A program made the position numbers and the translations under genes. 64,000 nt of DNA. Source: Thermoanaerobaculia bacterium. GTDB taxonomy: Bacteria; Acidobacteriota; Thermoanaerobaculia; Multivoradales; Multivoraceae. Below the pieces are notes generated by a model. The model was not told the origin of the DNA and searched no databases. It saw nothing but the letters and a program-made list of their open reading frames with translations. Below, one piece after another: positions 1 through 64,000 of the stretch (its first letter is position 1; every line of letters begins with the position of its first letter). The stretch lies in the NCBI GenBank assembly GCA_022826745.1, contig JAJDUI010000037.1:186001-250000 (forward strand), given 5' to 3'.

Positions 1-47
1 ACGTAGTGGCCGAGCCTCCAGCAGTTCTAGCTGATTGACAGGAGGAG

Positions 48-1373
48 ATGCCAGTGCGCTGGAAGTTGCTAGGCCCTGAGATCGGGTATGAGGACGGCTT
101 CGAGGATACCGACCTCTTTGGCTACGCAGACCTTGGAACAAGGCTCGCGGACGTGATCGCGGGCCTTGAGGACGAGCCCGTTATCGTTCTGGACGGAGAC
201 TGGGGTAGCGGCAAGACGACGTTCGCCCTCCAGTGGGCCGGTCTCCTAAGGCGCCGAGGCAACGCGGTTCTCTACTTCGATGCGTTCGCCTGCGATCACC
301 AGGAGGATGCGCTGCTGGCGCTTGCCGAGGAGGTCTACTGCTTTGCGGAGAAGGAAGGCGTATCGCCGGACCACCTCAATGACTTCGCCGACAGGGTGTC
401 AAAGGCAGTCAAAGCGAGTTCCGTTGCTGTGCTGGGCTCGCTCGGCGGGAAGTTCCTTGGCATCGACGACAAAGTGGCTGGAGAACTCGCAGCGATCTTG
501 GCGGAAGAGCCGCGTCTAAAGGCCTGGATCAGAGATTCCGCGGCGCGCAAGCAGGCCGTGCAGGCGTTTCGCGGGGAGCTTCAGCGCATTGCATGTGCAA
601 CGGTGGAGAAGGCCCGCGAGCGCGTCGAGTCGGGAGAGGGCGAGCCCGGGGCGAACGGCGAGGGAACGGAAGCTCCAGGAAGACTCGTTATCGTTGTTGA
701 CGAGTTGGACCGTTGCAAGCCAGCTTTCGCCCTGAGTGTGCTGGAGCGCATCAAGCACGTAGTAGGCGTTCCCGGAGTCGTCTTCGTGCTCGTGGCTAGC
801 TTGAAGGAACTTGGGAACTCCGTTCGGTCTGCGTACGGCGAGGTGGACGCCGAACGGTACCTGGAGAAGTTCTTCGACCTCGTGGTGCGGCTTCCAGATG
901 CCTGGAGAGCAGGTAGCAGCGTGCCGAAGGCGCGCGTCTATGCCGCCTATCTGCAAGAGCAGGCGTTCTCGAAGTTCCCGGCGTCGAGTCTCGAGCGGCA
1001 CATGCGGGCGCTTGTACGACTCGCCGAGAAGGAGCAGATGTCACTGCGGACTATGGAGCATGTTGTTCGGAATGTCGCCGTCCTGGCTCTTGGTGGGCAC
1101 GGTGGGTGGAACAGCTGGGGAACGTTGTCTGTACCGGTGCTTGTTAGCGCCATCCGTGTCGTGTATCCGGGGATCTTCTCCAGGTTGAGGGCCGGAAGGC
1201 CTGAGGACCTAGAAGACGGAGACTGGGACAAAGTCATGGAGTTGGCGAAGGAAGTCATCTTTGGTGCGAACCAGGACGTCGAGCTAGCGGACGAGATACT
1301 GGACAAATCGAAGTTGAGGCCGTACCGCGGGTTGCCCGATGCAGCGAGGAAGCTCGATGCCTTTGAAGTGTGA
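48..1373 (+). CDS. KAP-family P-loop NTPase-like protein
   Basis: Walker A GDWGSGKTTFALQWA, Walker B-like RLVIVVDELDRCKP typical of KAP NTPases; 441 aa ORF with GGAGG just upstream (start may be the GTG at 54). Confidence 0.75.
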   Translation: MPVRWKLLGPEIGYEDGFEDTDLFGYADLGTRLADVIAGLEDEPVIVLDGDWGSGKTTFALQWAGLLRRRGNAVLYFDAFACDHQEDALLALAEEVYCFAEKEGVSPDHLNDFADRVSKAVKASSVAVLGSLGGKFLGIDDKVAGELAAILAEEPRLKAWIRDSAARKQAVQAFRGELQRIACATVEKARERVESGEGEPGANGEGTEAPGRLVIVVDELDRCKPAFALSVLERIKHVVGVPGVVFVLVASLKELGNSVRSAYGEVDAERYLEKFFDLVVRLPDAWRAGSSVPKARVYAAYLQEQAFSKFPASSLERHMRALVRLAEKEQMSLRTMEHVVRNVAVLALGGHGGWNSWGTLSVPVLVSAIRVVYPGIFSRLRAGRPEDLEDGDWDKVMELAKEVIFGANQDVELADEILDKSKLRPYRGLPDAARKLDAFEV

Positions 1374-1502
1374 CGTCCTGGCGCCGGGACTCAGTTGGGA
1401 TAGAGGTATGAGTACCTGGCCCAAGAACAGCAGAATCCGTGTCCGCTTCATGCCGCGTCGTCCACGAATCATCTTCGACTACCTGCAAGAATGGTCTGAG
1501 AG

Positions 1503-1895
1503 TTGTCTTTCTGGCAAGCGTTGATTCTCCTGCTCACGGCAATCGGTGGCGTTATAGCCATACGCTTCACAACGACCCTGGATCTCAACAAGTTCCTGGA
1601 GTACCGCCAAGAGCGACAAGTCGCGAAGATGCGTGCCGCCTGCCCTCACACCATACTCGTTGAAGTGCCCATCAATGGACACAGGGAATACCGGTGGAAG
1701 ACTCTCGCGGTCGACGTTGACGCGGGAGATGGAGTGGCGGTCAAGAAGATCACGGTATGCAGTCGCTGTGGCACTCAACTCCTCGGGGGACTCGCTCAGG
1801 CCAACGATGCGCGGCTCTACTTTGAGCGAGACCCCGATGCGTGGCTGAAGCAGGAGGCGTACTTTCTCAAAGTGGCGAGAAAGCTGATGCACTAG
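1503..1895 (+). CDS. small membrane-anchored protein with CxxC motif, unknown function
   Basis: 130 aa ORF, TTG start, N-terminal hydrophobic helix (FWQALILLLTAIGGVIAI), CSRCG motif; co-directional with the KAP gene. Confidence 0.5.
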   Translation: MSFWQALILLLTAIGGVIAIRFTTTLDLNKFLEYRQERQVAKMRAACPHTILVEVPINGHREYRWKTLAVDVDAGDGVAVKKITVCSRCGTQLLGGLAQANDARLYFERDPDAWLKQEAYFLKVARKLMH

Positions 1896-1956
1896 AGAGG
1901 CCCGCACCCGACCTGACTAGCCCGACCATCATTGCTATTCCCTGTGCGGAGGGGGA

Positions 1957-2619
1957 CTAGTGTCTCTGGGCTTGGACCGCGCGGGACTCGGCTTGTCTCG
2001 GATTCCGCATAGAACGGAGAATCCGGGCAAGGGACGGGCAGCGCCTGGCCCTCTCTATGCCGAGCAGCCCGATTACCCATTCTCCATGGTGTGGCGGAAC
2101 GTGCATGCGAGCGTCATGGACGGCACGGAAGACCGTGTCCGAGAGTTGGGGCTCCGTCAGTGCTTCCGTTAGCCGTGAGTCACGCAGAAGATCCACTGTG
2201 CCGCTCGTTGGGAGATTCGGGAACCTCTCGGTGCAGATCCTGAGTGCCTTGCGGTCGTCCAGGAGGGCGAGCCCCCCTACTTCGAGCGCCTTGGCGATTG
2301 TGGCGGCCTCCCCGTCGCCCAAGGTTTCGCTGGCTGCGCCGGAGACCAGACCAATGAAGTCGGCTTCGCTCGACTCTCCGATTCGGACGGCTTCGAGGAA
2401 GCCGCCGGCAATCAACTCCGCCAGGAGAGCGGAGTCCCGATGCTCTCCGCCGCGGCCGGAAGAAAGTTCGCCTAGAACTTGCTCGGTGACGAGGACCTGG
2501 TTCGATAGCGCCCCCAGAATCGCCTTCGCGCGACGCGTTGCGTTCAGATTGATGACAACGCTGGAGTCGGCGACGACCGGACCTGTGAACCTAGCCAGAG
2601 GGAGAACAGGATCCGGCAT
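1957..2619 (-). CDS. PIN-domain nuclease-like protein
   Basis: VVADSSVVINL near N-terminus, VLGEL, LGDGEAATIAKA, ALLDDRKA acidic residues in PIN order; overlaps the upstream gene by ~29 bp. Confidence 0.75.
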   Translation of the reverse strand: MPDPVLPLARFTGPVVADSSVVINLNATRRAKAILGALSNQVLVTEQVLGELSSGRGGEHRDSALLAELIAGGFLEAVRIGESSEADFIGLVSGAASETLGDGEAATIAKALEVGGLALLDDRKALRICTERFPNLPTSGTVDLLRDSRLTEALTEPQLSDTVFRAVHDARMHVPPHHGEWVIGLLGIERARRCPSLARILRSMRNPRQAESRAVQAQRH

Positions 2620-3760
2620 CGACTCCTATGGCCTCATCGTCCAGCAACTGGCGGAGCTCCGGACGTTCCAGACGGAGCAGGTTGGCCAACTGGCCTTCGC
2701 TCAGCAGTTCCTTCCTGTAAACCTCGCTCGCGAGCGCGGCCAGCCGAAGCGTCGTAGGCCCACGCCCTTCGGCTGCTTGCGCTTCGGACTGGTCGAGGTC
2801 GCCCAGGGCCTCTTGGACGTGCGCCTGGGTTATACGCCCGGTCGTCTGGAAGAAGTCCCACGCGCCTCTGTCGACGAGTCGCAAGTCCTCCAAACGGCGA
2901 ACAAGTGCTTCGCGAGATACACCGAATGCGTGACTCAGCAGGATGACGCTGCGTCGCGTCAAGATGCCCGATTCAGCGGTCAGCGCCCGGAATCTCTCAC
3001 GGACGGCTCTTTCGGGCGTCAAGAACGCGCGAGCGAAGGCGTCTGCGTAGCGCTCTTCGCGAGACGTTGCCTGTTGGCGACGGTAGTGGACGACCGGAAC
3101 ATCTCGTGCCGATACGAAGTGAGCCAGCTCGTGAATCGCAGTATGGGTCCGCCTCGAAGGAGGATGTTTGGCGTTCAACAGCATGCACGCGCCGACGCCT
3201 GCCTCGTAAGCGAAGAGGCCGGAGATCCGGGATTCGATGGGTCGGATATAGACACGTACGCCGAGGTCGAGTTCAAGCAGGCTGATCACGTCGCGGACGG
3301 GCGCCTGACCCAGGCCCAGCCATTGCCGGAGTTCCTGAACATGGTTCTCGGCCTGAAGTCGAACGTCGCCAGGAAGTATGGCTCGTCTGGGCGGGTAGTT
3401 CTCGGTCCTCTGGATGCCGAGGAGGTTCTCCAACTCGACCTCGGCGCGCACCAGGTCGCCAAGCAAGTGGGCCGCGGCGTCGGCTTCGCCGGTGTCCGAG
3501 CCCTGCAGCTTGCGAAACCGAGGCGCCAGGTGGACGTGAACCGCCTCGGCACGCAGTAGTTGGTTCGCCGTCGTTCCGTACGTCGCGGCAAGGCGTTGGA
3601 TCTCGGCCGGCCGCCAGACTCTTCGGCCCTGCTCGATGGCCACGAGAGTCGTGCGGGCCACGCCAATGGCACCGGCGGCTGCGGCCTGCGTTATGCCTTT
3701 GGCTTCGCGGGCGCGGCGAAGGCGCCGTCCGATCTCGGCGCTATCCGATTGGCTAGGCAT
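2591..3760 (-). CDS. XRE-family HTH plus ImmA/IrrE-type metallopeptidase
   Basis: HTH: IGRRLRRAREAKGITQAAAAGAIGVARTTLVAIEQGRR; protease motif HTAIHELAHFVSARD (HExxH). Start chosen at internal Met MPSQSD. Confidence 0.85.
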   Translation of the reverse strand: MPSQSDSAEIGRRLRRAREAKGITQAAAAGAIGVARTTLVAIEQGRRVWRPAEIQRLAATYGTTANQLLRAEAVHVHLAPRFRKLQGSDTGEADAAAHLLGDLVRAEVELENLLGIQRTENYPPRRAILPGDVRLQAENHVQELRQWLGLGQAPVRDVISLLELDLGVRVYIRPIESRISGLFAYEAGVGACMLLNAKHPPSRRTHTAIHELAHFVSARDVPVVHYRRQQATSREERYADAFARAFLTPERAVRERFRALTAESGILTRRSVILLSHAFGVSREALVRRLEDLRLVDRGAWDFFQTTGRITQAHVQEALGDLDQSEAQAAEGRGPTTLRLAALASEVYRKELLSEGQLANLLRLERPELRQLLDDEAIGVDAGSCSPSG

Positions 3761-5123
3761 GAGCGTCGCGGACTTGGGCAACCCACTTCGTGACGAACGA
3801 GTCGGCGCCGAGATCCTGGAGAAAGTCTGCCCATTCTTGTGCATGCCGCATCAGCATCCTGTGGAGTCGGTCTCTGGCTTCTTCTGGCGCTAGGCCAAGA
3901 GATTGGCGCAGATGCCAGACATGTAGGTCGAGTTTCGGTGATTCGCGGGGCAGCCTGGCTAGTTGAGCCAGATCCTCAAGGTGAAGCGTGCCGGCCAACG
4001 CGTACTGATGATGGGAGCCACGTGGCGCTCGCTTCTTGAACGCTGGCGCCGCACCGTCCTCATAGTTGTGCGCGCGCAGGTCTTCCCAGACGTAGATCTC
4101 TCGATCTTCTGTCGCCCCAGCAGCGTGCACGCTCATCCGGCGAAGCATGCAGGCGGCGCAGACGCCGCATTGGCGTTTCTTTCGGGACACCGAAACGTGC
4201 CTCTGGTCCTGCCAGCAGGATCGAGTGTCGCGCCAGGTGTCGCCGATCACTTGCGCTCCCAGTAGGTCGCGGAGCGTTTCGCCTTTCGTGTTCCATAGCC
4301 GAGGTTGGACGTAGCGGATCTCGTAGCCGAGTAGAGCAGCTAAGAACTCCTCCATCAGGCGTAGGAAACTCGGGTGGGTTCTCTGGTCTGGTGGCTGCTG
4401 TCCGACCGGGACGAGTGAGGGGCCTAAGGCACCTTGGCCGCTCTCGGGCATGATGACCGTGTCCGTGCTGGCCAGATAGGCGGCTGTGCCGCCAAGGAGG
4501 GCGAACCGAAAACCCCGGGATCGAGCGCTGCTCTCGGTCCGGCGGCCCGGCGCGTACCGGACCTCGTAGGGGACGGCCACGAACGGCGTCTCGCTGGCGG
4601 TCCGAGAGATGTTCCTTGTGCCTAGGCGTACCCGGATGGGCTCGATGCCAGACCCGTCCGCCTCCAGTCTCGCGACCATGTACGAGTCTAAGCCCTCACT
4701 GTACGGAACAACTGCCTTGGCGTTTTGGGAGAAACCCAGGATGCCCTGGGGGCACGCCTCTTCGTGTCGTCGCCCGGTGAACCGGATGTTCCACTGGTCG
4801 CCAGTTAGGAGACTCAAGGCCCGGATCAGCGGCGATGACACGTCCTCGGAGCGCCAACGGTCCGGATCGTGGACGGGTATCCGTAGATCGAACCGTCTCA
4901 CCCAACTCACGGGTGGCCGAGATCTGAGACCGTCGCAGAACTCAGTCGCCGCTGCAACGACGAAAGCGTCGAATACGCGCTGATCCCAGCATCCGAAGCA
5001 GTAGCTTCTCAGTACGTCGGGCTTGAAGATGAGGTGCGTCCCAATCACGCACGCGGGGCGACGGGCCGGTGCTCGGGCATCAGCTTCCTGCACCTCGACG
5101 CAGAGTCCGGCGTCGCGACTCAT
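3753..5123 (-). CDS. QueC-like (7-cyano-7-deazaguanine synthase-like) protein with ~140 aa N-terminal extension
   Basis: PP-loop VVPYSEGLDSYMVARL (SxGxDS) and QueC-type zinc ligands SCWQD...CGVCAACMLRR; 456 aa, about twice housekeeping QueC length. Confidence 0.8.
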   Translation of the reverse strand: MSRDAGLCVEVQEADARAPARRPACVIGTHLIFKPDVLRSYCFGCWDQRVFDAFVVAAATEFCDGLRSRPPVSWVRRFDLRIPVHDPDRWRSEDVSSPLIRALSLLTGDQWNIRFTGRRHEEACPQGILGFSQNAKAVVPYSEGLDSYMVARLEADGSGIEPIRVRLGTRNISRTASETPFVAVPYEVRYAPGRRTESSARSRGFRFALLGGTAAYLASTDTVIMPESGQGALGPSLVPVGQQPPDQRTHPSFLRLMEEFLAALLGYEIRYVQPRLWNTKGETLRDLLGAQVIGDTWRDTRSCWQDQRHVSVSRKKRQCGVCAACMLRRMSVHAAGATEDREIYVWEDLRAHNYEDGAAPAFKKRAPRGSHHQYALAGTLHLEDLAQLARLPRESPKLDLHVWHLRQSLGLAPEEARDRLHRMLMRHAQEWADFLQDLGADSFVTKWVAQVRDAHA

Positions 5124-5701
5124 CCCGATGCTCCCAGCACGGGCACGCCATCCTCCAAGCTGGCCTTGGGGCTAGGCTTGAGCGCGACCTCGTCGCCGCG
5201 CCCGATCACTTTCGCGGCGAGTTTCTTCGAGTCAAGAGCGGCGAGCGCGGAATCTACGCGCTGCAGCGCGGCGGGAGTCCCAGACCACGAACTGCGGAGA
5301 TAATGTTCGACTATTTGCCGCCGGCGATTGTCAGCTTCGTAGTCTACTAGCCGCCGCAGTGCCTCGCATGCTGCCCTCTCCCCATGCTGACCGTCCAAGG
5401 TTGCCAGGATGGCAAAGTCGATGAATGGTCCGCTTAGTCGCCCCTCTTGGTGCGTCCTCTTCAACTGCTCAAGGAGCGCTAGGCTGGCGGCGTTGCCGTT
5501 GAGGAGCGTCTGTCGGTTGGCCAAGCACTGCTCCACATCCCGGAGAACCGGTCGGGGTAGATCCTTCCTGAGCGCCGCCAGTAAGGCCCTTTCTCCGCGC
5601 CGCGAGACCTCGTCAATCGGGAGCAGCTTGGTCTCGGCGCGTTTGGCGAAGCCCTTCCAAAGGCGTTCCATCGGTAGACTTCTGTGAGGTCCGTCGCTCA
5701 T
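5120..5701 (-). CDS. conserved-looking small protein of unknown function, first gene of QueC-like operon
   Basis: ORF overlaps the QueC-like gene by 4 bp; likely start MSDGPHRSLPMERLWKGFAKRAE. Confidence 0.6.
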   Translation of the reverse strand: MSDGPHRSLPMERLWKGFAKRAETKLLPIDEVSRRGERALLAALRKDLPRPVLRDVEQCLANRQTLLNGNAASLALLEQLKRTHQEGRLSGPFIDFAILATLDGQHGERAACEALRRLVDYEADNRRRQIVEHYLRSSWSGTPAALQRVDSALAALDSKKLAAKVIGRGDEVALKPSPKASLEDGVPVLGASG

Positions 5702-5837
5702 CGACTTTCCAGTGTCAGATACGATGACGAGTTTTCCTGACAAAGTCAAGTCGCCGTGGCGCCGGCTTTGAGGCGTGCATATGGGCGCTCAAGGGGACGA
5801 GCAGGGCGTCCTCGGTCGGTAGTAGCATGGCGGGTGG

Positions 5838-5910
5838 CGCTAGCGGTGACCGCTTCCGGGGAGTCCGAACGGGTGACGACTAAGCCTGGGTCGTCCTCAT
5901 CTAGCGCTAG
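5838..5910. promoter_or_regulatory. possible operator: palindromes CGCTAGCG (5838-5845) and CTAGCGCTAG (5901-5910) in divergent intergenic region
   Basis: perfect palindromes sharing a CGCTAG core in the 334 bp gap between divergent operons. Confidence 0.25.
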
Positions 5911-6035
5911 GTGTAGGCGAGGACGTGCTTCAAGGGCTTCTCCGGCCGGTCCGATTGTCGCGACCCGGTGAGTGCACGAACACGCGTGCGTCGTTGGGCG
6001 GCTACGATAGCGGCGATGTCGTCGGATGCGTTTAG

Positions 6036-9000
6036 GTGCGCCGCTTGCACAAGGTGCCGGCCTTGAGCCAGGACCCTTCGATTGGCGCCGACCCGGTGGT
6101 GCCAGGCGCTCGGTTGATCGAGGCCGTGTTCCCGCTCCGGCAGGCGTCTCTCGACTCGGTCCACGAGAAGTACGTGCGACACGGGCACATCTCGACGCTG
6201 CACATCTGGCCGGCGAGGCGGCCACTGGCTGCTTGTCGGGCGGTGTTGCTGGCCACGCTGTTGCCGGACCCGGGTGACGCTGAACGGCGGCGACGCATGA
6301 TGGCACGAATCGGGGGCGAAGTGCTCCCGAGGCAGACCCGGGCCGGGAAGCTCAGGGAGGAGACGGCGGGTGGTGTGCTTCACTGGGGCCGGGAGAGTGA
6401 CCTGGAGGTCGAGAAACTGCGTGAGGAGATTCGCGAGGCGTTCGGCGGCCGGGTGCCGAGGGTTCTCGACCCGTTCGCGGGCGGCGGAGCGATCCCGCTG
6501 GAGGCGATGCGGCTGGGATGCGAGGTCACCGCGTCGGACTTGAACCCGGTCGCCTGGTTTGTCCTGCGCTGCACGCTGCACTACCCGCGGTTGGTGGCGG
6601 GGCAGGAGTTGCCGCTGCCGGCCTTCGCCGTGCGTGATCGTGATTTCGTCGGGGCGTGCCTCAAGGCGCAGGGCGTGACGAGGAAGCCCGCGTTGCGCGA
6701 GCAACTGCGACGGTTGGGCCACAGCGACGGCGAGGCCGTGCAGGTCCGGTCCGCGTTGCTCGACAAAGAACCGCGTGCCTCGAGAAGCCGCGAATCTGCG
6801 GGTCCAACGCTCCAGGCGGGGTTCCCCTGGCACCTTCGGGCATGGGGACGCCGGGTTCTGGCCGAGGCTCGACGTGAGCTTGCGAAGCGGTACCCGACCT
6901 ACGCGGATTTCGAGCCGGTGCGGCGCAAAGGGCGGGGCAGACGGGATGCCGAGATTCGGTTCCCCGAGCACCGTTTCAGAGCTCGCCCGTCGCGGTTGCT
7001 CGAACCGGACGCTGCCGGGAACGTCTCGGTCGCCGATTTGAACGCCGAGTTCGACGCCGCCTACCTGGAGAACGAAGCGAATCCGCGCTGGGTCGCGAAG
7101 CCGACGGTCGCCTACTTGTGGGCGCGGACGGTTCGCTGCGCGAACTGCCGGGCCGAGATCCCTCTGCTCAAGACGCGCTGGCTGTGCAAGAAGCCGGGCA
7201 AGCGAGTGCTGCTGTCGATGACGCCACGGCACGACGGTTCGGGAGTGGACTTCGACATCAAGCACGACGTGCGGTCGGGGGAGGGCAACGCGGCTCAGCG
7301 ACGCGAGCACGACCGCCGGATGGGTGCCGGGACGATGAGCCGCAGCGGCGCCGCTTGCCCTAGTTGCGGCGGAATCTCGACGATGGCCGACTTGCGCAAC
7401 GAGGGCCGGACGGGGAGATTCGGTGAGCGGATGACGGCGGTGGTCGTGGATGGCCAGCAAGGCAAGGAGTACCGGCTCCCGACCGAGGTCGAGTTGGCGG
7501 CCGCGTTGGTCGACGAGAAGGAACTACGAGCTTTGTTCGCGGAGATTCCGTTCGGTCTGCCCGAAGAACCGACGCCGGATGAAAGGGCCTTGGGGATGCG
7601 GATTCCCCGCTATGGATTCGACTCGTGGCGAAAGCTGTTCACAAACCGGCAGTTGCTCGCGCTGGGGGTGATCGTCCAGACAATCCGTGGTTCTGCCGGA
7701 GATACGACCGCCTATCCCGCAACGTGGCGGGAAGGATTGAGCGCGAGCCTCTCGTGCATCCTGAGCAAGCTCGCCGACTACAGCAGTAGTGTTTGTTCTT
7801 GGGACAACTCGCGTGAGACCTTGAGGCAGACGTTCGCTCGATTCGCGCTTCCTATGGTGTGGGACAACTGCGAAGCCAATCCTCTGTCGGGTGGTTCGGG
7901 CAGTTTCGAAGGGATGACAGATTGGGTGGCGCGCTATGTCGACCACGCAACAGCAGCGCTCTCAGACGCTCCCGCTGTGGACGTGCAGGCCGAGAGCGCC
8001 ATTCGGCTCCAAGACTGCGGCGTCGATGTTATCTGCACAGATCCCCCCTACTACGACGCCATCCCGTACTCAGATCTCATGGACTTCTTCTACGTCTGGC
8101 TGCGACGCGCGCTCCACGGCCTGTCGCCCGAGTTCGACGCCGCTTTCGCCGCGCCACTCGGTCCCAAGTGGAACCAGGAGGCCTCCGGCGGTAAGGGTGA
8201 TGGGGAGTTGATCGACGATGCGAGCCGCTTCGGAGGGGACCGCGACGCGTCGAAGCGGACCTACGAGGACGGCATGGCACGCGCCTTTCGCCGCTTCCAT
8301 GACGCACTCCGTGACGACGGTCGTCTCGTGATTGTGTTTGCCAACAAACAGCCCGATGCTTGGGAGACTCTGGTCTCGGCGCTGATTCGTGCCGGTTTCG
8401 TTGCCTGCGGTTCGTGGCCGATTCAGACTGAGATGAAGAACCGACAGCGGTCGCTGTCGTCGGCGGCGCTCTCCTCCTCGATCTGGCTAGTCTGCCGCCG
8501 CCGGCCTGTCGACGCCCGGCCCGGCTGGGACGCCGCTGTCTTGGCTGAGATGCGCTCCAACATCACGGAGAGCCTGCGGCGGTTCTGGGATGCTGGCATC
8601 CGCGGACCGGACTTCGTTTGGGCGGCTACCGGCCCCGCACTTGAGGCCTTTAGCGGTCATCCGGTCGTCAAGAAAGCGGATTCGCCACGGGAGACGCTGT
8701 CCGTGGCTGAGTTCCTACGGCAAGTGCGACGCATCGTCGTCACCTTTGTCGTGAACCGGTTGCTCGAGGCCGAGCCTGGTGCCCCGACGGAACTCGACGA
8801 CCTGACGACCTACTACTTGTTGCACCGCAACGACTTCGGGCTGGGCGCTGGCCCGGCGGGGGTGTGCATCCTCTACGCGCTGTCGTGCAACCTCTCTGAC
8901 GCCGACCTTGCCGGCGGCCTGGATCTGCTGGCGCGGGGCGCTTCAGCGTCTGCAAGCGATGCCTCGGACGGAGATGGCGACGAGGAAGGGTCCGCCCCCG

Positions 9001-9332
9001 CTACTTCAGGGTCGGAAGCCCGGCTCAAGCCGTGGGACAGGCGTCGAAGCCGCGGCCTGGGCGAGCCCTCCGCCAACGGCGAGCCGCCGGCACTCATCGA
9101 TTGCGTCCACAGACTCATGCAACTCTGGAAGACCGGCGAGCAAGGTCGCGTTGACCGCTATCTGGCCGACCGCGGCCTGTGGCGACACGAACTGTTCGCG
9201 CGGGTCGTCCAGGCGGTCATCGAACTCGCCGCCGAAGGCTCCGAGGAGCGATCCACTCTGGAGTCGATCCAGAACCATCTGCAGGGCCAGAGCCCAGCCG
9301 TTGCGTGGCCCAGGCAGCGGACGATGTTGTAG
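6036..9332 (+). CDS. DUF1156-type DNA (adenine) methyltransferase-like protein
   Basis: [44 protein letters not shown] (DUF1156-like N-terminus), [44 protein letters not shown], internal CxxC pairs; GTG start. Confidence 0.85.
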   Translation: [1098 protein letters not shown]

Positions 9333-9393
9333 GTGCCGAGTCTGGCCAGGCACAAGTACACACTGGCGGACCACGCTTAGCGGTGGGGACGGT

Positions 9394-9797
9394 GACCACC
9401 GTGTTGACAGTCCCTCACGAGGCTGGGCGCGGCATCGTTGAAGCCGGCGCGATGTTTGCCCGTCCACCGCTGGGCACTGATCGCTTCATACGATTCTGCG
9501 CGGCCCGACGTGTCGCCATCGATCGCCGACGTCTCCTTTGTCTGGAACGAGAGGCGCTAAGCTCAATCGGCCGAGAGGATGCTACGAGGCGCTACGTCGA
9601 CAAGCTGGCCAGGCAGCGAGGTTTCTTCCGACGCTCCCGACGACGGACGCAAGCCGTTGGGTGAAGAGGCATCGCGCCGCATCGACGCGTTTTCCCGAGA
9701 GTGCGGCGAGGGCGTCATTGCCCTCGCGCGCCGGTTGGAAGGCCTCGTGGCTGCCGACTGCCGCGCGGAACCGCATCCGAACCGGTGGGGGTTCAGG
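9394..9797 (+). pseudogene. probable decayed or truncated ORF downstream of the DUF1156 gene
   Basis: coding-like peptides in different frames: VTTVLTVPHEAGRGIVEAGAMFARPPLGTDRFIRFCAARRVAIDRRRLLCLERE, then EASRRIDAFSRECGEGVIALARRLEGLVAADC, with no single intact frame. Confidence 0.35.
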
Positions 9798-9798
9798 T

Positions 9799-10638
9799 TC
9801 ACTCGGCGGGCTTGTCCCGGCTGGACAGTTGATGGTTCACGATCTGCCGCGCCAGGACGTCCGGTTGACGCGGGAACAGCCGTGCAGCGGCGCGTAGTTC
9901 CACGACCTGTTCGATCATCTTCGAGCTTGGTTGAGGACGGTGCGGCTCCAGGAACCTCCTGGCTGCGTCGAAGTCCGTAGCCTCCGATGGCTGGTCGGCA
10001 TCGATGATGCCGTCGATGAGTTGGACCGCCGTGACAAGGCGCAGGGTCCGATAGAAGAACGCGTCAGCGGCGTCGGAACCGCTTGGTTGGCGCGACAGTT
10101 GGGCGCGCTCGTAGCGGGCGATGGTGTCGAGGATTCGGTGGATCGCGGCCAGTGCCGCATCCACGCGCTCGAGGCTCGCTTTCTCCAGGGGTTTGGCTTG
10201 CCGATCGAGTGAGTGTTCCAGGTCTCGGTGGCCGATCCGGCGATTTCTCCAATCCCGAGCGAACGCGGCAGCGTCGACAGCGGCCTGGACATGTGCGCTC
10301 AGCTCACGGTGCTTCTCCCGCTGATCGGTGAAGAAGGCCGGGATCTGCTGGAATGTCAGGTTCTTGTGGCCGGCAGTTTGAACCGGATCGGTCAGCCGCG
10401 CCACCTGCAGCAACAGGTTCTCCCAGAGAACGTCCTGAAGCAATGCCATCAGGGGGCCGGCGACGCCATTGAGCACGGCGAGGCGCTCGGCATCGGAGAA
10501 CAGGTCGCGAAACTCCTGTAGCGTCCACTCGGCATGGGCCCACTCGTTCTTCAGGAGATGGAGCACGCGCTGAGAATCCGGGGTTGATGCTCGGTCCGGA
10601 TAGTGCCTTTCCGGGTAGTCGGTCTGGACTGCAGGCAC
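9799..10638 (-). CDS. HEPN/AbiU2-like protein
   Basis: helical protein with RDWRNRRIGHRD (RNx4H) motif; GTG start at 10638 preceded by GGAGG. Confidence 0.55.
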   Translation of the reverse strand: MPAVQTDYPERHYPDRASTPDSQRVLHLLKNEWAHAEWTLQEFRDLFSDAERLAVLNGVAGPLMALLQDVLWENLLLQVARLTDPVQTAGHKNLTFQQIPAFFTDQREKHRELSAHVQAAVDAAAFARDWRNRRIGHRDLEHSLDRQAKPLEKASLERVDAALAAIHRILDTIARYERAQLSRQPSGSDAADAFFYRTLRLVTAVQLIDGIIDADQPSEATDFDAARRFLEPHRPQPSSKMIEQVVELRAAARLFPRQPDVLARQIVNHQLSSRDKPAE

Positions 10639-10688
10639 GGTTTCTCGTCCTCCGTTCCTTGAGTGGGTCCGGTACGTCGGGCCGACGA

Positions 10689-12134
10689 TCAGCCGCGGAG
10701 CAACTGTGACTTCAGCACCAGACCGATTGTCACGGCCGCCCTGCCGAAGGCATAGCAGTACGCCGCAGTCGGACCGATGTTGATCTGGCCGCTGCCTTTC
10801 CACGGCCGATCGCCCACCCGCGCCGTCCTGGTCGTGAGCAGTATCCTGGCCTCCGGGTGCCGCTTAGAGAACGCTACAAGTCCCTCGAGCCGGTCTGGCG
10901 CCGTCGCCGATCGGTCCGACCACTTCACTTCGACGCACCAGTTCGGTTGCTGCCGGGCGTCGAGGTGAACCAGATCAACTTCGCCGGCCTTCATACCGTG
11001 CCGCGCCGGCCAGCGGGCGTAGTACAGATCCGAGTTGGAGTGCAGCCACTGTGCGAAGACCGCCGTTTCCGCCATCGCGCCGAACGTAGCGTCGTCCTCA
11101 TCCACTGGTCCGAACAAGGCTGTGCGGAGTGATGGCGTCGTGAGGTGAATCTTGAAGTGTGTTGCGCGCCGGAATCGCTTCGCGTTCTCGTCGACCCGGT
11201 GGATCCTGCGGATCAGAAAGGCGGCTTCCAGGTAGTCCAGGTAGCGTCTGATCGTCGGCTTGCTGACGCCGGACCCCTTGGACAAGGCATCGAGCGACAG
11301 TTCTCCGGCGGTGTTGTAAGCGAGCATCGCGAATAGCCGGTTGAGTTCCTGTACGTCTCGGATCCCGTAGAGGCTGGGAAGATCGCGGAGCAGAACCTTG
11401 TCCACGATGTCGGACCTGATGTAGCGGCCCGGATCCTCTCGCACTGAAGCGGATGTGATCGCCTCGGGATAGCCGCCGAAGTTGACGTAGTCGACGAAGT
11501 GCCCGTTGAGTTCCGCCCAGTCCTCGTCGCGGATCTGGTCGGAGAGCGGCGGGTTCGCGAGGTGGTCGATACCGGAAAGGAAGAGGTACTCCCAGAACGT
11601 GAGCGGCGGTAAGAGGAAGTCGGTGAAGCGGCCGGCACCCGATTCAGCGCTCTTTCGCTTGAGCGCGGCGGCTGCCGAACCGCACGCAACGCACTGGACG
11701 TTGGGGTGCGCGTCGACGAACGCCTTCAGGTGGCGTTCCCAGTCCGGCAGGTACTGGATCTCGTCGAGGAACAGGACTGGAAGGTCGCCGGCACTTCCGC
11801 TGGCCCGGCGGAGCGTCCGTGCAGCGTCCTCGATCGACAAGCCGGTGTAGAGCGGCTGGTCCAGCGAGAGATAGCCGATCTCGGTGGGCTGATACGCCCC
11901 AGTGTGAAGTAGGCGCCTGATGACATGGTGGAGCAGAACGGTCTTGCCGATGCGCCGGGGTCCCATGAGGATCACTGCGCGCCGTACGTCGGTCTTCGTC
12001 ACTAGACTCTGGAACGGTCGGCAGTAGGTCCTCTCGGTAAGCGCCTCGAAGTCACGGCGGATGCGACCGTCCGCCCACCACGGATTATCGGCGCGCATCC
12101 GTTGTAGACGCTGATCGACCGAGATCTCCCGCAT
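10689..12134 (-). CDS. AAA ATPase with DUF4143-type C-terminal region
   Basis: MGPRRIGKTVLLHHVIRRLL Walker A, LFLDEIQYLPDWERHLK Walker B, TDFLLPPLTFWEYLFL, C-terminal EVDLVHLDARQQPNWCVEVKWSD nuclease-like motif. Confidence 0.85.
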   Translation of the reverse strand: MREISVDQRLQRMRADNPWWADGRIRRDFEALTERTYCRPFQSLVTKTDVRRAVILMGPRRIGKTVLLHHVIRRLLHTGAYQPTEIGYLSLDQPLYTGLSIEDAARTLRRASGSAGDLPVLFLDEIQYLPDWERHLKAFVDAHPNVQCVACGSAAAALKRKSAESGAGRFTDFLLPPLTFWEYLFLSGIDHLANPPLSDQIRDEDWAELNGHFVDYVNFGGYPEAITSASVREDPGRYIRSDIVDKVLLRDLPSLYGIRDVQELNRLFAMLAYNTAGELSLDALSKGSGVSKPTIRRYLDYLEAAFLIRRIHRVDENAKRFRRATHFKIHLTTPSLRTALFGPVDEDDATFGAMAETAVFAQWLHSNSDLYYARWPARHGMKAGEVDLVHLDARQQPNWCVEVKWSDRSATAPDRLEGLVAFSKRHPEARILLTTRTARVGDRPWKGSGQINIGPTAAYCYAFGRAAVTIGLVLKSQLLRG

Positions 12135-12326
12135 GGAAGCCAAGATAGCGCCTGCGGCACCGGCCGTCAAGTTAGAGAAAGAGCTCTTTCCTTGTCTCCG
12201 AGGCGTTCGGCAAGTCGTGTCTGTTCAGGGAGTTGGGACCATTCACCTACGGGTGTCGAGACGGATGGCGTCCTCCTCGCCCGGCCGCCGCATGGCCCGT
12301 GTAGCATCCCGGCTTCCCTTGCGGCG

Positions 12327-15300
12327 ATGAGCAGGCACCGACCCAGACCTTGGTACGAAGTCGTCCGGCTGAAGGACGAACTGCGGACCGGCGAACTCTC
12401 GTTGGCGGAGTTCGCGGCGGACCTGCATGAGGTCACTTTGCAACGGGGCCAGCGGCCGGTGTACGAGGAGCCCGAGAAGTTCTTCGCGCTGACCTACCCG
12501 ACCTACGCCCTGCGAGAGCTGGTCAAGGACGTGGCGGCTCGGCTGGACGGCAAGAGCGAGAAGGCGGTGCGTCAGTTGGAACTGACCTACGGGGGCGGCA
12601 AGACGCATACGCTGATCACGCTGTATCACCTGTTTCGTGATCCAGAGGTGTTGCCGGACGCAGCGGCGGTTCGCGAGTTCCGGGAGCACGCCGGCGGCCG
12701 GCTCCCCGGTGCCCATGCGGCGGCGCTCTGCTTCGACAAGATCGATGTGGAACGCGGCATTGAGGGGGTGCGATCGCCTGATGGCAGCACGCGGCCGCTT
12801 CGCCACCCGTGGAGTGTGCTCGCGTATCAACTCGACGGCGATGAGGGGTTGCGTTCGATTCACGGCGATGGCAGCGCGGAGGAACGGGATACGCCGCCGG
12901 CGGAGCCGCTGCTGGCCAAGCTGTTGGAACGCCCTCAGGAGCGGGGCCTGGGCACGCTGATTCTGGTTGATGAGGTCCTCATGTACGCGCGGACGAAGGC
13001 GGGGCAGGACCGTGTGTGGCGAGATCGCATCGTCAACTTCTTCCAGTACTTGAGCCAAGCCGTGACGAAGGTGGACCAGGCGGCAATGGTGGCGTCGCTG
13101 CTTGCCACTGACCCCGCGAAGCAGCAGGGTGCCGAGGGCCAGAGACTGATCGGCGACCTCTTCGACGTTTTCCGGCGGCAGCGGGAAGAGGGCGTGCAGC
13201 CGGTTCAGCGTGAGGATGTGGCGGAAGTGCTGCGGCGCCGCTTCTTTGAGCCGGAGACTTTGAGGGACAGGGAGCCTTGGCGGTCCCAGGCGATCGGTGC
13301 GGTGCGCGAGCTGGCGAGACTCGATGAGACGACCGCCAAGGCCAAGAGCAAAGACGAAGGGCGGTTCGAGAGGAGCTTCCCCTTCCACCCGGACTTGACC
13401 GACGTGTTCTACAGTCGCTGGACCCAGCTTGCCGGTTTCCAGCGCACGCGCGGCATCCTCCGCACGCTGGCAACGGCCCTGCGCGAGGCCGAATCCTGGG
13501 ACTCGAGCCCGCTGATCGGTGCGTCGACACTTCTGAGCCCGGCGGGCCATCCTGGCATCTCGGAGGCCGTGCGCGAGTTGGCGGGCGTGGCCGGTTCGGA
13601 GTCGGGCGAGGGCTCGCCCACCGACTGGGCGGCTCTGCTCGACAAGGAGTTGAGCAAGGCCGCCGACATCCAGGAAGAGTTGCCCGCGCTGGCAAGTCGG
13701 CGGGAGGTGGAGCAGGCCGTGGTCTCGGTGTTCCTCTACTCGCAGCCGGTCGGCCGCAAGGCGTCGACGCCGGAGTTGCTGCGCATGGTCGGTGCTTCCG
13801 GCCCGGATGAGATCGCACTTCGCAAGGGGCTGGCCCGCTGGCGCGAGGTCTCGTGGTTCCTGGACGACGAGGATGAAGGCGATGCCGTGGAAGCGGAAGC
13901 GGATCTGCCCAAGTCGTGGAGGCTTGGCAACCGTCCGAACCTGCGCCAGATGCACGATGAGGCCCGCGCCGAGCGAGTGACGGAGCGCGCCGTCGAGATG
14001 CGGCTCGAAGAGGCTACGCGCAAGCTCAGGCTACTCACGGACGGTGCCCGCGCTGCCGGCGCCGTCGTCCACATGCTGCCCACCTCCCCGAGGGATGTAG
14101 GCGACGACGGCAGCTTCCGCTACGCTGTGCTCGGGCCTGACGCCGCTTCCGAGTCGGGCAAGCCGAGCGCCTTGGCGCGCCGCTACCTCGCCGAGACGAC
14201 CGGCGCGGACAGGCCGCGGGTCCATCGCAATGCGCTGGTCCTCGCCGTGCCGTCGCGCGATGGCCTGGAGGCTGTCCGCACCAGCATGCGCGACCTGCTG
14301 GGCTGGGAGGACGTGCAGAGCCAGTTGGAAGGGCGGCCCGTGGACCCCGTCCGCCGGGAACGCCTCAACCAGAGGCTTCGGAGCGCGAGGCAGAGGGTTC
14401 CCGACGCCGTAAGGCAGGCCTACAGCATCGTCGTCACCGTGAGCGCGGAGGGCGCCGAGCAAGCGTTCAAGCTGCCCGGGGCGGCAGGACCGCTGTTCCT
14501 GGAGATCAAGGGCGACGAGCGGTCGCGCATTCGCGAGACGCCGGTCGATGCGGAGGCTCTTCTTCCTGAGGGGCCGTACGATCTCTGGCGCGAGGACGAG
14601 GCCTCGCGGCTCGTGAAGGACCTGGCGGGTGCGTTCGCCCGCTATCCCCACCTGCCGAAGATGCTGAAGCCGGCGGTTGTCCGGGAGACGGTGCTGCAGG
14701 GCGTGGAGCGTGGCCTCCTCGCAGCTCGGCTGAGGCGGCCGGACGGCAGTCACCGAACCTGGTGGCGCGGGTCGGTGGATGCGGAGTCCAGCCACGACCC
14801 GGCGCTGGAAGTGCTGCTGCCGGGCGGTGCCGAGCTGGCGCAACTCGCTCCAGCGTTACTGAAACCCGGGTCGTTACCTGGCCTCTGGATGGAGGACGGC
14901 GGCGGAGTCGCGTTCGCGGACCTGCAGAAGTACTTCGCCGGTGACTTCACGGTGACCATTCAGCGCGAAGGCTACGAAGACCTCTTCGAGGTGCCACGGT
15001 GTTCCGAGGAGGTGCTTCACCAGGCGGTTGAGCGGGCGGTGAAGGATGGGATCGTTTGGCTGCGGAACGGCCCGACTTCCGCTTGGAAGGAGGACGTGCC
15101 CTACGGAGCGCTGGACGAGCGCGCCGTGCTGAAGCCGCCGCCTGACAACCTGACTCCCCAGGAGTTGGTCGAGGAAGCGCTGCCGGGCGGTTGGAGCGAC
15201 GGTCAGACCAGCGGGTGGACGCTGGGGCAGGCGCTCTCGCAGAAGCGAGGAGAACCGGTGCCCTGGGGACTGCTGCGCGAGGGGATCGACAACGCGGTGG

Positions 15301-15614
15301 TGAGCCGCTGGCTGAAGGTGACCGAGGGCAGCACAACTGTCGGTGCGGAACATGCCGGTTCGCTGAAGCTGGGGAGACCGAAGGACAGTCCGGCACCTGA
15401 ACACCCGCCGGAACCTCGGGTCGCTCATGCGTTGCTGGAACCGGACGGACTCCAGGACCTCGCCGAACGCCTTCCGGACCTGTTGAGCGCCGGTGCGGGT
15501 TCTGGGCTCAAGTTCCGGGTGGGTGTCGTGCTGGGCGACGACGCGTCCGAGGAAGCGCGCGACGCCCTGAACGATGTACTGAAGCAGGTCTCCGAGGATC
15601 TGAGGGCGGAGTAG
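12327..15614 (+). CDS. DUF499-family ATPase
   Basis: RPWYEVVRLKDELRTGELSLAEFAADLHEV, EEPEKFFALTYPTYALRELVKDV, LTYGGGKTHTLITLYHL; ATG at 12327 chosen over the longer ORF. Confidence 0.85.
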   Translation: MSRHRPRPWYEVVRLKDELRTGELSLAEFAADLHEVTLQRGQRPVYEEPEKFFALTYPTYALRELVKDVAARLDGKSEKAVRQLELTYGGGKTHTLITLYHLFRDPEVLPDAAAVREFREHAGGRLPGAHAAALCFDKIDVERGIEGVRSPDGSTRPLRHPWSVLAYQLDGDEGLRSIHGDGSAEERDTPPAEPLLAKLLERPQERGLGTLILVDEVLMYARTKAGQDRVWRDRIVNFFQYLSQAVTKVDQAAMVASLLATDPAKQQGAEGQRLIGDLFDVFRRQREEGVQPVQREDVAEVLRRRFFEPETLRDREPWRSQAIGAVRELARLDETTAKAKSKDEGRFERSFPFHPDLTDVFYSRWTQLAGFQRTRGILRTLATALREAESWDSSPLIGASTLLSPAGHPGISEAVRELAGVAGSESGEGSPTDWAALLDKELSKAADIQEELPALASRREVEQAVVSVFLYSQPVGRKASTPELLRMVGASGPDEIALRKGLARWREVSWFLDDEDEGDAVEAEADLPKSWRLGNRPNLRQMHDEARAERVTERAVEMRLEEATRKLRLLTDGARAAGAVVHMLPTSPRDVGDDGSFRYAVLGPDAASESGKPSALARRYLAETTGADRPRVHRNALVLAVPSRDGLEAVRTSMRDLLGWEDVQSQLEGRPVDPVRRERLNQRLRSARQRVPDAVRQAYSIVVTVSAEGAEQAFKLPGAAGPLFLEIKGDERSRIRETPVDAEALLPEGPYDLWREDEASRLVKDLAGAFARYPHLPKMLKPAVVRETVLQGVERGLLAARLRRPDGSHRTWWRGSVDAESSHDPALEVLLPGGAELAQLAPALLKPGSLPGLWMEDGGGVAFADLQKYFAGDFTVTIQREGYEDLFEVPRCSEEVLHQAVERAVKDGIVWLRNGPTSAWKEDVPYGALDERAVLKPPPDNLTPQELVEEALPGGWSDGQTSGWTLGQALSQKRGEPVPWGLLREGIDNAVVSRWLKVTEGSTTVGAEHAGSLKLGRPKDSPAPEHPPEPRVAHALLEPDGLQDLAERLPDLLSAGAGSGLKFRVGVVLGDDASEEARDALNDVLKQVSEDLRAE

Positions 15615-15636
15615 GCACCAGCTAAGCTAGCCGGCA

Positions 15637-18465
15637 ATGCCACACAACAAGGTCGCCTTCGCCTCGGCTGCCGCAACGGCAGCCGCTCTGCTCATCCTCG
15701 TCTCGCCGCCCGCCCCGGCCCAGGAAGCCGGCGCCCTCGCCGGCGACGACATCGTCTCTCTCCTCGTCCGCCTGGGCGTGAACGACACGGCCGCCCGCGA
15801 CTGGGACGGCTCGCTCGAAGTGTCGGGCGGCGAACTGCTGGGCGTCCGCGACTGGCGGCCGCGGCCCGGCAACGAGGTCGAAGGCGCCGTCTGGAAGCTG
15901 GACAGCTACCAGGGGCCGAACTTCAGGCCCAGCGCGATCCACGATACGCAGACCGTCGGTCCGGTCGAGTACGTCCGGTCGCCGGGACTCGTCGTCGACG
16001 TGCGGGGCAACGGCGGCTCGCGCCTGATGTTCGCCACCGCCAACGGCGAGTTCGAGGTGCGGCTCGCCGATGTGGCGGTCGGCCGCCGGCTGCGGTTCCT
16101 GGGCGGCGACGTGACAGTCGAGCGCGTACCCGGGGTCGAGCGGATGACCTCCGACGACTACCAGAACGACTTCGCGACGATCCTCGGCAGTGACGGCGAC
16201 GAGGTCTGGGCCGCCTGGCTCGGCTACCGGGACAACGCGAACGAGATCCTGGCGCGCCGCTTCGACGGGCAGGCCTGGGGCGAGGTCCAGACCCTGACGG
16301 AGCAGCCCGGCGACCACTTTCTCGTGAAGATGGGCCGCGACGGGGAGGGCCGCCCCTGGGTCGTCTACTCGGCTCAGGTCGACGGCAACTGGGACCTCTA
16401 CGCCCGCGTCCTGGACGGCGACGCCTGGTCAGCGGCGGAACGGCTGACCGAAGCGCCGCAGCCGGACGTGTTCCACAACCTGGCGACGGACGCCGAGGGC
16501 AATCTCTGGGTCGTCTGGCAGGGCTTCCGCGACGGCGCCGCCGACATCTTCGCCCGCCGCCACGACGGCGAACGCTGGTCCGAAGCGGAGCAGGTCTCGT
16601 CATCGCCGGTGAACGACTGGGAGCCGGTGATCGTCGCCGACTCGAAGGGCGGCGTGTACGTCGGCTGGGATACCTACGATGCCGGCAACTACGACGTGAT
16701 GGTCCGCCGCCACGCCGGCGGCGAGTGGGGCGAGGAGATGCCGGTCGCCTCGACCGCCAAGTACGAGGCGCACATCAGCCTCGCCGTGGACGGGCAGGAC
16801 CGGGTCTGGGCGGCGTGGAACGAGAGCGGGGTGAACTGGGGGAAGGACACCGGCTGGGTGCTCAACCGGGAAGGCACGCGGCTCTACGAGTGGCGCACGA
16901 TGAACGTCGCGGTCCACGACGGCTGGGAGTGGCGCTCGCCGGCCGCCGACATCAATGAGGCGCTACCCGAAGAACTCCAAGGCTACAACGACTTCCCCGT
17001 GCTGTTCCCGGACGCCGACGGACGCATCTGGCTTCACTTCCGGCACCGGACCACCCGCCAGGCCGACATCCTCAGCGAGTCCCCGGCCCACCGGGCTTCC
17101 TGGGAGGTCTGGAGCACGACGCTTCAGGGAGACCGCTGGCTCCGTCCCCAGCACATCCCGATGACGCGCTTCCGGCAGGATGCCCGCTGGGGCCTGGCGT
17201 CGGACGGCAACGGCGATGTCTGGGCCGCCTGGCCGACGGACAACCGGGACTACTCGGGGTTCCTGTTCGAGCACGCCGACGTGTACGCCGCGAAGCTGCC
17301 GCGCCTCATGACGAAAGTCGTGCCGCCGAAGCTCGTGGCCTTGGTCGTCGACGAGGTGCCGGCCTACGTGATCCACGAGAACGAGGCGGAGGACGTGGAG
17401 AGGATCCGCAGCTACGAGATCGAGTCCGAGGGGAAAACGTACCGCATCTACCGCGGCGACACCCACCGCCACACCGAGATCTCGATGGACGGCAATAACG
17501 ACGGCTCGCTGATCCAGACCTACCGCTACGCGATGGACGTGGCCGAACTCGACTTCCTCCTGGCCAGCGAACACAACTTCCTGGGCGGCCCGGACATCGA
17601 GTACATCAACTGGCTGCTGCATCAGACGGTCGACGTCTTCTCCGTCTCCGGCCGTTTCCAGCCCTTCTACGGCTACGAGCGGAGCATCTCCTTCCCCGAC
17701 GGCCACCGGAACATCCTGTTCACCGAGCGCGGGACGCCGACCCTGCCGGTCACTGAGGCCGAGCGGACCCACGAGGAGGGCGCGGCGCGGCTCTACGAGT
17801 ACCTGAAGGAGTACGACGGGATCGCGATCTCCCACACGTCCGCCTCGAACATGGGCACGGACTGGCGCGACAACGACCCGGAGGTCGAGCCTCTGGTCGA
17901 GATCTACCAGGGGGATCGGGTCTCGAACGAGTACGAAGGCGCGCCGAAAGCCGCACGCACTGGCAACCTGCGCTCGGCGCCGGGCGGCTTCCGGCCGGAG
18001 GGTTACGTCTGGAACGCCTGGGCCAAGGGCTACAAGCTCGGCGTCCAGGCCGCGTCGGACCACCTGTCGACCCACATCTCCTATGCCGCCACGATCGCCG
18101 AGGAGTTCACGCGCGAGGGCATGCTGGACGCGATGAAGAAGCGCCACAGCTATGGCGCGACGGACAACATCATCCTCGACTACCGGCTGCGCACGGGCGG
18201 CCGGGAGTACCTCCAGGGCGACATCCTGACCGCCGACGGTGACTTCCGGCTCAGCGTCCGCGTGATCGGCACGACGCCGATCCGCCAGATCGACATCATC
18301 CGCGACCAGACGTTCCTCTACAACCGCCAGAACCTGGAGGCCGACGTCAGCCTCGAGTTCGCTGACGCCGACGTCGAACCCGGCGAGCGCCTCTACTACG
18401 TGCGCGTGATCCAGGTCGACGGCAACATGGCCTGGTCGTCCCCGATCTGGGTGACGGTAGAATAG
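15637..18465 (+). CDS. secreted protein with C-terminal PHP-like/DUF3604-type domain
   Basis: N-terminal signal peptide; beta-propeller-like WAAW/VWQG repeats; YRIYRGDTHRHTEIS...DFLLASEHN. Confidence 0.7.
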   Translation: MPHNKVAFASAAATAAALLILVSPPAPAQEAGALAGDDIVSLLVRLGVNDTAARDWDGSLEVSGGELLGVRDWRPRPGNEVEGAVWKLDSYQGPNFRPSAIHDTQTVGPVEYVRSPGLVVDVRGNGGSRLMFATANGEFEVRLADVAVGRRLRFLGGDVTVERVPGVERMTSDDYQNDFATILGSDGDEVWAAWLGYRDNANEILARRFDGQAWGEVQTLTEQPGDHFLVKMGRDGEGRPWVVYSAQVDGNWDLYARVLDGDAWSAAERLTEAPQPDVFHNLATDAEGNLWVVWQGFRDGAADIFARRHDGERWSEAEQVSSSPVNDWEPVIVADSKGGVYVGWDTYDAGNYDVMVRRHAGGEWGEEMPVASTAKYEAHISLAVDGQDRVWAAWNESGVNWGKDTGWVLNREGTRLYEWRTMNVAVHDGWEWRSPAADINEALPEELQGYNDFPVLFPDADGRIWLHFRHRTTRQADILSESPAHRASWEVWSTTLQGDRWLRPQHIPMTRFRQDARWGLASDGNGDVWAAWPTDNRDYSGFLFEHADVYAAKLPRLMTKVVPPKLVALVVDEVPAYVIHENEAEDVERIRSYEIESEGKTYRIYRGDTHRHTEISMDGNNDGSLIQTYRYAMDVAELDFLLASEHNFLGGPDIEYINWLLHQTVDVFSVSGRFQPFYGYERSISFPDGHRNILFTERGTPTLPVTEAERTHEEGAARLYEYLKEYDGIAISHTSASNMGTDWRDNDPEVEPLVEIYQGDRVSNEYEGAPKAARTGNLRSAPGGFRPEGYVWNAWAKGYKLGVQAASDHLSTHISYAATIAEEFTREGMLDAMKKRHSYGATDNIILDYRLRTGGREYLQGDILTADGDFRLSVRVIGTTPIRQIDIIRDQTFLYNRQNLEADVSLEFADADVEPGERLYYVRVIQVDGNMAWSSPIWVTVE

Positions 18466-18474
18466 GCGGCCGTC

Positions 18475-18903
18475 ATGAAGGACTCTGTCGCAACCGTTCC
18501 GTCAAGCCCGTACCTGGTTTCCGGTTCGCGGCTGGCGGCGTGCGCCGCCGCCCTGTGCGGCCTGCACTGCGCGCTCACGCCGGTCTTGGTCGTGGCGGCG
18601 CCCGCGCTCGCGCTCTCCGAAGGTGTCGAACGGGCCGCCTGGGCCGGGACCGTCCTTCTCGGCGCGGCGATCCTTCTCATGGGCCCGGCCCGCAAGAGCA
18701 CGCCCGTGACGCTCACGTTTGCCGGGGGAGCGGCGCTTTGGGGGGCCTCCCTGGCCGGTTTGCTCGAGCCGTTGCCCGAGACGTTGACCTCGTCCGCCGG
18801 CAGCCTGACGATCGCCGGTGCCATGGTGCTGAGCGCCCGCGTCTGCAACGCTGCCTGGTGCGCGATGTGCGCCGAGGCGGAGCAGGCGAACCAGGCAAGC
18901 TGA
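18475..18903 (+). CDS. MerC-like small integral membrane protein
   Basis: CAAALCGLHCALTPVLVVAAP with several TM segments, CNAAWCAMC. Confidence 0.6.
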   Translation: MKDSVATVPSSPYLVSGSRLAACAAALCGLHCALTPVLVVAAPALALSEGVERAAWAGTVLLGAAILLMGPARKSTPVTLTFAGGAALWGASLAGLLEPLPETLTSSAGSLTIAGAMVLSARVCNAAWCAMCAEAEQANQAS

Positions 18904-18917
18904 CGCCGGGAAGCGGC

Positions 18918-19060
18918 AAACACTGGGTGCGCGGGTCTGTCAGCCGTGCGCCCGATGACGGGCGTACGGCTGGTTCACGCGTGGCGCGAAACGCGCCACC
19001 CGGGTGCTGACCCGCCGCCGCCGCAGGCGGCCAGCGAGATCGCGCCGCGAAGCGGCGACC
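18918..19060. repeat. dispersed palindromic repeat, copy E
   Basis: CACTGGGTGCGCGGGTC...CTGACCCGCCGCCGCCGCAGGCGGCCAGCGA...CGCCGCGAAGCGGCGACC; inverted relative to the copy at 20275-20361. Confidence 0.7.
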
Positions 19061-20245
19061 TTAATGCTCCCGCTCGTAGTGCTGCCTTAGCAGATCCTTG
19101 CCGTAGTCGTTGCCGTTCGGCGTCCGCACCACGGCGTGGATGTGCTGGCGGATCGGCGCGCGGCCCTCGACCAGGTGCCGTATGCCAACCGGCCGCTGGT
19201 GGTCGAACTCGATCAGGATGACCGGGCTGTGGATGCGGTAGTAGAAGACCGCGTCGTCGCCGGTACCGCCGATCCAGGCGAAACGGGTCTCGTCGAGGTG
19301 CGCCTCGACCTCCGCCATCCGCACCCTGGCGTGGCCCTCGCGCATGTTGTGGACGTAGATCCCGATCAGGTCGAGCAGTCGCTTCCTGGCCTCGGCTGAC
19401 AGCTCGGCGGCCGCAATGCCCGCGTAGTTGAGGACGATGTTGTCGCTGAAGGCCTCGCCGAGGTTGTCGTTGCCGTCCTTCGCTGTCTCGATGATCGCCT
19501 TCGCCCGCTGCTCGGCGGGAAGCGAGCGGATCAGCGCGAGGCCCTGGTCCTGCTCGCGCTGCATGATCGCCGTGCCCTTGAACTTGCCGGACTCGGCGAT
19601 CACCGGCTCGGAGCCGACGAAGAGCGGCGTCATGACGACCTGGTCGCCGAGCACGAAGTAGTTGATGATCAGGTGATGGCCGTCGACCTGCCAGCCCCAG
19701 GGCTGGTCGGCGGAGGGCTCGCCCATCACGGTGATCCAGTAGAGCCATTCGTTGTACTCGGCGAAGTTGTCGCCGTTCAGCTCGCCCAGGGTGCGGTTGA
19801 GGTTCATGATGTCGCGGCTCAGCTTGAGTCCGTCCGCGCTGAGCGACGCGCGCATCAGGCCGAAGGCGGCCTCGCGCTGGGCCTCGTCCATCTCGTCGAA
19901 GCCGACCCCCTGGCGCACGTAGAAGTGCTGGTTCATCCACTTGCGCCACTCGTCGTCATCGACGGGGAACGTCGTCCTGGCGCGCTGGTCCTCGGTCAGC
20001 GATGCCAGGAAGGCCTCGGCGGCCATGCGGACCGGCTCGGTCGACACTCCGGTCGACTCGATCCTGTACAGCCCGCGCTGGATGCCGGAGCTGCCGTGGA
20101 TGCCGACGTAGGGGTCGTCGGCGAGGCGAGCGTCGATCTGCCGGCTGCGTTCCCGCATCCGGTCGGCGCGGTCGCCGCTGGGCTGGGCGAGGGCGGTGGT
20201 GGTTGTTAGGAGGGCGAGAATTGCGGCGAGGGTGCAGCGGAGCAT
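19061..20245 (-). CDS. DUF3500-like secreted protein
   Basis: signal peptide; [64 protein letters not shown]. Confidence 0.8.
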
Positions 20246-20274
20246 GGTGCCGGCATGCTAGCGGCAGACGGAAT

Positions 20275-20361
20275 GGTCGCCGCTTCGCGGCGGGCGTTCC
20301 TGGCCGCCTTCGGCGGCAGCGGGTCAGAAGACCCGCGCACCCAGCCGGCGCACCCAGTGTC
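20275..20361. repeat. dispersed palindromic repeat, copy D (inverted relative to copy E)
   Basis: GGTCGCCGCTTCGCGGCG...TGGCCGCCTTCGGCGGCAGCGGGTCAGAAGACCCGCGCACCCAGCCGGCGCACCCAGTG. Confidence 0.75.
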
Positions 20362-20362
20362 T

Positions 20363-21709
20363 TCAGTTGAAGTACGGCGCCAGGACCACGTAGCGGATGA
20401 CCAGCAGCGCCATCGCGGCCTCGAACGCGAACACGACCCAGAGGCCGACGTAGGTGAGCTTCCGGGGCCTGATCCGCGGGTCCATCCGCGTCCGCTGGAG
20501 CCATAGCGTGGCGCCGGCCTGAATCGGCAGGAAGATCGCCGAGGTCAGGCCGCCGACCATGATCAGGATGACGAAGTCGGTGACGAAGTAGTAGATCCCG
20601 AAGGCGGCCAGCGGCAGGCAGACCAGGTAGCCGCGGATGATCTTCTTGCGCAGCGCCAGGTTGGAGCGCTCGATCAGGCCCATCTCCATCAGGTAGTCCG
20701 GAATCGAGCGGCCGCCGCCGCCGGCGCCGGAGAGCACGGTCGAGAACAGGATGCAGAAGGCGCCGATCGCGAAGATCCACACCGCCCAGAGGCCAAGGGT
20801 CTGGGTGAAGATGTTCGAGAGGGCCCCGATCGTCTCGTCGTTTCCCTCCGGCGTCAGCCCCATCTTGTTCAGCACCCCGGCGCCGAGGATGTAGTAGGGG
20901 ATCGTGGCGCAGGTGACGATGAGCAGGGCGAGCCAGACGTCCGTGTGGAGCACCCGCATCCAGCCGCGGGCGTGGGACTCCCAGTTCGGGTCGCTGCGGT
21001 CGGAGCCGAGCAGGCTCGGGTAGCCCTTCTCGATGCACCAGTACGTGTAGGACGAGATGTCGCCCGAGGTCGTGCCGGTGTAGCCGTACGCGGAGAGGGC
21101 CAGGGCCGCGACGACGACGAAGAGCGTCATGTCCGGCTTCATGCCGCCGAGGATCTCGGCGGGCGACGTGCGGAACTCCGTGAACTGCATCGCGATCAGG
21201 CAGACCAGGGTGCAGAACGTGAAGGCGAGCACCAGGGGCAGCATGACCCGCTCCAGCCACTTGTAGGAGCCGGTGCCGAGAATGATCGAGCAGACGACGG
21301 CGATGATGCCGGTGCAGAGAACGCCGTCGAGTTCGACGTTCGCCAGCGAGGCCAGGAAGGACATCGACTGGCCGGCGCCGCCGATGATGCCGCCCAGCCC
21401 CATCGTGCCGGGAACGTAGGCGATGATGCCCAGCCAGATCGGCCAGGAGATCCTCCAGATCCGCCCCGGCAGCCGGTTCATGGCGCGCAGGTAGGTGTCG
21501 CCCGACTCAATCGTGTACCGGGCCATCTCCGCCTGGACCAGCGACTTGCACCAGCAGGAGAGGAGCATCCACCAGAGCAGGGTGAAGCCGGCGACCGCGC
21601 CGAGGCTGGTCGTCAGCACCAGCTCGCCCGAGCCGATCACGGCGCCCGTGACGATCAGGCTCGGTCCGAGGTACTTCAGGCGCTCCCGGAAGCTCGCCGG
21701 CGGAGCCAC
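20363..21709 (-). CDS. Nramp-related transporter
   Basis: ~11 TM segments; LGPSLIVTGAVIGSGELVLTTSLGAVAGFTLLWWML. Confidence 0.7.
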   Translation of the reverse strand: MAPPASFRERLKYLGPSLIVTGAVIGSGELVLTTSLGAVAGFTLLWWMLLSCWCKSLVQAEMARYTIESGDTYLRAMNRLPGRIWRISWPIWLGIIAYVPGTMGLGGIIGGAGQSMSFLASLANVELDGVLCTGIIAVVCSIILGTGSYKWLERVMLPLVLAFTFCTLVCLIAMQFTEFRTSPAEILGGMKPDMTLFVVVAALALSAYGYTGTTSGDISSYTYWCIEKGYPSLLGSDRSDPNWESHARGWMRVLHTDVWLALLIVTCATIPYYILGAGVLNKMGLTPEGNDETIGALSNIFTQTLGLWAVWIFAIGAFCILFSTVLSGAGGGGRSIPDYLMEMGLIERSNLALRKKIIRGYLVCLPLAAFGIYYFVTDFVILIMVGGLTSAIFLPIQAGATLWLQRTRMDPRIRPRKLTYVGLWVVFAFEAAMALLVIRYVVLAPYFN

Positions 21710-21826
21710 GGCCTCGCCGTGGCGGACGGTGTACGGATCGAGTACTTGGTTAGCCAGAAGGAGCTTCCGGAGCGTCGATGGGCGCTTCGGAAGCGCCGGT
21801 CTGTTGGCTGGGCCGGAGGGAGGGTA

Positions 21827-22855
21827 TCAGCCGCCTTCGCGCCTCTCCTCGCGTGCCTCCTGCTCCAGCAACCGGGCGCCGCGGAGCATGTTGCCCATCG
21901 AGTAGTTCCCCTCGTGGCAGGCGTACTCGTAGAGCCGCTCGTCGGTGCGGGGCCAGGGCAGCGAGCCCGTGTACGGCGCGGTGTAGTCGGAATCCTCGAC
22001 CGTGAACTCGTAGAACAGCGTGTCCGCGTCGATGCGCCGGAAACGCTCGGTCACCTTCAGGCCGTCGTGCGCCACGTGCGGTGCGCGGAGGAAGTTCGTC
22101 GTCTCCACGACCAGGGTGTCGTCTTCCCACCAGCCGATCGAGTCGCCGCCGAACGACCGGTACTCGGGCGGCGGGTGCTCCGAATCGAGGCGCACGATCC
22201 GGGTCCAGTGCATCCATTCGACGTGGATCGCCACGTGGGTGTCGGTCTGGGTGATCGTCTTCAGGTTGTTGTAGGCCGAGGGCCGGACCGGCACCGTGGG
22301 GCCGCCGGCGTAGAGGCAGCGGGTTCCGAGGGTCTGGACTTCCGGTTCGTCGTAGAGGTTCTCGCCGCTTTCGATCCACCAGGCGCCGCCGGGGTTGCGG
22401 TTGTAGGCGCCGAGGCCGCGCGGCGTGAGCGCCTGGCCGCGTTCCGTCTTGGGCGGCAGCCGGCCATCGGGCGGGTCCGTGATGATCGAGTTGCGGTACT
22501 TGCCGTCGATCCGGAAGGGAATCGTGCCGAAGTCGAACCAGAACTGGTTGTGGCCGCCGATGTTGCTGCGGTGACCGTCGCCGCCGACGGGGGGCGCCTC
22601 GCGGTTCGGATCGCTCGGCACATCGGCGTCGACCTTCGCCGCCTCCGTGACGGCCGCGATCCGGTGCGCGTCCTCGGCGCTCATGTACGGCTCGCTGCCG
22701 TACTTCGGATCGCGCATCATGGGCGTGCGGGTGGCGATGTCGTAAGTGCCGGAGAGGTCCGGCCGGCCGCTCGCCGTGCGCGGGATGTCGTCCTGGGCAG
22801 CGGCCGCGGCGGACAGGCCGAAGACGACAGTTGCGAGCAGGAGTGTGGTTCTCAT
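21827..22855 (-). CDS. secreted protein of unknown function
   Basis: signal peptide MRTTLLLATVVFGLSAAAAAQDD; DIPRTASGRPDLSGTYDIATRTPM. Confidence 0.65.
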   Translation of the reverse strand: MRTTLLLATVVFGLSAAAAAQDDIPRTASGRPDLSGTYDIATRTPMMRDPKYGSEPYMSAEDAHRIAAVTEAAKVDADVPSDPNREAPPVGGDGHRSNIGGHNQFWFDFGTIPFRIDGKYRNSIITDPPDGRLPPKTERGQALTPRGLGAYNRNPGGAWWIESGENLYDEPEVQTLGTRCLYAGGPTVPVRPSAYNNLKTITQTDTHVAIHVEWMHWTRIVRLDSEHPPPEYRSFGGDSIGWWEDDTLVVETTNFLRAPHVAHDGLKVTERFRRIDADTLFYEFTVEDSDYTAPYTGSLPWPRTDERLYEYACHEGNYSMGNMLRGARLLEQEAREERREGG

Positions 22856-22878
22856 CGGCTGGTCCTCCTTCGGCACGG

Positions 22879-24846
22879 CTACTCGGGCAGGGCGAACGCG
22901 ATCAGCTCCGCCGGCTGGGTCATGCCGCCGCCGGTGACGGCGATGTACTGCCGCCCGTCCTGCATGTAGCTGACCGGAGCGCCGTGCAGAGCGCGCTCGG
23001 TGAGCACCTCGGCCAGCAGCTCGCCGGTGAACTTGTCGTAGGCCTGCAGCGAGCTTCCGAGCACCGTCGAGCGGTCGTTGTAGACCTCGAAGCGGGCGGC
23101 ATGCGTGACGACCAGCGTCTTCGTGACCAGGATGCCGCCCTCCGTCACCGCGCTGGACGAGCCGCCGCCCAGCGGCCCCAGGTCGAGGTGCCGGATCGCC
23201 GGGTGGTTGCGCGGTCCGTCTCCGAGCGGCACCTGCCAGGCGATGTCGCCGCGGTTCAGGTCGATCGCGGTGATGCGCCGGTACGGCGGCTTGAGCAGAG
23301 GCAGTCCCCGCGGTCCCGCGGTCGAGACGCGATCGAGGACGTAGGGCCAGAAGCTCCGCGCGCCGTCCGGTTCGACGAGCGCCATCCCTGAGGGCCGGGT
23401 AGACGACTGCACGTAGAGCATCCCGGTCTCGGGATCGGCCGCGGCTCCCGGGTGGTTGGCGCCGCCGCCCGCGCCGGGCACGGCCAGGATCGCCTCCTTG
23501 CCGCCCTCGCCGCGGCGGATCAGCGGCATGAACATCGGTCCGAGGATGAACTTCTCGGCGAGTTCGAGCGCCTCGGCCCGCAGTTCAGGCGTGAAGTCGA
23601 TCAGGTCGTCCTCGCTGACGCCCTGGCGGTCGAAGGCCGGCGGCTTCGTCGGGAACGGCTGCGTCTTCGCCATCTTCTCGCCGGGGACCGTGCTTTTCCA
23701 GGGGACGGGCCGCTCCTCGATCGGCCACACCTGCTCGCCGGTCGCCCGGTCGAAGACGTAGGTGAACGCGGTCTTCGAGACCTGGGCGACGGCCTTGATC
23801 AGCTTTCCCTCGACGACGATGTCGATCAGGTTCGGCGCCGAGGCGATGTCGTAGTCCCAGACGCCGTGATGGACGGTCTGGAAGTGCCAGACCCGTTCGC
23901 CGGTCGCAGCGTCGACGCAGATCAGGCTCTCGGAGTACACGTTGTCGCCGTGGCGCAGACCGCCGTAGTAGTCGCTGGTGGGCGTGCTCGTCGCCAAGTA
24001 GACGTAACCGAGCTCCTGGTCGGCGGCCATCGGCGCCCAGACGTTCGCGTTGCCGGTCGTCTTCCAGGAGTCGTTCTCCCAGGTCTCGACGAAGTCCTCG
24101 CCCTCCTGGGGGATCGTGTGGAAGCGCCACTTGAACTCGCCGGTGCGGACGTCGTAGCCGCGCACGTGGCCGGGCGGGTTGTTGTTCTGCAGCGGAAAGT
24201 CGTAGATGCGGGAGCCGACGACGATCGTGTCGCCCACCACGATCACCGGCTGGCCGTGGCTGATGTTGCGGAGCGTGATGTTCTCGCGGCCGAGGTTCCG
24301 GGAGAGCTCGACCACACCGTCCTCGCCGAAGGCGCGGTCGGGTTGGCCGGTGGCCGGGTCGATCGAGATGAGCTGCTTGCCGATCGTGGCGATGAACAGG
24401 CGCTCCTGCTCGCCGTCGGTCCAGTACTCGAGGCCGCGGGTGTAGTAGTTGTTCTGGGCCGGTTTGCCGCGCTCGTAGCTCTTCGGGTCGTAGACCCAGA
24501 GCTCCTCGCCGGTGGCGGCGTCGAGCGCCGCGACCTGGCTGAGCTCGGTGGGGATGTAGAGGCGCCCGTCGACGATCAGCGGCGACGAGCGGAGCACCTG
24601 CCGCCGGTAGGGCGAGTTCGCCTCGATCCGCGAATCGGCGGACGCCCACCTCCACGCCGGCTCGAGCCGGGCGAAGTTCGCGCCGTCGATCTGGTCGAGC
24701 GCCGTGTAACGGGTGAAGCCGTCGTCGCCGCCGTGGTGGCGCCATTCGCCGGCCTCGGCGCCGTACTGGGCGCCCGCGGAGGCGCAGAGGAGGAGAGCCT
24801 GAAGCGACGCCAGACTCCAACGCAGTTGGAACACGACGGCTATCAT
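22879..24846 (-). CDS. PQQ-dependent dehydrogenase (quinoprotein)
   Basis: repeated beta-propeller signatures ALDAATGEELWVYDP, CVDAATGERVWHFQTVHHGVWDYDIASAPNLID; start at MIAVVFQLRW. Confidence 0.85.
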   Translation of the reverse strand: MIAVVFQLRWSLASLQALLLCASAGAQYGAEAGEWRHHGGDDGFTRYTALDQIDGANFARLEPAWRWASADSRIEANSPYRRQVLRSSPLIVDGRLYIPTELSQVAALDAATGEELWVYDPKSYERGKPAQNNYYTRGLEYWTDGEQERLFIATIGKQLISIDPATGQPDRAFGEDGVVELSRNLGRENITLRNISHGQPVIVVGDTIVVGSRIYDFPLQNNNPPGHVRGYDVRTGEFKWRFHTIPQEGEDFVETWENDSWKTTGNANVWAPMAADQELGYVYLATSTPTSDYYGGLRHGDNVYSESLICVDAATGERVWHFQTVHHGVWDYDIASAPNLIDIVVEGKLIKAVAQVSKTAFTYVFDRATGEQVWPIEERPVPWKSTVPGEKMAKTQPFPTKPPAFDRQGVSEDDLIDFTPELRAEALELAEKFILGPMFMPLIRRGEGGKEAILAVPGAGGGANHPGAAADPETGMLYVQSSTRPSGMALVEPDGARSFWPYVLDRVSTAGPRGLPLLKPPYRRITAIDLNRGDIAWQVPLGDGPRNHPAIRHLDLGPLGGGSSSAVTEGGILVTKTLVVTHAARFEVYNDRSTVLGSSLQAYDKFTGELLAEVLTERALHGAPVSYMQDGRQYIAVTGGGMTQPAELIAFALPE

Positions 24847-24883
24847 AGAGCCTGATGACACACACAAGCTCGCGGACCTGCCG

Positions 24884-25963
24884 ATGAGAGCCGTTTCACC
24901 GCTGATGGCCCTCTCCCTCACCGCCTCGCTCACCGCCCTGGCCTGCACGGTCGCCGACCCCGAACCGGCCGGCGACGCCGAACTCGGGTCCGACCTCGCA
25001 CCGCCCGTCCGCGTCGAACGCCTTCTCGACGCCCCGATCATCGGCCCCGAACTCGACCCGAGCATCGGCGAGAACATCCAGGGGCCGTCGCTGATCCGCG
25101 TGCCCGACTGGGTCGCCGATCCGCTCGGCCGCTACTACGTCTACTTCGCGGACCACAAGGGCCACTACATCCGGCTCGCCTACGCCGACGACCTGCTCGG
25201 GCCGTGGTCGATCCACGTCCCCGGGAGCCTTCAGCTCGAGCACTCCCACTTCCTCGTCGAGACGCCGGAGGTGACTCCCGAGATGGTCGCCGAGTGGGAG
25301 GAACGCCGCGGTCTGAAGCTCTCCCACGACATCCAGAAGGAGATCACGGCGATTCACATCGCGTCGCCCGATGTGCACGTCGACGACGAGGGGCGGCAGA
25401 TCGTCATGTACTTCCACGGTCTGGAAGATGTGGGCCGCCAGGTCTCCCGCGTCGCCACGTCGACCGACGGCATCCACTTCGAGGCCCAGCCGCAGGTCCT
25501 TGGCCGCACCTACATGCGCATCTTCCAGTACGGCGGCTGGACCTACTCCCTCGCCATGCCCGGCCGGTTCTACCGCTCGGCGGACGGTTTCACGAACTTC
25601 GAAGAGGGTCCGCTGTTGTTCAACCCGGACATGCGCCACTCGGCGGTGCTGCTCCGCGGCGACACCCTTTGGGTGTTCTGGACCCAGGTCGGCGAGGCGC
25701 CGGAGCGGATCCTGCTCAACAGCATCGATCTGTCCGGCGACTGGATGAGCTGGACGGAAACCGAACCGGTCGAGGTGCTGCGCCCCGAGCGCGACTGGGA
25801 AGGCGCCGACGCGCCGCTCGAGCCGTCTGTTCGCAGCACGGCCTACGGGCACGTGAACCAGTTGCGCGACCCGGCGATCTACGAGGAGGACGACCGCGTC
25901 TTCCTGCTCTACGCCGTCGCCGGCGAGAGCGGCATCGCCATCGCCGAGGTCTTCTTCGAGTGA
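24884..25963 (+). CDS. lipoprotein with glycoside-hydrolase-like five-bladed propeller fold (unknown substrate)
   Basis: lipobox-like LTALACTVAD; GRYYVYFADHKGHYIRLAYADDLLGPW. Confidence 0.55.
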   Translation: MRAVSPLMALSLTASLTALACTVADPEPAGDAELGSDLAPPVRVERLLDAPIIGPELDPSIGENIQGPSLIRVPDWVADPLGRYYVYFADHKGHYIRLAYADDLLGPWSIHVPGSLQLEHSHFLVETPEVTPEMVAEWEERRGLKLSHDIQKEITAIHIASPDVHVDDEGRQIVMYFHGLEDVGRQVSRVATSTDGIHFEAQPQVLGRTYMRIFQYGGWTYSLAMPGRFYRSADGFTNFEEGPLLFNPDMRHSAVLLRGDTLWVFWTQVGEAPERILLNSIDLSGDWMSWTETEPVEVLRPERDWEGADAPLEPSVRSTAYGHVNQLRDPAIYEEDDRVFLLYAVAGESGIAIAEVFFE

Positions 25964-27324
25964 AGTGGTTGCTGTCGGTGCGCCGGCCCTCTGGCCGGCA
26001 TCCGGTTCTGTTCCCGCTCCTCGCCATGGCCTTCGTCGCTGCCATGGCGGCCTGCGCCCAAGGTCCACCATCCATCGATGGCGCCGGCACCATCACGATC
26101 GCCGGCGCCACCCTGATCGACGGCACCGGCGCGCCGCCGGTCGAGGACGCCGTCGTCATCGTCCGCGGCGACCGGATCGAGCGCGCCGGCTCGCGCCAGG
26201 ACGTCCCGGTGCCCGAAGGCGGAGAGGTCATCGAGGCCGCCGGCAAGTTCCTGATTCCCGGGCTCGTCGACGTCCACAACCACTACCGCGACGGACTCGA
26301 GGAGTGGTCGTGGGGCCTGCAACTCCACGCCGGCGTACTGACCGTCCGCAGCCTCGGCTCCGACCACGGCCAGACGCCCACGATGATCGCCGAGGCCCGG
26401 GCCGGCAACGTCGCGGCGCCGCGCATCTTCACCGCCGGGGTCGGTTTCTCCCACCCCGAGGGCTTCCCGCCGGGCAAGCTGGGTCCGGCCACCGAAGAGG
26501 AGGCGCGCGAGATGGTGCGCGAGCTCGCGGCCCAGGAGGTCGACCGGATCAAGATGTGGGTCGACACCTTCCTCGACACGCGGCCGATGATCGAGCCCGG
26601 GATCCGGGCCGCGGTCGCCGACGAAGCCGCCAAGCACGGCATCCCGGTTTCCGCGCACATCTTCTTCGAGGACGACGTCTGGCAACTCGTCGACGCCGGG
26701 GTCCGGTCCTTCGTCCACGGCGTGCGCGACGGAGAGGTCGACGACGACTTCGTTGCCATGGCCCAGGAGAACGGACTCACCTTCGCGCCGGCGTTGGGTC
26801 AGGCCAAGACCTTCTGGTGGGTCGCCGAGCACCCTGAGCTGCTCGAGGACGAGGAGTTCCGCGCGGGCATCCAGCCGCCCGCGCTCGAGCGGCTGCTCGA
26901 CCTGGAGAACCGGGCCGCCATGCTGGCCAGCGAGTCGACCGCCAAGCGCCGCGTCGCCTTCGACTACATGGCGAAGTTCATCCGCCGCATGAACGAGGCC
27001 GGTGTCGTGATCACCCTCGGCTCCGACAGCGGCGCCGGGAACATCGCGTACGGCTGGGGAACCCACCACGAGCTGGAAGCCCTCGTCGATGACGGCGGCC
27101 TGACCCCGCTCGAGGCTCTCGTCGCCGCCGGCGCGGCCGCGGCCGCGGAACTCACCGACGACCCCGACTTCGGCTCGGTCGCCGAGGGCAACGCGGCGGA
27201 CCTGGTTCTGCTCTCCGCCGACCCCCTGGCCGACATCCGCAACACGCGGCGGATCGACCGCGTGATGCAGGCGGGCGTATGGCTCGAACGCAGCTTGCCG
27301 GAGTTCCCGCAGCCGGCCGAGTAG
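25960..27324 (+). CDS. amidohydrolase family protein
   Basis: GTG start overlapping the upstream TGA (GTGA); GKFLIPGLVDVHNHY, GTGAPPVEDAVVIVRGDRI, GNAADLVLLSADPL. Confidence 0.85.
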   Translation: MKWLLSVRRPSGRHPVLFPLLAMAFVAAMAACAQGPPSIDGAGTITIAGATLIDGTGAPPVEDAVVIVRGDRIERAGSRQDVPVPEGGEVIEAAGKFLIPGLVDVHNHYRDGLEEWSWGLQLHAGVLTVRSLGSDHGQTPTMIAEARAGNVAAPRIFTAGVGFSHPEGFPPGKLGPATEEEAREMVRELAAQEVDRIKMWVDTFLDTRPMIEPGIRAAVADEAAKHGIPVSAHIFFEDDVWQLVDAGVRSFVHGVRDGEVDDDFVAMAQENGLTFAPALGQAKTFWWVAEHPELLEDEEFRAGIQPPALERLLDLENRAAMLASESTAKRRVAFDYMAKFIRRMNEAGVVITLGSDSGAGNIAYGWGTHHELEALVDDGGLTPLEALVAAGAAAAAELTDDPDFGSVAEGNAADLVLLSADPLADIRNTRRIDRVMQAGVWLERSLPEFPQPAE

Positions 27325-27334
27325 CCGGCGCTAC

Positions 27335-27359
27335 TGCCGCTTTGCGTTGCAAACCGGCA
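27335..27359 (+). terminator. hairpin downstream of amidohydrolase gene
   Basis: TGCCGCTTTGC-GTT-GCAAACCGGCA, 11-bp stem with one mismatch; no poly-T, so Rho-independent function unproven. Confidence 0.45.
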
Positions 27360-27386
27360 GTCGTCCTGCCGATTTGCGACCGCGGC

Positions 27387-28082
27387 TCAGTCGGTGGCCG
27401 GCTCGCCTGCCCCGGATACCGCCAACCGCCACCCCAGCAGACCCATGTAGACGATGCCGCTGGCCGACATCAACCCGAATACCGGAGCGAGTGTCTCTTC
27501 CAGGTCGTTCGAATGCCAGGCGGCGATGAACAGCACCAGCGAGCCCAGGGCCAGCAGCGAGACGATGCCGTTCAGCACCGGCGGCAGGCGCAGCGGCTCC
27601 GGCCGGGAGACGAGCCCGAAGGCCAGAATCGCCATCCCGGCGTAACCCGCGACGCTGCCCGTGAAGTGCAGGCCCCACACCGTGCGCTGCATGTCGAGCG
27701 CCGACGCCAGCCATTGCGCCGATTGCTCCGGGTCGGGCCCCAGCGCCGCCTCGCCCATGCCGACGAGCATGTAGTCGAACCCTCGCATCACCATCTGCAG
27801 CAAGGAACCGACCGCCATCCCGAGCAGGCCGAGCCGCGGCACGGGGGCGGCATACCTCCGCAACGTCACGATGCCGTTCAGCATCAGCAAGGCGCCCAGA
27901 ACAAGGACGACCGCTACGGCGTAAGACAGGGTGGCGTTGCGCGCCATCGCCATCGTCAGGTCGGCGAGGCTGGTGCTGGAGACGGTATCCACCATGCCGC
28001 GGCCGGGCGAGAATGCGTAGGCGAGAGCCACCGCCACGGTTCCGAACAGCAGCGAATAGCCGCCAAGTCTCGCTTCCGTCAA
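27387..28082 (-). CDS. multi-pass membrane protein of unknown function
   Basis: 231 aa with ~6 hydrophobic segments. Confidence 0.65.
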   Translation of the reverse strand: MTEARLGGYSLLFGTVAVALAYAFSPGRGMVDTVSSTSLADLTMAMARNATLSYAVAVVLVLGALLMLNGIVTLRRYAAPVPRLGLLGMAVGSLLQMVMRGFDYMLVGMGEAALGPDPEQSAQWLASALDMQRTVWGLHFTGSVAGYAGMAILAFGLVSRPEPLRLPPVLNGIVSLLALGSLVLFIAAWHSNDLEETLAPVFGLMSASGIVYMGLLGWRLAVSGAGEPATD

Positions 28083-28178
28083 CGCCTCGGCTCCTGCAGC
28101 CTGCGGAAGCGAGGGACTATTGCCGATTTGCGTGGCAAGACCGTGGCAGTCTAGCCGACATGCGACGTCTGGGCGTCC

Positions 28179-29285
28179 TCACTGGTGCCGGTCGTTCCCG
28201 AGCCGCACCTCGAACACCCGCACAATGGGAACCCGCCAGTCCGGCGTCCGGCTGACGACGTACACGCGCCGCCGGTCGTCCATGGCCAGGACCTCGTGAT
28301 CGAGACCTTCTTCGAGCAGCTCCTTCGTCAGGAGGTCGCTCTGCTGGCAGTAGAGCAACTCGCCGGTCGACGAGAACGTCTGCATCAGGATCGCGTCGCG
28401 GCCCTGCTCGAACCTGACGCGAAGGAAGTGGACGAGGGAACCGGCACGGGTCGAAAACAGGCCCAGGCTGGTGTGGACGGCCCGGAAGTGCTGAACGCCG
28501 CGGTCCGAATAGACCGTCGCGGCGAGGTTCGAGAGGACTCTGCCCGCTGGCCGCAGCTGCTCAAGGGCACTACCGGAGGGTTGGAAGCCGGCCAGAACGC
28601 CGCGAAAGCGCCACGGACCGTTGGCGTCTTCCTGGCCGAACAGATAGAGGCTGCCCTCGTAGAAGGTGGGTGCGTAGGCGATCTCGCTGGGCCCGGTCCT
28701 GGCGAAGGAGCCTGGCGGCCTGAAGGACTCGAAGTGAAGAGTCGGCGTTGGATCGTGGTTGAACCCCAGTTCGGCCGATCCGAACTGGAACTCGGTGACC
28801 AGTGAGGTGCGGCTCGCCTGGTGGAACAGCAGACCTCTCTTGTCCTCGGAGCGCATGCGCCCCCGCTCGCTGTTGTCGTAGAGCAGAAGCAGGGATTCGG
28901 GACCCCACTGCTCGACCTGGCCGATGCCGTGCGCGTCTTCCGGCAGAGTCAGCTCGCCGAGGAACTCTCCGTCAATCGACCAGGTGGAGAGAGCGCCCCG
29001 CGCATCGTCCACGATCGCCAGTTCGCTAGCGCCGACCAGGGACATCGGCCCGATGGTGAGGAACTTGCCGGGATCGCGGCCGCGACCGCCAAAGCGGCGC
29101 AGCGGGCCGCCTGCTTCGTCGAACACCTTGACCGTCATGCTGGCCATGTCGGCGACGTAGACGTGTCGCTCCTGATCGACGACGATCGCAGCCGGGCTTC
29201 CGAGCACGAAGCCGGGCTCGGAGTCGCTGCCGATCCGCGCCCTCTCGAGGAGGAGACTGGCTCCGGCTTCGTTTCCTGCCGTCAT
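28179..29285 (-). CDS. 6-bladed beta-propeller protein
   Basis: FVLGSPAAIVVDQERHVYVADMASMTVKVFDEAGGPLRRFGGRGRDPGKF. Confidence 0.7.
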   Translation of the reverse strand: MTAGNEAGASLLLERARIGSDSEPGFVLGSPAAIVVDQERHVYVADMASMTVKVFDEAGGPLRRFGGRGRDPGKFLTIGPMSLVGASELAIVDDARGALSTWSIDGEFLGELTLPEDAHGIGQVEQWGPESLLLLYDNSERGRMRSEDKRGLLFHQASRTSLVTEFQFGSAELGFNHDPTPTLHFESFRPPGSFARTGPSEIAYAPTFYEGSLYLFGQEDANGPWRFRGVLAGFQPSGSALEQLRPAGRVLSNLAATVYSDRGVQHFRAVHTSLGLFSTRAGSLVHFLRVRFEQGRDAILMQTFSSTGELLYCQQSDLLTKELLEEGLDHEVLAMDDRRRVYVVSRTPDWRVPIVRVFEVRLGNDRHQ

Positions 29286-29926
29286 CGCCGGAGGACCATC
29301 TCGATCAGGGCCTCCTTCGAGGCGAGGGGAATGAAGCCCATCCGGAAGCTCTCCAGGAGCACGCGCACGACGGTTCGTCCCGACGTGGAGTTCAGGATGA
29401 CCATCTGCTCGGGGACACTTCTGTCCTCGTACCTCGTGAGAAGGCTCTCCAATCCTGGAGAAGCCCCGATCAGTGCAGGCAGCTCGAGTTCGTGCGCGAG
29501 CAGGAAACGCTCTACCTGCTCCCGGTCGCGCTCGAGCATCAGAAGGACCGAAGCGATCCGGCCATCCCCCATCTTACGGAACGCCTGATCGAACTCGACC
29601 AGGTCGTTGAACCGCGTCGAGTGGGAGCGTCGGTTCGCCGTGAACGCGGCGAGAAAAGGTGGGATTCCGACCAGCGGCGGGTACGTTCCTACCGGTTCCA
29701 GGCCGAGGATCTCGCTGGTCCTGAGGGGTTCGTCGATCCACTCGTAGGTGATCCCAATGAGATCACCATCGTCCTTCTCGCCGTGGGAAGGAGCCTGTGG
29801 GCGACGTGAGCAGGCCTTTCGGGCGCGCGCCCGCCGCGCCCGCCGCGCCCGGACCGCGATGCCCGTCAGGACGGTCAAGGACAGCAGGCCCAGAACGACC
29901 TGCAGCAGTTGCTCAGGACTCCACAT
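29282..29926 (-). CDS. membrane-anchored protein of unknown function
   Basis: N-terminal TM then Arg-rich stretch; 4-bp overlap with the downstream beta-propeller gene. Confidence 0.55.
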   Translation of the reverse strand: MWSPEQLLQVVLGLLSLTVLTGIAVRARRARRARARKACSRRPQAPSHGEKDDGDLIGITYEWIDEPLRTSEILGLEPVGTYPPLVGIPPFLAAFTANRRSHSTRFNDLVEFDQAFRKMGDGRIASVLLMLERDREQVERFLLAHELELPALIGASPGLESLLTRYEDRSVPEQMVILNSTSGRTVVRVLLESFRMGFIPLASKEALIEMVLRR

Positions 29927-29967
29927 GGATCAAGCCGGCGGCGTCACCGACTGCATGCGGCCTCCGC

Positions 29968-31251
29968 CTACCGGCACTCCGTCGACATGACCTCCGACTC
30001 GATGATCACGCCGCAGATGTGGCTCGTGTACTCGAACGGGTCGCCGTCGAAGAGGGCGAGGTCGGCGTCCTTGCCGACTTCGATCGAGCCGACGCGGTCG
30101 TCGATGCCGAGGATGCGGGCCGGGCTGAGGGTGATCGCTTCGAGCGCACGCTCCATGCCGAGGCCGTTGGCGGCGGCGATGGCGGCTTCCCAGAGCAGGA
30201 CGCGGGTCTTCGGTACGTAGCCCTCGAAACCGGTCTGGATCGCGAACGGGATGCCGGCCTCGGCAAGTGTGGCGGCGGTCTCGTAGGAGCCGTTCTGGAC
30301 GCGGCTCATCGTCGGGTGGAGCAGGACCGGCACGCCGGCCTCGCGGATCTCGTCGAGCAGCAGGTAGGACTCGGCGGCGCTGTCGAGCACGAGATCGAAG
30401 CCGAACTCCTGCTGCAGCCGGAGCGCGGCCGCGATTTCGGGCACGGTGTTGACCGTGATCAGCAGGGAGAGTTCGCCGTTGAGCACCTGGCCGAGGGCTT
30501 CCTTGGAGAGGTCCCTGGGCGGTGGTTGGGGCGCGGGCTTCGCGTCGCCGTCCTCTTCGCCGTCGTCGCTCCCTACGTTCTCGTCGCCGCCGGCTTCCTC
30601 CGCCTTCTGCACCTGCTCCAGGTAGGCCTGGGCGCCGTGCAGGGCGCTTCGGAGCATCGCGATGCCCTTGGCCGACGTCCCCGGCGACTGGAAGTTCGAG
30701 GACACGGCGTTGCCGAGCGTCGAAGCGAGCATCCGCGCGGGCACAACGACGGCCTGTTCGACGTTGCGGCCTCTGGTCTTGGCGATCATCGTCTGGCCGC
30801 TGACGAGGGCGCCCGGCCCGTGGCCTGTGTGCAGGGTGGTGACCCCGTACGAACGCACCCATTCGACCAGGGTTTCGTTCGCGTCGTAGGCGTCGATGGC
30901 CCGCAGGTCGGGCTGGAGCGGCGAGGACCGTTCGAGCTGGTCCTGGTCGCGCACCGGGCCGACGTTGCTGTTCAGGGCGCCGGAGAGGCCGACGACCGAG
31001 CGGGCGTCGACGAGTCCGGGCGTGACGACGGCGGCTTCGAGGACGTCCACACCGTCCGGGATGCTCGCCTCGGCGGCCGGTCCGACCCACTCGATCCTGC
31101 CGTCGGCGCCGGCGATCACCACCGCGTTCTCGATCGGCGGGCCGGAGACGGTGTGGAGGGTGCCGGCCCGGACCGCGACCTGGGCCGCGGCCGTGGTGGC
31201 CGCGAGGGCGGCCAGAACCACGAAGCAGGAGGTGGCGCCCAGGCGCTTCAT
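29968..31251 (-). CDS. amidohydrolase family protein (paralogue 1)
   Basis: signal peptide MKRLGATSCFVVLAALAATTAAAQ; VVTPGLVDARSVVG, GKDADLALFDGDPFEYTSHI. Confidence 0.8.
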   Translation of the reverse strand: MKRLGATSCFVVLAALAATTAAAQVAVRAGTLHTVSGPPIENAVVIAGADGRIEWVGPAAEASIPDGVDVLEAAVVTPGLVDARSVVGLSGALNSNVGPVRDQDQLERSSPLQPDLRAIDAYDANETLVEWVRSYGVTTLHTGHGPGALVSGQTMIAKTRGRNVEQAVVVPARMLASTLGNAVSSNFQSPGTSAKGIAMLRSALHGAQAYLEQVQKAEEAGGDENVGSDDGEEDGDAKPAPQPPPRDLSKEALGQVLNGELSLLITVNTVPEIAAALRLQQEFGFDLVLDSAAESYLLLDEIREAGVPVLLHPTMSRVQNGSYETAATLAEAGIPFAIQTGFEGYVPKTRVLLWEAAIAAANGLGMERALEAITLSPARILGIDDRVGSIEVGKDADLALFDGDPFEYTSHICGVIIESEVMSTECR

Positions 31252-32600
31252 CGTGTCTCTCCCTCGAGCAACTGCTGGATCATGTGGTCTTCGTGGGCGG
31301 TCATGTTGTAGACCTTGTAGCCGCCGACCGCGTACTTGCGGTGGTCCGGGTTGGCCCGGTCGTAGATCATCGTTCCCTCGACCCACGTCTGCTCGACCTT
31401 CGTGTAGGCGCTCAGGGGATCGCCCGAGAGGATGACGAAGTCGGCGTCCTTGCCGGCTTCGAGCGAGCCGATCCGGTCCTCGAGGCCGAGCGCCCGGGCA
31501 GGCGCGAGCGTCAACCCCTCGATCGCCTTGTCGCGCGACATGCCGTAGCGGACCGCGATCGCCGCGCCCCGCATGAGGAGACGCGAATCGGTCACCGAGT
31601 CGTCCGTGTTGAAGCTGACGTCGACGCCGGCGCGCTCGAGGATCGCGCCGATCTCCATGTTCCAGTCGAGCGTTTCCTCCTTGCCGCCCGGCGCGTCGAT
31701 CCAGGTGAGCGACACCGGCACATCGGCGGCGGCGAGTTCCTCGGCGACCTTCCAGGACTCCGTGCCGTGCTGGACGACGACCCGGAACCCGAACTCCTCC
31801 TTGAGCCGCAGGACGGTGGCGATGTCGTTGTGGCGGTGGGTGTGATGCTGGACGATCCTCCTGCCGTCGAGCACCTCGACCAGGGCCTCCATCCGCAGGT
31901 CGCGCTTCGCCGGTGCGCCGCCCTCGTCGTCCCCGTCCTCGCTCTCCTCGGCCTCGGCCATCTTCTCGCGATACTCCACGGCCTCGTGGTAGAGGTTGCG
32001 GACCAGGGCCGCGGACTTCGCGCGGGTGCCGGGGAAGGGCGGCGAGCCGATCGAGTTCGTGCCGTTCGCCATCTTCATGCCGCCGCAGATGCCGGTCCGG
32101 GGATCGTCGCAGTAGAGCCAGTCCTCGATCGTGCGGGCGCCGTCGCGGAGCTTGACGTAGGCGGTCTGCCCGGACATCAGGTGGCCGGAGCCCGACATGA
32201 TGTTGACCGTCGTGATGCCGCCGGAACGGGCGCGCCAGACGCTGTCCGACCTCACGTCGATCGAATCCAGGTTGCGCACTTCCGGGTGGAGCGGCCCGGA
32301 TCGGTCGCCGCCGGATACCGAGCCGACGTGGGAGTGGGCGTCGACGAGGCCGGGCATCAGCACCTTGCCGGTGACATCGTGCTCGACCGCGCCCTGGGGC
32401 GAGCGCGTGTCGGGTCCGCCGACCTCCGTGATCCTGCCGCCCTGGACCACCACGACGCCGCCGTCGATCGGCGGTCCGGCGATCGGCAGCAGGCGGGCGC
32501 CGCGGAAGACGTGGGGGTCGTCCTGTGCCGCGGCCGGCACGGCGGCGAGGAGTGCCGGCAGTGCAACGGCGAACAGGAACGAGGAAGGGTGTTTTCTCAT
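31248..32600 (-). CDS. amidohydrolase family protein (paralogue 2)
   Basis: signal peptide; GKVLMPGLVDAHSHVG, GKDADFVILSGDPLSAYTKVEQTWVEG. Confidence 0.85.
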   Translation of the reverse strand: MRKHPSSFLFAVALPALLAAVPAAAQDDPHVFRGARLLPIAGPPIDGGVVVVQGGRITEVGGPDTRSPQGAVEHDVTGKVLMPGLVDAHSHVGSVSGGDRSGPLHPEVRNLDSIDVRSDSVWRARSGGITTVNIMSGSGHLMSGQTAYVKLRDGARTIEDWLYCDDPRTGICGGMKMANGTNSIGSPPFPGTRAKSAALVRNLYHEAVEYREKMAEAEESEDGDDEGGAPAKRDLRMEALVEVLDGRRIVQHHTHRHNDIATVLRLKEEFGFRVVVQHGTESWKVAEELAAADVPVSLTWIDAPGGKEETLDWNMEIGAILERAGVDVSFNTDDSVTDSRLLMRGAAIAVRYGMSRDKAIEGLTLAPARALGLEDRIGSLEAGKDADFVILSGDPLSAYTKVEQTWVEGTMIYDRANPDHRKYAVGGYKVYNMTAHEDHMIQQLLEGETR

Positions 32601-32609
32601 AAGGGTTCC

Positions 32610-33728
32610 TTAGCGCCGGAACGACGGGTCGAGGTCGATACGGTACACCGCCTCCCGCGGCCGGTCGCCGTTTCGGGAGCCCCAGAGCACGTGGACGGCG
32701 ATCTGGTCGCCGCGCGGGTTCCAGGCCAGGTCGCCGACGTAGGTGTGGCCCAGGCTGTGGTCCGACGTCGGGTCGTTGAAGAAGGTCAGCCGGCGCTTGT
32801 TCGAGCCGTCCGCGTCCATCAGCCAGAGTTCACGGCGGGCGGTCGGCGGCACCGTCTGGTCGAACTCCGTACCACGGATCTCGGCGTTGGACGTGAACGC
32901 CAGGTGGCGGCCCGTCGGCGCCAGGCGGACGTACTCCTCGGCGCCGCCGCGGGAGTGGGTGAGACGTTCGGGTTGGCCGCCATCGAAGCGCAGCCGGTAG
33001 AGGTCGAGCGTGTCGGGCGACTGCTCCGGCTCGAAGTTCGCCGCGACCAGGGCGCCCTGGTCGTCAGGGGTGTAGCCCTGGGGAACGATCAGTGCGTCGA
33101 CCGGCGGGGCGTAGGACCGGATCTTCCGCAAGCGCGGGATGCCGGCGCGGTTGATGCGCAGCTCGGCGCTTCGCAACTGCCAGGCGCCGTAGTGGCCCTT
33201 GCGGGCCTTCGTCCGCTCGCTCCACAGCAGCCGGGCTCCGTCGTACGAGAACTGCGGGTCGAGCGCCGCGGTGCCGTTGTCTCCGAACCGGGTGAGGAGG
33301 GCGAAGTCCGTACCCTTCCTGTCGATCAGGTAGAGCTCGCTGTGCACCGCTCGGTCGGCTGTCAGGAGCTGCAGGGGGTCGGCGACGAACTTGAGCCGCT
33401 TCGGCCGGCTCTGCACCTGCACCACCAACCGGTCCCCGGACGGATGCCACACCGGATTGAAGGCGTTGTCCTTGCGCAGGGCGTACATGTCGCAGGTCAG
33501 GCAGCGTTCCGCGAGCCGGTCGGTCGACGTCACGTAGACGTCGTACCGGCCGTCCTCGCCGGCCTTGTCGTAGGCCAGCCACTCGCCCTGACGGGACCAG
33601 TCGACCCGGGCGCCGCCTTCGATCCAGCGCTCGATGCGGACCACCGGGTTCGACTCCGTGTCGGCTGCCGGCGCCGGCGCCGTCATGCCGGCCAGCAGGA
33701 CGCACGTCCATGTGAGCTTTCGCGGCAC
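32610..33728 (-). CDS. TolB/PD40-type beta-propeller protein
   Basis: GTG start (VPRKLTWTCVLLAGMTAPAPA signal); NPVWHPSGDRLVVQ, DPQFSYDGARLLWSE. Confidence 0.75.
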   Translation of the reverse strand: MPRKLTWTCVLLAGMTAPAPAADTESNPVVRIERWIEGGARVDWSRQGEWLAYDKAGEDGRYDVYVTSTDRLAERCLTCDMYALRKDNAFNPVWHPSGDRLVVQVQSRPKRLKFVADPLQLLTADRAVHSELYLIDRKGTDFALLTRFGDNGTAALDPQFSYDGARLLWSERTKARKGHYGAWQLRSAELRINRAGIPRLRKIRSYAPPVDALIVPQGYTPDDQGALVAANFEPEQSPDTLDLYRLRFDGGQPERLTHSRGGAEEYVRLAPTGRHLAFTSNAEIRGTEFDQTVPPTARRELWLMDADGSNKRRLTFFNDPTSDHSLGHTYVGDLAWNPRGDQIAVHVLWGSRNGDRPREAVYRIDLDPSFRR

Positions 33729-33730
33729 GT

Positions 33731-34876
33731 TCAGTTGGACGCCACTCCGACCAGCCTGCGTTCGGCTCCTTCGCGCGGCGCTTCCGGCGGCGATCCTGCC
33801 GCCGGCTGCGACTCCGGGAGGAATTGCCGATACCAGCGCCGCATCCGAACCACGGGCCCGTCGTCGCGGCAGAGCGTCGGGTGCTCGATGTAGGCCTTGT
33901 TCTCCCAGATCTCGATGTCGTGGCGCCACTGGGCGATCCAGTTCCCGACGACGTACCAGACCAGAAAGCGCGAGAGCGTTCGATCGGCGAACCAGTGGAA
34001 GTCGACCTGTTGCTCGAGCGGCCCGACCGGCAGGTGCGTTTGACACAGGTCGATCTCTCCGGCGTCGGGAATGAAGAACCTGAAGTTCACGATGCTGGCC
34101 GCGCCCGTGAACGTGGCCCGCGCCTTTGTCCGTGTCCGCTCGAGAGGACGGTCGCGGAACTTGAGCACGGCCTCGTCGAGGAAGTCCATCGTCCACGGCC
34201 GGTCCTCGGGGAACTCCACGCCGGGCGTGTGTTCTATCTTGATGCCGGGCACCGGAATCCCGGTCCACGGAACGTTCATCTGCTCATGGATGTACATGAA
34301 GTGGGCGAAGTCGGCGGCATTCTCGACGAACTCGATGATGTGCATCTGTACGCGGCCGGCGTCGTAGTGCCCGCGGAAAACGAACTTCCCCTCGTCAACT
34401 TCCCTGAGCCGGGGGACGGGATACGGCACCTCATCGCCCGCCTGCTGACGGGCGCCGTCGCTGCGGTGATACATGAAGATCTGCCCATGCACGTCCTGTA
34501 CCGGGAAGCTCTCGGCCGCGACGCGGGTCGGCACCGTGTCGCTGTAGGGCACACAGGCCGGCCGTCCATCGCCGGTGAACTGCCAGTTGTGGAAGGGACA
34601 CTCGATGCGGTTCTCGCGGACGCGGCCGTGCCTGAGGTTCGCGCCGAGGTGGGGGCAGAAGGCTTGCATGGCGTGCACGTCGTCGGAGTCTTCGCCGCGC
34701 CATACGACCAGGGCGCGGCCGAGACACTCGAGATACCGGACCTGTCCGCGCCGGAGCGACTTCGAGGTCATCAGCCGGTACCAGCCGTCCGGATACGGAT
34801 GGGGGTAGTCGGCTAGACGCTGATCGTCGGAGGTCGGCGGTTCCCGATGCGTCGAACGGCGGGTCCTGGCGGCCAC
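33731..34876 (-). CDS. Rieske non-haem iron oxygenase, DAF-36/Neverland (cholesterol 7-desaturase)/KshA-like
   Basis: YPDGWYRL, CPHLGANLRHG...ECPFHNWQF Rieske ligands, ENAADFAHFMYIHEQ, C-terminal DIEIWENKAYIEHPTLCRDDGPVVRMRRWYRQF; start uncertain (GTG at 34876 proposed). Confidence 0.8.
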   Translation of the reverse strand: MAARTRRSTHREPPTSDDQRLADYPHPYPDGWYRLMTSKSLRRGQVRYLECLGRALVVWRGEDSDDVHAMQAFCPHLGANLRHGRVRENRIECPFHNWQFTGDGRPACVPYSDTVPTRVAAESFPVQDVHGQIFMYHRSDGARQQAGDEVPYPVPRLREVDEGKFVFRGHYDAGRVQMHIIEFVENAADFAHFMYIHEQMNVPWTGIPVPGIKIEHTPGVEFPEDRPWTMDFLDEAVLKFRDRPLERTRTKARATFTGAASIVNFRFFIPDAGEIDLCQTHLPVGPLEQQVDFHWFADRTLSRFLVWYVVGNWIAQWRHDIEIWENKAYIEHPTLCRDDGPVVRMRRWYRQFLPESQPAAGSPPEAPREGAERRLVGVASN

Positions 34877-34892
34877 GATGGTCTGGGAGTCG

Positions 34893-35990
34893 CTACGAAG
34901 GACTCGACGCGTCGCCGCCCGGCTTGCGCGCGTGGATGAGGAAGCAGGGAGTGAAGATACCGGCCTCGCCGGCCTCGACCAGCGCGTCGGCTGCCACATT
35001 CAGGAGGCGGGCCGCTTCGCCGGTACCGGACGGAGCGATGCGGAGCCGCTCCAGCAGCCCGGTGACGGCGGCTGTGAAGGAGCGGCCGGCGGGAACTCGG
35101 GCAAGCGAGGCCAGGGAGAAGTCCCGTCCCTGCAGCGACCGGTACCACGGCCACTCCGGGTCGCTCTCGAGGGCCTGGTCCCTCACCGAGAGGATCTCGA
35201 AACCGGCTTCCTGCATCGCGTCGACCTGCCTGGAAGTCGTCAGCAGGTTCGGCACGGCGTTCGTCAGTTCAATCCGGTCGCGGATGTCGCGATGGACCGG
35301 GTCCTCTCCATCGAAGTGCTCCGTGAGGCACCACTCGGTCAGGGCGACCTCGCCTCCGGGCCTGAGCAGCCGATGGAACTCCCGGAAGCAGCGGTCCTTG
35401 TGGGGCGCATGACAGATCGCTTCGTACGAGTAGGCCGCGTCGAAGTGGCCGTCTTCGAGAGGCACGTTCATGAAGTTCGCCAGCAGGAAGCCGCATGTTT
35501 CCTGAAGCCCCGCTCTGCGTACGGCGCCTTCGGCTCTCGAGATCTGGTGCGCGTTCAGATTCAGGCCCGTGACGTTCGCGCCAGTCGTCTTCGCGATGTT
35601 GACGAGCGGCCCGCCGACGCCGCAGCCGAGATCGGCGACCTTCATGCCCGGTTTCAGCTCCAGGAGTTCGGCCACTCCGGCCTCCTGGCGGCGCTGCGCG
35701 GCGTGGAGACCTTCACCGGACCGGCGTGGCGCGAAGTGGAAGGACTGGCCCCAGCCGTACTCGTAGAACCGGGTGACGACGTCGTAGAAACGACTCACCA
35801 TCGCGGGTTGCTCGCGCAGGGCCCGATCCCCGTCCTCCTGAGTCGCCACGAACTCCTTGATTTCCAGGAAGTCGTCGAGCGCTTCGCGCAGGCTGCCGCC
35901 GCTGTTCGCCTCGATCGGCGGACGAGCCGGACTCTCTTCGGTCGGTTGAGCGGAACGATACGCAGGTTCTGCCATGGGGGCTCCCTTCAA
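34893..35990 (-). CDS. sterol C-24 methyltransferase (ERG6/SMT)-like SAM methyltransferase
   Basis: FYEYGWGQSFHFAPR, VADLGCGVGGPLVNIAKTTGANVTGLN, YEAICHAPHKDRCFREFHRLLRPGG, IELTNAVPNLLT, PWYRSL, GIFTPCFLIHARKP: collinear with ERG6 motifs end to end. Confidence 0.85.
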   Translation of the reverse strand: MKGAPMAEPAYRSAQPTEESPARPPIEANSGGSLREALDDFLEIKEFVATQEDGDRALREQPAMVSRFYDVVTRFYEYGWGQSFHFAPRRSGEGLHAAQRRQEAGVAELLELKPGMKVADLGCGVGGPLVNIAKTTGANVTGLNLNAHQISRAEGAVRRAGLQETCGFLLANFMNVPLEDGHFDAAYSYEAICHAPHKDRCFREFHRLLRPGGEVALTEWCLTEHFDGEDPVHRDIRDRIELTNAVPNLLTTSRQVDAMQEAGFEILSVRDQALESDPEWPWYRSLQGRDFSLASLARVPAGRSFTAAVTGLLERLRIAPSGTGEAARLLNVAADALVEAGEAGIFTPCFLIHARKPGGDASSPS

Positions 35991-36031
35991 CTCTCTCGTT
36001 GGTTCATGATAGCCGCGTGCCGCCCAAACCC

Positions 36032-37153
36032 ATGCTACGGACCGGCTTCATCGGACCGATTCTCCTTGCCCTCTGGATCGTCGGCTCGGCGCCCTTCCTG
36101 GGCCGCCTGACCCGGTGGGTCCAGGAGGACGTCGACCGTTCGCTCCTCGTCATCGTGCCGACGATCCTGTTCTGGGCCGCCGCGGCGGCGTTCGTGGTCT
36201 GGATCGTCCGCTCCTCGCGGCGGCTCCGGTGGAGCAACTACGCCGCGCTCGGAGCCGGAGCGCTCTGGGCGGTGATCCAGGCGACCGCCCTGGCCCGGGG
36301 CCGTCCGGAAGAGTCCGCACTGGAGCGGATGCACCTCGTTCTCTACGGGCTCGTCGCGTTGCTGCTCTACCGGGCGTTCCTGAAGGGTGGCCGGTCGGCG
36401 ATCGCCGCCGCGTTCTCGGCAGCCGTTCTGACGTCGCTCGTCGGGATCGCTGACGAGTTCGTCCAGTGGCTGGTCTGGGTCCGCGCCGGCGACTTCTACG
36501 ACTGCCTGCTGAACGCCTCGGCCGCCGGCTGCGGCGTCGTCTTCGGTTGGGGCCTGTTCGGGTTCGACACCCGGGCGCCGTCTCTCTCTGAACGGCGGAC
36601 GATGGTCGTCCTGTGGGTCGTCCTCGTCGCGGCCTCGGTCGGTCTCGTCGACCTCACGAATCTCGGCCACCGGATCGTCGACCCGGAACGCGGCAGCTTC
36701 CGCAGCTACTACAGCGCCGAGCGCCTCGAGCGTCTGAACGAGCACCGCCGGGCCCGCTGGACCACGAAACAGCCGCCGGTGGTTTTCCAGCCCTGGCATG
36801 TCGAGGATCACTTTCTCTCTGAAGCAGCCTGGCACGTGCAGGCCCGAAACGAGGCCTTCGACGCCGGAGACTGGCCGACCGCGGCGGCCGAAGAGGCGAT
36901 CCTCAACCGCTACTACCCGGCCGTGGTCGAAGAAGTCCGGAATCCCGAGGGCGACCTGCGCCACGCCTTCCCGCCGGACCGGGTTCAGCGTCTCCAGCAG
37001 GAGGGCGCCGTCCCCGTCCCGACCTATGAAAGCCCTGCCGGCGGCAACAGGATCTGGATCTGGCCCAGGTACCTGCCGTGGCTGCTCGCTGCGGTTTCGA
37101 TTCTCCTGCCCGCCGCGGCAATCACTCGCAGCCTTCGCGGGTCTCTTCGATGA
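36032..37153 (+). CDS. VanZ-like membrane protein
   Basis: multi-TM; AVLTSLVGIADEFVQWLVWVRAGDFYDCLLNASAAGCGVVFGWGLF (VanZ DEFxQ...R.gD..D...N..G). Confidence 0.65.
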   Translation: MLRTGFIGPILLALWIVGSAPFLGRLTRWVQEDVDRSLLVIVPTILFWAAAAAFVVWIVRSSRRLRWSNYAALGAGALWAVIQATALARGRPEESALERMHLVLYGLVALLLYRAFLKGGRSAIAAAFSAAVLTSLVGIADEFVQWLVWVRAGDFYDCLLNASAAGCGVVFGWGLFGFDTRAPSLSERRTMVVLWVVLVAASVGLVDLTNLGHRIVDPERGSFRSYYSAERLERLNEHRRARWTTKQPPVVFQPWHVEDHFLSEAAWHVQARNEAFDAGDWPTAAAEEAILNRYYPAVVEEVRNPEGDLRHAFPPDRVQRLQQEGAVPVPTYESPAGGNRIWIWPRYLPWLLAAVSILLPAAAITRSLRGSLR

Positions 37154-38231
37154 GGCCGTCGACGACGGCGTTCAGATCGCCTCCTTCGGCGCGCTTCAAC
37201 TGGCGGTCCGCGCTTGTGCCTTCGGCGAGAATCGTGTGGACGTACTCGGCTTCCTTGCGGACGCCGAGTTCGTCGAGCACGTCGTCGACGAAGTCGAGCA
37301 GTTCGAGGGTGAGGAAGCGGAGCGGTACCTCTTCGCCCTTGCCGAAGTCGATCAGCTTGCCGTCGATGCCGTAGCGCATCGCCCGCCACTTGTTCTCGTA
37401 GAGCAGGTGGCGGGGGTAGCGGCGCCAGGCCTGGTTGTCGTGGCGGAGGCGGATCAGCTTGCCGACGATCGCCATCAGCAGGGCGGTCAGGCACAGCGCC
37501 TCGTCGATCTTCGTGCAGACGTCGAACACCCGGAACTCGATCGTCGGGAACTTCGGGTGCGGCCGCACGTCCCACCAGATCTGCGTCGGTTCCTCGATGC
37601 ACTTCGTCTGCACCAGGACGTTCACGAGACGCTCGTACTCGGCGTAGGACCGCAGCGACGGCGGCAGACCCGTGCGGGGGAGGCTCTCGAAGACGACCGA
37701 GCGGTAGGACTTGAGTCCCGTGTCGCGCCCCTGCCAGAGCGGCGAGCTGGTGGACAGGGCGAGCAGGTGGGGCAGGAAGTAGAGCGACTGGTCCATCACG
37801 TCGATGCGCAGCGCCTCGTCGGGCACGCCGATGTGGACATGCATGCCGAAGATCAGCATGCGCCGGGCCACGTCGCCGAAGTTCTCCTGCAGCTTGATGT
37901 AACGCTGCGCCTCCGTGACGTCCTGCTCCTGCCACGAGGAGAACGGATGGGTGCTGGCGGCCGCGATGCGGAGACCGTTTCTCGAGGCCAGTTGCGCGAT
38001 CGACCGACGGAGACGGATGAGCTCGTGACGGGCCTCGTCGATCGAGCGGCAGACCTCGCTGCCGACCTCGACCTGGCATTGCAACTGCTCCGCCTTGATC
38101 TGCTCCTGGAGCACGATCTGGCCCTGTTCCAGGAACTTCTGGATGAAAGGCTTCAACTCCCGGGTATCGGGGTCGATGATCTGGTACTCCTCTTCGATCC
38201 CGATCGTCAGCTCGGGGAGGCTCGTCTTCAT
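37122..38231 (-). CDS. carboxylate-amine ligase / glutamate-cysteine ligase type 2 family (YbdK/GCS2)
   Basis: LTIGIEEEYQIIDPDTRELKP, FGMHVHIGVPDEALRIDVMDQ, RPHPKFPTIEFRVFDVCTKIDEAL. Confidence 0.85.
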   Translation of the reverse strand: MKTSLPELTIGIEEEYQIIDPDTRELKPFIQKFLEQGQIVLQEQIKAEQLQCQVEVGSEVCRSIDEARHELIRLRRSIAQLASRNGLRIAAASTHPFSSWQEQDVTEAQRYIKLQENFGDVARRMLIFGMHVHIGVPDEALRIDVMDQSLYFLPHLLALSTSSPLWQGRDTGLKSYRSVVFESLPRTGLPPSLRSYAEYERLVNVLVQTKCIEEPTQIWWDVRPHPKFPTIEFRVFDVCTKIDEALCLTALLMAIVGKLIRLRHDNQAWRRYPRHLLYENKWRAMRYGIDGKLIDFGKGEEVPLRFLTLELLDFVDDVLDELGVRKEAEYVHTILAEGTSADRQLKRAEGGDLNAVVDGLIEETREGCE

Positions 38232-38332
38232 GAGTCGGCTCCTGGGTGGGAAACGCCACAAGCGTATCCGTCCCCTCCGGGCGCGCGGGCATCCCAGCCG
38301 ACCCAGGGTGCTCTGATACCGTGACTTCCGCC

Positions 38333-40111
38333 ATGTGCCGGCCCGCGACCACCGCCTGGCGCCCGCGGGTCCCCCGCGCGGTGAGTTGGCTGCTCGTCCC
38401 GCTCCTGCTCATCGGGTCGGCCTGTCGGGGTCCGGAGGCCCCGCCGCAGGCGGCCGCGTCCTGGCCGCTCCACGGCAGCGCGGATGTGGCCCGGGGCGAG
38501 GCGGGCATGGTGGTCAGTGGCCACGGCCTCGCCTCCGATGTCGGCGCGGCGATCCTGGCCCAGGGCGGCAACGCGATCGACGCGGCCGTTGCGGTCGGTT
38601 TTGCTCTCTCCGCGGTCCTGCCGGCGGCAGGCAACATCGGCGGCGGCGGCTTCCTGGTCTACCGGTCGAGCGACGGCGAGGTACGGGCCCTCGACTTTCG
38701 CGAGAAAGCGCCCGCGGGCGTGACGCGCGACATGTTCGTCGACGAAGAAGGCAAGGTCACGGAGAGCGCGGTGATCGGCCACCTTGCGGCCGGGGTTCCC
38801 GGATCCGTGGCCGGTCTGTGGGAGATGCATCGGCAGTACGGTTCGGCGTCCTGGCCCGATTTGCTGGCGCCGGCGATCGAGCTGGCACGGGGCCACGAAG
38901 TGGACGAGGTCCGCTCGCGGAGCCTCGCGTCGGCGGCAGAGCGGCTCAACCGCTTTCCCGCCAGCGCGGAGCAGTTTCTCGTCGATGGCGAAGCGCCTGC
39001 CCCGGGGACGCTCCTGAGGCAGCCGGACCTGGCGGTCACTCTGACGGCGATCGCCGAGGAGGGCCCCGACGGCTTCTACGGCGGTTCCGTCGCCGACCTG
39101 GTCGTCGCCGAGATGGAACGGGGCGGGGGCCTGATCTCGCATCAGGACCTGCTGGACTACGCACCCATCTGGCGTGACGCGGTCGACGTCGAGTACCGCG
39201 GCCACACGATCCACTCGATGCCGCCGGTCTCTTCGGGCGGTCTGACCCTGGGCCTGATTCTGAACGTGCTGGAAGGCTGGGATCCCCTGCCGCCGTTCGG
39301 CAGCGCCGAGTTGATTCACCTGGAGGCCGAGACGATGCGCCTCGCGTTCCGCGACCGCAACACGCTGCTCGGCGATCCGGATTTCGTCGACATTCCGCGG
39401 GCGCAGTTCGAGTCCCAGGACTATGCGGACGGGCTGCGCGCACGGATCGACCCGGATCGGGCGCAGCCGTTGCCGCCGGCCGGTGTCGCGCCGCCCGCGG
39501 AAGGCACGGAGACGACCCACTACTCGGTGGTCGACCGCTGGGGCAACGCGGCCTCCGTCACGACGACGATCAACAGCGGCTTCGGCAACGCGGTCACGGT
39601 CACCGGCGCCGGCTTCCTGCTGAACAACGAGATGGACGACTTCGCCGCGTCGCCGGGCCAGCCGAACCAGTTCGGCCTGGTCGAAGGCGAGAACAACGCG
39701 ATCGCGCCCGGCAAACGGATGCTGTCGTCGATGGCGCCGAGCATCGTCCTCGACCCGGAGGGCGAACTGAAGATGGTCGTTGGCACGCCGGGGGGACCGA
39801 CGATCATCACGACCGTCTACCACGTCGTCTCGAACGTGATCGACCACGGGATGGGCCTGCAGCAGGCGGTCGAGAGCCCGCGGGTGCATCACCAGGCGTG
39901 GCCGGATCACGTGTTCTACGAAGAGGGCGGCCTTGCCGGCGAGACGCTCGACGGTCTGGCCGCCAGGGGCCACAAGCTGATGGAGCGCGGCCTGAGCGGC
40001 GACGTGTCGGCCATTCTGGTGGAGGGGTCGAGCCTGCTCGGCGTGGCGGACCCGCGGCGAGGCGGCGGCGCCAGCGCGCCGCGGGGAGACGCGCCCGGCG
40101 ACGCCGACTGA
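38333..40111 (+). CDS. ggt: gamma-glutamyltransferase
   Basis: MVVSGHGLASDVGAAILAQGGNAIDAAVAVGFALSAVLPAAGNIGGGGFLVY; ETTHYSVVDRWGNAASVTTTINSGFG. Confidence 0.9.
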   Translation: MCRPATTAWRPRVPRAVSWLLVPLLLIGSACRGPEAPPQAAASWPLHGSADVARGEAGMVVSGHGLASDVGAAILAQGGNAIDAAVAVGFALSAVLPAAGNIGGGGFLVYRSSDGEVRALDFREKAPAGVTRDMFVDEEGKVTESAVIGHLAAGVPGSVAGLWEMHRQYGSASWPDLLAPAIELARGHEVDEVRSRSLASAAERLNRFPASAEQFLVDGEAPAPGTLLRQPDLAVTLTAIAEEGPDGFYGGSVADLVVAEMERGGGLISHQDLLDYAPIWRDAVDVEYRGHTIHSMPPVSSGGLTLGLILNVLEGWDPLPPFGSAELIHLEAETMRLAFRDRNTLLGDPDFVDIPRAQFESQDYADGLRARIDPDRAQPLPPAGVAPPAEGTETTHYSVVDRWGNAASVTTTINSGFGNAVTVTGAGFLLNNEMDDFAASPGQPNQFGLVEGENNAIAPGKRMLSSMAPSIVLDPEGELKMVVGTPGGPTIITTVYHVVSNVIDHGMGLQQAVESPRVHHQAWPDHVFYEEGGLAGETLDGLAARGHKLMERGLSGDVSAILVEGSSLLGVADPRRGGGASAPRGDAPGDAD

Positions 40112-40121
40112 GGGGCCGCGG

Positions 40122-43100
40122 GTGAACGGCCGGCGTATCTTCGCCGCGGTGACGGTCGGTCACCTCGGGATCGACATCTTCAACAGCATGGGGCCGGTGC
40201 TGCTCGCCTTCCTCCAGGCGCCGCTCGGTCTCAGCGCCGCCCAGATCGGGCTGGCCGTGGGCCTGTTCCAGGTCCTGGCCGGCACTACCCAGCCGGCGTT
40301 CGGCTGGCTGGTCGATCGGGTCGGCAGCCGCTTCCTCGGACCGTTCAGCGTCGCCTTCAACCTGGCCTGCATGGCGCTGGCGGTCTATGCAGCCGCCGCC
40401 ACCGGGAGGTTCCTGCTGTTCCTCGTCCCGTTCGCTCTCGCGGCGGTTGCCTCGGGCGCCTTTCATCCGCTGGGAGTCATGCACTCGAGCACGGTGAATC
40501 TCGCCCGTTCGGCCACGTTCACGGCCATCTTTTTCTTCTGCGGTCAGCTCGGGCTCACCACCGGGCCGCTTCTGGCGGGGTTGGCTCTCGACCGGGCGGG
40601 GCTCAACGGGATCTACTGGCTCGTGCTCCTGGCGCTGCCCCTGCCGGTCTTCATGGCGTTCGCGATGGGCCCGCGGCGACTCCATGCCGTGCCGGGTCCC
40701 GTGCGAACTGCCGAGGAGATGCCGGCCGCTGCATCGAAAGCGCCGGCCAGCCGCCGGCAACCGGTGCGCGGAGGCGTCATTGCTCTCCTGGCGTTGGTGT
40801 TCGCCAGCCGTTCCTGGGCCATGTTCGGAACGATGGCGTTCCTGCCTCTCCTGTTGAGCCAGCAGGGTTACAGCTCATCGGCTCAGGGGCTCGCCAGCGG
40901 GCTGTTCCTGCTCGGGGGCGCCGTCACCGCGGTTCTGGCGGGTGCCTGGGCCGATCGCTGGGGACGGCGGCCGGTCGTCTTCCTGACCACGCTGCTGGGT
41001 TCCCTGCTGCTGGCCCTGGTGCCGGGCTCCGGGAGCCTCATCTTCGCCGTCGTCCTGCCCTGCGGAGCGCTGCTCGGGGCGTCGCACTCCATCCTGATCG
41101 TCATGGCCCAGGAACTGCTGCCCTGGCGCCGCGGTCTGGCTTCGGGAACGGCACTCGGCTTCCTGTTCGCGACGGGCGGGCTTGCCACCTGGGGGATCGG
41201 AGGACTCGCCGATCGTTTCGAACTGACGGCTGTGCTGCAGGCCGGCGCCGTCGTCGGCCTCGTGTCCGCCTGTGCTTCCCTGCTCCTGCCGAAACGGGAG
41301 CCGAGTCGACTGGCGGCGGCGCCGGCGGTTTCGACCATGCTCGTGGTGGCGCTTGCCGGCATGGCTCTTCTCTGGCCGCGCCCGGCTTTCGCCGGTCTGA
41401 ACGGCGAGATCAACGGCCAGGTGCGCGACGCCGCGACCGACGTCCCGCTGCCGGGCGCCGAGATCAGGATCACCGGCGACCAGTTGCACAGCAGCCAGAC
41501 CGTTCGCGCCGGTCGGGGCGGCAGTTTCCGGGCGCCGGGCCTGCCTCCGGGCGACTACTACGTCGAGGCGACCGTGGACGGGTACGCGACCTCCGTGGTC
41601 GAGAACCTGATTCTGGTGGCCGGCGGCGTGTTGCGGGTGGACTTCCACATGCGGGCCGGCAGCGCGTCGGCGCTCGACCTCGTCTCCTCGCCGTTGCTTG
41701 ACGTGGTCACCGGCAGCGACGGGAACGTCCTGGCGGGCGACGACCTGCGGCAGCTGCCCGGTCCCGTCGCGGCCTTCAATCTGGACCTGGCCTCCGGCCT
41801 CGACGCCCTGGACGCGGACGTCGCGGTCAACGGCTGGCCGCCCGGCTTCGCCACGTACCGGATCGACGGTCAGGAGAGCGCGCTTCGCGAACCGGGGTCG
41901 ACCGCCATCGATCCGCGCTGGGTGGATCAGGTGCGCGTCTGGACGATGGAACTGGCGGCGACGATGGCCGGTCCCCACATCGACCTGATCACGCGCTCGG
42001 GAGGGACCGACTGGCGGGTGAACGGCGGCTGGTCGACCGTCGAACCGCTCGACAGCGGCGAGCGGCTCGCCCTGCGCCTGCTTGACGCCGGGGAGGCGCC
42101 GGCAGGCGGCCGGGACAGGAGGCGCGTCGAGGGTGACGAGGCGACGCTCTTCGCCGGCGGCCCGTTGCGGGACAAGCGCGCCCGCGCGTTCGGCGGCTTC
42201 ACGAGAAGCCGCAGCCGCGCCACGGAGGACCTCTTCCGGGCCGGCGCACCGGTGACCTGGAGCGAAACCGTCGAACAGTCGGTCGGCAAGCTCGACTGGT
42301 GGGCCGGTTCGGCCAGCAACCTGACCCTGAAGCACCACACCGGGTCCGGCGACCTCCATGGCCGGCGGCCCGCGCTGCAGGTCCTGCCGTCACTGGATGG
42401 AACCGAGAGTGACCGGTCGCGACGGCAGACCACCAGCCTCAACGTCGAGTGGGGCGTCACCGACCGCCTGTGGTTGCGGGTGTTCGGCGGCCGATCCGAC
42501 GTCGTCGAGGACGGCGATCCGTGGCAGGGCGCGGGCCTGTACTTCGCGGCGCCGGCGCCCGGCCGGCCGTCGGGTTGGTACGAGGCCGCGCCGGCGAACC
42601 GGGTCCGCCGCGCCGCGGAACGCCGGAACTGGGCGGTCGAGCCGTCGTTCTTCCTCTTCGACCACACGCTGGAGATCGGAATCCAGGACTCCAGGAGCAG
42701 CCTGGAGCTCGTCCGTTCCGAGCGCTCCGGACGGATGCTGCGCTTTCCGGGCGGCAGGCTCGACGCCTGGAGCGGTGGACCGCTCGGCGCCGCCGGCCTG
42801 CGGCAGGAGAAGCGCGCCCTCTACGTGCAGGACGCCTGGCGCGTGGGTGGCGCCTTCCGGAGGCACCTGACCCTGCACGGCGGGCTTCGCGCTGAAGAGG
42901 AACAGGCGGGTCCCCTCGACCTCGAGTTCGCGGACCGCACGGAGCCGCGGCTCGCGTTCGTCTGGGACGTCGCCGGCCGCGGAAGATGGAAGGTCTACGG
43001 CGGCGCCGCCTGGTGGCACATCGACGTCTCCCGGCCGCGGGCGGGTCGCTCCGACCTCGACGCGGTCGCGACGCTGGACGCGACCGGGGGCTACAGCGGC

Positions 43101-44051
43101 GCCGGCCTCGACTTCACGAGGGCGGCGGTCGATCCGGATCTCCGTCCGGGCCGGGTGCGCGAGCTCCAGTTGGGGACGGGCTATCAGTTCCTGCCCGACG
43201 TCGTGATTTCGGCCCGCGTCTCCCGACGGCGCCTGCGGGACGGCATCCGTCTCATGCCGCTACCGGCCGGCGGCGAGGTCGTGCCGACGTTGCTGACCCC
43301 CGGCCGCGGCGCCGGCAGCGAGCTTCCCCAGCTCGAACAGGACTGGTGGGGCGCCGAGCTCAATGCGAACGTCGGCTTCAGGCCCTCCTGGAGGATCCAC
43401 TTTTCGTACCTCCTGAGCCGCCTCACCGGCAACCACGAGGCCGGCGGACTCGGGCTGGAGGCCGGAACCCTGCCTGGCGCCCATCCGCTCCTGGCCGCCC
43501 TCGACCTCTGCTCCTCGCCCGTGCCCTGCGACGTGTTCGATGTCACGAGCGACAGCCGACGCCTGAGCATCGACCGCGAGCATCAGCTGTCCGGCTGGCT
43601 CGTTCTGTCGCCGGGCGAACGCTGGCTGATGGCTCTCGTCTACCGCTTCCGCACGGGGGCTGCCTACGTGCCGCGGGCCTTGACCGTGCGGGTCGACGAA
43701 GCGAGGCGCATCCTCAGCACCGGCCTGACCCCCCTGGCGCCTGGCGTGGACGCGCCGGTCAAGAGCGCCGATCTCAAGCGCGCGGACCTGTCCCTGACCT
43801 ACCGCGTGCCGCTTCGCTCCGACGACCGGCGGCTTTCCCTGTTCGCCGAGGCCCTCAACGTCTTCGATCAGGACGCCGCCGATCAGCTCTGGCCTCTCGC
43901 CTACCTGGACCCGGTCCTGGTCGGTCCGGACCGGCCCGACCTGCTCGTCTCCGCGGCGGCTCAGGGGGCACGGCCGGATCTGCGCGAGTCTCTGCCTGTC
44001 GCGTTCCAGACCAGCCGCCGGGTGCGGGCGGGGTTGCGGCTCCAGTTCTGA
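40122..44051 (+). CDS. in-frame MFS transporter (N-terminal) plus carboxypeptidase-regulatory-like/TonB-dependent-receptor-like outer membrane protein (C-terminal)
   Basis: residues 1-~400 MFS; embedded signal-peptide-like MLVVALAGMALLWPRPAFAG at 41337 in frame; then GQVRDAATDVPLPGAEIRITG...and beta-barrel-like sequence ending AGLRLQF (terminal Phe). No stop between. Confidence 0.75.
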   Translation: MNGRRIFAAVTVGHLGIDIFNSMGPVLLAFLQAPLGLSAAQIGLAVGLFQVLAGTTQPAFGWLVDRVGSRFLGPFSVAFNLACMALAVYAAAATGRFLLFLVPFALAAVASGAFHPLGVMHSSTVNLARSATFTAIFFFCGQLGLTTGPLLAGLALDRAGLNGIYWLVLLALPLPVFMAFAMGPRRLHAVPGPVRTAEEMPAAASKAPASRRQPVRGGVIALLALVFASRSWAMFGTMAFLPLLLSQQGYSSSAQGLASGLFLLGGAVTAVLAGAWADRWGRRPVVFLTTLLGSLLLALVPGSGSLIFAVVLPCGALLGASHSILIVMAQELLPWRRGLASGTALGFLFATGGLATWGIGGLADRFELTAVLQAGAVVGLVSACASLLLPKREPSRLAAAPAVSTMLVVALAGMALLWPRPAFAGLNGEINGQVRDAATDVPLPGAEIRITGDQLHSSQTVRAGRGGSFRAPGLPPGDYYVEATVDGYATSVVENLILVAGGVLRVDFHMRAGSASALDLVSSPLLDVVTGSDGNVLAGDDLRQLPGPVAAFNLDLASGLDALDADVAVNGWPPGFATYRIDGQESALREPGSTAIDPRWVDQVRVWTMELAATMAGPHIDLITRSGGTDWRVNGGWSTVEPLDSGERLALRLLDAGEAPAGGRDRRRVEGDEATLFAGGPLRDKRARAFGGFTRSRSRATEDLFRAGAPVTWSETVEQSVGKLDWWAGSASNLTLKHHTGSGDLHGRRPALQVLPSLDGTESDRSRRQTTSLNVEWGVTDRLWLRVFGGRSDVVEDGDPWQGAGLYFAAPAPGRPSGWYEAAPANRVRRAAERRNWAVEPSFFLFDHTLEIGIQDSRSSLELVRSERSGRMLRFPGGRLDAWSGGPLGAAGLRQEKRALYVQDAWRVGGAFRRHLTLHGGLRAEEEQAGPLDLEFADRTEPRLAFVWDVAGRGRWKVYGGAAWWHIDVSRPRAGRSDLDAVATLDATGGYSGAGLDFTRAAVDPDLRPGRVRELQLGTGYQFLPDVVISARVSRRRLRDGIRLMPLPAGGEVVPTLLTPGRGAGSELPQLEQDWWGAELNANVGFRPSWRIHFSYLLSRLTGNHEAGGLGLEAGTLPGAHPLLAALDLCSSPVPCDVFDVTSDSRRLSIDREHQLSGWLVLSPGERWLMALVYRFRTGAAYVPRALTVRVDEARRILSTGLTPLAPGVDAPVKSADLKRADLSLTYRVPLRSDDRRLSLFAEALNVFDQDAADQLWPLAYLDPVLVGPDRPDLLVSAAAQGARPDLRESLPVAFQTSRRVRAGLRLQF

Positions 44052-44055
44052 CGTT

Positions 44056-46632
44056 CTACACCAGTTCGCTGAGGTGCCTCAGCGCGGCCAGCAGGTCGGG
44101 CGTCTCCGTCAGGACGCCGCGGAGCGGGTCGGTCTTCAGCTTCCTGAGCCGTTTCGGCACGGTCCGGATGTTGTGGTCGCGGAGATCGAGGCCGGGCTTG
44201 ACTTCGGACCAGCGCAGGGGCGTCGACACGGGCGCTGCCGGCAGGGGACGGACGCTGAACGGGGCGACGAGCAGGCGGCCGCGGCCGTTCTGGACGAAGT
44301 CGATGTAGACCTTGCCGCCGCGGCGTTCGGGATTGCGGGTGACGGTGGCGATCTCCGGCAGTTGCCGGCAGATGATCTGCGCGATCAGTTGTCCCAGGCT
44401 GCGCGACTGCTCGTACGTGCAGGCGCCGCCCAGCGGCAGGAGCACGTGGAGGCCGCTCGAACCGCTGGTCTTGACGAAGCAGGGCAGCTCGATCTTCCGG
44501 CACAGGCGCCGGATGGCGAGGGCGATCTCGATCACGTCCTCGAAGGGCGCGTCCTTCGGATCGAGGTCGAGGATGCACCAGTCGGGCTGGCCGAGCTGGT
44601 GCAGCCGGCTGGACCAGACGTGGAGGACGATCGCGGCCAGGTTGGCCACGTAGACCAGGCTCTCCCGGTTCTGACAGACGAAGTACTCGACGTCCTTGCC
44701 GGTCCGCGGGCTCGTCAGCCTGACCGTCTGCAGCCAGTCGGGAGCGAAGTCGGGCGCGTTCTTCTGGAAGAAGGACTTGCCGTCGATCCCGTCGGGATAG
44801 CGGGTCATCACCAGCGGGCGGTCGGAGAGGTAGGGCTGCATCGCGCCGGCGATGGCGGCGTAGAAGTCGATCAGGTCGCCCTTCGTGTAGCCCTCGTCCG
44901 GCCAGAACACCTTGGACTCGTTCGTGACGTCGACCTGCCGTTTCGGCGGCGCCGGCTGGGCGGCTTCGGCGCCGCGGGGAGCGGCGCGGCGGACGCAGTC
45001 TTCGAGTGGTTTGTCGTCACGCAGGCGGAGGAAGACGGGATGCCGGAGCATGCCGTGCGGAGTCCACTCCTTGTAACGGACCTCGCAGATGAACTCGTCG
45101 TCCGGCTCGACCCAGGTCTGGTCCTCGATGCGGCCGCCCATCAGGTGGCCGTCGGTCAGCTCGTTCCCGGCCGCTGCGTCCTCGCCGGCCGGCGCGTGGC
45201 AGGGAGGATCCTCGCGTTGGCGCGGCGACAGAAGCTCCGCCAGGTTCGTCAGGTCCGCGTCGCTGAATCCGGTGCCGACACGACCGGCGTAGACCAGGCC
45301 TCCGGCCTCGGCGTTCCAGACCGCGAGGTGGAGCGAGCCCAGGCCGACCCGGCTGCCCTTGGGCGGCGACATGCCGACGATCGCGAAATCCCCCGTCCGT
45401 TCGGCGCGCAGCTTGACCCAGGACGATGAGCGGCGGCCGGTGTAGCGGGACGCGCCGTCCTTCGCCATGGTGCCCTCGAGTCCCATCGCGACCGCCTGCT
45501 CGAAGAACTCCTCGCCCCGTTCCTCGATGTGGTCCGAGTAGCGAAGCGGCCCGGCGGGCGGCAGAACCTGAGCCAGCCAGTCCTTGCGCTCGAGCAGGGG
45601 CAGCGGCCGCAGGTCGCGACCCTCGAACGCGACGAGGTCGAAAGCGAACAGCGTTGCCGGCCGGCGTACCGAGGCCTGTTCGATGTCGACCGGGCGACTG
45701 AGCAGGGCGCGCGTCTGCAGCCTGGCGAAGCTGGGCCGGCCGCCGCCGTCGAGGACGGTGACCTCGCCGTCGAGCACCAGCGAGTCCACCGGCAGGCGGC
45801 GCAGGGCGCGGGCCAGCTCCGGGTAGAGCGCCGTGACGTCGCCGCCGCGCCGGTAGCGGAGGAAAACGCTGCCGCCTTCCTTGGCGGCGACCAGACGGTA
45901 GCCGTCGTACTTCAGTTCGTAGATCCAGCCGGCGCGCGAGAAGGGCCGGTCAGCGGTTGTCGCGAGCATCAGCGGCAGCGAGCGCGGGTCCACCGGCCGG
46001 CTCGGCGCATCGGAGGCTTCGATCCCGGTCCGCACCTCTTCGATCCGGTCGCATCCGTCCCGAAGCTCCTCGACGGTCAGGCCCGACAGCACGGACTCGG
46101 GCGGCAACCCGTCCTCGTCGTCGCCTTCCTCCTGCGGGCGCGACGCCGCGTCCGGCTTCTTCATCAGCAGCCACTGGCTGCCGTCGTCGGTCTGCCGTCG
46201 ACCGCCCGTGCGGAACAGGGTCCAGACGCCGCGCAGCTTGTAGCCCTGGAGTTCGAACAGCAGCTTGCCGCTCTCCATCCCGGCAACCGGGTCCTCGAGC
46301 GGAACCCAGCGCCCGCTGTCCCAGACGATCATCGCGCCGGCGCCGTAGTTGCCGGCGGGGATGGATCCTTCGAAGTCGGCGTACTCCAGCGGGTGGTCCT
46401 CAGTGGCCACCGCGAGCCGCTTTACCTCGGGGTCGAGGCTGGGGCCGCGCGGCACCGCCCAGGACTTGAGCGTGCCCTCGAGTTCCAGCCGCAGGTCGAA
46501 GTGGACCCTCCTGGCGGCGTGCTTCTGGACCACGAAGCGCCCGCCGCCTGCAGCGGCCCGGGAACCCATCGGCTCGGGCGTCGCCTCGCTCGAACGCTTG
46601 CGGCGGTAGGCCTCCAGATCGCCGTGCGGCAT
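44056..46632 (-). CDS. ligD: multifunctional DNA ligase D (phosphoesterase-ligase-polymerase)
   Basis: FVVQKHAARRVHFDLRLELEGTLKSWAVPRGPS; ELKYDGYRLVA; ADLIDFYAAIAGAMQPYLSDRPLVMTRYPDGIDGKSFFQKNAPDF; start at MPHGDLEAYRRKR. Confidence 0.93.
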   Translation of the reverse strand: MPHGDLEAYRRKRSSEATPEPMGSRAAAGGGRFVVQKHAARRVHFDLRLELEGTLKSWAVPRGPSLDPEVKRLAVATEDHPLEYADFEGSIPAGNYGAGAMIVWDSGRWVPLEDPVAGMESGKLLFELQGYKLRGVWTLFRTGGRRQTDDGSQWLLMKKPDAASRPQEEGDDEDGLPPESVLSGLTVEELRDGCDRIEEVRTGIEASDAPSRPVDPRSLPLMLATTADRPFSRAGWIYELKYDGYRLVAAKEGGSVFLRYRRGGDVTALYPELARALRRLPVDSLVLDGEVTVLDGGGRPSFARLQTRALLSRPVDIEQASVRRPATLFAFDLVAFEGRDLRPLPLLERKDWLAQVLPPAGPLRYSDHIEERGEEFFEQAVAMGLEGTMAKDGASRYTGRRSSSWVKLRAERTGDFAIVGMSPPKGSRVGLGSLHLAVWNAEAGGLVYAGRVGTGFSDADLTNLAELLSPRQREDPPCHAPAGEDAAAGNELTDGHLMGGRIEDQTWVEPDDEFICEVRYKEWTPHGMLRHPVFLRLRDDKPLEDCVRRAAPRGAEAAQPAPPKRQVDVTNESKVFWPDEGYTKGDLIDFYAAIAGAMQPYLSDRPLVMTRYPDGIDGKSFFQKNAPDFAPDWLQTVRLTSPRTGKDVEYFVCQNRESLVYVANLAAIVLHVWSSRLHQLGQPDWCILDLDPKDAPFEDVIEIALAIRRLCRKIELPCFVKTSGSSGLHVLLPLGGACTYEQSRSLGQLIAQIICRQLPEIATVTRNPERRGGKVYIDFVQNGRGRLLVAPFSVRPLPAAPVSTPLRWSEVKPGLDLRDHNIRTVPKRLRKLKTDPLRGVLTETPDLLAALRHLSELV

Positions 46633-46701
46633 GAGGACCGCATTCTCACAGACCGGTGCCATGCCCCGCGAAAGCGCTTCCGGTGCTAGAATCCGCCGTC
46701 T

Positions 46702-47607
46702 ATGCCTGCTCGTACGGTTGGCGGCGGCACCGTCTCGTTCGGACTCGTTTCGATTCCGGTCCGCCTGTACTCCACGTCGGAGACCTCCGGCGCGGTTCGC
46801 TTCAACATGCTGGACCCGAGCGACAATTCGCGGGTCAAGCAGCAGTTGATCAACCCTCGCACCGGCGACGTTGTCGAGCGCAAGGAGACGATCAAGGGCT
46901 ACGAGTTCGGCAAGGGCCAGTACGTCACCTTCAGCGACGAGGAGATCAAGGAACTCCAGGAGAAGGCGTCGCCGGCGATCGAGATCACCGAGTTCGTGCC
47001 GCTCACCGAGGTCGAGCCGATCTACTTCGAGAAGTCGTACTACCTCGGCCCGGAGAAGGGCGGCGAACGCGCCTACCGCCTCCTCAGCGAGGCGATGCGC
47101 AAGACGGGCCGTTCGGCGCTGGCCAAGCACGCGGCCCGCGGCAAGCAGTACCTCGTCATGCTGCGTCCCTACGGTTCGGGACTCCTGATGCAGCAGTTGA
47201 AGTACGAGGACGAGTTGAAGTCGTTCGACGAGGTGCCGCTGGGCGAGGAGACGGAACTCAAGCCAGGCGAACTGGAACTCGCCGTGCAGTTGATCGAGCA
47301 GATCGCTTCGGATGACTTCAAGCCGGACCAGTACACGGACGAGGTGCGCAAGCGGCTCTGGGACGCCATCCAGAGCAAGATCGACGGCCGCGAGCTCGCG
47401 GACGACGAGACGGAGGCGCCGCAGGCGCAGATCATCGACCTGATGGAGGCGTTGAAGGCGAGCCTGTCGAAGAACGGCGAGACGGACGCGGAGGCAACCG
47501 CCGAATCCAAGCCGGCCAGGAAGGCGTCGGCACAGCGCAAGGCGACGAAGAAGAAGCGGGCTCGACGGGCTGCAGGCGCCCCGGCGAAACGGGCCGTGGC
47601 CGGTTGA
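46702..47607 (+). CDS. ku: non-homologous end joining protein Ku
   Basis: GGGTVSFGLVSIPVRLYSTSET...FNMLDPSDNSRVKQQLINPRTGDVVER...KGYEFGKGQYVTFSDEEIKEL. Confidence 0.95.
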   Translation: MPARTVGGGTVSFGLVSIPVRLYSTSETSGAVRFNMLDPSDNSRVKQQLINPRTGDVVERKETIKGYEFGKGQYVTFSDEEIKELQEKASPAIEITEFVPLTEVEPIYFEKSYYLGPEKGGERAYRLLSEAMRKTGRSALAKHAARGKQYLVMLRPYGSGLLMQQLKYEDELKSFDEVPLGEETELKPGELELAVQLIEQIASDDFKPDQYTDEVRKRLWDAIQSKIDGRELADDETEAPQAQIIDLMEALKASLSKNGETDAEATAESKPARKASAQRKATKKKRARRAAGAPAKRAVAG

Positions 47608-47768
47608 AGTGAGTACCCGTTCGTGAGGACGGGTCGCGAGGGCCGCGCTGCGGCCGCGGCCGTGTCCGTTCAACAGACTGGATCCGCACACACTCGCGGG
47701 CGGGAAGCGGCTAAGGTAGCCGTCCGTTCCGGCCCGCGCCGGTAGGAAGCAGTACAGGAGGCCTCGAG

Positions 47769-48296
47769 ATCGCACGCCCATCAAACGAGCCGCGCATCAA
47801 CCACCGGATCCGGAAGACCCCGGTACGGCTCATCGATCAGAACGGCGCCCAGGTAGGCGTCGTTCCCCTGGAGGACGCGAAGAGGAGGGCCCAGGACGCT
47901 CGGCTCGATCTCGTCGAGGTCGGTCCCAACGCGGATCCGCCCGTGGTCCGGGTCATGGACTGGGGCAAGGTCAAGTTCGAGCGCGACAAGAAGAAGCGCG
48001 AGTCACGGAAGAAGGCGGCGACGATCGACCTGAAGGAGGTCAAGTACCGGCCGACGATCGATCCGCACGACTACCAGATCAAGACGGACCGCGCGCTCCG
48101 CTTCCTCCGCGAGGGCAAGAAGGTCAAGGTGACGATCTTCTTCCGCTACCGGCAGCTCCGCAGGCCCGAACTCGGCATCGCCATCCTGGACAAGGTGAGC
48201 GACGCGATCGAGGGCGTGGGCGAGGTGGAGACCCGGTCGGGACTGGAGGGCCGTCAGATGACGATGGTCCTGAACCCGATCGCCCAGGCAGACTGA
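47769..48296 (+). CDS. infC: translation initiation factor IF-3, apparent ATC start
   Basis: ARPSNEPRINHRIRKTPVRLIDQNGAQVGVVPLEDAKRRAQDARLDLVEVGPNADPPVVRVMDWGKVKFE...LEGRQMTMVLNP; AGGAGG at 47756-47761; in-frame TAA at 47712 with no ATG/GTG/TTG before the conserved N-terminus. Confidence 0.9.
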   Translation: MARPSNEPRINHRIRKTPVRLIDQNGAQVGVVPLEDAKRRAQDARLDLVEVGPNADPPVVRVMDWGKVKFERDKKKRESRKKAATIDLKEVKYRPTIDPHDYQIKTDRALRFLREGKKVKVTIFFRYRQLRRPELGIAILDKVSDAIEGVGEVETRSGLEGRQMTMVLNPIAQAD

Positions 48297-48321
48297 AGCC
48301 GAAGCGGCGACCGCTCTGTCG

Positions 48322-49458
<1,137 letters not shown>

Positions 49459-49589
49459 TCAGGAAAATTCTATGGTCCGGCGACGATAACCGGAGGCTAA
49501 CATCGTTAGGGAAACGCCGCCGGTTGGTCTCCGGCTGAGCGTAAACAAGGAGGAAGAGGCAGAAGCAGAAACCAAGGGAGGAAAGGCAC

Positions 49590-50201
49590 ATGCGCAAGCT
49601 GCTCATGGAGTGCATCGGCACGCTGTTCTTGATGATGGCCGTGGCCTTCAGCGGGAACAACCCCATCGCCGTCGGTCTGATGTTGGCGGTGATGGTCTAC
49701 AGCGGCGGACACCTGTCCGGCGGACACTTCAACCCGGCAGTGAGCCTGGCCGCATGGATGCGCGGCAAGCTCGGCGTGGCCGACATGGTCCAGTACATGG
49801 TGGCCCAGGTTGTCGGCGCCTGCCTTGGTTGGCTCGTCCACAGCTACCTGATGGGCGGCAGCACGGCGCCGATGCCGACCGAGCATCCGGTCATGCACGG
49901 CGTGGTGGCCGAGGCGCTGCTCGCCTTCGCGCTCGTCACCGTTGTCCTGAACATGATGTCCTCGCGGTCGGCCGGCAACCCGGTCGGCGGCCTGGCCATC
50001 GGCTTTACACTCTCGGCTGCCCTGTACACGGGCGCTGGTGTTTCCGGTGGTGCGTTCAATCCCGCAGTTGGTCTCGGCCCCCAGGTCATGGAAGCGATCA
50101 CGGGCGGCGGCTTCGATGCCAACACCCTGGCGCTCTACGGCGTGGGTCCGCTGGTCGGCGGCGCGGTGGCGGCGCTCGTCTACAAGTTCCTCAACGACTG
50201 A
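49590..50201 (+). CDS. MIP/aquaporin family channel
   Basis: two NPA motifs: GGHFNPAVSL and GGAFNPAVGL; ~6 TM. Confidence 0.9.
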   Translation: MRKLLMECIGTLFLMMAVAFSGNNPIAVGLMLAVMVYSGGHLSGGHFNPAVSLAAWMRGKLGVADMVQYMVAQVVGACLGWLVHSYLMGGSTAPMPTEHPVMHGVVAEALLAFALVTVVLNMMSSRSAGNPVGGLAIGFTLSAALYTGAGVSGGAFNPAVGLGPQVMEAITGGGFDANTLALYGVGPLVGGAVAALVYKFLND

Positions 50202-50238
50202 GATTGACGCCGGCGCACGCCGGCGCCTGAGACCGCAC

Positions 50239-51906
50239 GTGACCCCGGTCCGTCGACCGGGGCACGTTGCGGTGCGTCTGGCGTTGCCGCTCCTTCTGGC
50301 CGCGTCTCCGGGCGCCCGGGCGCAGCAGCCCGGCGCGGCGATCGACGTCCTCGACTACCGCTTCGAACTCGACCTCTCCGACCAGACGGACGAGATCGAG
50401 GGACGGGCGGCCATCGCCTTTCGCGTCCTGCGACCCGTTGGCGAGGTCGAGTTCGATCTCGACGACCCGGCCGCGGACAGCGGCCTGGAAGCCGGAGGAA
50501 AAGCCGGCGACGGCCGGCCGGCCGGCGGCATGGTCGTCTCCTCGGCGACCCTCGCCGACACGGCCCTCCGGTTCCGGCAGCAGGACGACCGGCTCCTCGT
50601 GGCGCTGGACGGCGAGGCCGCGGCCGGCGAACGGCGCCGCATCGAGATCCGCTATCGCGGCGTCCCCGCCGACGGCTTCACGATCGGCACGAACCGCCAC
50701 GGCGAACGGACGTTCTTCGCCGACAACTGGCCGGATCGGGCCCACCACTGGCTGCCGGTCGTCGATCATCCATCGGACAAGGCCACCGTGGCGTTCGTCG
50801 TCACGGCGCCGTCGCACTACCAGGTCGTCGCCACCGGCGCCTTCGTCGAGGCGGTCGACCTAGGAGGCGGCATGCGCCGCACCGAGTGGCGCAGCCGGGC
50901 TCCCATCGCCACCAAGGTGATGGCGGTCGGCGTCGCGCGCTTCGTCCGACACCGGCAAGGCGAAGTCAACGGTGTGCCCGTGGAGATCTGGGTCTACCCG
51001 CAGGATCGGGACGTCGGCCTGCGGGCGTTCGCTCCGGGGCCGCGCGTGCTGGGGAGCTTCGAGCGACGGCTCGGGGACTACCCGTACGCCAAGCTCGCCA
51101 ACGTGCAGACAACGACCCGCTGGGGCGGTCTGGAGAATGCCGGCAACGTGTTCTACGACGAGGACGCGATCCACAGTCGAAGCGGCATCGAGACCTTGAT
51201 CGCGCACGAGATCGCCCACCAGTGGTTCGGCGACGCGGTCACCGAGAGCGATTGGCCCCATGTGTGGCTCAGCGAGGGCTTCGCGACCTACCTGACCGCC
51301 TGCTACCTGGACTGGACGTACGGTCGCGGTCGCTTCATGGGCCAGATGGACGCGGCGCGGGAGCGAGTGCTCGCGTACGTGGCGGAGGCTCCGGACTCGG
51401 TCATCGTGCCGGAGTCCGTGCCCGACCCGCGGCGTCTGCTCAGCCCGAACGTCTACCAGAAGGCGGCCTGGGTGCTGCACATGCTCCGGGGCCAGGTCGG
51501 CGACGGCACGTTCTGGAAGGGGATGCGGACGTACTACGAGCGCTTCCGCGACCGGAACGCCTCGACCGCCGACTTCGCCGCGGTCATGGAGGATGTATCG
51601 GGCCGTGAACTCGAGTGGTTCTTCGACCAGTGGCTGCGCCGGCCCGGCGTGCCGGAACTCGAGGTCGCGTGGCGCTTCGACGAGGCGGCGTCGGCGGTCG
51701 AACTGACGGTTGTGCAGCTCGGTCCGACGATCTACCGCCTGCCGCTGGACGTGGAGGCCGTGCTCGACGACGGCCGCACCGTCCGCGGCCGCGTCGACGT
51801 CGAAGGCGAGCGGACGGCCGCCTCGCTGCCCGTGCAATCCCGACCTGAGCGGCTCCGCATCGACCCGGACGCCTGGCTCCTCATGAGGTACACGGCGCTA
51901 CGATGA
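50239..51906 (+). CDS. M1 family metallopeptidase (aminopeptidase N-like)
   Basis: HEIAHQWFGDAVTESDWPHVWLSEGFATY (HExxHx18E), GGLENAGNVFYDE; GTG start inferred. Confidence 0.88.
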   Translation: MTPVRRPGHVAVRLALPLLLAASPGARAQQPGAAIDVLDYRFELDLSDQTDEIEGRAAIAFRVLRPVGEVEFDLDDPAADSGLEAGGKAGDGRPAGGMVVSSATLADTALRFRQQDDRLLVALDGEAAAGERRRIEIRYRGVPADGFTIGTNRHGERTFFADNWPDRAHHWLPVVDHPSDKATVAFVVTAPSHYQVVATGAFVEAVDLGGGMRRTEWRSRAPIATKVMAVGVARFVRHRQGEVNGVPVEIWVYPQDRDVGLRAFAPGPRVLGSFERRLGDYPYAKLANVQTTTRWGGLENAGNVFYDEDAIHSRSGIETLIAHEIAHQWFGDAVTESDWPHVWLSEGFATYLTACYLDWTYGRGRFMGQMDAARERVLAYVAEAPDSVIVPESVPDPRRLLSPNVYQKAAWVLHMLRGQVGDGTFWKGMRTYYERFRDRNASTADFAAVMEDVSGRELEWFFDQWLRRPGVPELEVAWRFDEAASAVELTVVQLGPTIYRLPLDVEAVLDDGRTVRGRVDVEGERTAASLPVQSRPERLRIDPDAWLLMRYTALR

Positions 51907-51910
51907 CGCC

Positions 51911-52543
51911 ATGCCGCCTCGCCTGACTGCCGCCGCCGACTTCGAGCGTGCCCACGCCAACAGCGCCTTCGGCACGGTCCTCGCCGACCCCCCTTGGCAG
52001 TTCACGAACCGCACCGGCAAGGTCGCCCCCGAGCACCACCGCCTCAGCCGCTACGCGACCCTCTCGCAGGCTGAGATCGCCGCGATCCCGGTGGCCTCCG
52101 CCTGCGGCGAGGCGGCCCACCTCTACCTCTGGGTGCCCAACGCCCTCCTCCAGGAGGGCCTCGACGTCATGGAGCGCTGGGGCTTCACCTACAAGACGAA
52201 CCTGGTCTGGCACAAGGTGCGCAAGGACGGCGGCCCCGACGGCCGCGGCGTCGGCTTCTACTTCCGCAACACGACGGAACTCGTCCTCTTCGGCGTTCGC
52301 GGCAAGCTGCGCACCCTCTCCCCCGGCCGCAGGCAGGTCAACATCATCCGCACCCGCAAGCGGGAGCACTCCCGCAAGCCGGACGAGCTCTACGACATCA
52401 TCGAAGCGTGCAGCCCGGGCCCGTACCTCGAACTGTTCGCCCGCGGCCGCCACTCGAATCTCTGGACCGCCTGGGGCGACCAGAGCACCGACTACGAACC
52501 GGACTGGCCCACGTACGCGAACGCGAGTGACGCCGCCCGCTGA
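51911..52543 (+). CDS. MT-A70 family adenine methyltransferase
   Basis: VLADPPWQF (DPPW), HLYLWVPNALLQEGLDVMERWGFTYKTNLVWHKV, PGPYLELFARGRHSNLWTAWGDQ. Confidence 0.9.
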   Translation: MPPRLTAAADFERAHANSAFGTVLADPPWQFTNRTGKVAPEHHRLSRYATLSQAEIAAIPVASACGEAAHLYLWVPNALLQEGLDVMERWGFTYKTNLVWHKVRKDGGPDGRGVGFYFRNTTELVLFGVRGKLRTLSPGRRQVNIIRTRKREHSRKPDELYDIIEACSPGPYLELFARGRHSNLWTAWGDQSTDYEPDWPTYANASDAAR

Positions 52544-52554
52544 AGGAGACCACC

Positions 52555-52866
52555 ATGTGCAGGAACATCCGCGTCCTCTACAACTTCGAACCCCCCGCGA
52601 GCGACGAGGAAGTGCGCGCCGCAGCGCTCCAGTACGTGCGCAAGGTCAGCGGTTCGACGAAGCCGTCGCGCGCGAACGAAGCCGCCTTCGAACGGGCGGT
52701 GAACGCCGTCGCCGAGACGACTGCCCGGTTGCTCCAGGAACTCACCACGACCGCGCCGCTACGCAACCGGGAGGCCGAGGCCGAGAAGGCGCGCGAGCGG
52801 TGGCGGCGGCGCCAGGCGCGGATGGCCGCGGCGGGTCAGGTCTCCGCCGCAACCACTTCGTCGTAG
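52555..52866 (+). CDS. DUF2277-like protein
   Basis: MCRNIRVLYNFEPPASDEEVRAAALQYVRKVSGSTKPSRANEAAFERAV. Confidence 0.8.
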   Translation: MCRNIRVLYNFEPPASDEEVRAAALQYVRKVSGSTKPSRANEAAFERAVNAVAETTARLLQELTTTAPLRNREAEAEKARERWRRRQARMAAAGQVSAATTSS

Positions 52867-54092
52867 TAGTCGATCACCCGTCGCACGTAGGCCCGCTTCT
52901 CGATGTAGCTGCCGGGGTAGAAGCTCCGCTTGAAGCCGTAGATGATCACGTTGCGCAGGTCCTCGAGCGACAGGTCGAAGGCCTCGCAGGCGGAGGCGAT
53001 CTCCCTGGTCACGGTGGTGCGGGACATCAGGCGGTTGTCCGTGCACAGGGTGACCGAGAGCCGATCCTGGATCATCCGGCCGAAGGGGTGGTCTGAGAAC
53101 CTCTCGAGGCGCTGGATGGACTGCAGGTTCGAGGTGATGCAGACCTCGAGGGTGATCCGCCGGTCGCTGATGTACTGGGCCAGGTTGCGGATGTAGCGCT
53201 CGGGGTCCCTGGCCGCCGCGGAGTCCGGGTTGTCGCGGCGGAGCCGGTCGGCGGCGTAGAGGTGGGTGCCGTGGCCGATGCGGTCGGCCTGAAGCAGCGT
53301 GATCGCCTGGAAGATGCTCTCCGGCCCGTAGGCCTCGCCGGCGTGGATCGTCTTCTTCAGGAAGTGCTGCTGCGCGTAGAGGAAGGCGTCGCGATGCACG
53401 GCGGCCGGGTTGCCCGCCTCGGCGCCGGCGAGGTCGAAGGCGACGACGGGCAGCCCGAGCCGGTCGCGCGCCTCGACGACGGAACGGGCCAGCGACAGCG
53501 AGGCGGCGGCGTGGATCTCCGGCCTGGTCCAGCCGTGGAGCGCGGTGAACAGCCCCCGGTAGTAGGGGCTGTGGCCGGGGCCGAACATGCGGAGGGCGCA
53601 GGCGATGATCCCGTAGCGGAAGGGCGGCTCGGCGCCGTTTCGCACGTTGTTGGTCGCTTCGTGCTCGCGCTGGACGCGGGCGAGCCCACGGTCGACCGCG
53701 GCCAGCACGCCGGCGATGTCGAGATCGGGCCCGGTGTGGAGCTGCGGCGCCAGCCGCACCTCCACGTAGCAGACGTTCTCGGCCAGGTTGTCGGCGCCGA
53801 GCTCGTAGGCGGCCCGCTCCAGAGCCTCGGCGGTGCAGAGAGCCGGCGCGGTGTAGGAGAAGGTGCGGAGGTAGTCCTCGAGGTCGTCGTAGGTCTCCTT
53901 GAAGACGAGTTCGAGGAGGCCCTCCGGCGTCTGGGAGGGGAGTTCCAGGCCGGCGTCGCGCGCCAGCTCGATCAGGGTGTCGAGCCGGAGCGAACCGTCC
54001 AGGTGAACGTGAAGGTCGGTCTTCGGAAGCCTGCCGATGAGATCGGCGCGGGAGAGCGGCCCGTTCAAGTCGGTATCATGCGCGGTCTGCAT
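52836..54092 (-). CDS. adenosine deaminase family protein
   Basis: LPKTDLHVHLDGSLRLDTLIELA, YVEVRLAPQLH, VVAFDLAGAEAGNP, HAGEAYGPESIFQAITLLQADRIGHGTHL; start chosen at MQTAHDTD. Confidence 0.88.
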   Translation of the reverse strand: MQTAHDTDLNGPLSRADLIGRLPKTDLHVHLDGSLRLDTLIELARDAGLELPSQTPEGLLELVFKETYDDLEDYLRTFSYTAPALCTAEALERAAYELGADNLAENVCYVEVRLAPQLHTGPDLDIAGVLAAVDRGLARVQREHEATNNVRNGAEPPFRYGIIACALRMFGPGHSPYYRGLFTALHGWTRPEIHAAASLSLARSVVEARDRLGLPVVAFDLAGAEAGNPAAVHRDAFLYAQQHFLKKTIHAGEAYGPESIFQAITLLQADRIGHGTHLYAADRLRRDNPDSAAARDPERYIRNLAQYISDRRITLEVCITSNLQSIQRLERFSDHPFGRMIQDRLSVTLCTDNRLMSRTTVTREIASACEAFDLSLEDLRNVIIYGFKRSFYPGSYIEKRAYVRRVIDYYDEVVAAET

Positions 54093-54146
54093 GGCGCAGT
54101 GTACAGGCATTCGGGTCACTGGGGATTTCCAGCGGGGAGCGAGACG

Positions 54147-55517
54147 ATGACGACGACCAGGCGTTCCTTTCTTCATGGCGTGGGCGGTCTCGGCGCGGCG
54201 GCGGCCGGGTTCGGTACGGCGGGCGCGGCGCTGGCGGCGCCGGCGCGCCGGAAGGCGGTGGCCCCGAGCGACCGCATCCGGGTCGGCGCGATCGGCGTGA
54301 GAGGCATGGGTTCGAGCAACATGGGCTCGATGCTCGACATCGACGGGGTCGAGTGCGCGGCGCTCTGCGACGTGGACGGCAACGTCCTCGGGGAGCGGGT
54401 CAAGTCCTTCGAGGAGCTGACCGACAGCAAGCCGGACGCCTACACCGACTACCGCAAGCTGCTCGAGGACGACGAGATCGACGCGGTGATCATCGCCACC
54501 CCGGACCACTGGCACTGCAAGATCATGGTGGACGCCTGCGAGGCGGGCAAGGACGTCTACGTCGAGAAGCCGATGGCGAACTCGATCGAGGAGGTCCGCA
54601 TCATGCAGCAGGCCGCCAGGGCCTACGGCCGGGTGGTCCAGGTCGGCCAGTGGCAGCGCTCGGGCAAGCACTGGCAGGACGCGATGGAGTATCTCTGGTC
54701 CGGCGAGCTCGGGCAGATCCGCACGGCCAAGGCCTGGGCCTACATGGGATGGGACGCACCGGTGCACGTGCCGGACTCGAAGCCGCCCAAGGGCGTCGAC
54801 TACGACATGTGGCTCGGCCCGGCGCCGAAGCGGCCCTTCAACGAGAACCGCTTCCACTGGAACTTCCGCTGGTACTGGGACTACGCCGGCGGCCTGATGA
54901 CGGACTGGGGCGTCCACCTGATCGACATGGTGCTGATGGGCATGAAGGCGACCGCGCCGAAGTCCGTCATGTCGCTGGGCGGCCCGTTCGGCTATCCGGA
55001 CGCCCCGATCGAAACCCCGGACACCCAGCAGGCGGTCTACGAGTACGACGACTTCACGATGATCTGGGAGCACGCCCTGGGCATCGCCCTCGGTCCGCAC
55101 CAGCGCGGGCACGGCGTTTCCTTCATCGGCAACAAGGGAACCCTGGTGATCGACCGCAGCGGCTGGGAGGTGCTGCCCGAAGTCGGCCGCGAGGACGGCA
55201 GGAGGTTCTACAAGACGCCAGCCATTCCCGACCGGTCCGCCTCGCGGAGCCAGCGGGGCCTGGCCCAGCACACCGAGGACTTCATCGAGTGCATGAAGAC
55301 GAGGGAGCAGCCGCGCTGCAACGCGGACGTCGGCGCCCTCGTCGCCGTGAACGCGCACATCGGGAACATCGCGTTCCGCACCGGCCGGCGGGTCTACTGG
55401 GATCAGGAGGCCGGCCGCTTCAAGGGCGACGACGAGGCGAACGCAATGCTCCTGGCCGAGTACCACAACGGCTGGCAGGTGCCCCGGGTGACGGGCGGCG
55501 AGGCGTCGGCCGGCTGA
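54147..55517 (+). CDS. Gfo/Idh/MocA family oxidoreductase with Tat signal
   Basis: TTTRRSFLHGVGGLGAAAAGFGTAGAALA Tat signal; RIRVGAIGVRGMGSSNMGSM; VIIATPDHWHCKIMVDACEAGKDVYVEKPMANSIEE. Confidence 0.92.
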   Translation: MTTTRRSFLHGVGGLGAAAAGFGTAGAALAAPARRKAVAPSDRIRVGAIGVRGMGSSNMGSMLDIDGVECAALCDVDGNVLGERVKSFEELTDSKPDAYTDYRKLLEDDEIDAVIIATPDHWHCKIMVDACEAGKDVYVEKPMANSIEEVRIMQQAARAYGRVVQVGQWQRSGKHWQDAMEYLWSGELGQIRTAKAWAYMGWDAPVHVPDSKPPKGVDYDMWLGPAPKRPFNENRFHWNFRWYWDYAGGLMTDWGVHLIDMVLMGMKATAPKSVMSLGGPFGYPDAPIETPDTQQAVYEYDDFTMIWEHALGIALGPHQRGHGVSFIGNKGTLVIDRSGWEVLPEVGREDGRRFYKTPAIPDRSASRSQRGLAQHTEDFIECMKTREQPRCNADVGALVAVNAHIGNIAFRTGRRVYWDQEAGRFKGDDEANAMLLAEYHNGWQVPRVTGGEASAG

Positions 55518-55518
55518 G

Positions 55519-56421
55519 GTGACCGAACTCGAAGACCGCCGGCTCGGCGCCGCGACCATCCTGTTCGGCGCCGGCGGCGGGAAGTACCCCGACAACAACG
55601 CCCTGCTGATCGAGGGCGCCGGGTCGACGATGCTCGTCGACCCGTCCCTCGGCGTCCGGGCCCGCGGCCGGAGCGCATTGCCTCCGGTCGACCTCGTCCT
55701 GCTCAGCCACTGCCACGAGGACCACACGGCCGCGTTGCCGCTGTTCCGGGACGCGCCGGTGTACGTCCACGAGGAGGATCTGCCCGGCCTGCTCGACTTC
55801 GACGGCTTTCTGGGCATCTTCGGCGTCGAGCCGGAGCGCCAGGAGGAGTACGGTCACTTCCTGAGGACGACGTTCTTCTACGAGCCCCGGCCCGACGCCG
55901 TGCCGTTCCGGGACGGCGACCTGTTCGATCTCGGCGGCGGCGTGTCGGTGCGGGTGATCCACACGCCCGGTCATACCCGCGGCCACTGCGCTCTGCTGAT
56001 CGAACCGGACGGCGTCCTGTTCCTGGGCGACATCGACCTGACCGGATTCGGCCCGTACTACGGCGACGCCTGGTCCGACCTTGAAGCGTTCGAACGTTCG
56101 CTCGAACTGGTGCGCGACATCGAGGCGAGGCACTACGTCACCGGCCACCACATCGGCCTGCTCGCCGACCGGGAGGCGTTCCTCGCTCGCCTGGACCGCT
56201 ACGTCGAGCGCATCGCCGACCGCGAGCGGCGCCTGCTCGAGTACTTGGCGGAACCGCGAACGATGGACGACATCGTCGCCCACCGATTCGTCTACCGCCC
56301 GCACGACGAGGGGGACGGCATCGCGAAGGCGGAGCGGTGGAGCATGCAGTTGCATCTGGACCGGCTGGAACGGAACGGCAGCGTCGAACGCGCAGGCCCG
56401 ACCTACCGCGGCCTCACCTGA
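55519..56421 (+). CDS. MBL-fold metallo-hydrolase
   Basis: LLSHCHEDHTAALPLF, VIHTPGHTRGHCALLIEPDGVLFLGDIDLTG. Confidence 0.88.
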   Translation: MTELEDRRLGAATILFGAGGGKYPDNNALLIEGAGSTMLVDPSLGVRARGRSALPPVDLVLLSHCHEDHTAALPLFRDAPVYVHEEDLPGLLDFDGFLGIFGVEPERQEEYGHFLRTTFFYEPRPDAVPFRDGDLFDLGGGVSVRVIHTPGHTRGHCALLIEPDGVLFLGDIDLTGFGPYYGDAWSDLEAFERSLELVRDIEARHYVTGHHIGLLADREAFLARLDRYVERIADRERRLLEYLAEPRTMDDIVAHRFVYRPHDEGDGIAKAERWSMQLHLDRLERNGSVERAGPTYRGLT

Positions 56422-56431
56422 GCGGCGCGGA

Positions 56432-56515
56432 ACCGGGTGCGCCGGCGCCCTCTCACACCGGGTGCGCCGGCGCCCTCGCCGGCCTCCGGCGGAAAGCGCC
56501 GGCCTCCGGAAGTGC
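56432..56515. repeat. dispersed repeat, tandem partial copies
   Basis: CCGGGTGCGCCGGCGCCCTC repeated twice (~56432 and ~56457), followed by GCCGGCCTCCGG. Confidence 0.7.
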
Positions 56516-56600
56516 TGCCGGCGGCAGCAGGTCTATACTGCGGAACGAGCGGCGGCTGTCGCTTTCGACGCCGATCGTCGGGGGAACAGGAGGGTTTCGG

Positions 56601-57170
56601 ATGACCGTCAAGAAAGTGGCCGCGACTGTCGTTTCGGCTTCGGTTCTGGTTGTTGCGCTGCTTGTCGTCGCACTGCCCGTCCTCGCCGACGACGGGGCGG
56701 CCGTGGATCATCTGCTCGAACCGGACACGATCCATCCGGCGACCGCCGACCAGTTCCGCGCCGTGCTGGAGCACCACCGCGGCAAGGTCGTCGTGGTCAA
56801 CTACTGGGCCACCTGGTGCATCCCCTGCCTCCAGGAGCTGCCTGAGCTCGATCTTCTGCAGGAGCGCTACGCCGACCGCGGCCTCGTCGTGCTTGCCGTC
56901 TCGCTGGACGATCCCGAGAAGCTCGAGGACCGGGTGCGGCCGTTCTTCGCAAAACGGGCGCCGGGGCTGGTTTCCTATCTGGCCAGCGCCGGGGAAGACG
57001 ACTCGGTGGAGTTCGTGACTTCGTTCGATCCGGAGTGGCCCGGTGCGCTGCCGACGACCATGTTCTTCGACCGCGGCGGCGAACTGACGAACGTTCATCT
57101 CGGACGGATGCTCTACGCGGAGTTCGAGGAGGCTGTCCTCGGACTGCTGGGCGACGGCGAGGGATCCTGA
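56601..57170 (+). CDS. thioredoxin-like/TlpA-type redoxin, secreted or membrane-anchored
   Basis: N-terminal TM/signal; VVVNYWATWCIPCLQELPELDLL (WCxxC). Confidence 0.88.
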   Translation: MTVKKVAATVVSASVLVVALLVVALPVLADDGAAVDHLLEPDTIHPATADQFRAVLEHHRGKVVVVNYWATWCIPCLQELPELDLLQERYADRGLVVLAVSLDDPEKLEDRVRPFFAKRAPGLVSYLASAGEDDSVEFVTSFDPEWPGALPTTMFFDRGGELTNVHLGRMLYAEFEEAVLGLLGDGEGS

Positions 57171-57213
57171 CCGGCGGGCGGACCGGCCCCACTCCGGGCT
57201 CGACCGGGGCCTC

Positions 57214-58149
57214 ATGAGATCCCACAACGCACTGGCCGAACCGGCGGTCGACCGGCGCTCGGAGCGGCGCGCCGACGCCGAGTGGCTGGCGCGCCGCCTC
57301 GCCGATCCCGCCAGCCAGTTGACGGTGGTGTGGCGTGAGCGAAGCCTCGTCTTCGACGCGCACGCCGGAGACCAGGGTCCGGTTCCGGGCACGGTGGCAG
57401 CCGTCGAGGCGGCCGGGCTGGTCGAGCAGACCGAGGACGTCGTCTTCCTGGGCGAAGCGGAGGGCGTCGCCTACTTCTCGGTCGACCTATCCGACCGGGA
57501 AGATCCGCTCGCCGGCCCATTGCGGGGAGCCGGCCGCTTCGTCGAACTGCGCCAGGTCGGGGCCGCGATGAGCGGTCAGGGCGGCAACCTGCTCGCCTAT
57601 GCCCGCGCCATGGCCACTTGGCACCGGCGCCACCGTTTCTGCGGCCAGTGCGGCGCCGCCACGGCGAGCCGGCAGGCCGGCCACCTTCGTGTGTGCACCG
57701 GCTGCGGGGCGGAGCACTTCCCACGCACCGATCCCGCCGTCATCATGCTCGTTCACACCGGTGCCGCCGCGGAAGACGGCTCCTGCCTGCTCGGCCGGCA
57801 GGCCTCGTGGCCGCCGGGGATGTTCTCGGCCCTCGCCGGCTTCGTCGAGCCCGGCGAGAGCCTGGAGAGCGCGGTTGCCCGCGAGGTCCGCGAGGAGACC
57901 GGCATCTCGGTGGACGCGGTCCGCTATCACTCCTCCCAGCCCTGGCCGTTCCCGACCTCGATCATGCTCGGCTTCTATGCGACGTCGCCCGGCGGCGACG
58001 TGCGGGTGGACACGGAAGAGCTGGAGCAGGCCGTCTGGGCGACCCGCTCCGAACTGGAGTACGCGCTGCGCGCCCGGGAGGTGCGGCTGCCACCGCCGTT
58101 CTCCATCGCCCGCCGTCTGATCGACGACTGGCTGCGCGCCGAGCGTTAG
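57214..58149 (+). CDS. nudC: NAD(+)/NADH pyrophosphatase, NUDIX family
   Basis: FCGQCGAATASRQAGHLRVCTGCGAEHFPRTDPAVIMLV; GFVEPGESLESAVAREVREETGI NUDIX box; SQPWPFPTSIMLGF. Confidence 0.93.
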   Translation: MRSHNALAEPAVDRRSERRADAEWLARRLADPASQLTVVWRERSLVFDAHAGDQGPVPGTVAAVEAAGLVEQTEDVVFLGEAEGVAYFSVDLSDREDPLAGPLRGAGRFVELRQVGAAMSGQGGNLLAYARAMATWHRRHRFCGQCGAATASRQAGHLRVCTGCGAEHFPRTDPAVIMLVHTGAAAEDGSCLLGRQASWPPGMFSALAGFVEPGESLESAVAREVREETGISVDAVRYHSSQPWPFPTSIMLGFYATSPGGDVRVDTEELEQAVWATRSELEYALRAREVRLPPPFSIARRLIDDWLRAER

Positions 58150-58156
58150 AGGACCC

Positions 58157-58266
58157 ACTGGGTGCGCCGGCGCCCTCGCCGGCCTTCGGAAGAGACGCGC
58201 TCCGGCACTGGGTGCGCCGGCGCCCTCGCCGGCCTTCTGGAAAAGCGCCGCCGCGAAGCGGCGACC
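58157..58266. repeat. dispersed palindromic repeat, two tandem copies plus 18-mer module
   Basis: ACTGGGTGCGCCGGCGCCCTCGCCGGCCTTC at ~58157 and ~58207; CGCCGCGAAGCGGCGACC at 58249-58266. Confidence 0.85.
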
Positions 58267-58294
58267 ATGCGGCCTCGCGTAGCATTGTCCGCCC

Positions 58295-59344
58295 ATGCCT
58301 CTCGACTCCACCAACGGCGGCGCCTCGTCTCTCGCGGTCATCGACCGCCTCGGCCGGCCGGTGCGCGACCTGCGCATCTCGGTCATCGACCGTTGCAACT
58401 TCCGTTGCACGTTCTGCATGCCGGCGGATCGGGAGTACAAGTTCCTGCCCAGGCAGCAGTTGATGACCTTCGAGGAGATCGAGCGCCTGGTGCGGCTGTT
58501 CGTGCAGCTCGGTGTCCGCAAACTGCGGCTCACCGGCGGCGAGCCCCTGCTGCGGCGTGACATCGAGGAACTGGTCCGGATTCTGGCCGCCGTGCCGGGA
58601 GTCGAGGACCTGGCGTTGACCACGAACGGCGCCCTGCTCGGCGCCAAGGCGAAGGCGCTGGCCGACGCCGGCCTCGACCGGGTGACCGTCAGCGTCGAGT
58701 CCCTGCACGACGACGTCTTCGGTCGGGTCACCGGCCTCGGCCACGGCGTCGGCCAGGTGCTGGAAGGGATCGACGCCGCTGCCGACGCTGGTCTTGGACC
58801 GATCAAGATCAACACCGTCGTCATGAAGGGCACGAACGAGGACGAAGTCGCCGACATCGCGAGCTACTTCAAGGCGCGGGGCCACATCGTCCGCTTCATC
58901 GAGTTCATGGACGTCGGCACCGTGAACGACTGGAGCCTCGACCAGGTCGTGACCGCCTCCGGGATCGCCGACCGCATCGCCGAACGCTGGGCCTTCGAGC
59001 CCGTCGACCGCGCCCAGCCCAGCGACGTCGCCGAGCGTTTCCGTTATCTGGACGACGGCGTCGAATTCGGCGTCATCCCCTCGATCAGCCGCCCCTTCTG
59101 CGGCGACTGCGCCAGAGCCCGCCTCTCCTCCGACGGCCGCCTCTACACCTGCCTCTTCGCCGACACCGGTCCGTCCTTGCGCGACCGGATGCGTGACGGC
59201 GCCACGGACGAGGAACTGCTCGCGTTCCTGGCGCAGCACTGGCGGCAACGCGAAGACCGCTACTCCGAAGTCCGCTCGGAGCGCCTCCGCGCCGGCCTCC
59301 AGCCGGTTCCGGAACGCGTCGAGATGTTCCGCATCGGCGGCTGA
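58295..59344 (+). CDS. moaA: GTP 3',8-cyclase MoaA
   Basis: LRISVIDRCNFRCTFCMPADREYKFLPRQQLMTFEEIERLVRLFVQLGVRKLRLTGGEPLLRRD; FCGDCARARLSSDGRLYTCLF. Confidence 0.95.
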   Translation: MPLDSTNGGASSLAVIDRLGRPVRDLRISVIDRCNFRCTFCMPADREYKFLPRQQLMTFEEIERLVRLFVQLGVRKLRLTGGEPLLRRDIEELVRILAAVPGVEDLALTTNGALLGAKAKALADAGLDRVTVSVESLHDDVFGRVTGLGHGVGQVLEGIDAAADAGLGPIKINTVVMKGTNEDEVADIASYFKARGHIVRFIEFMDVGTVNDWSLDQVVTASGIADRIAERWAFEPVDRAQPSDVAERFRYLDDGVEFGVIPSISRPFCGDCARARLSSDGRLYTCLFADTGPSLRDRMRDGATDEELLAFLAQHWRQREDRYSEVRSERLRAGLQPVPERVEMFRIGG

Positions 59345-59370
59345 GCCCGGCTGCGGGGACTGCCTGTGCT

Positions 59371-59586
59371 TCAGCGGTCGTTCGCTCTCTCGGCGGCGAC
59401 CAGACGGCCTACGCTGATGCCCTCCGGAAGGCGCGGGAGTGTCGCGTGCAACACGCGCTCGACATCCAGCAGAACGCGGGGTGCTGTTGCGAGGCCTTGA
59501 CGGATCAGCCCTGCCGCGGCAGCGTCGGGAGCGTGGAGTAGTCCGCTGAGGTTATTCTTCGTTTCGCTGACGCTGGCCCGCTTCAT
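59371..59586 (-). pseudogene. Phd/YefM-type antitoxin remnant, apparently internally deleted
   Basis: N-terminal MKRASVSETKNNLSGLL typical of Phd antitoxins joined directly to a C-terminal tail-like ISVGRLVAAERANDR; no adjacent toxin ORF. Confidence 0.45.
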
Positions 59587-59721
59587 CCAGTCACTCTGGT
59601 CAGAGTAGACAGGCCTGTCAAGCGCGGTAGCGATGTAACCGTTCGCTGACCGATCGGTGACTGCGTGGAAAGAAGGTCGTTCCGCCGTTGACCGTCGACG
59701 GAGGCAGTCGGTAGCCTGTCG

Positions 59722-59946
59722 ATGATGACGACGGTCGATCAGGCGGCGGAACGGGACGACCGGCTGTCGCGGCTCGACGAGCCCGTCACTCGAGGCGACA
59801 TGGCCGTTCTGGCGGCCGAGATACGCACCGAGGTCACCGGCCTGCGATCCGAGATCGCCGCTCTGGAATCGCGACTCCTGTGGCGTCTTCTAGGCGGCGG
59901 CGGCGCGCTGCTGCTCCTGTCCCGGCTCGCGGATTTCCTCACATGA
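59722..59946 (+). CDS. small coiled-coil protein with C-terminal TM
   Basis: 74 aa; heptad-like MAVLAAEIRTEVTGLRSEIAALESRL then LLGGGGALLLLSRLADFL. Confidence 0.5.
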   Translation: MMTTVDQAAERDDRLSRLDEPVTRGDMAVLAAEIRTEVTGLRSEIAALESRLLWRLLGGGGALLLLSRLADFLT

Positions 59947-59957
59947 CTCGATCGAAG

Positions 59958-60031
59958 CCGGCCTGACGGCCGGCGCGTTTCCTGGCCGCCTACGGCGGCA
60001 GCCGGCGAGGGCGCCGGCGCACCCAGTTTGC
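59958..60031. repeat. dispersed palindromic repeat, copy C (inverted)
   Basis: TTTCCTGGCCGCCTACGGCGGCAGCCGGCGAGGGCGCCGGCGCACCCAG. Confidence 0.8.
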
Positions 60032-60172
60032 GACCGCCTCGATGCCTGCCGATATCCAGCCGGACCCGCTTCCGGCGGCCGCAGTCGCAGTCGCATCCGA
60101 CCGTGAACGCTCCACTTACGCGAATTCCGGTACAGTCCCGCGCATGCGTAGCCGCAAGATCGGGGCGGTCGC

Positions 60173-61216
60173 GTGAGTACTCGTCCGCTGCTGGCGGCGG
60201 CCGAGGGGGAGCGGGATCGCAAGGCTGAGCACATCCGGCTGGCGCTGGATCGGCGCATGCAGGTCGAGCGCAGCTACTTCGACGACTACCGCTTCGAGCA
60301 CAGGGCACTGCCGGAGATCGATTTCGGCGATGTGCGGATCGGCGGCGGCTTCCTGGGGCGGGAGCTCGAGGCGCCGCTGCTCATCTCATGCATGACGGGG
60401 GGGACCGGCGCCGCGGAGCAGATCAACCGCCGTCTGGCCGAGGCGGCCGAGGCTACGCGGGTCGCGCTCGGAGTCGGTTCACAGCGCAAGGCGATCGACG
60501 ATCCGGAGACGGCGGCGAGTTTCCGGGTGCGGGAGTTCGCTCCCAACGTGCCGATCCTCGCCAACCTGGGCGCGGTGCAACTGAACTACGGCTACGGCAT
60601 CGACGAGTGCCGGGTGGCCGTCGACATGGTCGAGGCGGACGCCCTGGTGCTGCACCTCAACGCCCTGCAGGAGGCGCTGCAGCCGGAGGGGCAACTGAAT
60701 TTCCGGGGCCTGCTGCCGAAGATCGCGCGCGTGGTCGAAGCGCTGGACGTGCCGGTCGTGGTCAAGGAGATCGGCTGCGGCATCTCGGCCGCGGTGGGCC
60801 GCGAACTCGCCAACGTCGGTGTCCGCATCCTGGACACGGCCGGTGTCGGCGGCACGAGCTGGGCGCGGATCGAGGCGGCCAGGGCCGACGAGGTGGCGCT
60901 CGGCGAACGCTTCGCCGACTGGGGACTGCCGACGCCGGAGTCGATCCGCCAGTTGGCTGCGGTTCCTGGTGTTCAGGTCATCGGCAGCGGCGGCATCCGC
61001 TCGGGCGTCGACGCGGCGAAGGCGCTGGCGCTCGGCGCCGACATCGCCGGCATGGCGTTCCCGTTCCTCGAAGCGGCCAACAAATCGACCGCCGCCGTGG
61101 TCGACCGGATCGCCCGCACGGCCTTCGAACTGCGTACCTGCATGTTCTGCACCGGCGCCGCCGACCTCGCGGCGCTGCGCCGCGTGCCGCTGCTGAAGGA
61201 GACGGGCGATGGCTGA
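60173..61216 (+). CDS. fni: type 2 isopentenyl-diphosphate delta-isomerase
   Basis: RKAEHIRLAL, PLLISCMTGGTGAAEQINRRLAEAAE, ALGVGSQRKAI, LHLNALQEALQPEG, VVVKEIGCGIS, GVGGTSWARIEA; GTG start. Confidence 0.93.
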   Translation: MSTRPLLAAAEGERDRKAEHIRLALDRRMQVERSYFDDYRFEHRALPEIDFGDVRIGGGFLGRELEAPLLISCMTGGTGAAEQINRRLAEAAEATRVALGVGSQRKAIDDPETAASFRVREFAPNVPILANLGAVQLNYGYGIDECRVAVDMVEADALVLHLNALQEALQPEGQLNFRGLLPKIARVVEALDVPVVVKEIGCGISAAVGRELANVGVRILDTAGVGGTSWARIEAARADEVALGERFADWGLPTPESIRQLAAVPGVQVIGSGGIRSGVDAAKALALGADIAGMAFPFLEAANKSTAAVVDRIARTAFELRTCMFCTGAADLAALRRVPLLKETGDG

Positions 61217-62486
61217 TCGGCCGGATTCCGGCTCGGCACTGGCCCCCGAACTCGAGGCCGCGGCGGCCGAGATCGCCGGCTCGGAGCGCGGCTTCCACAG
61301 GCCGCCGCCGGGTCTCGACGCCGCGGGACAGGCAGCCGTGCGCCGCCGGGCCCTGGACCTGGCCACCGGCAGCGGCCCGCTCACGGCGATCGGCAGCTAC
61401 GCCCTGGACGGCGAACGGGCGTCGACGCAGAACTGCGAGAACTTCATCGGCGCCGCCCAGGTGCCGATGGGCGTCGCCGGACCGGTCCACGTACGGGGAA
61501 GCGAGATCGACGGCGCCGTCTGCGTGCCGATGGCGACCACCGAGGGCGCCCTGCTTGCCAGCGTGAACCGCGGCTGCCGTGCGATCACCGCCGCGGGCGG
61601 CGCCACCGTCTTCGTCGAGGACGTGGGAATGACCCGGGCACCCGTCTTTCGCACGACGGGGATCGACGAGACCAGGCGGCTTCTCGAGTGGCTGGAAGCG
61701 AACGAAGAGACGATCCGCGCCAAGGCCCACGAGACGAGCCGCTTCCTGGAACTCCGGGAGATCAGGCCGTCGGTGGTCGGCAGCACCGTGTTCCTTCGGT
61801 TCCGCTTCGGGACCGGCGACGCGATGGGCATGAACATGGTGACGATCGCCTGCGACCGCCTCGTGTCCGAGTTGATCGAGCCGGAAACCGGCGTCCAGTG
61901 CGTCGCGCTGTCCGGCAACTACTGCGTCGACAAGAAGCCCTCCGCGGTCAACTACCAGCTCGGTCGCGGCAAGCGGATTCACGCCGAGGTCGTGCTGGAC
62001 GAGACGACCGTGCGGAAGGTCCTCAAGTCGGAGGCGAACGCGCTCCAGGACGTGGCGTACCGGAAGAACCTGCTCGGTTCCGTGGCGGCCGGCGCCCTCG
62101 CCTTCAACGCGCAGTTCGCGAACGTGCTGGCCGCGGTCTTCGTCGCCTGCGGCCAGGATCTCGCGCACGTCGTCGAGGGCGCGATGGGCGTCGCCTCGTT
62201 CGAGGCCCGCGAAGACGGCTCGGTCTACGCCTCGATCTACATGCCGGATTGCCCACTGGCGGCGATCGGCGGCGGCACGGGCCTGGACACCCAGCGCGAG
62301 GCGCTGGAGGTGATGGGCGTGCGGCCCGACGCGGAGCATCCGGGCGCGGCCGTGCGCCGGCTGGCCGAGATCGTCGGCGCGGTCGTTCTGGCCGGCGAGC
62401 TATCCCTGACCGCGGCGTTCACGTCGCGCGACCTGGCGCGTGCCCACGAGCGGTTGGGCCGCTCCAGCGCCGCAAGCGCGGGTTGA
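61209..62486 (+). CDS. hydroxymethylglutaryl-CoA reductase
   Basis: CENFIGAAQVPMGVAGPVHV, PMATTEGALLASVNRGCRAI, FRFGTGDAMGMNMVTIACD, GNYCVDKKPSAVNYQLGRGK. Confidence 0.95.
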   Translation: MADRPDSGSALAPELEAAAAEIAGSERGFHRPPPGLDAAGQAAVRRRALDLATGSGPLTAIGSYALDGERASTQNCENFIGAAQVPMGVAGPVHVRGSEIDGAVCVPMATTEGALLASVNRGCRAITAAGGATVFVEDVGMTRAPVFRTTGIDETRRLLEWLEANEETIRAKAHETSRFLELREIRPSVVGSTVFLRFRFGTGDAMGMNMVTIACDRLVSELIEPETGVQCVALSGNYCVDKKPSAVNYQLGRGKRIHAEVVLDETTVRKVLKSEANALQDVAYRKNLLGSVAAGALAFNAQFANVLAAVFVACGQDLAHVVEGAMGVASFEAREDGSVYASIYMPDCPLAAIGGGTGLDTQREALEVMGVRPDAEHPGAAVRRLAEIVGAVVLAGELSLTAAFTSRDLARAHERLGRSSAASAG

Positions 62487-62492
62487 ACCACC

Positions 62493-63056
62493 ATGTATGA
62501 AACCAGAGCGCTCGACGAGACGACCTGGCCGGGATTCGCGGGCCTCGTCGAGGCCAATAACGGTGTCTGGGGCGGGTGCTGGTGCCTTTGGTATCACGGG
62601 AAGGAAGCCAGCCAGGACAGAACTCTCGTTCAGAAACGCAAGGCGAAGGAACGCCTCGTTCGTGAAGGTCGGGCGCACGCTTCGCTTGTCTTCGAGGGCG
62701 AGGACTGCGTGGGCTGGTGCCAGTTTGGATCGCCGGAGGAGCTTCCGCGGATCCACAATCAGCGCGACTATCAGAAGACCGATCCGGTCTTACCCGACTG
62801 GCGGATTACCTGCTTCTTTTCCGGCAAGGGACATCGCGGCAATGGAGTCGCTTCAGTCGCGTTGGAAGGCGCCATCGAGCAGATAAGGACGCTAGGCGGC
62901 GGGCGCGTTGAAGCGTACCCGGAGGACACTGAAGGCAGAAAGGCGTCACCTGCATTCCTCTTCAACGGTTCGCTGTCCATGTTCGAACGGCTTGGTTTCA
63001 AGCGATCGCGGCAGATTGGGAAGCACAAGTGGGTGGTGACGCGAACGATCAAGTAA
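62493..63056 (+). CDS. GNAT family N-acetyltransferase-like protein
   Basis: ITCFFSGKGHRGNGVASVALEGAIEQIR (acetyl-CoA binding-like), FERLGFKRSRQIG. Confidence 0.7.
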   Translation: MYETRALDETTWPGFAGLVEANNGVWGGCWCLWYHGKEASQDRTLVQKRKAKERLVREGRAHASLVFEGEDCVGWCQFGSPEELPRIHNQRDYQKTDPVLPDWRITCFFSGKGHRGNGVASVALEGAIEQIRTLGGGRVEAYPEDTEGRKASPAFLFNGSLSMFERLGFKRSRQIGKHKWVVTRTIK

Positions 63057-63600
63057 CACCGGGGAGTCTTGGATGGCCGACCTCGACGCCTTCCAGCGCG
63101 AGAAGCCTCTCCTTCGTAACGGTTCCACCGGGTGCGGAGAACCCTCCCATCTTCCCACCGCTCGCGAGCACTCGATGGCAGGGCACAATGACCGGCCATG
63201 GGTTCCGACCCATCGCGACGCCGACCGCTCGCGCCGCCCCTGGTTGCCCCGCTTGCCTTGCGAGATCACCATAGGTGACCGTCGCGCCGCGCGGGACGCG
63301 CCGGAGCGCTCGATAAACTGACGCATTGAAACTCGTGACGAAGCTGTCGTCCAAGCGCAGGTTCTCGAGAGAAGCCTCCTTGCCCAGCAAGTGCGCCTTC
63401 AGCGCCGTCACGGCCTCCTCGGCAAAGCCTGGCAGTAGCGGCCCGGACGGTTCCAGGCCCGCGCGTTGCATCGTTGCCTCGGTTTTCGAGCGCGCGGCTT
63501 CAGGCAGCAGCACGCGTGTTAGCCCCGCCTCGCTCCAGGCGATCGCGCAAGTACCGAATGCGGTGTCGAAGAGGTGGTAAGGCACTATCGCCGCTCTCAT
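63049..63600 (-). CDS. ogt: methylated-DNA--[protein]-cysteine S-methyltransferase
   Basis: NPWPVIVPCHRVLASGGKMGGFSAPGGTVTKERLLALEG; VYRALRRVPRGATVTYGDLAR. Confidence 0.93.
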   Translation of the reverse strand: MRAAIVPYHLFDTAFGTCAIAWSEAGLTRVLLPEAARSKTEATMQRAGLEPSGPLLPGFAEEAVTALKAHLLGKEASLENLRLDDSFVTSFNASVYRALRRVPRGATVTYGDLARQAGQPGAARAVGVAMGRNPWPVIVPCHRVLASGGKMGGFSAPGGTVTKERLLALEGVEVGHPRLPGVT

Positions 63601-64000
63601 GTCGAAGTTTAGTCCAGGCAGCAGAGTAGAGGCGGAGGCGTCGGTGGTGCGGTTGAGCGTGCCGGGCAAGGTGATCCTGATGGGGGAGCATGCGGCGGTG
63701 TATGGCCGGCCGGCGGTGGTGGCGGCCGTCGACCCGCGGCTTGTCGTCGAGGCACGAATCGGTCCGCCGCGCGCCGGTGGGGTCCGGCTGGACCTGCCCG
63801 ACCTGGGTCTTCAGGAGGAGCACGCGTGGCCGGTGCTCGAGGAGTTCACGCGCAACGCCCGCCGTCGCTGGCGCGCGTTCGAGGGCGGCGATGCGCCGTT
63901 CAGGCCGGCGAAGGACCGAAGCGCCCTGGTCCGGATCGCTGTCGGCGAGGCGCTGGCGTCCTTGGCGCCGCCGGCTTCGGAACGCCTGCGAGGAGGGACC
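63599..64000 (+). CDS. mevalonate kinase-like GHMP kinase, truncated by window end
   Basis: translated by hand from the + strand: MSKFSPGSRVEAEASVVRLSVPGKVILMGEHAAVYGRPAVVAAVDPRLVVEARIG; GEHAAVYGRPA is characteristic; no stop before 64000, so absent from the ORF track. Confidence 0.85.
   Translation, partial: MSKFSPGSRVEAEASVVRLSVPGKVILMGEHAAVYGRPAVVAAVDPRLVVEARIGPPRAGGVRLDLPDLGLQEEHAWPVLEEFTRNARRRWRAFEGGDAPFRPAKDRSALVRIAVGEALASLAPPASERLRGGT

Follow-up and report, generated by a model that had tools for sequence, protein, structure and literature searches.

The DNA analyzed here (the window, 64,000 nucleotides in all) comes from a Thermoanaerobaculia bacterium and contains four minus-strand open reading frames, each running into the next (overlaps of 4, 8, and 29 bases), as a first-pass annotation of the sequence had described. 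From the upstream end, they encode a small helical protein (herein QB), a QatC-like protein, an XRE-ImmA fusion, and a PIN-domain protein. The features of the locus are as follows:

5713 to 5749, minus strand: putative promoter/operator, with the palindrome TTGACTTTGTCAG (core 5738 to 5748) over the −35 element and a TGACA half-site at 5713 to 5717
5120 to 5701, minus strand: QB, helical protein of 193 aa, putative partner or substrate of the QatC-like protein
5657 to 5701, minus strand: N-terminal tail of QB, MSDGPHRSLPMERLW, predicted to enter the QatC-like active site
3753 to 5123, minus strand: QatC-like protein of 456 aa, a PP-loop ATPase of the QueC family that is extended at both termini
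4683 to 4700, minus strand: variant PP-loop S-E-G-L-D-S of the QatC-like protein (S142 through S147)
4149 to 4217, minus strand: zinc site of the QatC-like protein, C303, C319, C322, and C325 (SCW...CGVCAACMLRR)
2591 to 3760, minus strand: XRE-ImmA fusion, putative autorepressor and antitoxin, 389 aa (start ATG at 3760)
1957 to 2619, minus strand: PIN-domain nuclease, putative toxin/effector, 220 aa

The length of QB replaces an earlier figure of 209 aa, since relatives back the ATG at 5701; a TTG at 5749 was rejected as the start because it belongs to the −35/operator sequence and relatives favor the ATG. The open frame of XRE-ImmA runs on to 3844, beyond its ATG. No queD, queE, or queF gene adjoins the operon, in agreement with the first reading.

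Both the PP-loop and the four zinc ligands previously reported for the QueC-like protein are present, and its assignment to the QatC family is borne out by its predicted fold. The model matches QatC from the QatB-QatC crystal structure (9y01_B) over 468 columns (E = 7e-15; TM 0.66/0.70), and the match spans the Rossmann QueC core together with both the N- and C-terminal extensions. The PADLOC QatC model gives 1.6e-32, and NCBIfam QatC (NF041925) gives E = 3.3e-36 with 125 bits, which is under the curated cut-off of 280 bits. Housekeeping QueC was rejected as an identity (TIGR00364, 18.9 bits vs. a cut-off of 150.3; 456 vs. ∼220 aa; queD/E neighbors absent). The zinc cysteines are invariant in 14 aligned sequences and in all loci listed, and all members of the core clade have the PP-loop S-[DEN]-G-[LM]-D-S, whereas classical QatC has SGGxDS. 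Homology suggests that the protein has ligase chemistry. At the position of the invariant QatC threonine pair (T278/T280) these proteins carry D-[YQH]-R-[NTSCV]-HP, with a one-residue gap that makes the pairing approximate, and the residues by which QueC and Cap9 recognize 7-carboxy-7-deazaguanine (CDG) are not retained as Y-x-D. Four of 16 operon-bearing genomes have no QueC over the cut-off, no PTPS/QueD, and no QueE match.

QB lies directly upstream of the QatC-like gene in every four-gene locus. Its AlphaFold2 model (pLDDT 82.7) has eight helices, a disordered C-terminal tail (residues 169 through 193), and low confidence at residues 1 through 10; searches against Pfam, PHROGs, PADLOC, PDB, and BFVD returned no match. 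Median identity among QB proteins is only 28%, and residues 1 through 9 form the most conserved nine-residue window of 185 (mean entropy 0.49 vs. 2.21 elsewhere). The consensus start is M-[ST]-D-G-P, in which M1, D3, and G4 are invariant in all 32 N termini read; the starts of the QatC-like, XRE-ImmA, and PIN proteins vary, unlike this tail. Known partners also have conserved N termini (MGTS in QatB, MGGS in the CD-NTase; PMC13279940). What had been an unknown small protein can be described more closely, as a likely partner of the QatC-like protein with an invariant N-terminal tail. Residue 2 is S, T, P, R, or H (Arg in locus L051, His in the broken L012 gene; Roseomonas has MRDG) and is not always permissive for Met removal, so that the small molecule may be accepted elsewhere than at the amine of residue 2. 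Two other identities for QB were rejected: a recognizable QatB (hhalign probability 2.8%; no fold match, though QatB-QatC entries were in the library) and kinship with EruA, a NACHT protein (a single match among 13 members, E = 0.017).

The downstream half of the operon resembles a toxin-antitoxin pair. XRE-ImmA combines a repressor domain, an M78/IrrE-type metallopeptidase, and a UPF0175-like C-terminal stretch (Pfam HTH_31, 4e-13; Peptidase_M78, 5.9e-15; UPF0175, 3e-4), and aligns over residues 40 through 345 with PADLOC RmrA, the RosmerTA antitoxin (3e-27). The PADLOC capP and capH models also match. In CapH/CapP, an HTH repressor and an ImmA-type protease control an immune operon; here, a single polypeptide holds both, with the putative toxin gene immediately after it. 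The earlier PIN call proved right though weak: the window protein has no match in Pfam, an ortholog matches Pfam PIN at 5.2e-6 (above the Pfam cut-off), and the PADLOC PDC-S70 models match the window protein at 6.7e-10. No PADLOC RmrT model matched this protein adjacent to XRE-ImmA. Catalytic residues of the operon proteins are conserved across loci, including the HExxH of XRE-ImmA and the acidic residues of PIN (V-x-D-[ST]-S, a Glu, L-[DG]-D-G-E-A, and D-[ED]-[RK]-[KR]). XRE-ImmA is probably an autorepressor and antitoxin and the PIN protein probably a toxin/effector; we infer repression, the antitoxin role, and PIN activity by homology.

A conserved operator precedes the operon. The palindrome TTGAC[A/T]TTGTCAG lies ∼48 bp before QB, with the TGACA half-site 31 bases past it, and occupies the same place in 31 of 31 upstream regions examined (25 with TGACATTGTCA at no more than one mismatch and 6 with a shortened TGACATGTCA). 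A variable-gap search of the whole 4.39-Mb genome finds the composite pattern at a single place, and the backwards control gives none. The putative XRE-ImmA target is TTGACATTGTCAG-N-CTGACA. The idea that XRE-ImmA acts as a switch gains support from this operator and from the known RosmerTA and COG2856-PIN pairs.

The operon is conserved rather than local: 31 complete loci, in genomes and plasmids, share the single order QB, QatC-like, XRE-ImmA, PIN, which is beyond chance. Neighborhood conservation had been set beforehand as a refuting test, and the neighbors are kept far beyond this genome; nor are homologs restricted to a queDEF/preQ0 context, as none was found with queDEF. Carriers of complete loci include Alphaproteobacteria, Bacteroidota, and the genus of the window, and many are plasmids; complete plasmid-borne operons occur, for example, in Methylocystis and Labrenzia. 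Reciprocal searches of plasmids gave 25 records with a close QatC homolog and the same 25 with a close XRE-ImmA homolog. Distance matrices of the four proteins correlate with Mantel r = 0.90 to 0.98, and every four-gene QatC falls on one side of a single tree branch (support 93/91). Searches of phage and viral contigs found no QatC-like protein. The tight distances, reciprocal records, and single branch are among the points that speak for the explanation favored below; the lack of resemblance of QB to QatB, residue-2 variation in QB, the altered CDG residues, and the CDG genes missing from those four genomes speak against it.

The proposal of a candidate undescribed defense operon, with an architecture unlike Qat and type IV CBASS, is supported. 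Like qatABCD, the operon has a QatC-family protein with both extensions, a directly upstream, overlapping gene for a small helical protein whose N terminus carries a conserved motif, and a defense neighborhood. It differs in that the annotated four-gene loci are without the QatA KAP ATPase and the QatD TatD nuclease; that QB, not detectably QatB, starts MSDGP or MTDGP (M-x-D-G) rather than MGTS; that the PP-loop is S[DEN]GxDS; that ESGQGALGP and D-Y-R-N-HP stand where Qat has ENG and STRT-THP; and that XRE-ImmA and PIN are added, along with an operator of its own. A KAP ATPase gene at 48 to 1373 was rejected as QatA, being on the opposite strand and convergent, with no homolog beside the operon of genome G214. 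With type IV CBASS and its Cap9/Cap10 deazaguanylation (PMC11996544; PMC13279940) the operon shares a predicted PP-loop ligase acting on a partner N terminus, but Cap9 is minimal and keeps the QueC substrate residues; no CD-NTase, Cap10, or cyclic-nucleotide effector is among the operon genes. RosmerTA, a proven anti-phage toxin-antitoxin family with ImmA antitoxins, likewise has an XRE-ImmA fusion antitoxin/repressor adjoining a toxin gene (a putative one in the present operon); its ImmA nodes pair with PIN-like domains and its RmrT toxins are diverse (PMC10440598), whereas here the pair is part of an operon that also encodes QB and a putative QatC-type ligase, and the putative toxin scores as PDC-S70/PIN. 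COG2856-Xre fusions often adjoin PIN toxins, and UPF0175 is a separate antitoxin family linked to PIN (Makarova 2009, PMC2701414), one that the C-terminal stretch of XRE-ImmA resembles; the COG2856-Xre/PIN pairs correspond to the second half of the operon but are two-gene modules without a ligase. The earlier view had PIN in place of TatD; XRE-ImmA plus PIN fits better as a RosmerTA-like module that has been combined with a QatBC-like pair, rather than as substitutes for QatA and QatD. Our search of the open-license literature found no published account of the QatC-like, XRE-ImmA, and PIN combination.

We favor, at a probability of roughly 45%, a self-regulated anti-phage operon in which the QatC-type ligase acts on QB and the XRE-ImmA antitoxin gates the PIN toxin; families and neighborhoods suggest the anti-phage activity. 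Using ATP, the QatC-like protein would activate a small molecule that is carboxylated and join it to the exposed QB tail, as has been proposed for QatC on QatB and as Cap9 does on its CD-NTase. XRE-ImmA would bind the TGACATTGTCA operator, keeping the operon low and the PIN nuclease in check. Infection would change the modified QB/QatC-like complex and relieve XRE-ImmA through its protease domain, and derepression with PIN attack on RNA would stop phage and host growth. Modification of QB as the signal that gates XRE-ImmA is speculative. The fuller version, in which a non-CDG molecule is attached to the M-[ST]-D-G-P tail and the state of QB releases the PIN toxin via the protease-type antitoxin, we hold to be unlikely as a whole.

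An alternative, judged less probable than the favored reading, is that two mechanistically independent modules travel together, a QatBC-like defense pair and a RosmerTA-like XRE-ImmA/PIN pair, the latter serving as addiction, guard, or shared regulator of the operon. In its favor, stand-alone XRE-ImmA/PIN pairs adjoin other genes, some defense-related (L080, L082, and L083), loci L034 and L036 have only QatB- and QatC-like genes, QatB and QatC alone can defend in Qat (PMC13279940), and congener G184 keeps the operator, XRE-ImmA, and PIN but, through loss, hardly any of QB and QatC. However, among complete loci no core-clade QatC was seen without XRE-ImmA and PIN, on the plasmids searched no close XRE-ImmA homolog was seen without QatC, and distances track tightly, an obligate link that exceeds what an optional addiction module predicts. 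We consider it improbable that the QatC-like protein leaves QB unmodified and acts instead on a free nucleobase or nucleotide, phage or host nucleic acid, or another protein, with QB as a regulatory subunit or scaffold and its tail binding in unmodified form; the changed substrate residues, the host genomes without detectable CDG genes, the lack of relation to QatB by the tests made, and the variable residue 2 would fit this, but the PP-loop and zinc site are kept, the predicted fold matches QatC with both extensions, and conservation in QB peaks at this tail, as in QatB and the CD-NTase. Very unlikely is a four-gene toxin-antitoxin element that stabilizes plasmids or islands without anti-phage function: the operon is common on conjugative plasmids and XRE-ImmA/PIN, which is the part that G184 kept, has toxin-antitoxin form, but the recurrent plasmid neighbors include AbiE, Lit, Shedu, and restriction genes (Eco57I-type and DUF262 genes also occur), each half comes from a family in which some members are proven to act against phage (Qat and RosmerTA), and addiction does not need a ligase.

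The conserved operon brings together a putative QatC-type ligase, a new partner, and an XRE-ImmA/PIN pair. The reaction of QatC, its small molecule, and its route to stopping phage are questions posed by the authors of the QatBC structure (PMC13279940), and the operon offers a natural, independent test case for them: its QatC relative differs in PP-loop and substrate-site motif and is encoded beside a QB that is apparently unrelated to QatB yet bears a conserved N-terminal tail of the same kind. Comparing Qat with this operon could show what a partner must provide for QatC, whether CDG is the nucleobase at all, and how modification leads to cell arrest, for which the toxin-antitoxin output would give a simple growth read-out. 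Because the genes now carry the labels "7-cyano-7-deazaguanine synthase," "XRE regulator," and "hypothetical," defense finders can easily overlook loci of this type.

All four ORFs that the first-pass annotation had placed in one minus-strand operon were confirmed at their positions:

5120-5701, minus strand: QB, a 193-aa helical protein
3753-5123, minus strand: QatC-like, a 456-aa QueC-family PP-loop protein
2591-3760, minus strand: XRE-ImmA, a 389-aa protease/repressor fusion
1957-2619, minus strand: PIN, a 220-aa PIN-domain nuclease

QB and QatC-like overlap by ATGA (5120-5123), QatC-like and XRE-ImmA by 8 bases, and XRE-ImmA and PIN by 29. Profile searches relate the QatC-like protein to QueC (Pfam, 2.5e-6) and QatC (NCBIfam, 3e-36, scoring 125 bits where the cut-off is 280; PADLOC, 1.6e-32), assign HTH and Peptidase_M78 domains and a PADLOC RmrA match (3e-27) to XRE-ImmA, and give PADLOC PDC-S70 as the sole match of the window's PIN copy; they returned nothing noteworthy for QB.

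A GTDB genome scan with the QatC-like protein yielded 12 loci, with the order QB, QatC-like, XRE-ImmA, PIN wherever the contig sufficed; this order also occurs in a genome of the same genus (G214; QatC identity 64%) and one of the same order (G450). Plasmid records added 25 QatC-like matches (36-50% identity), and a separate plasmid search with XRE-ImmA returned the identical 25 (47-58%) before matches dropped to ~32%; all 16 records inspected carry the four genes. Complete loci with this order number 31, including a distant lineage, L033 (QatC 28%), and excluding L004, whose contig stops within XRE-ImmA. Over 25 loci the distance matrices of the four proteins are correlated at 0.90-0.98, a level reached by 0 of 2000 permutations. 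In maximum-likelihood analysis a single branch (93/91; core clade 100/100) sets the 27 four-gene QatCs apart from classical qatABCD and from QatB/C-only loci; L033 is a long branch of less certain placement.

The AlphaFold2 model of the QatC-like protein (pLDDT 84.8) has QatC of the QatB-QatC structure 9y01 as its top Foldseek match (E 7e-15, TM 0.66/0.70), followed by QueC. The catalytic frame is retained, but it is altered in ways specific to the clade: S[DEN]G[LM]DS versus SGGxDS in the PP-loop, ESGQGALGP versus ENG..LN, and D-Y-R-N-HP versus STRT-THP, together with the motif SCW...CG[VIL]CAAC. Gao et al. found T278 and T280 of the STRT-THP loop essential in QatC, where they stand in for the nucleobase-reading Tyr/Asp pair of QueC and Cap9 (PMC13279940). 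Around this place most members have Tyr-x-Asn and the window protein Gln-x-Thr, a one-residue gap leaving the exact pairing uncertain. The small-molecule site therefore probably differs from those of QueC, Cap9, and classical QatC.

Among 16 operon-related genomes searched, including the congener G184 with its partly deleted operon, QueC exceeds the cut-off in 6 and a PTPS/QueD family protein is present in 10. Four (G450, G501, G502, and G510) have no QueC over cut-off, PTPS/QueD, or QueE match; some of the genomes are drafts, and the QueE result, from one query, is weak evidence. 7-Carboxy-7-deazaguanine does not look obligatory for the operon. A QueE-like protein and a PTPS protein are encoded in the window's genus (G000:C19:4309-4947 and C18:52292-52732); QueC above the curated cut-off is absent there, as in the congener whose operon QatC is lost.

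QB is divergent (median identity 28% for 17 proteins thinned at 70%), with M1, D3, G4, P5, and G185 invariant in this set and residues 1-9 the most conserved of 185 windows. All 32 N-termini begin M-x-D-G, x being Ser (n = 20), Thr (n = 9), Pro (L033), Arg (L051), or His (the broken L012 gene); the starts of the other three proteins vary, unlike that of QB. This N-terminus parallels QatB (MGTS) and CD-NTase (MGGS), in both of which the N-terminal glycine is essential (PMC13279940). Given Arg and His at residue 2, the acceptor in QB may be something other than the amine that loss of Met would expose. The Roseomonas QB (L051:5360; GTG start, MRDGIWKGL) is the only intact gene whose residue 2 is expected to block Met removal. 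The AlphaFold2 model of QB is all helical, with low confidence in the first ten residues and a disordered C-terminal tail. Searches of PDB and BFVD gave no matching fold and profile comparison gave no relation to QatB, and QB was rejected as a recognisable QatB. The tail (5120-5160) also contains a conserved [VIL]-[DE]-x-G motif, with the invariant G185, that may serve as a second site for docking or proteolysis.

Directly 5' of QB lies a putative regulatory site:

5713-5749: candidate operator, TTGACTTTGTCAG-N-CTGACA

The palindrome TGACA-(N)-TGTCA occupies this place in all 31 upstream regions, with at most one mismatch to TGACATTGTCA in 25 and as the 10-bp form TGACATGTCA in 6. It contains the -35 hexamer, and in many loci a TGACA half-site follows 30-31 bases on, roughly three turns of the helix. 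Across the window's entire genome the composite pattern has a single occurrence, with none in a backwards control. Autorepression by XRE-ImmA through this site would be the simplest reading. In G184 a deletion (L029:8230-8430) fuses the first QB codons (MSDGPHRSLPLE) to the last ~40 of QatC, with operator, XRE-ImmA, and PIN intact. The operator thus remains linked to XRE-ImmA, a pattern consistent with toxin-antitoxin-like retention. In four further loci (L012, L005, L086, and L090) QB or QatC is interrupted by frameshifts or stop codons and the XRE-ImmA and PIN frames are open; decay seems to begin in the QB/QatC half. Some distant XRE-ImmA/PIN pairs stand alone, one adjoining methyltransferase and helicase genes. 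COG2856-Xre fusions are often paired with PIN toxins, and the antitoxin family UPF0175 (COG2886) is associated with PIN (PMC2701414); the C-terminal end of XRE-ImmA resembles UPF0175 (3e-4, under the Pfam cut-off). RosmerTA systems that use ImmA antitoxins are anti-phage, with PIN-like domains in their network (PMC10440598).

The operon resembles Qat and RosmerTA in its predicted working. On the features tested it is not qatABCD, as QatA, QatB, and QatD are absent and QatC falls below the curated cut-off; its antitoxin side matches the RosmerTA RmrA profile. No description of the four-gene combination was found in the open-licence literature, and papers outside it may contain one. Two other loci, L034 (6649-9221) and L036 (6871-9131), hold only QatB-like (MGHT.., MGSQ..) and QatC-like genes, without QatA or QatD, and are possible minimal QatBC systems. 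In the best-supported mechanism the QatC-like ligase would act on the QB tail and XRE-ImmA would autorepress and restrain PIN, steps that rest on homology; infection would then tip the balance toward PIN activity. We infer the coupling of the two halves from their obligate linkage. An anti-phage role is likely, because AbiE, Lit, Shedu, restriction, and reverse-transcriptase genes neighbor the operon and both parent families are proven anti-phage.

Other genes noted in the window:

48-1373, plus strand: KAP-family NTPase (PADLOC PDC-S20, 1.6e-53; weak QatA), convergent with the operon
1503-1895, plus strand: 130-aa ORF of no known family, after the NTPase and likewise convergent
6036-9332, plus strand: DUF1156 adenine methyltransferase (PADLOC HmaB, 3.5e-113), divergent from the operon
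9799-12170, minus strand: HEPN AbiU2-like protein overlapping an AAA_14/DUF4143 protein, defence-island-type genes

Neither the NTPase nor the 130-aa ORF was found next to the G214 operon. The methyltransferase/operon arrangement is kept there (82% identity), and the two therefore form a stable island in both genomes.
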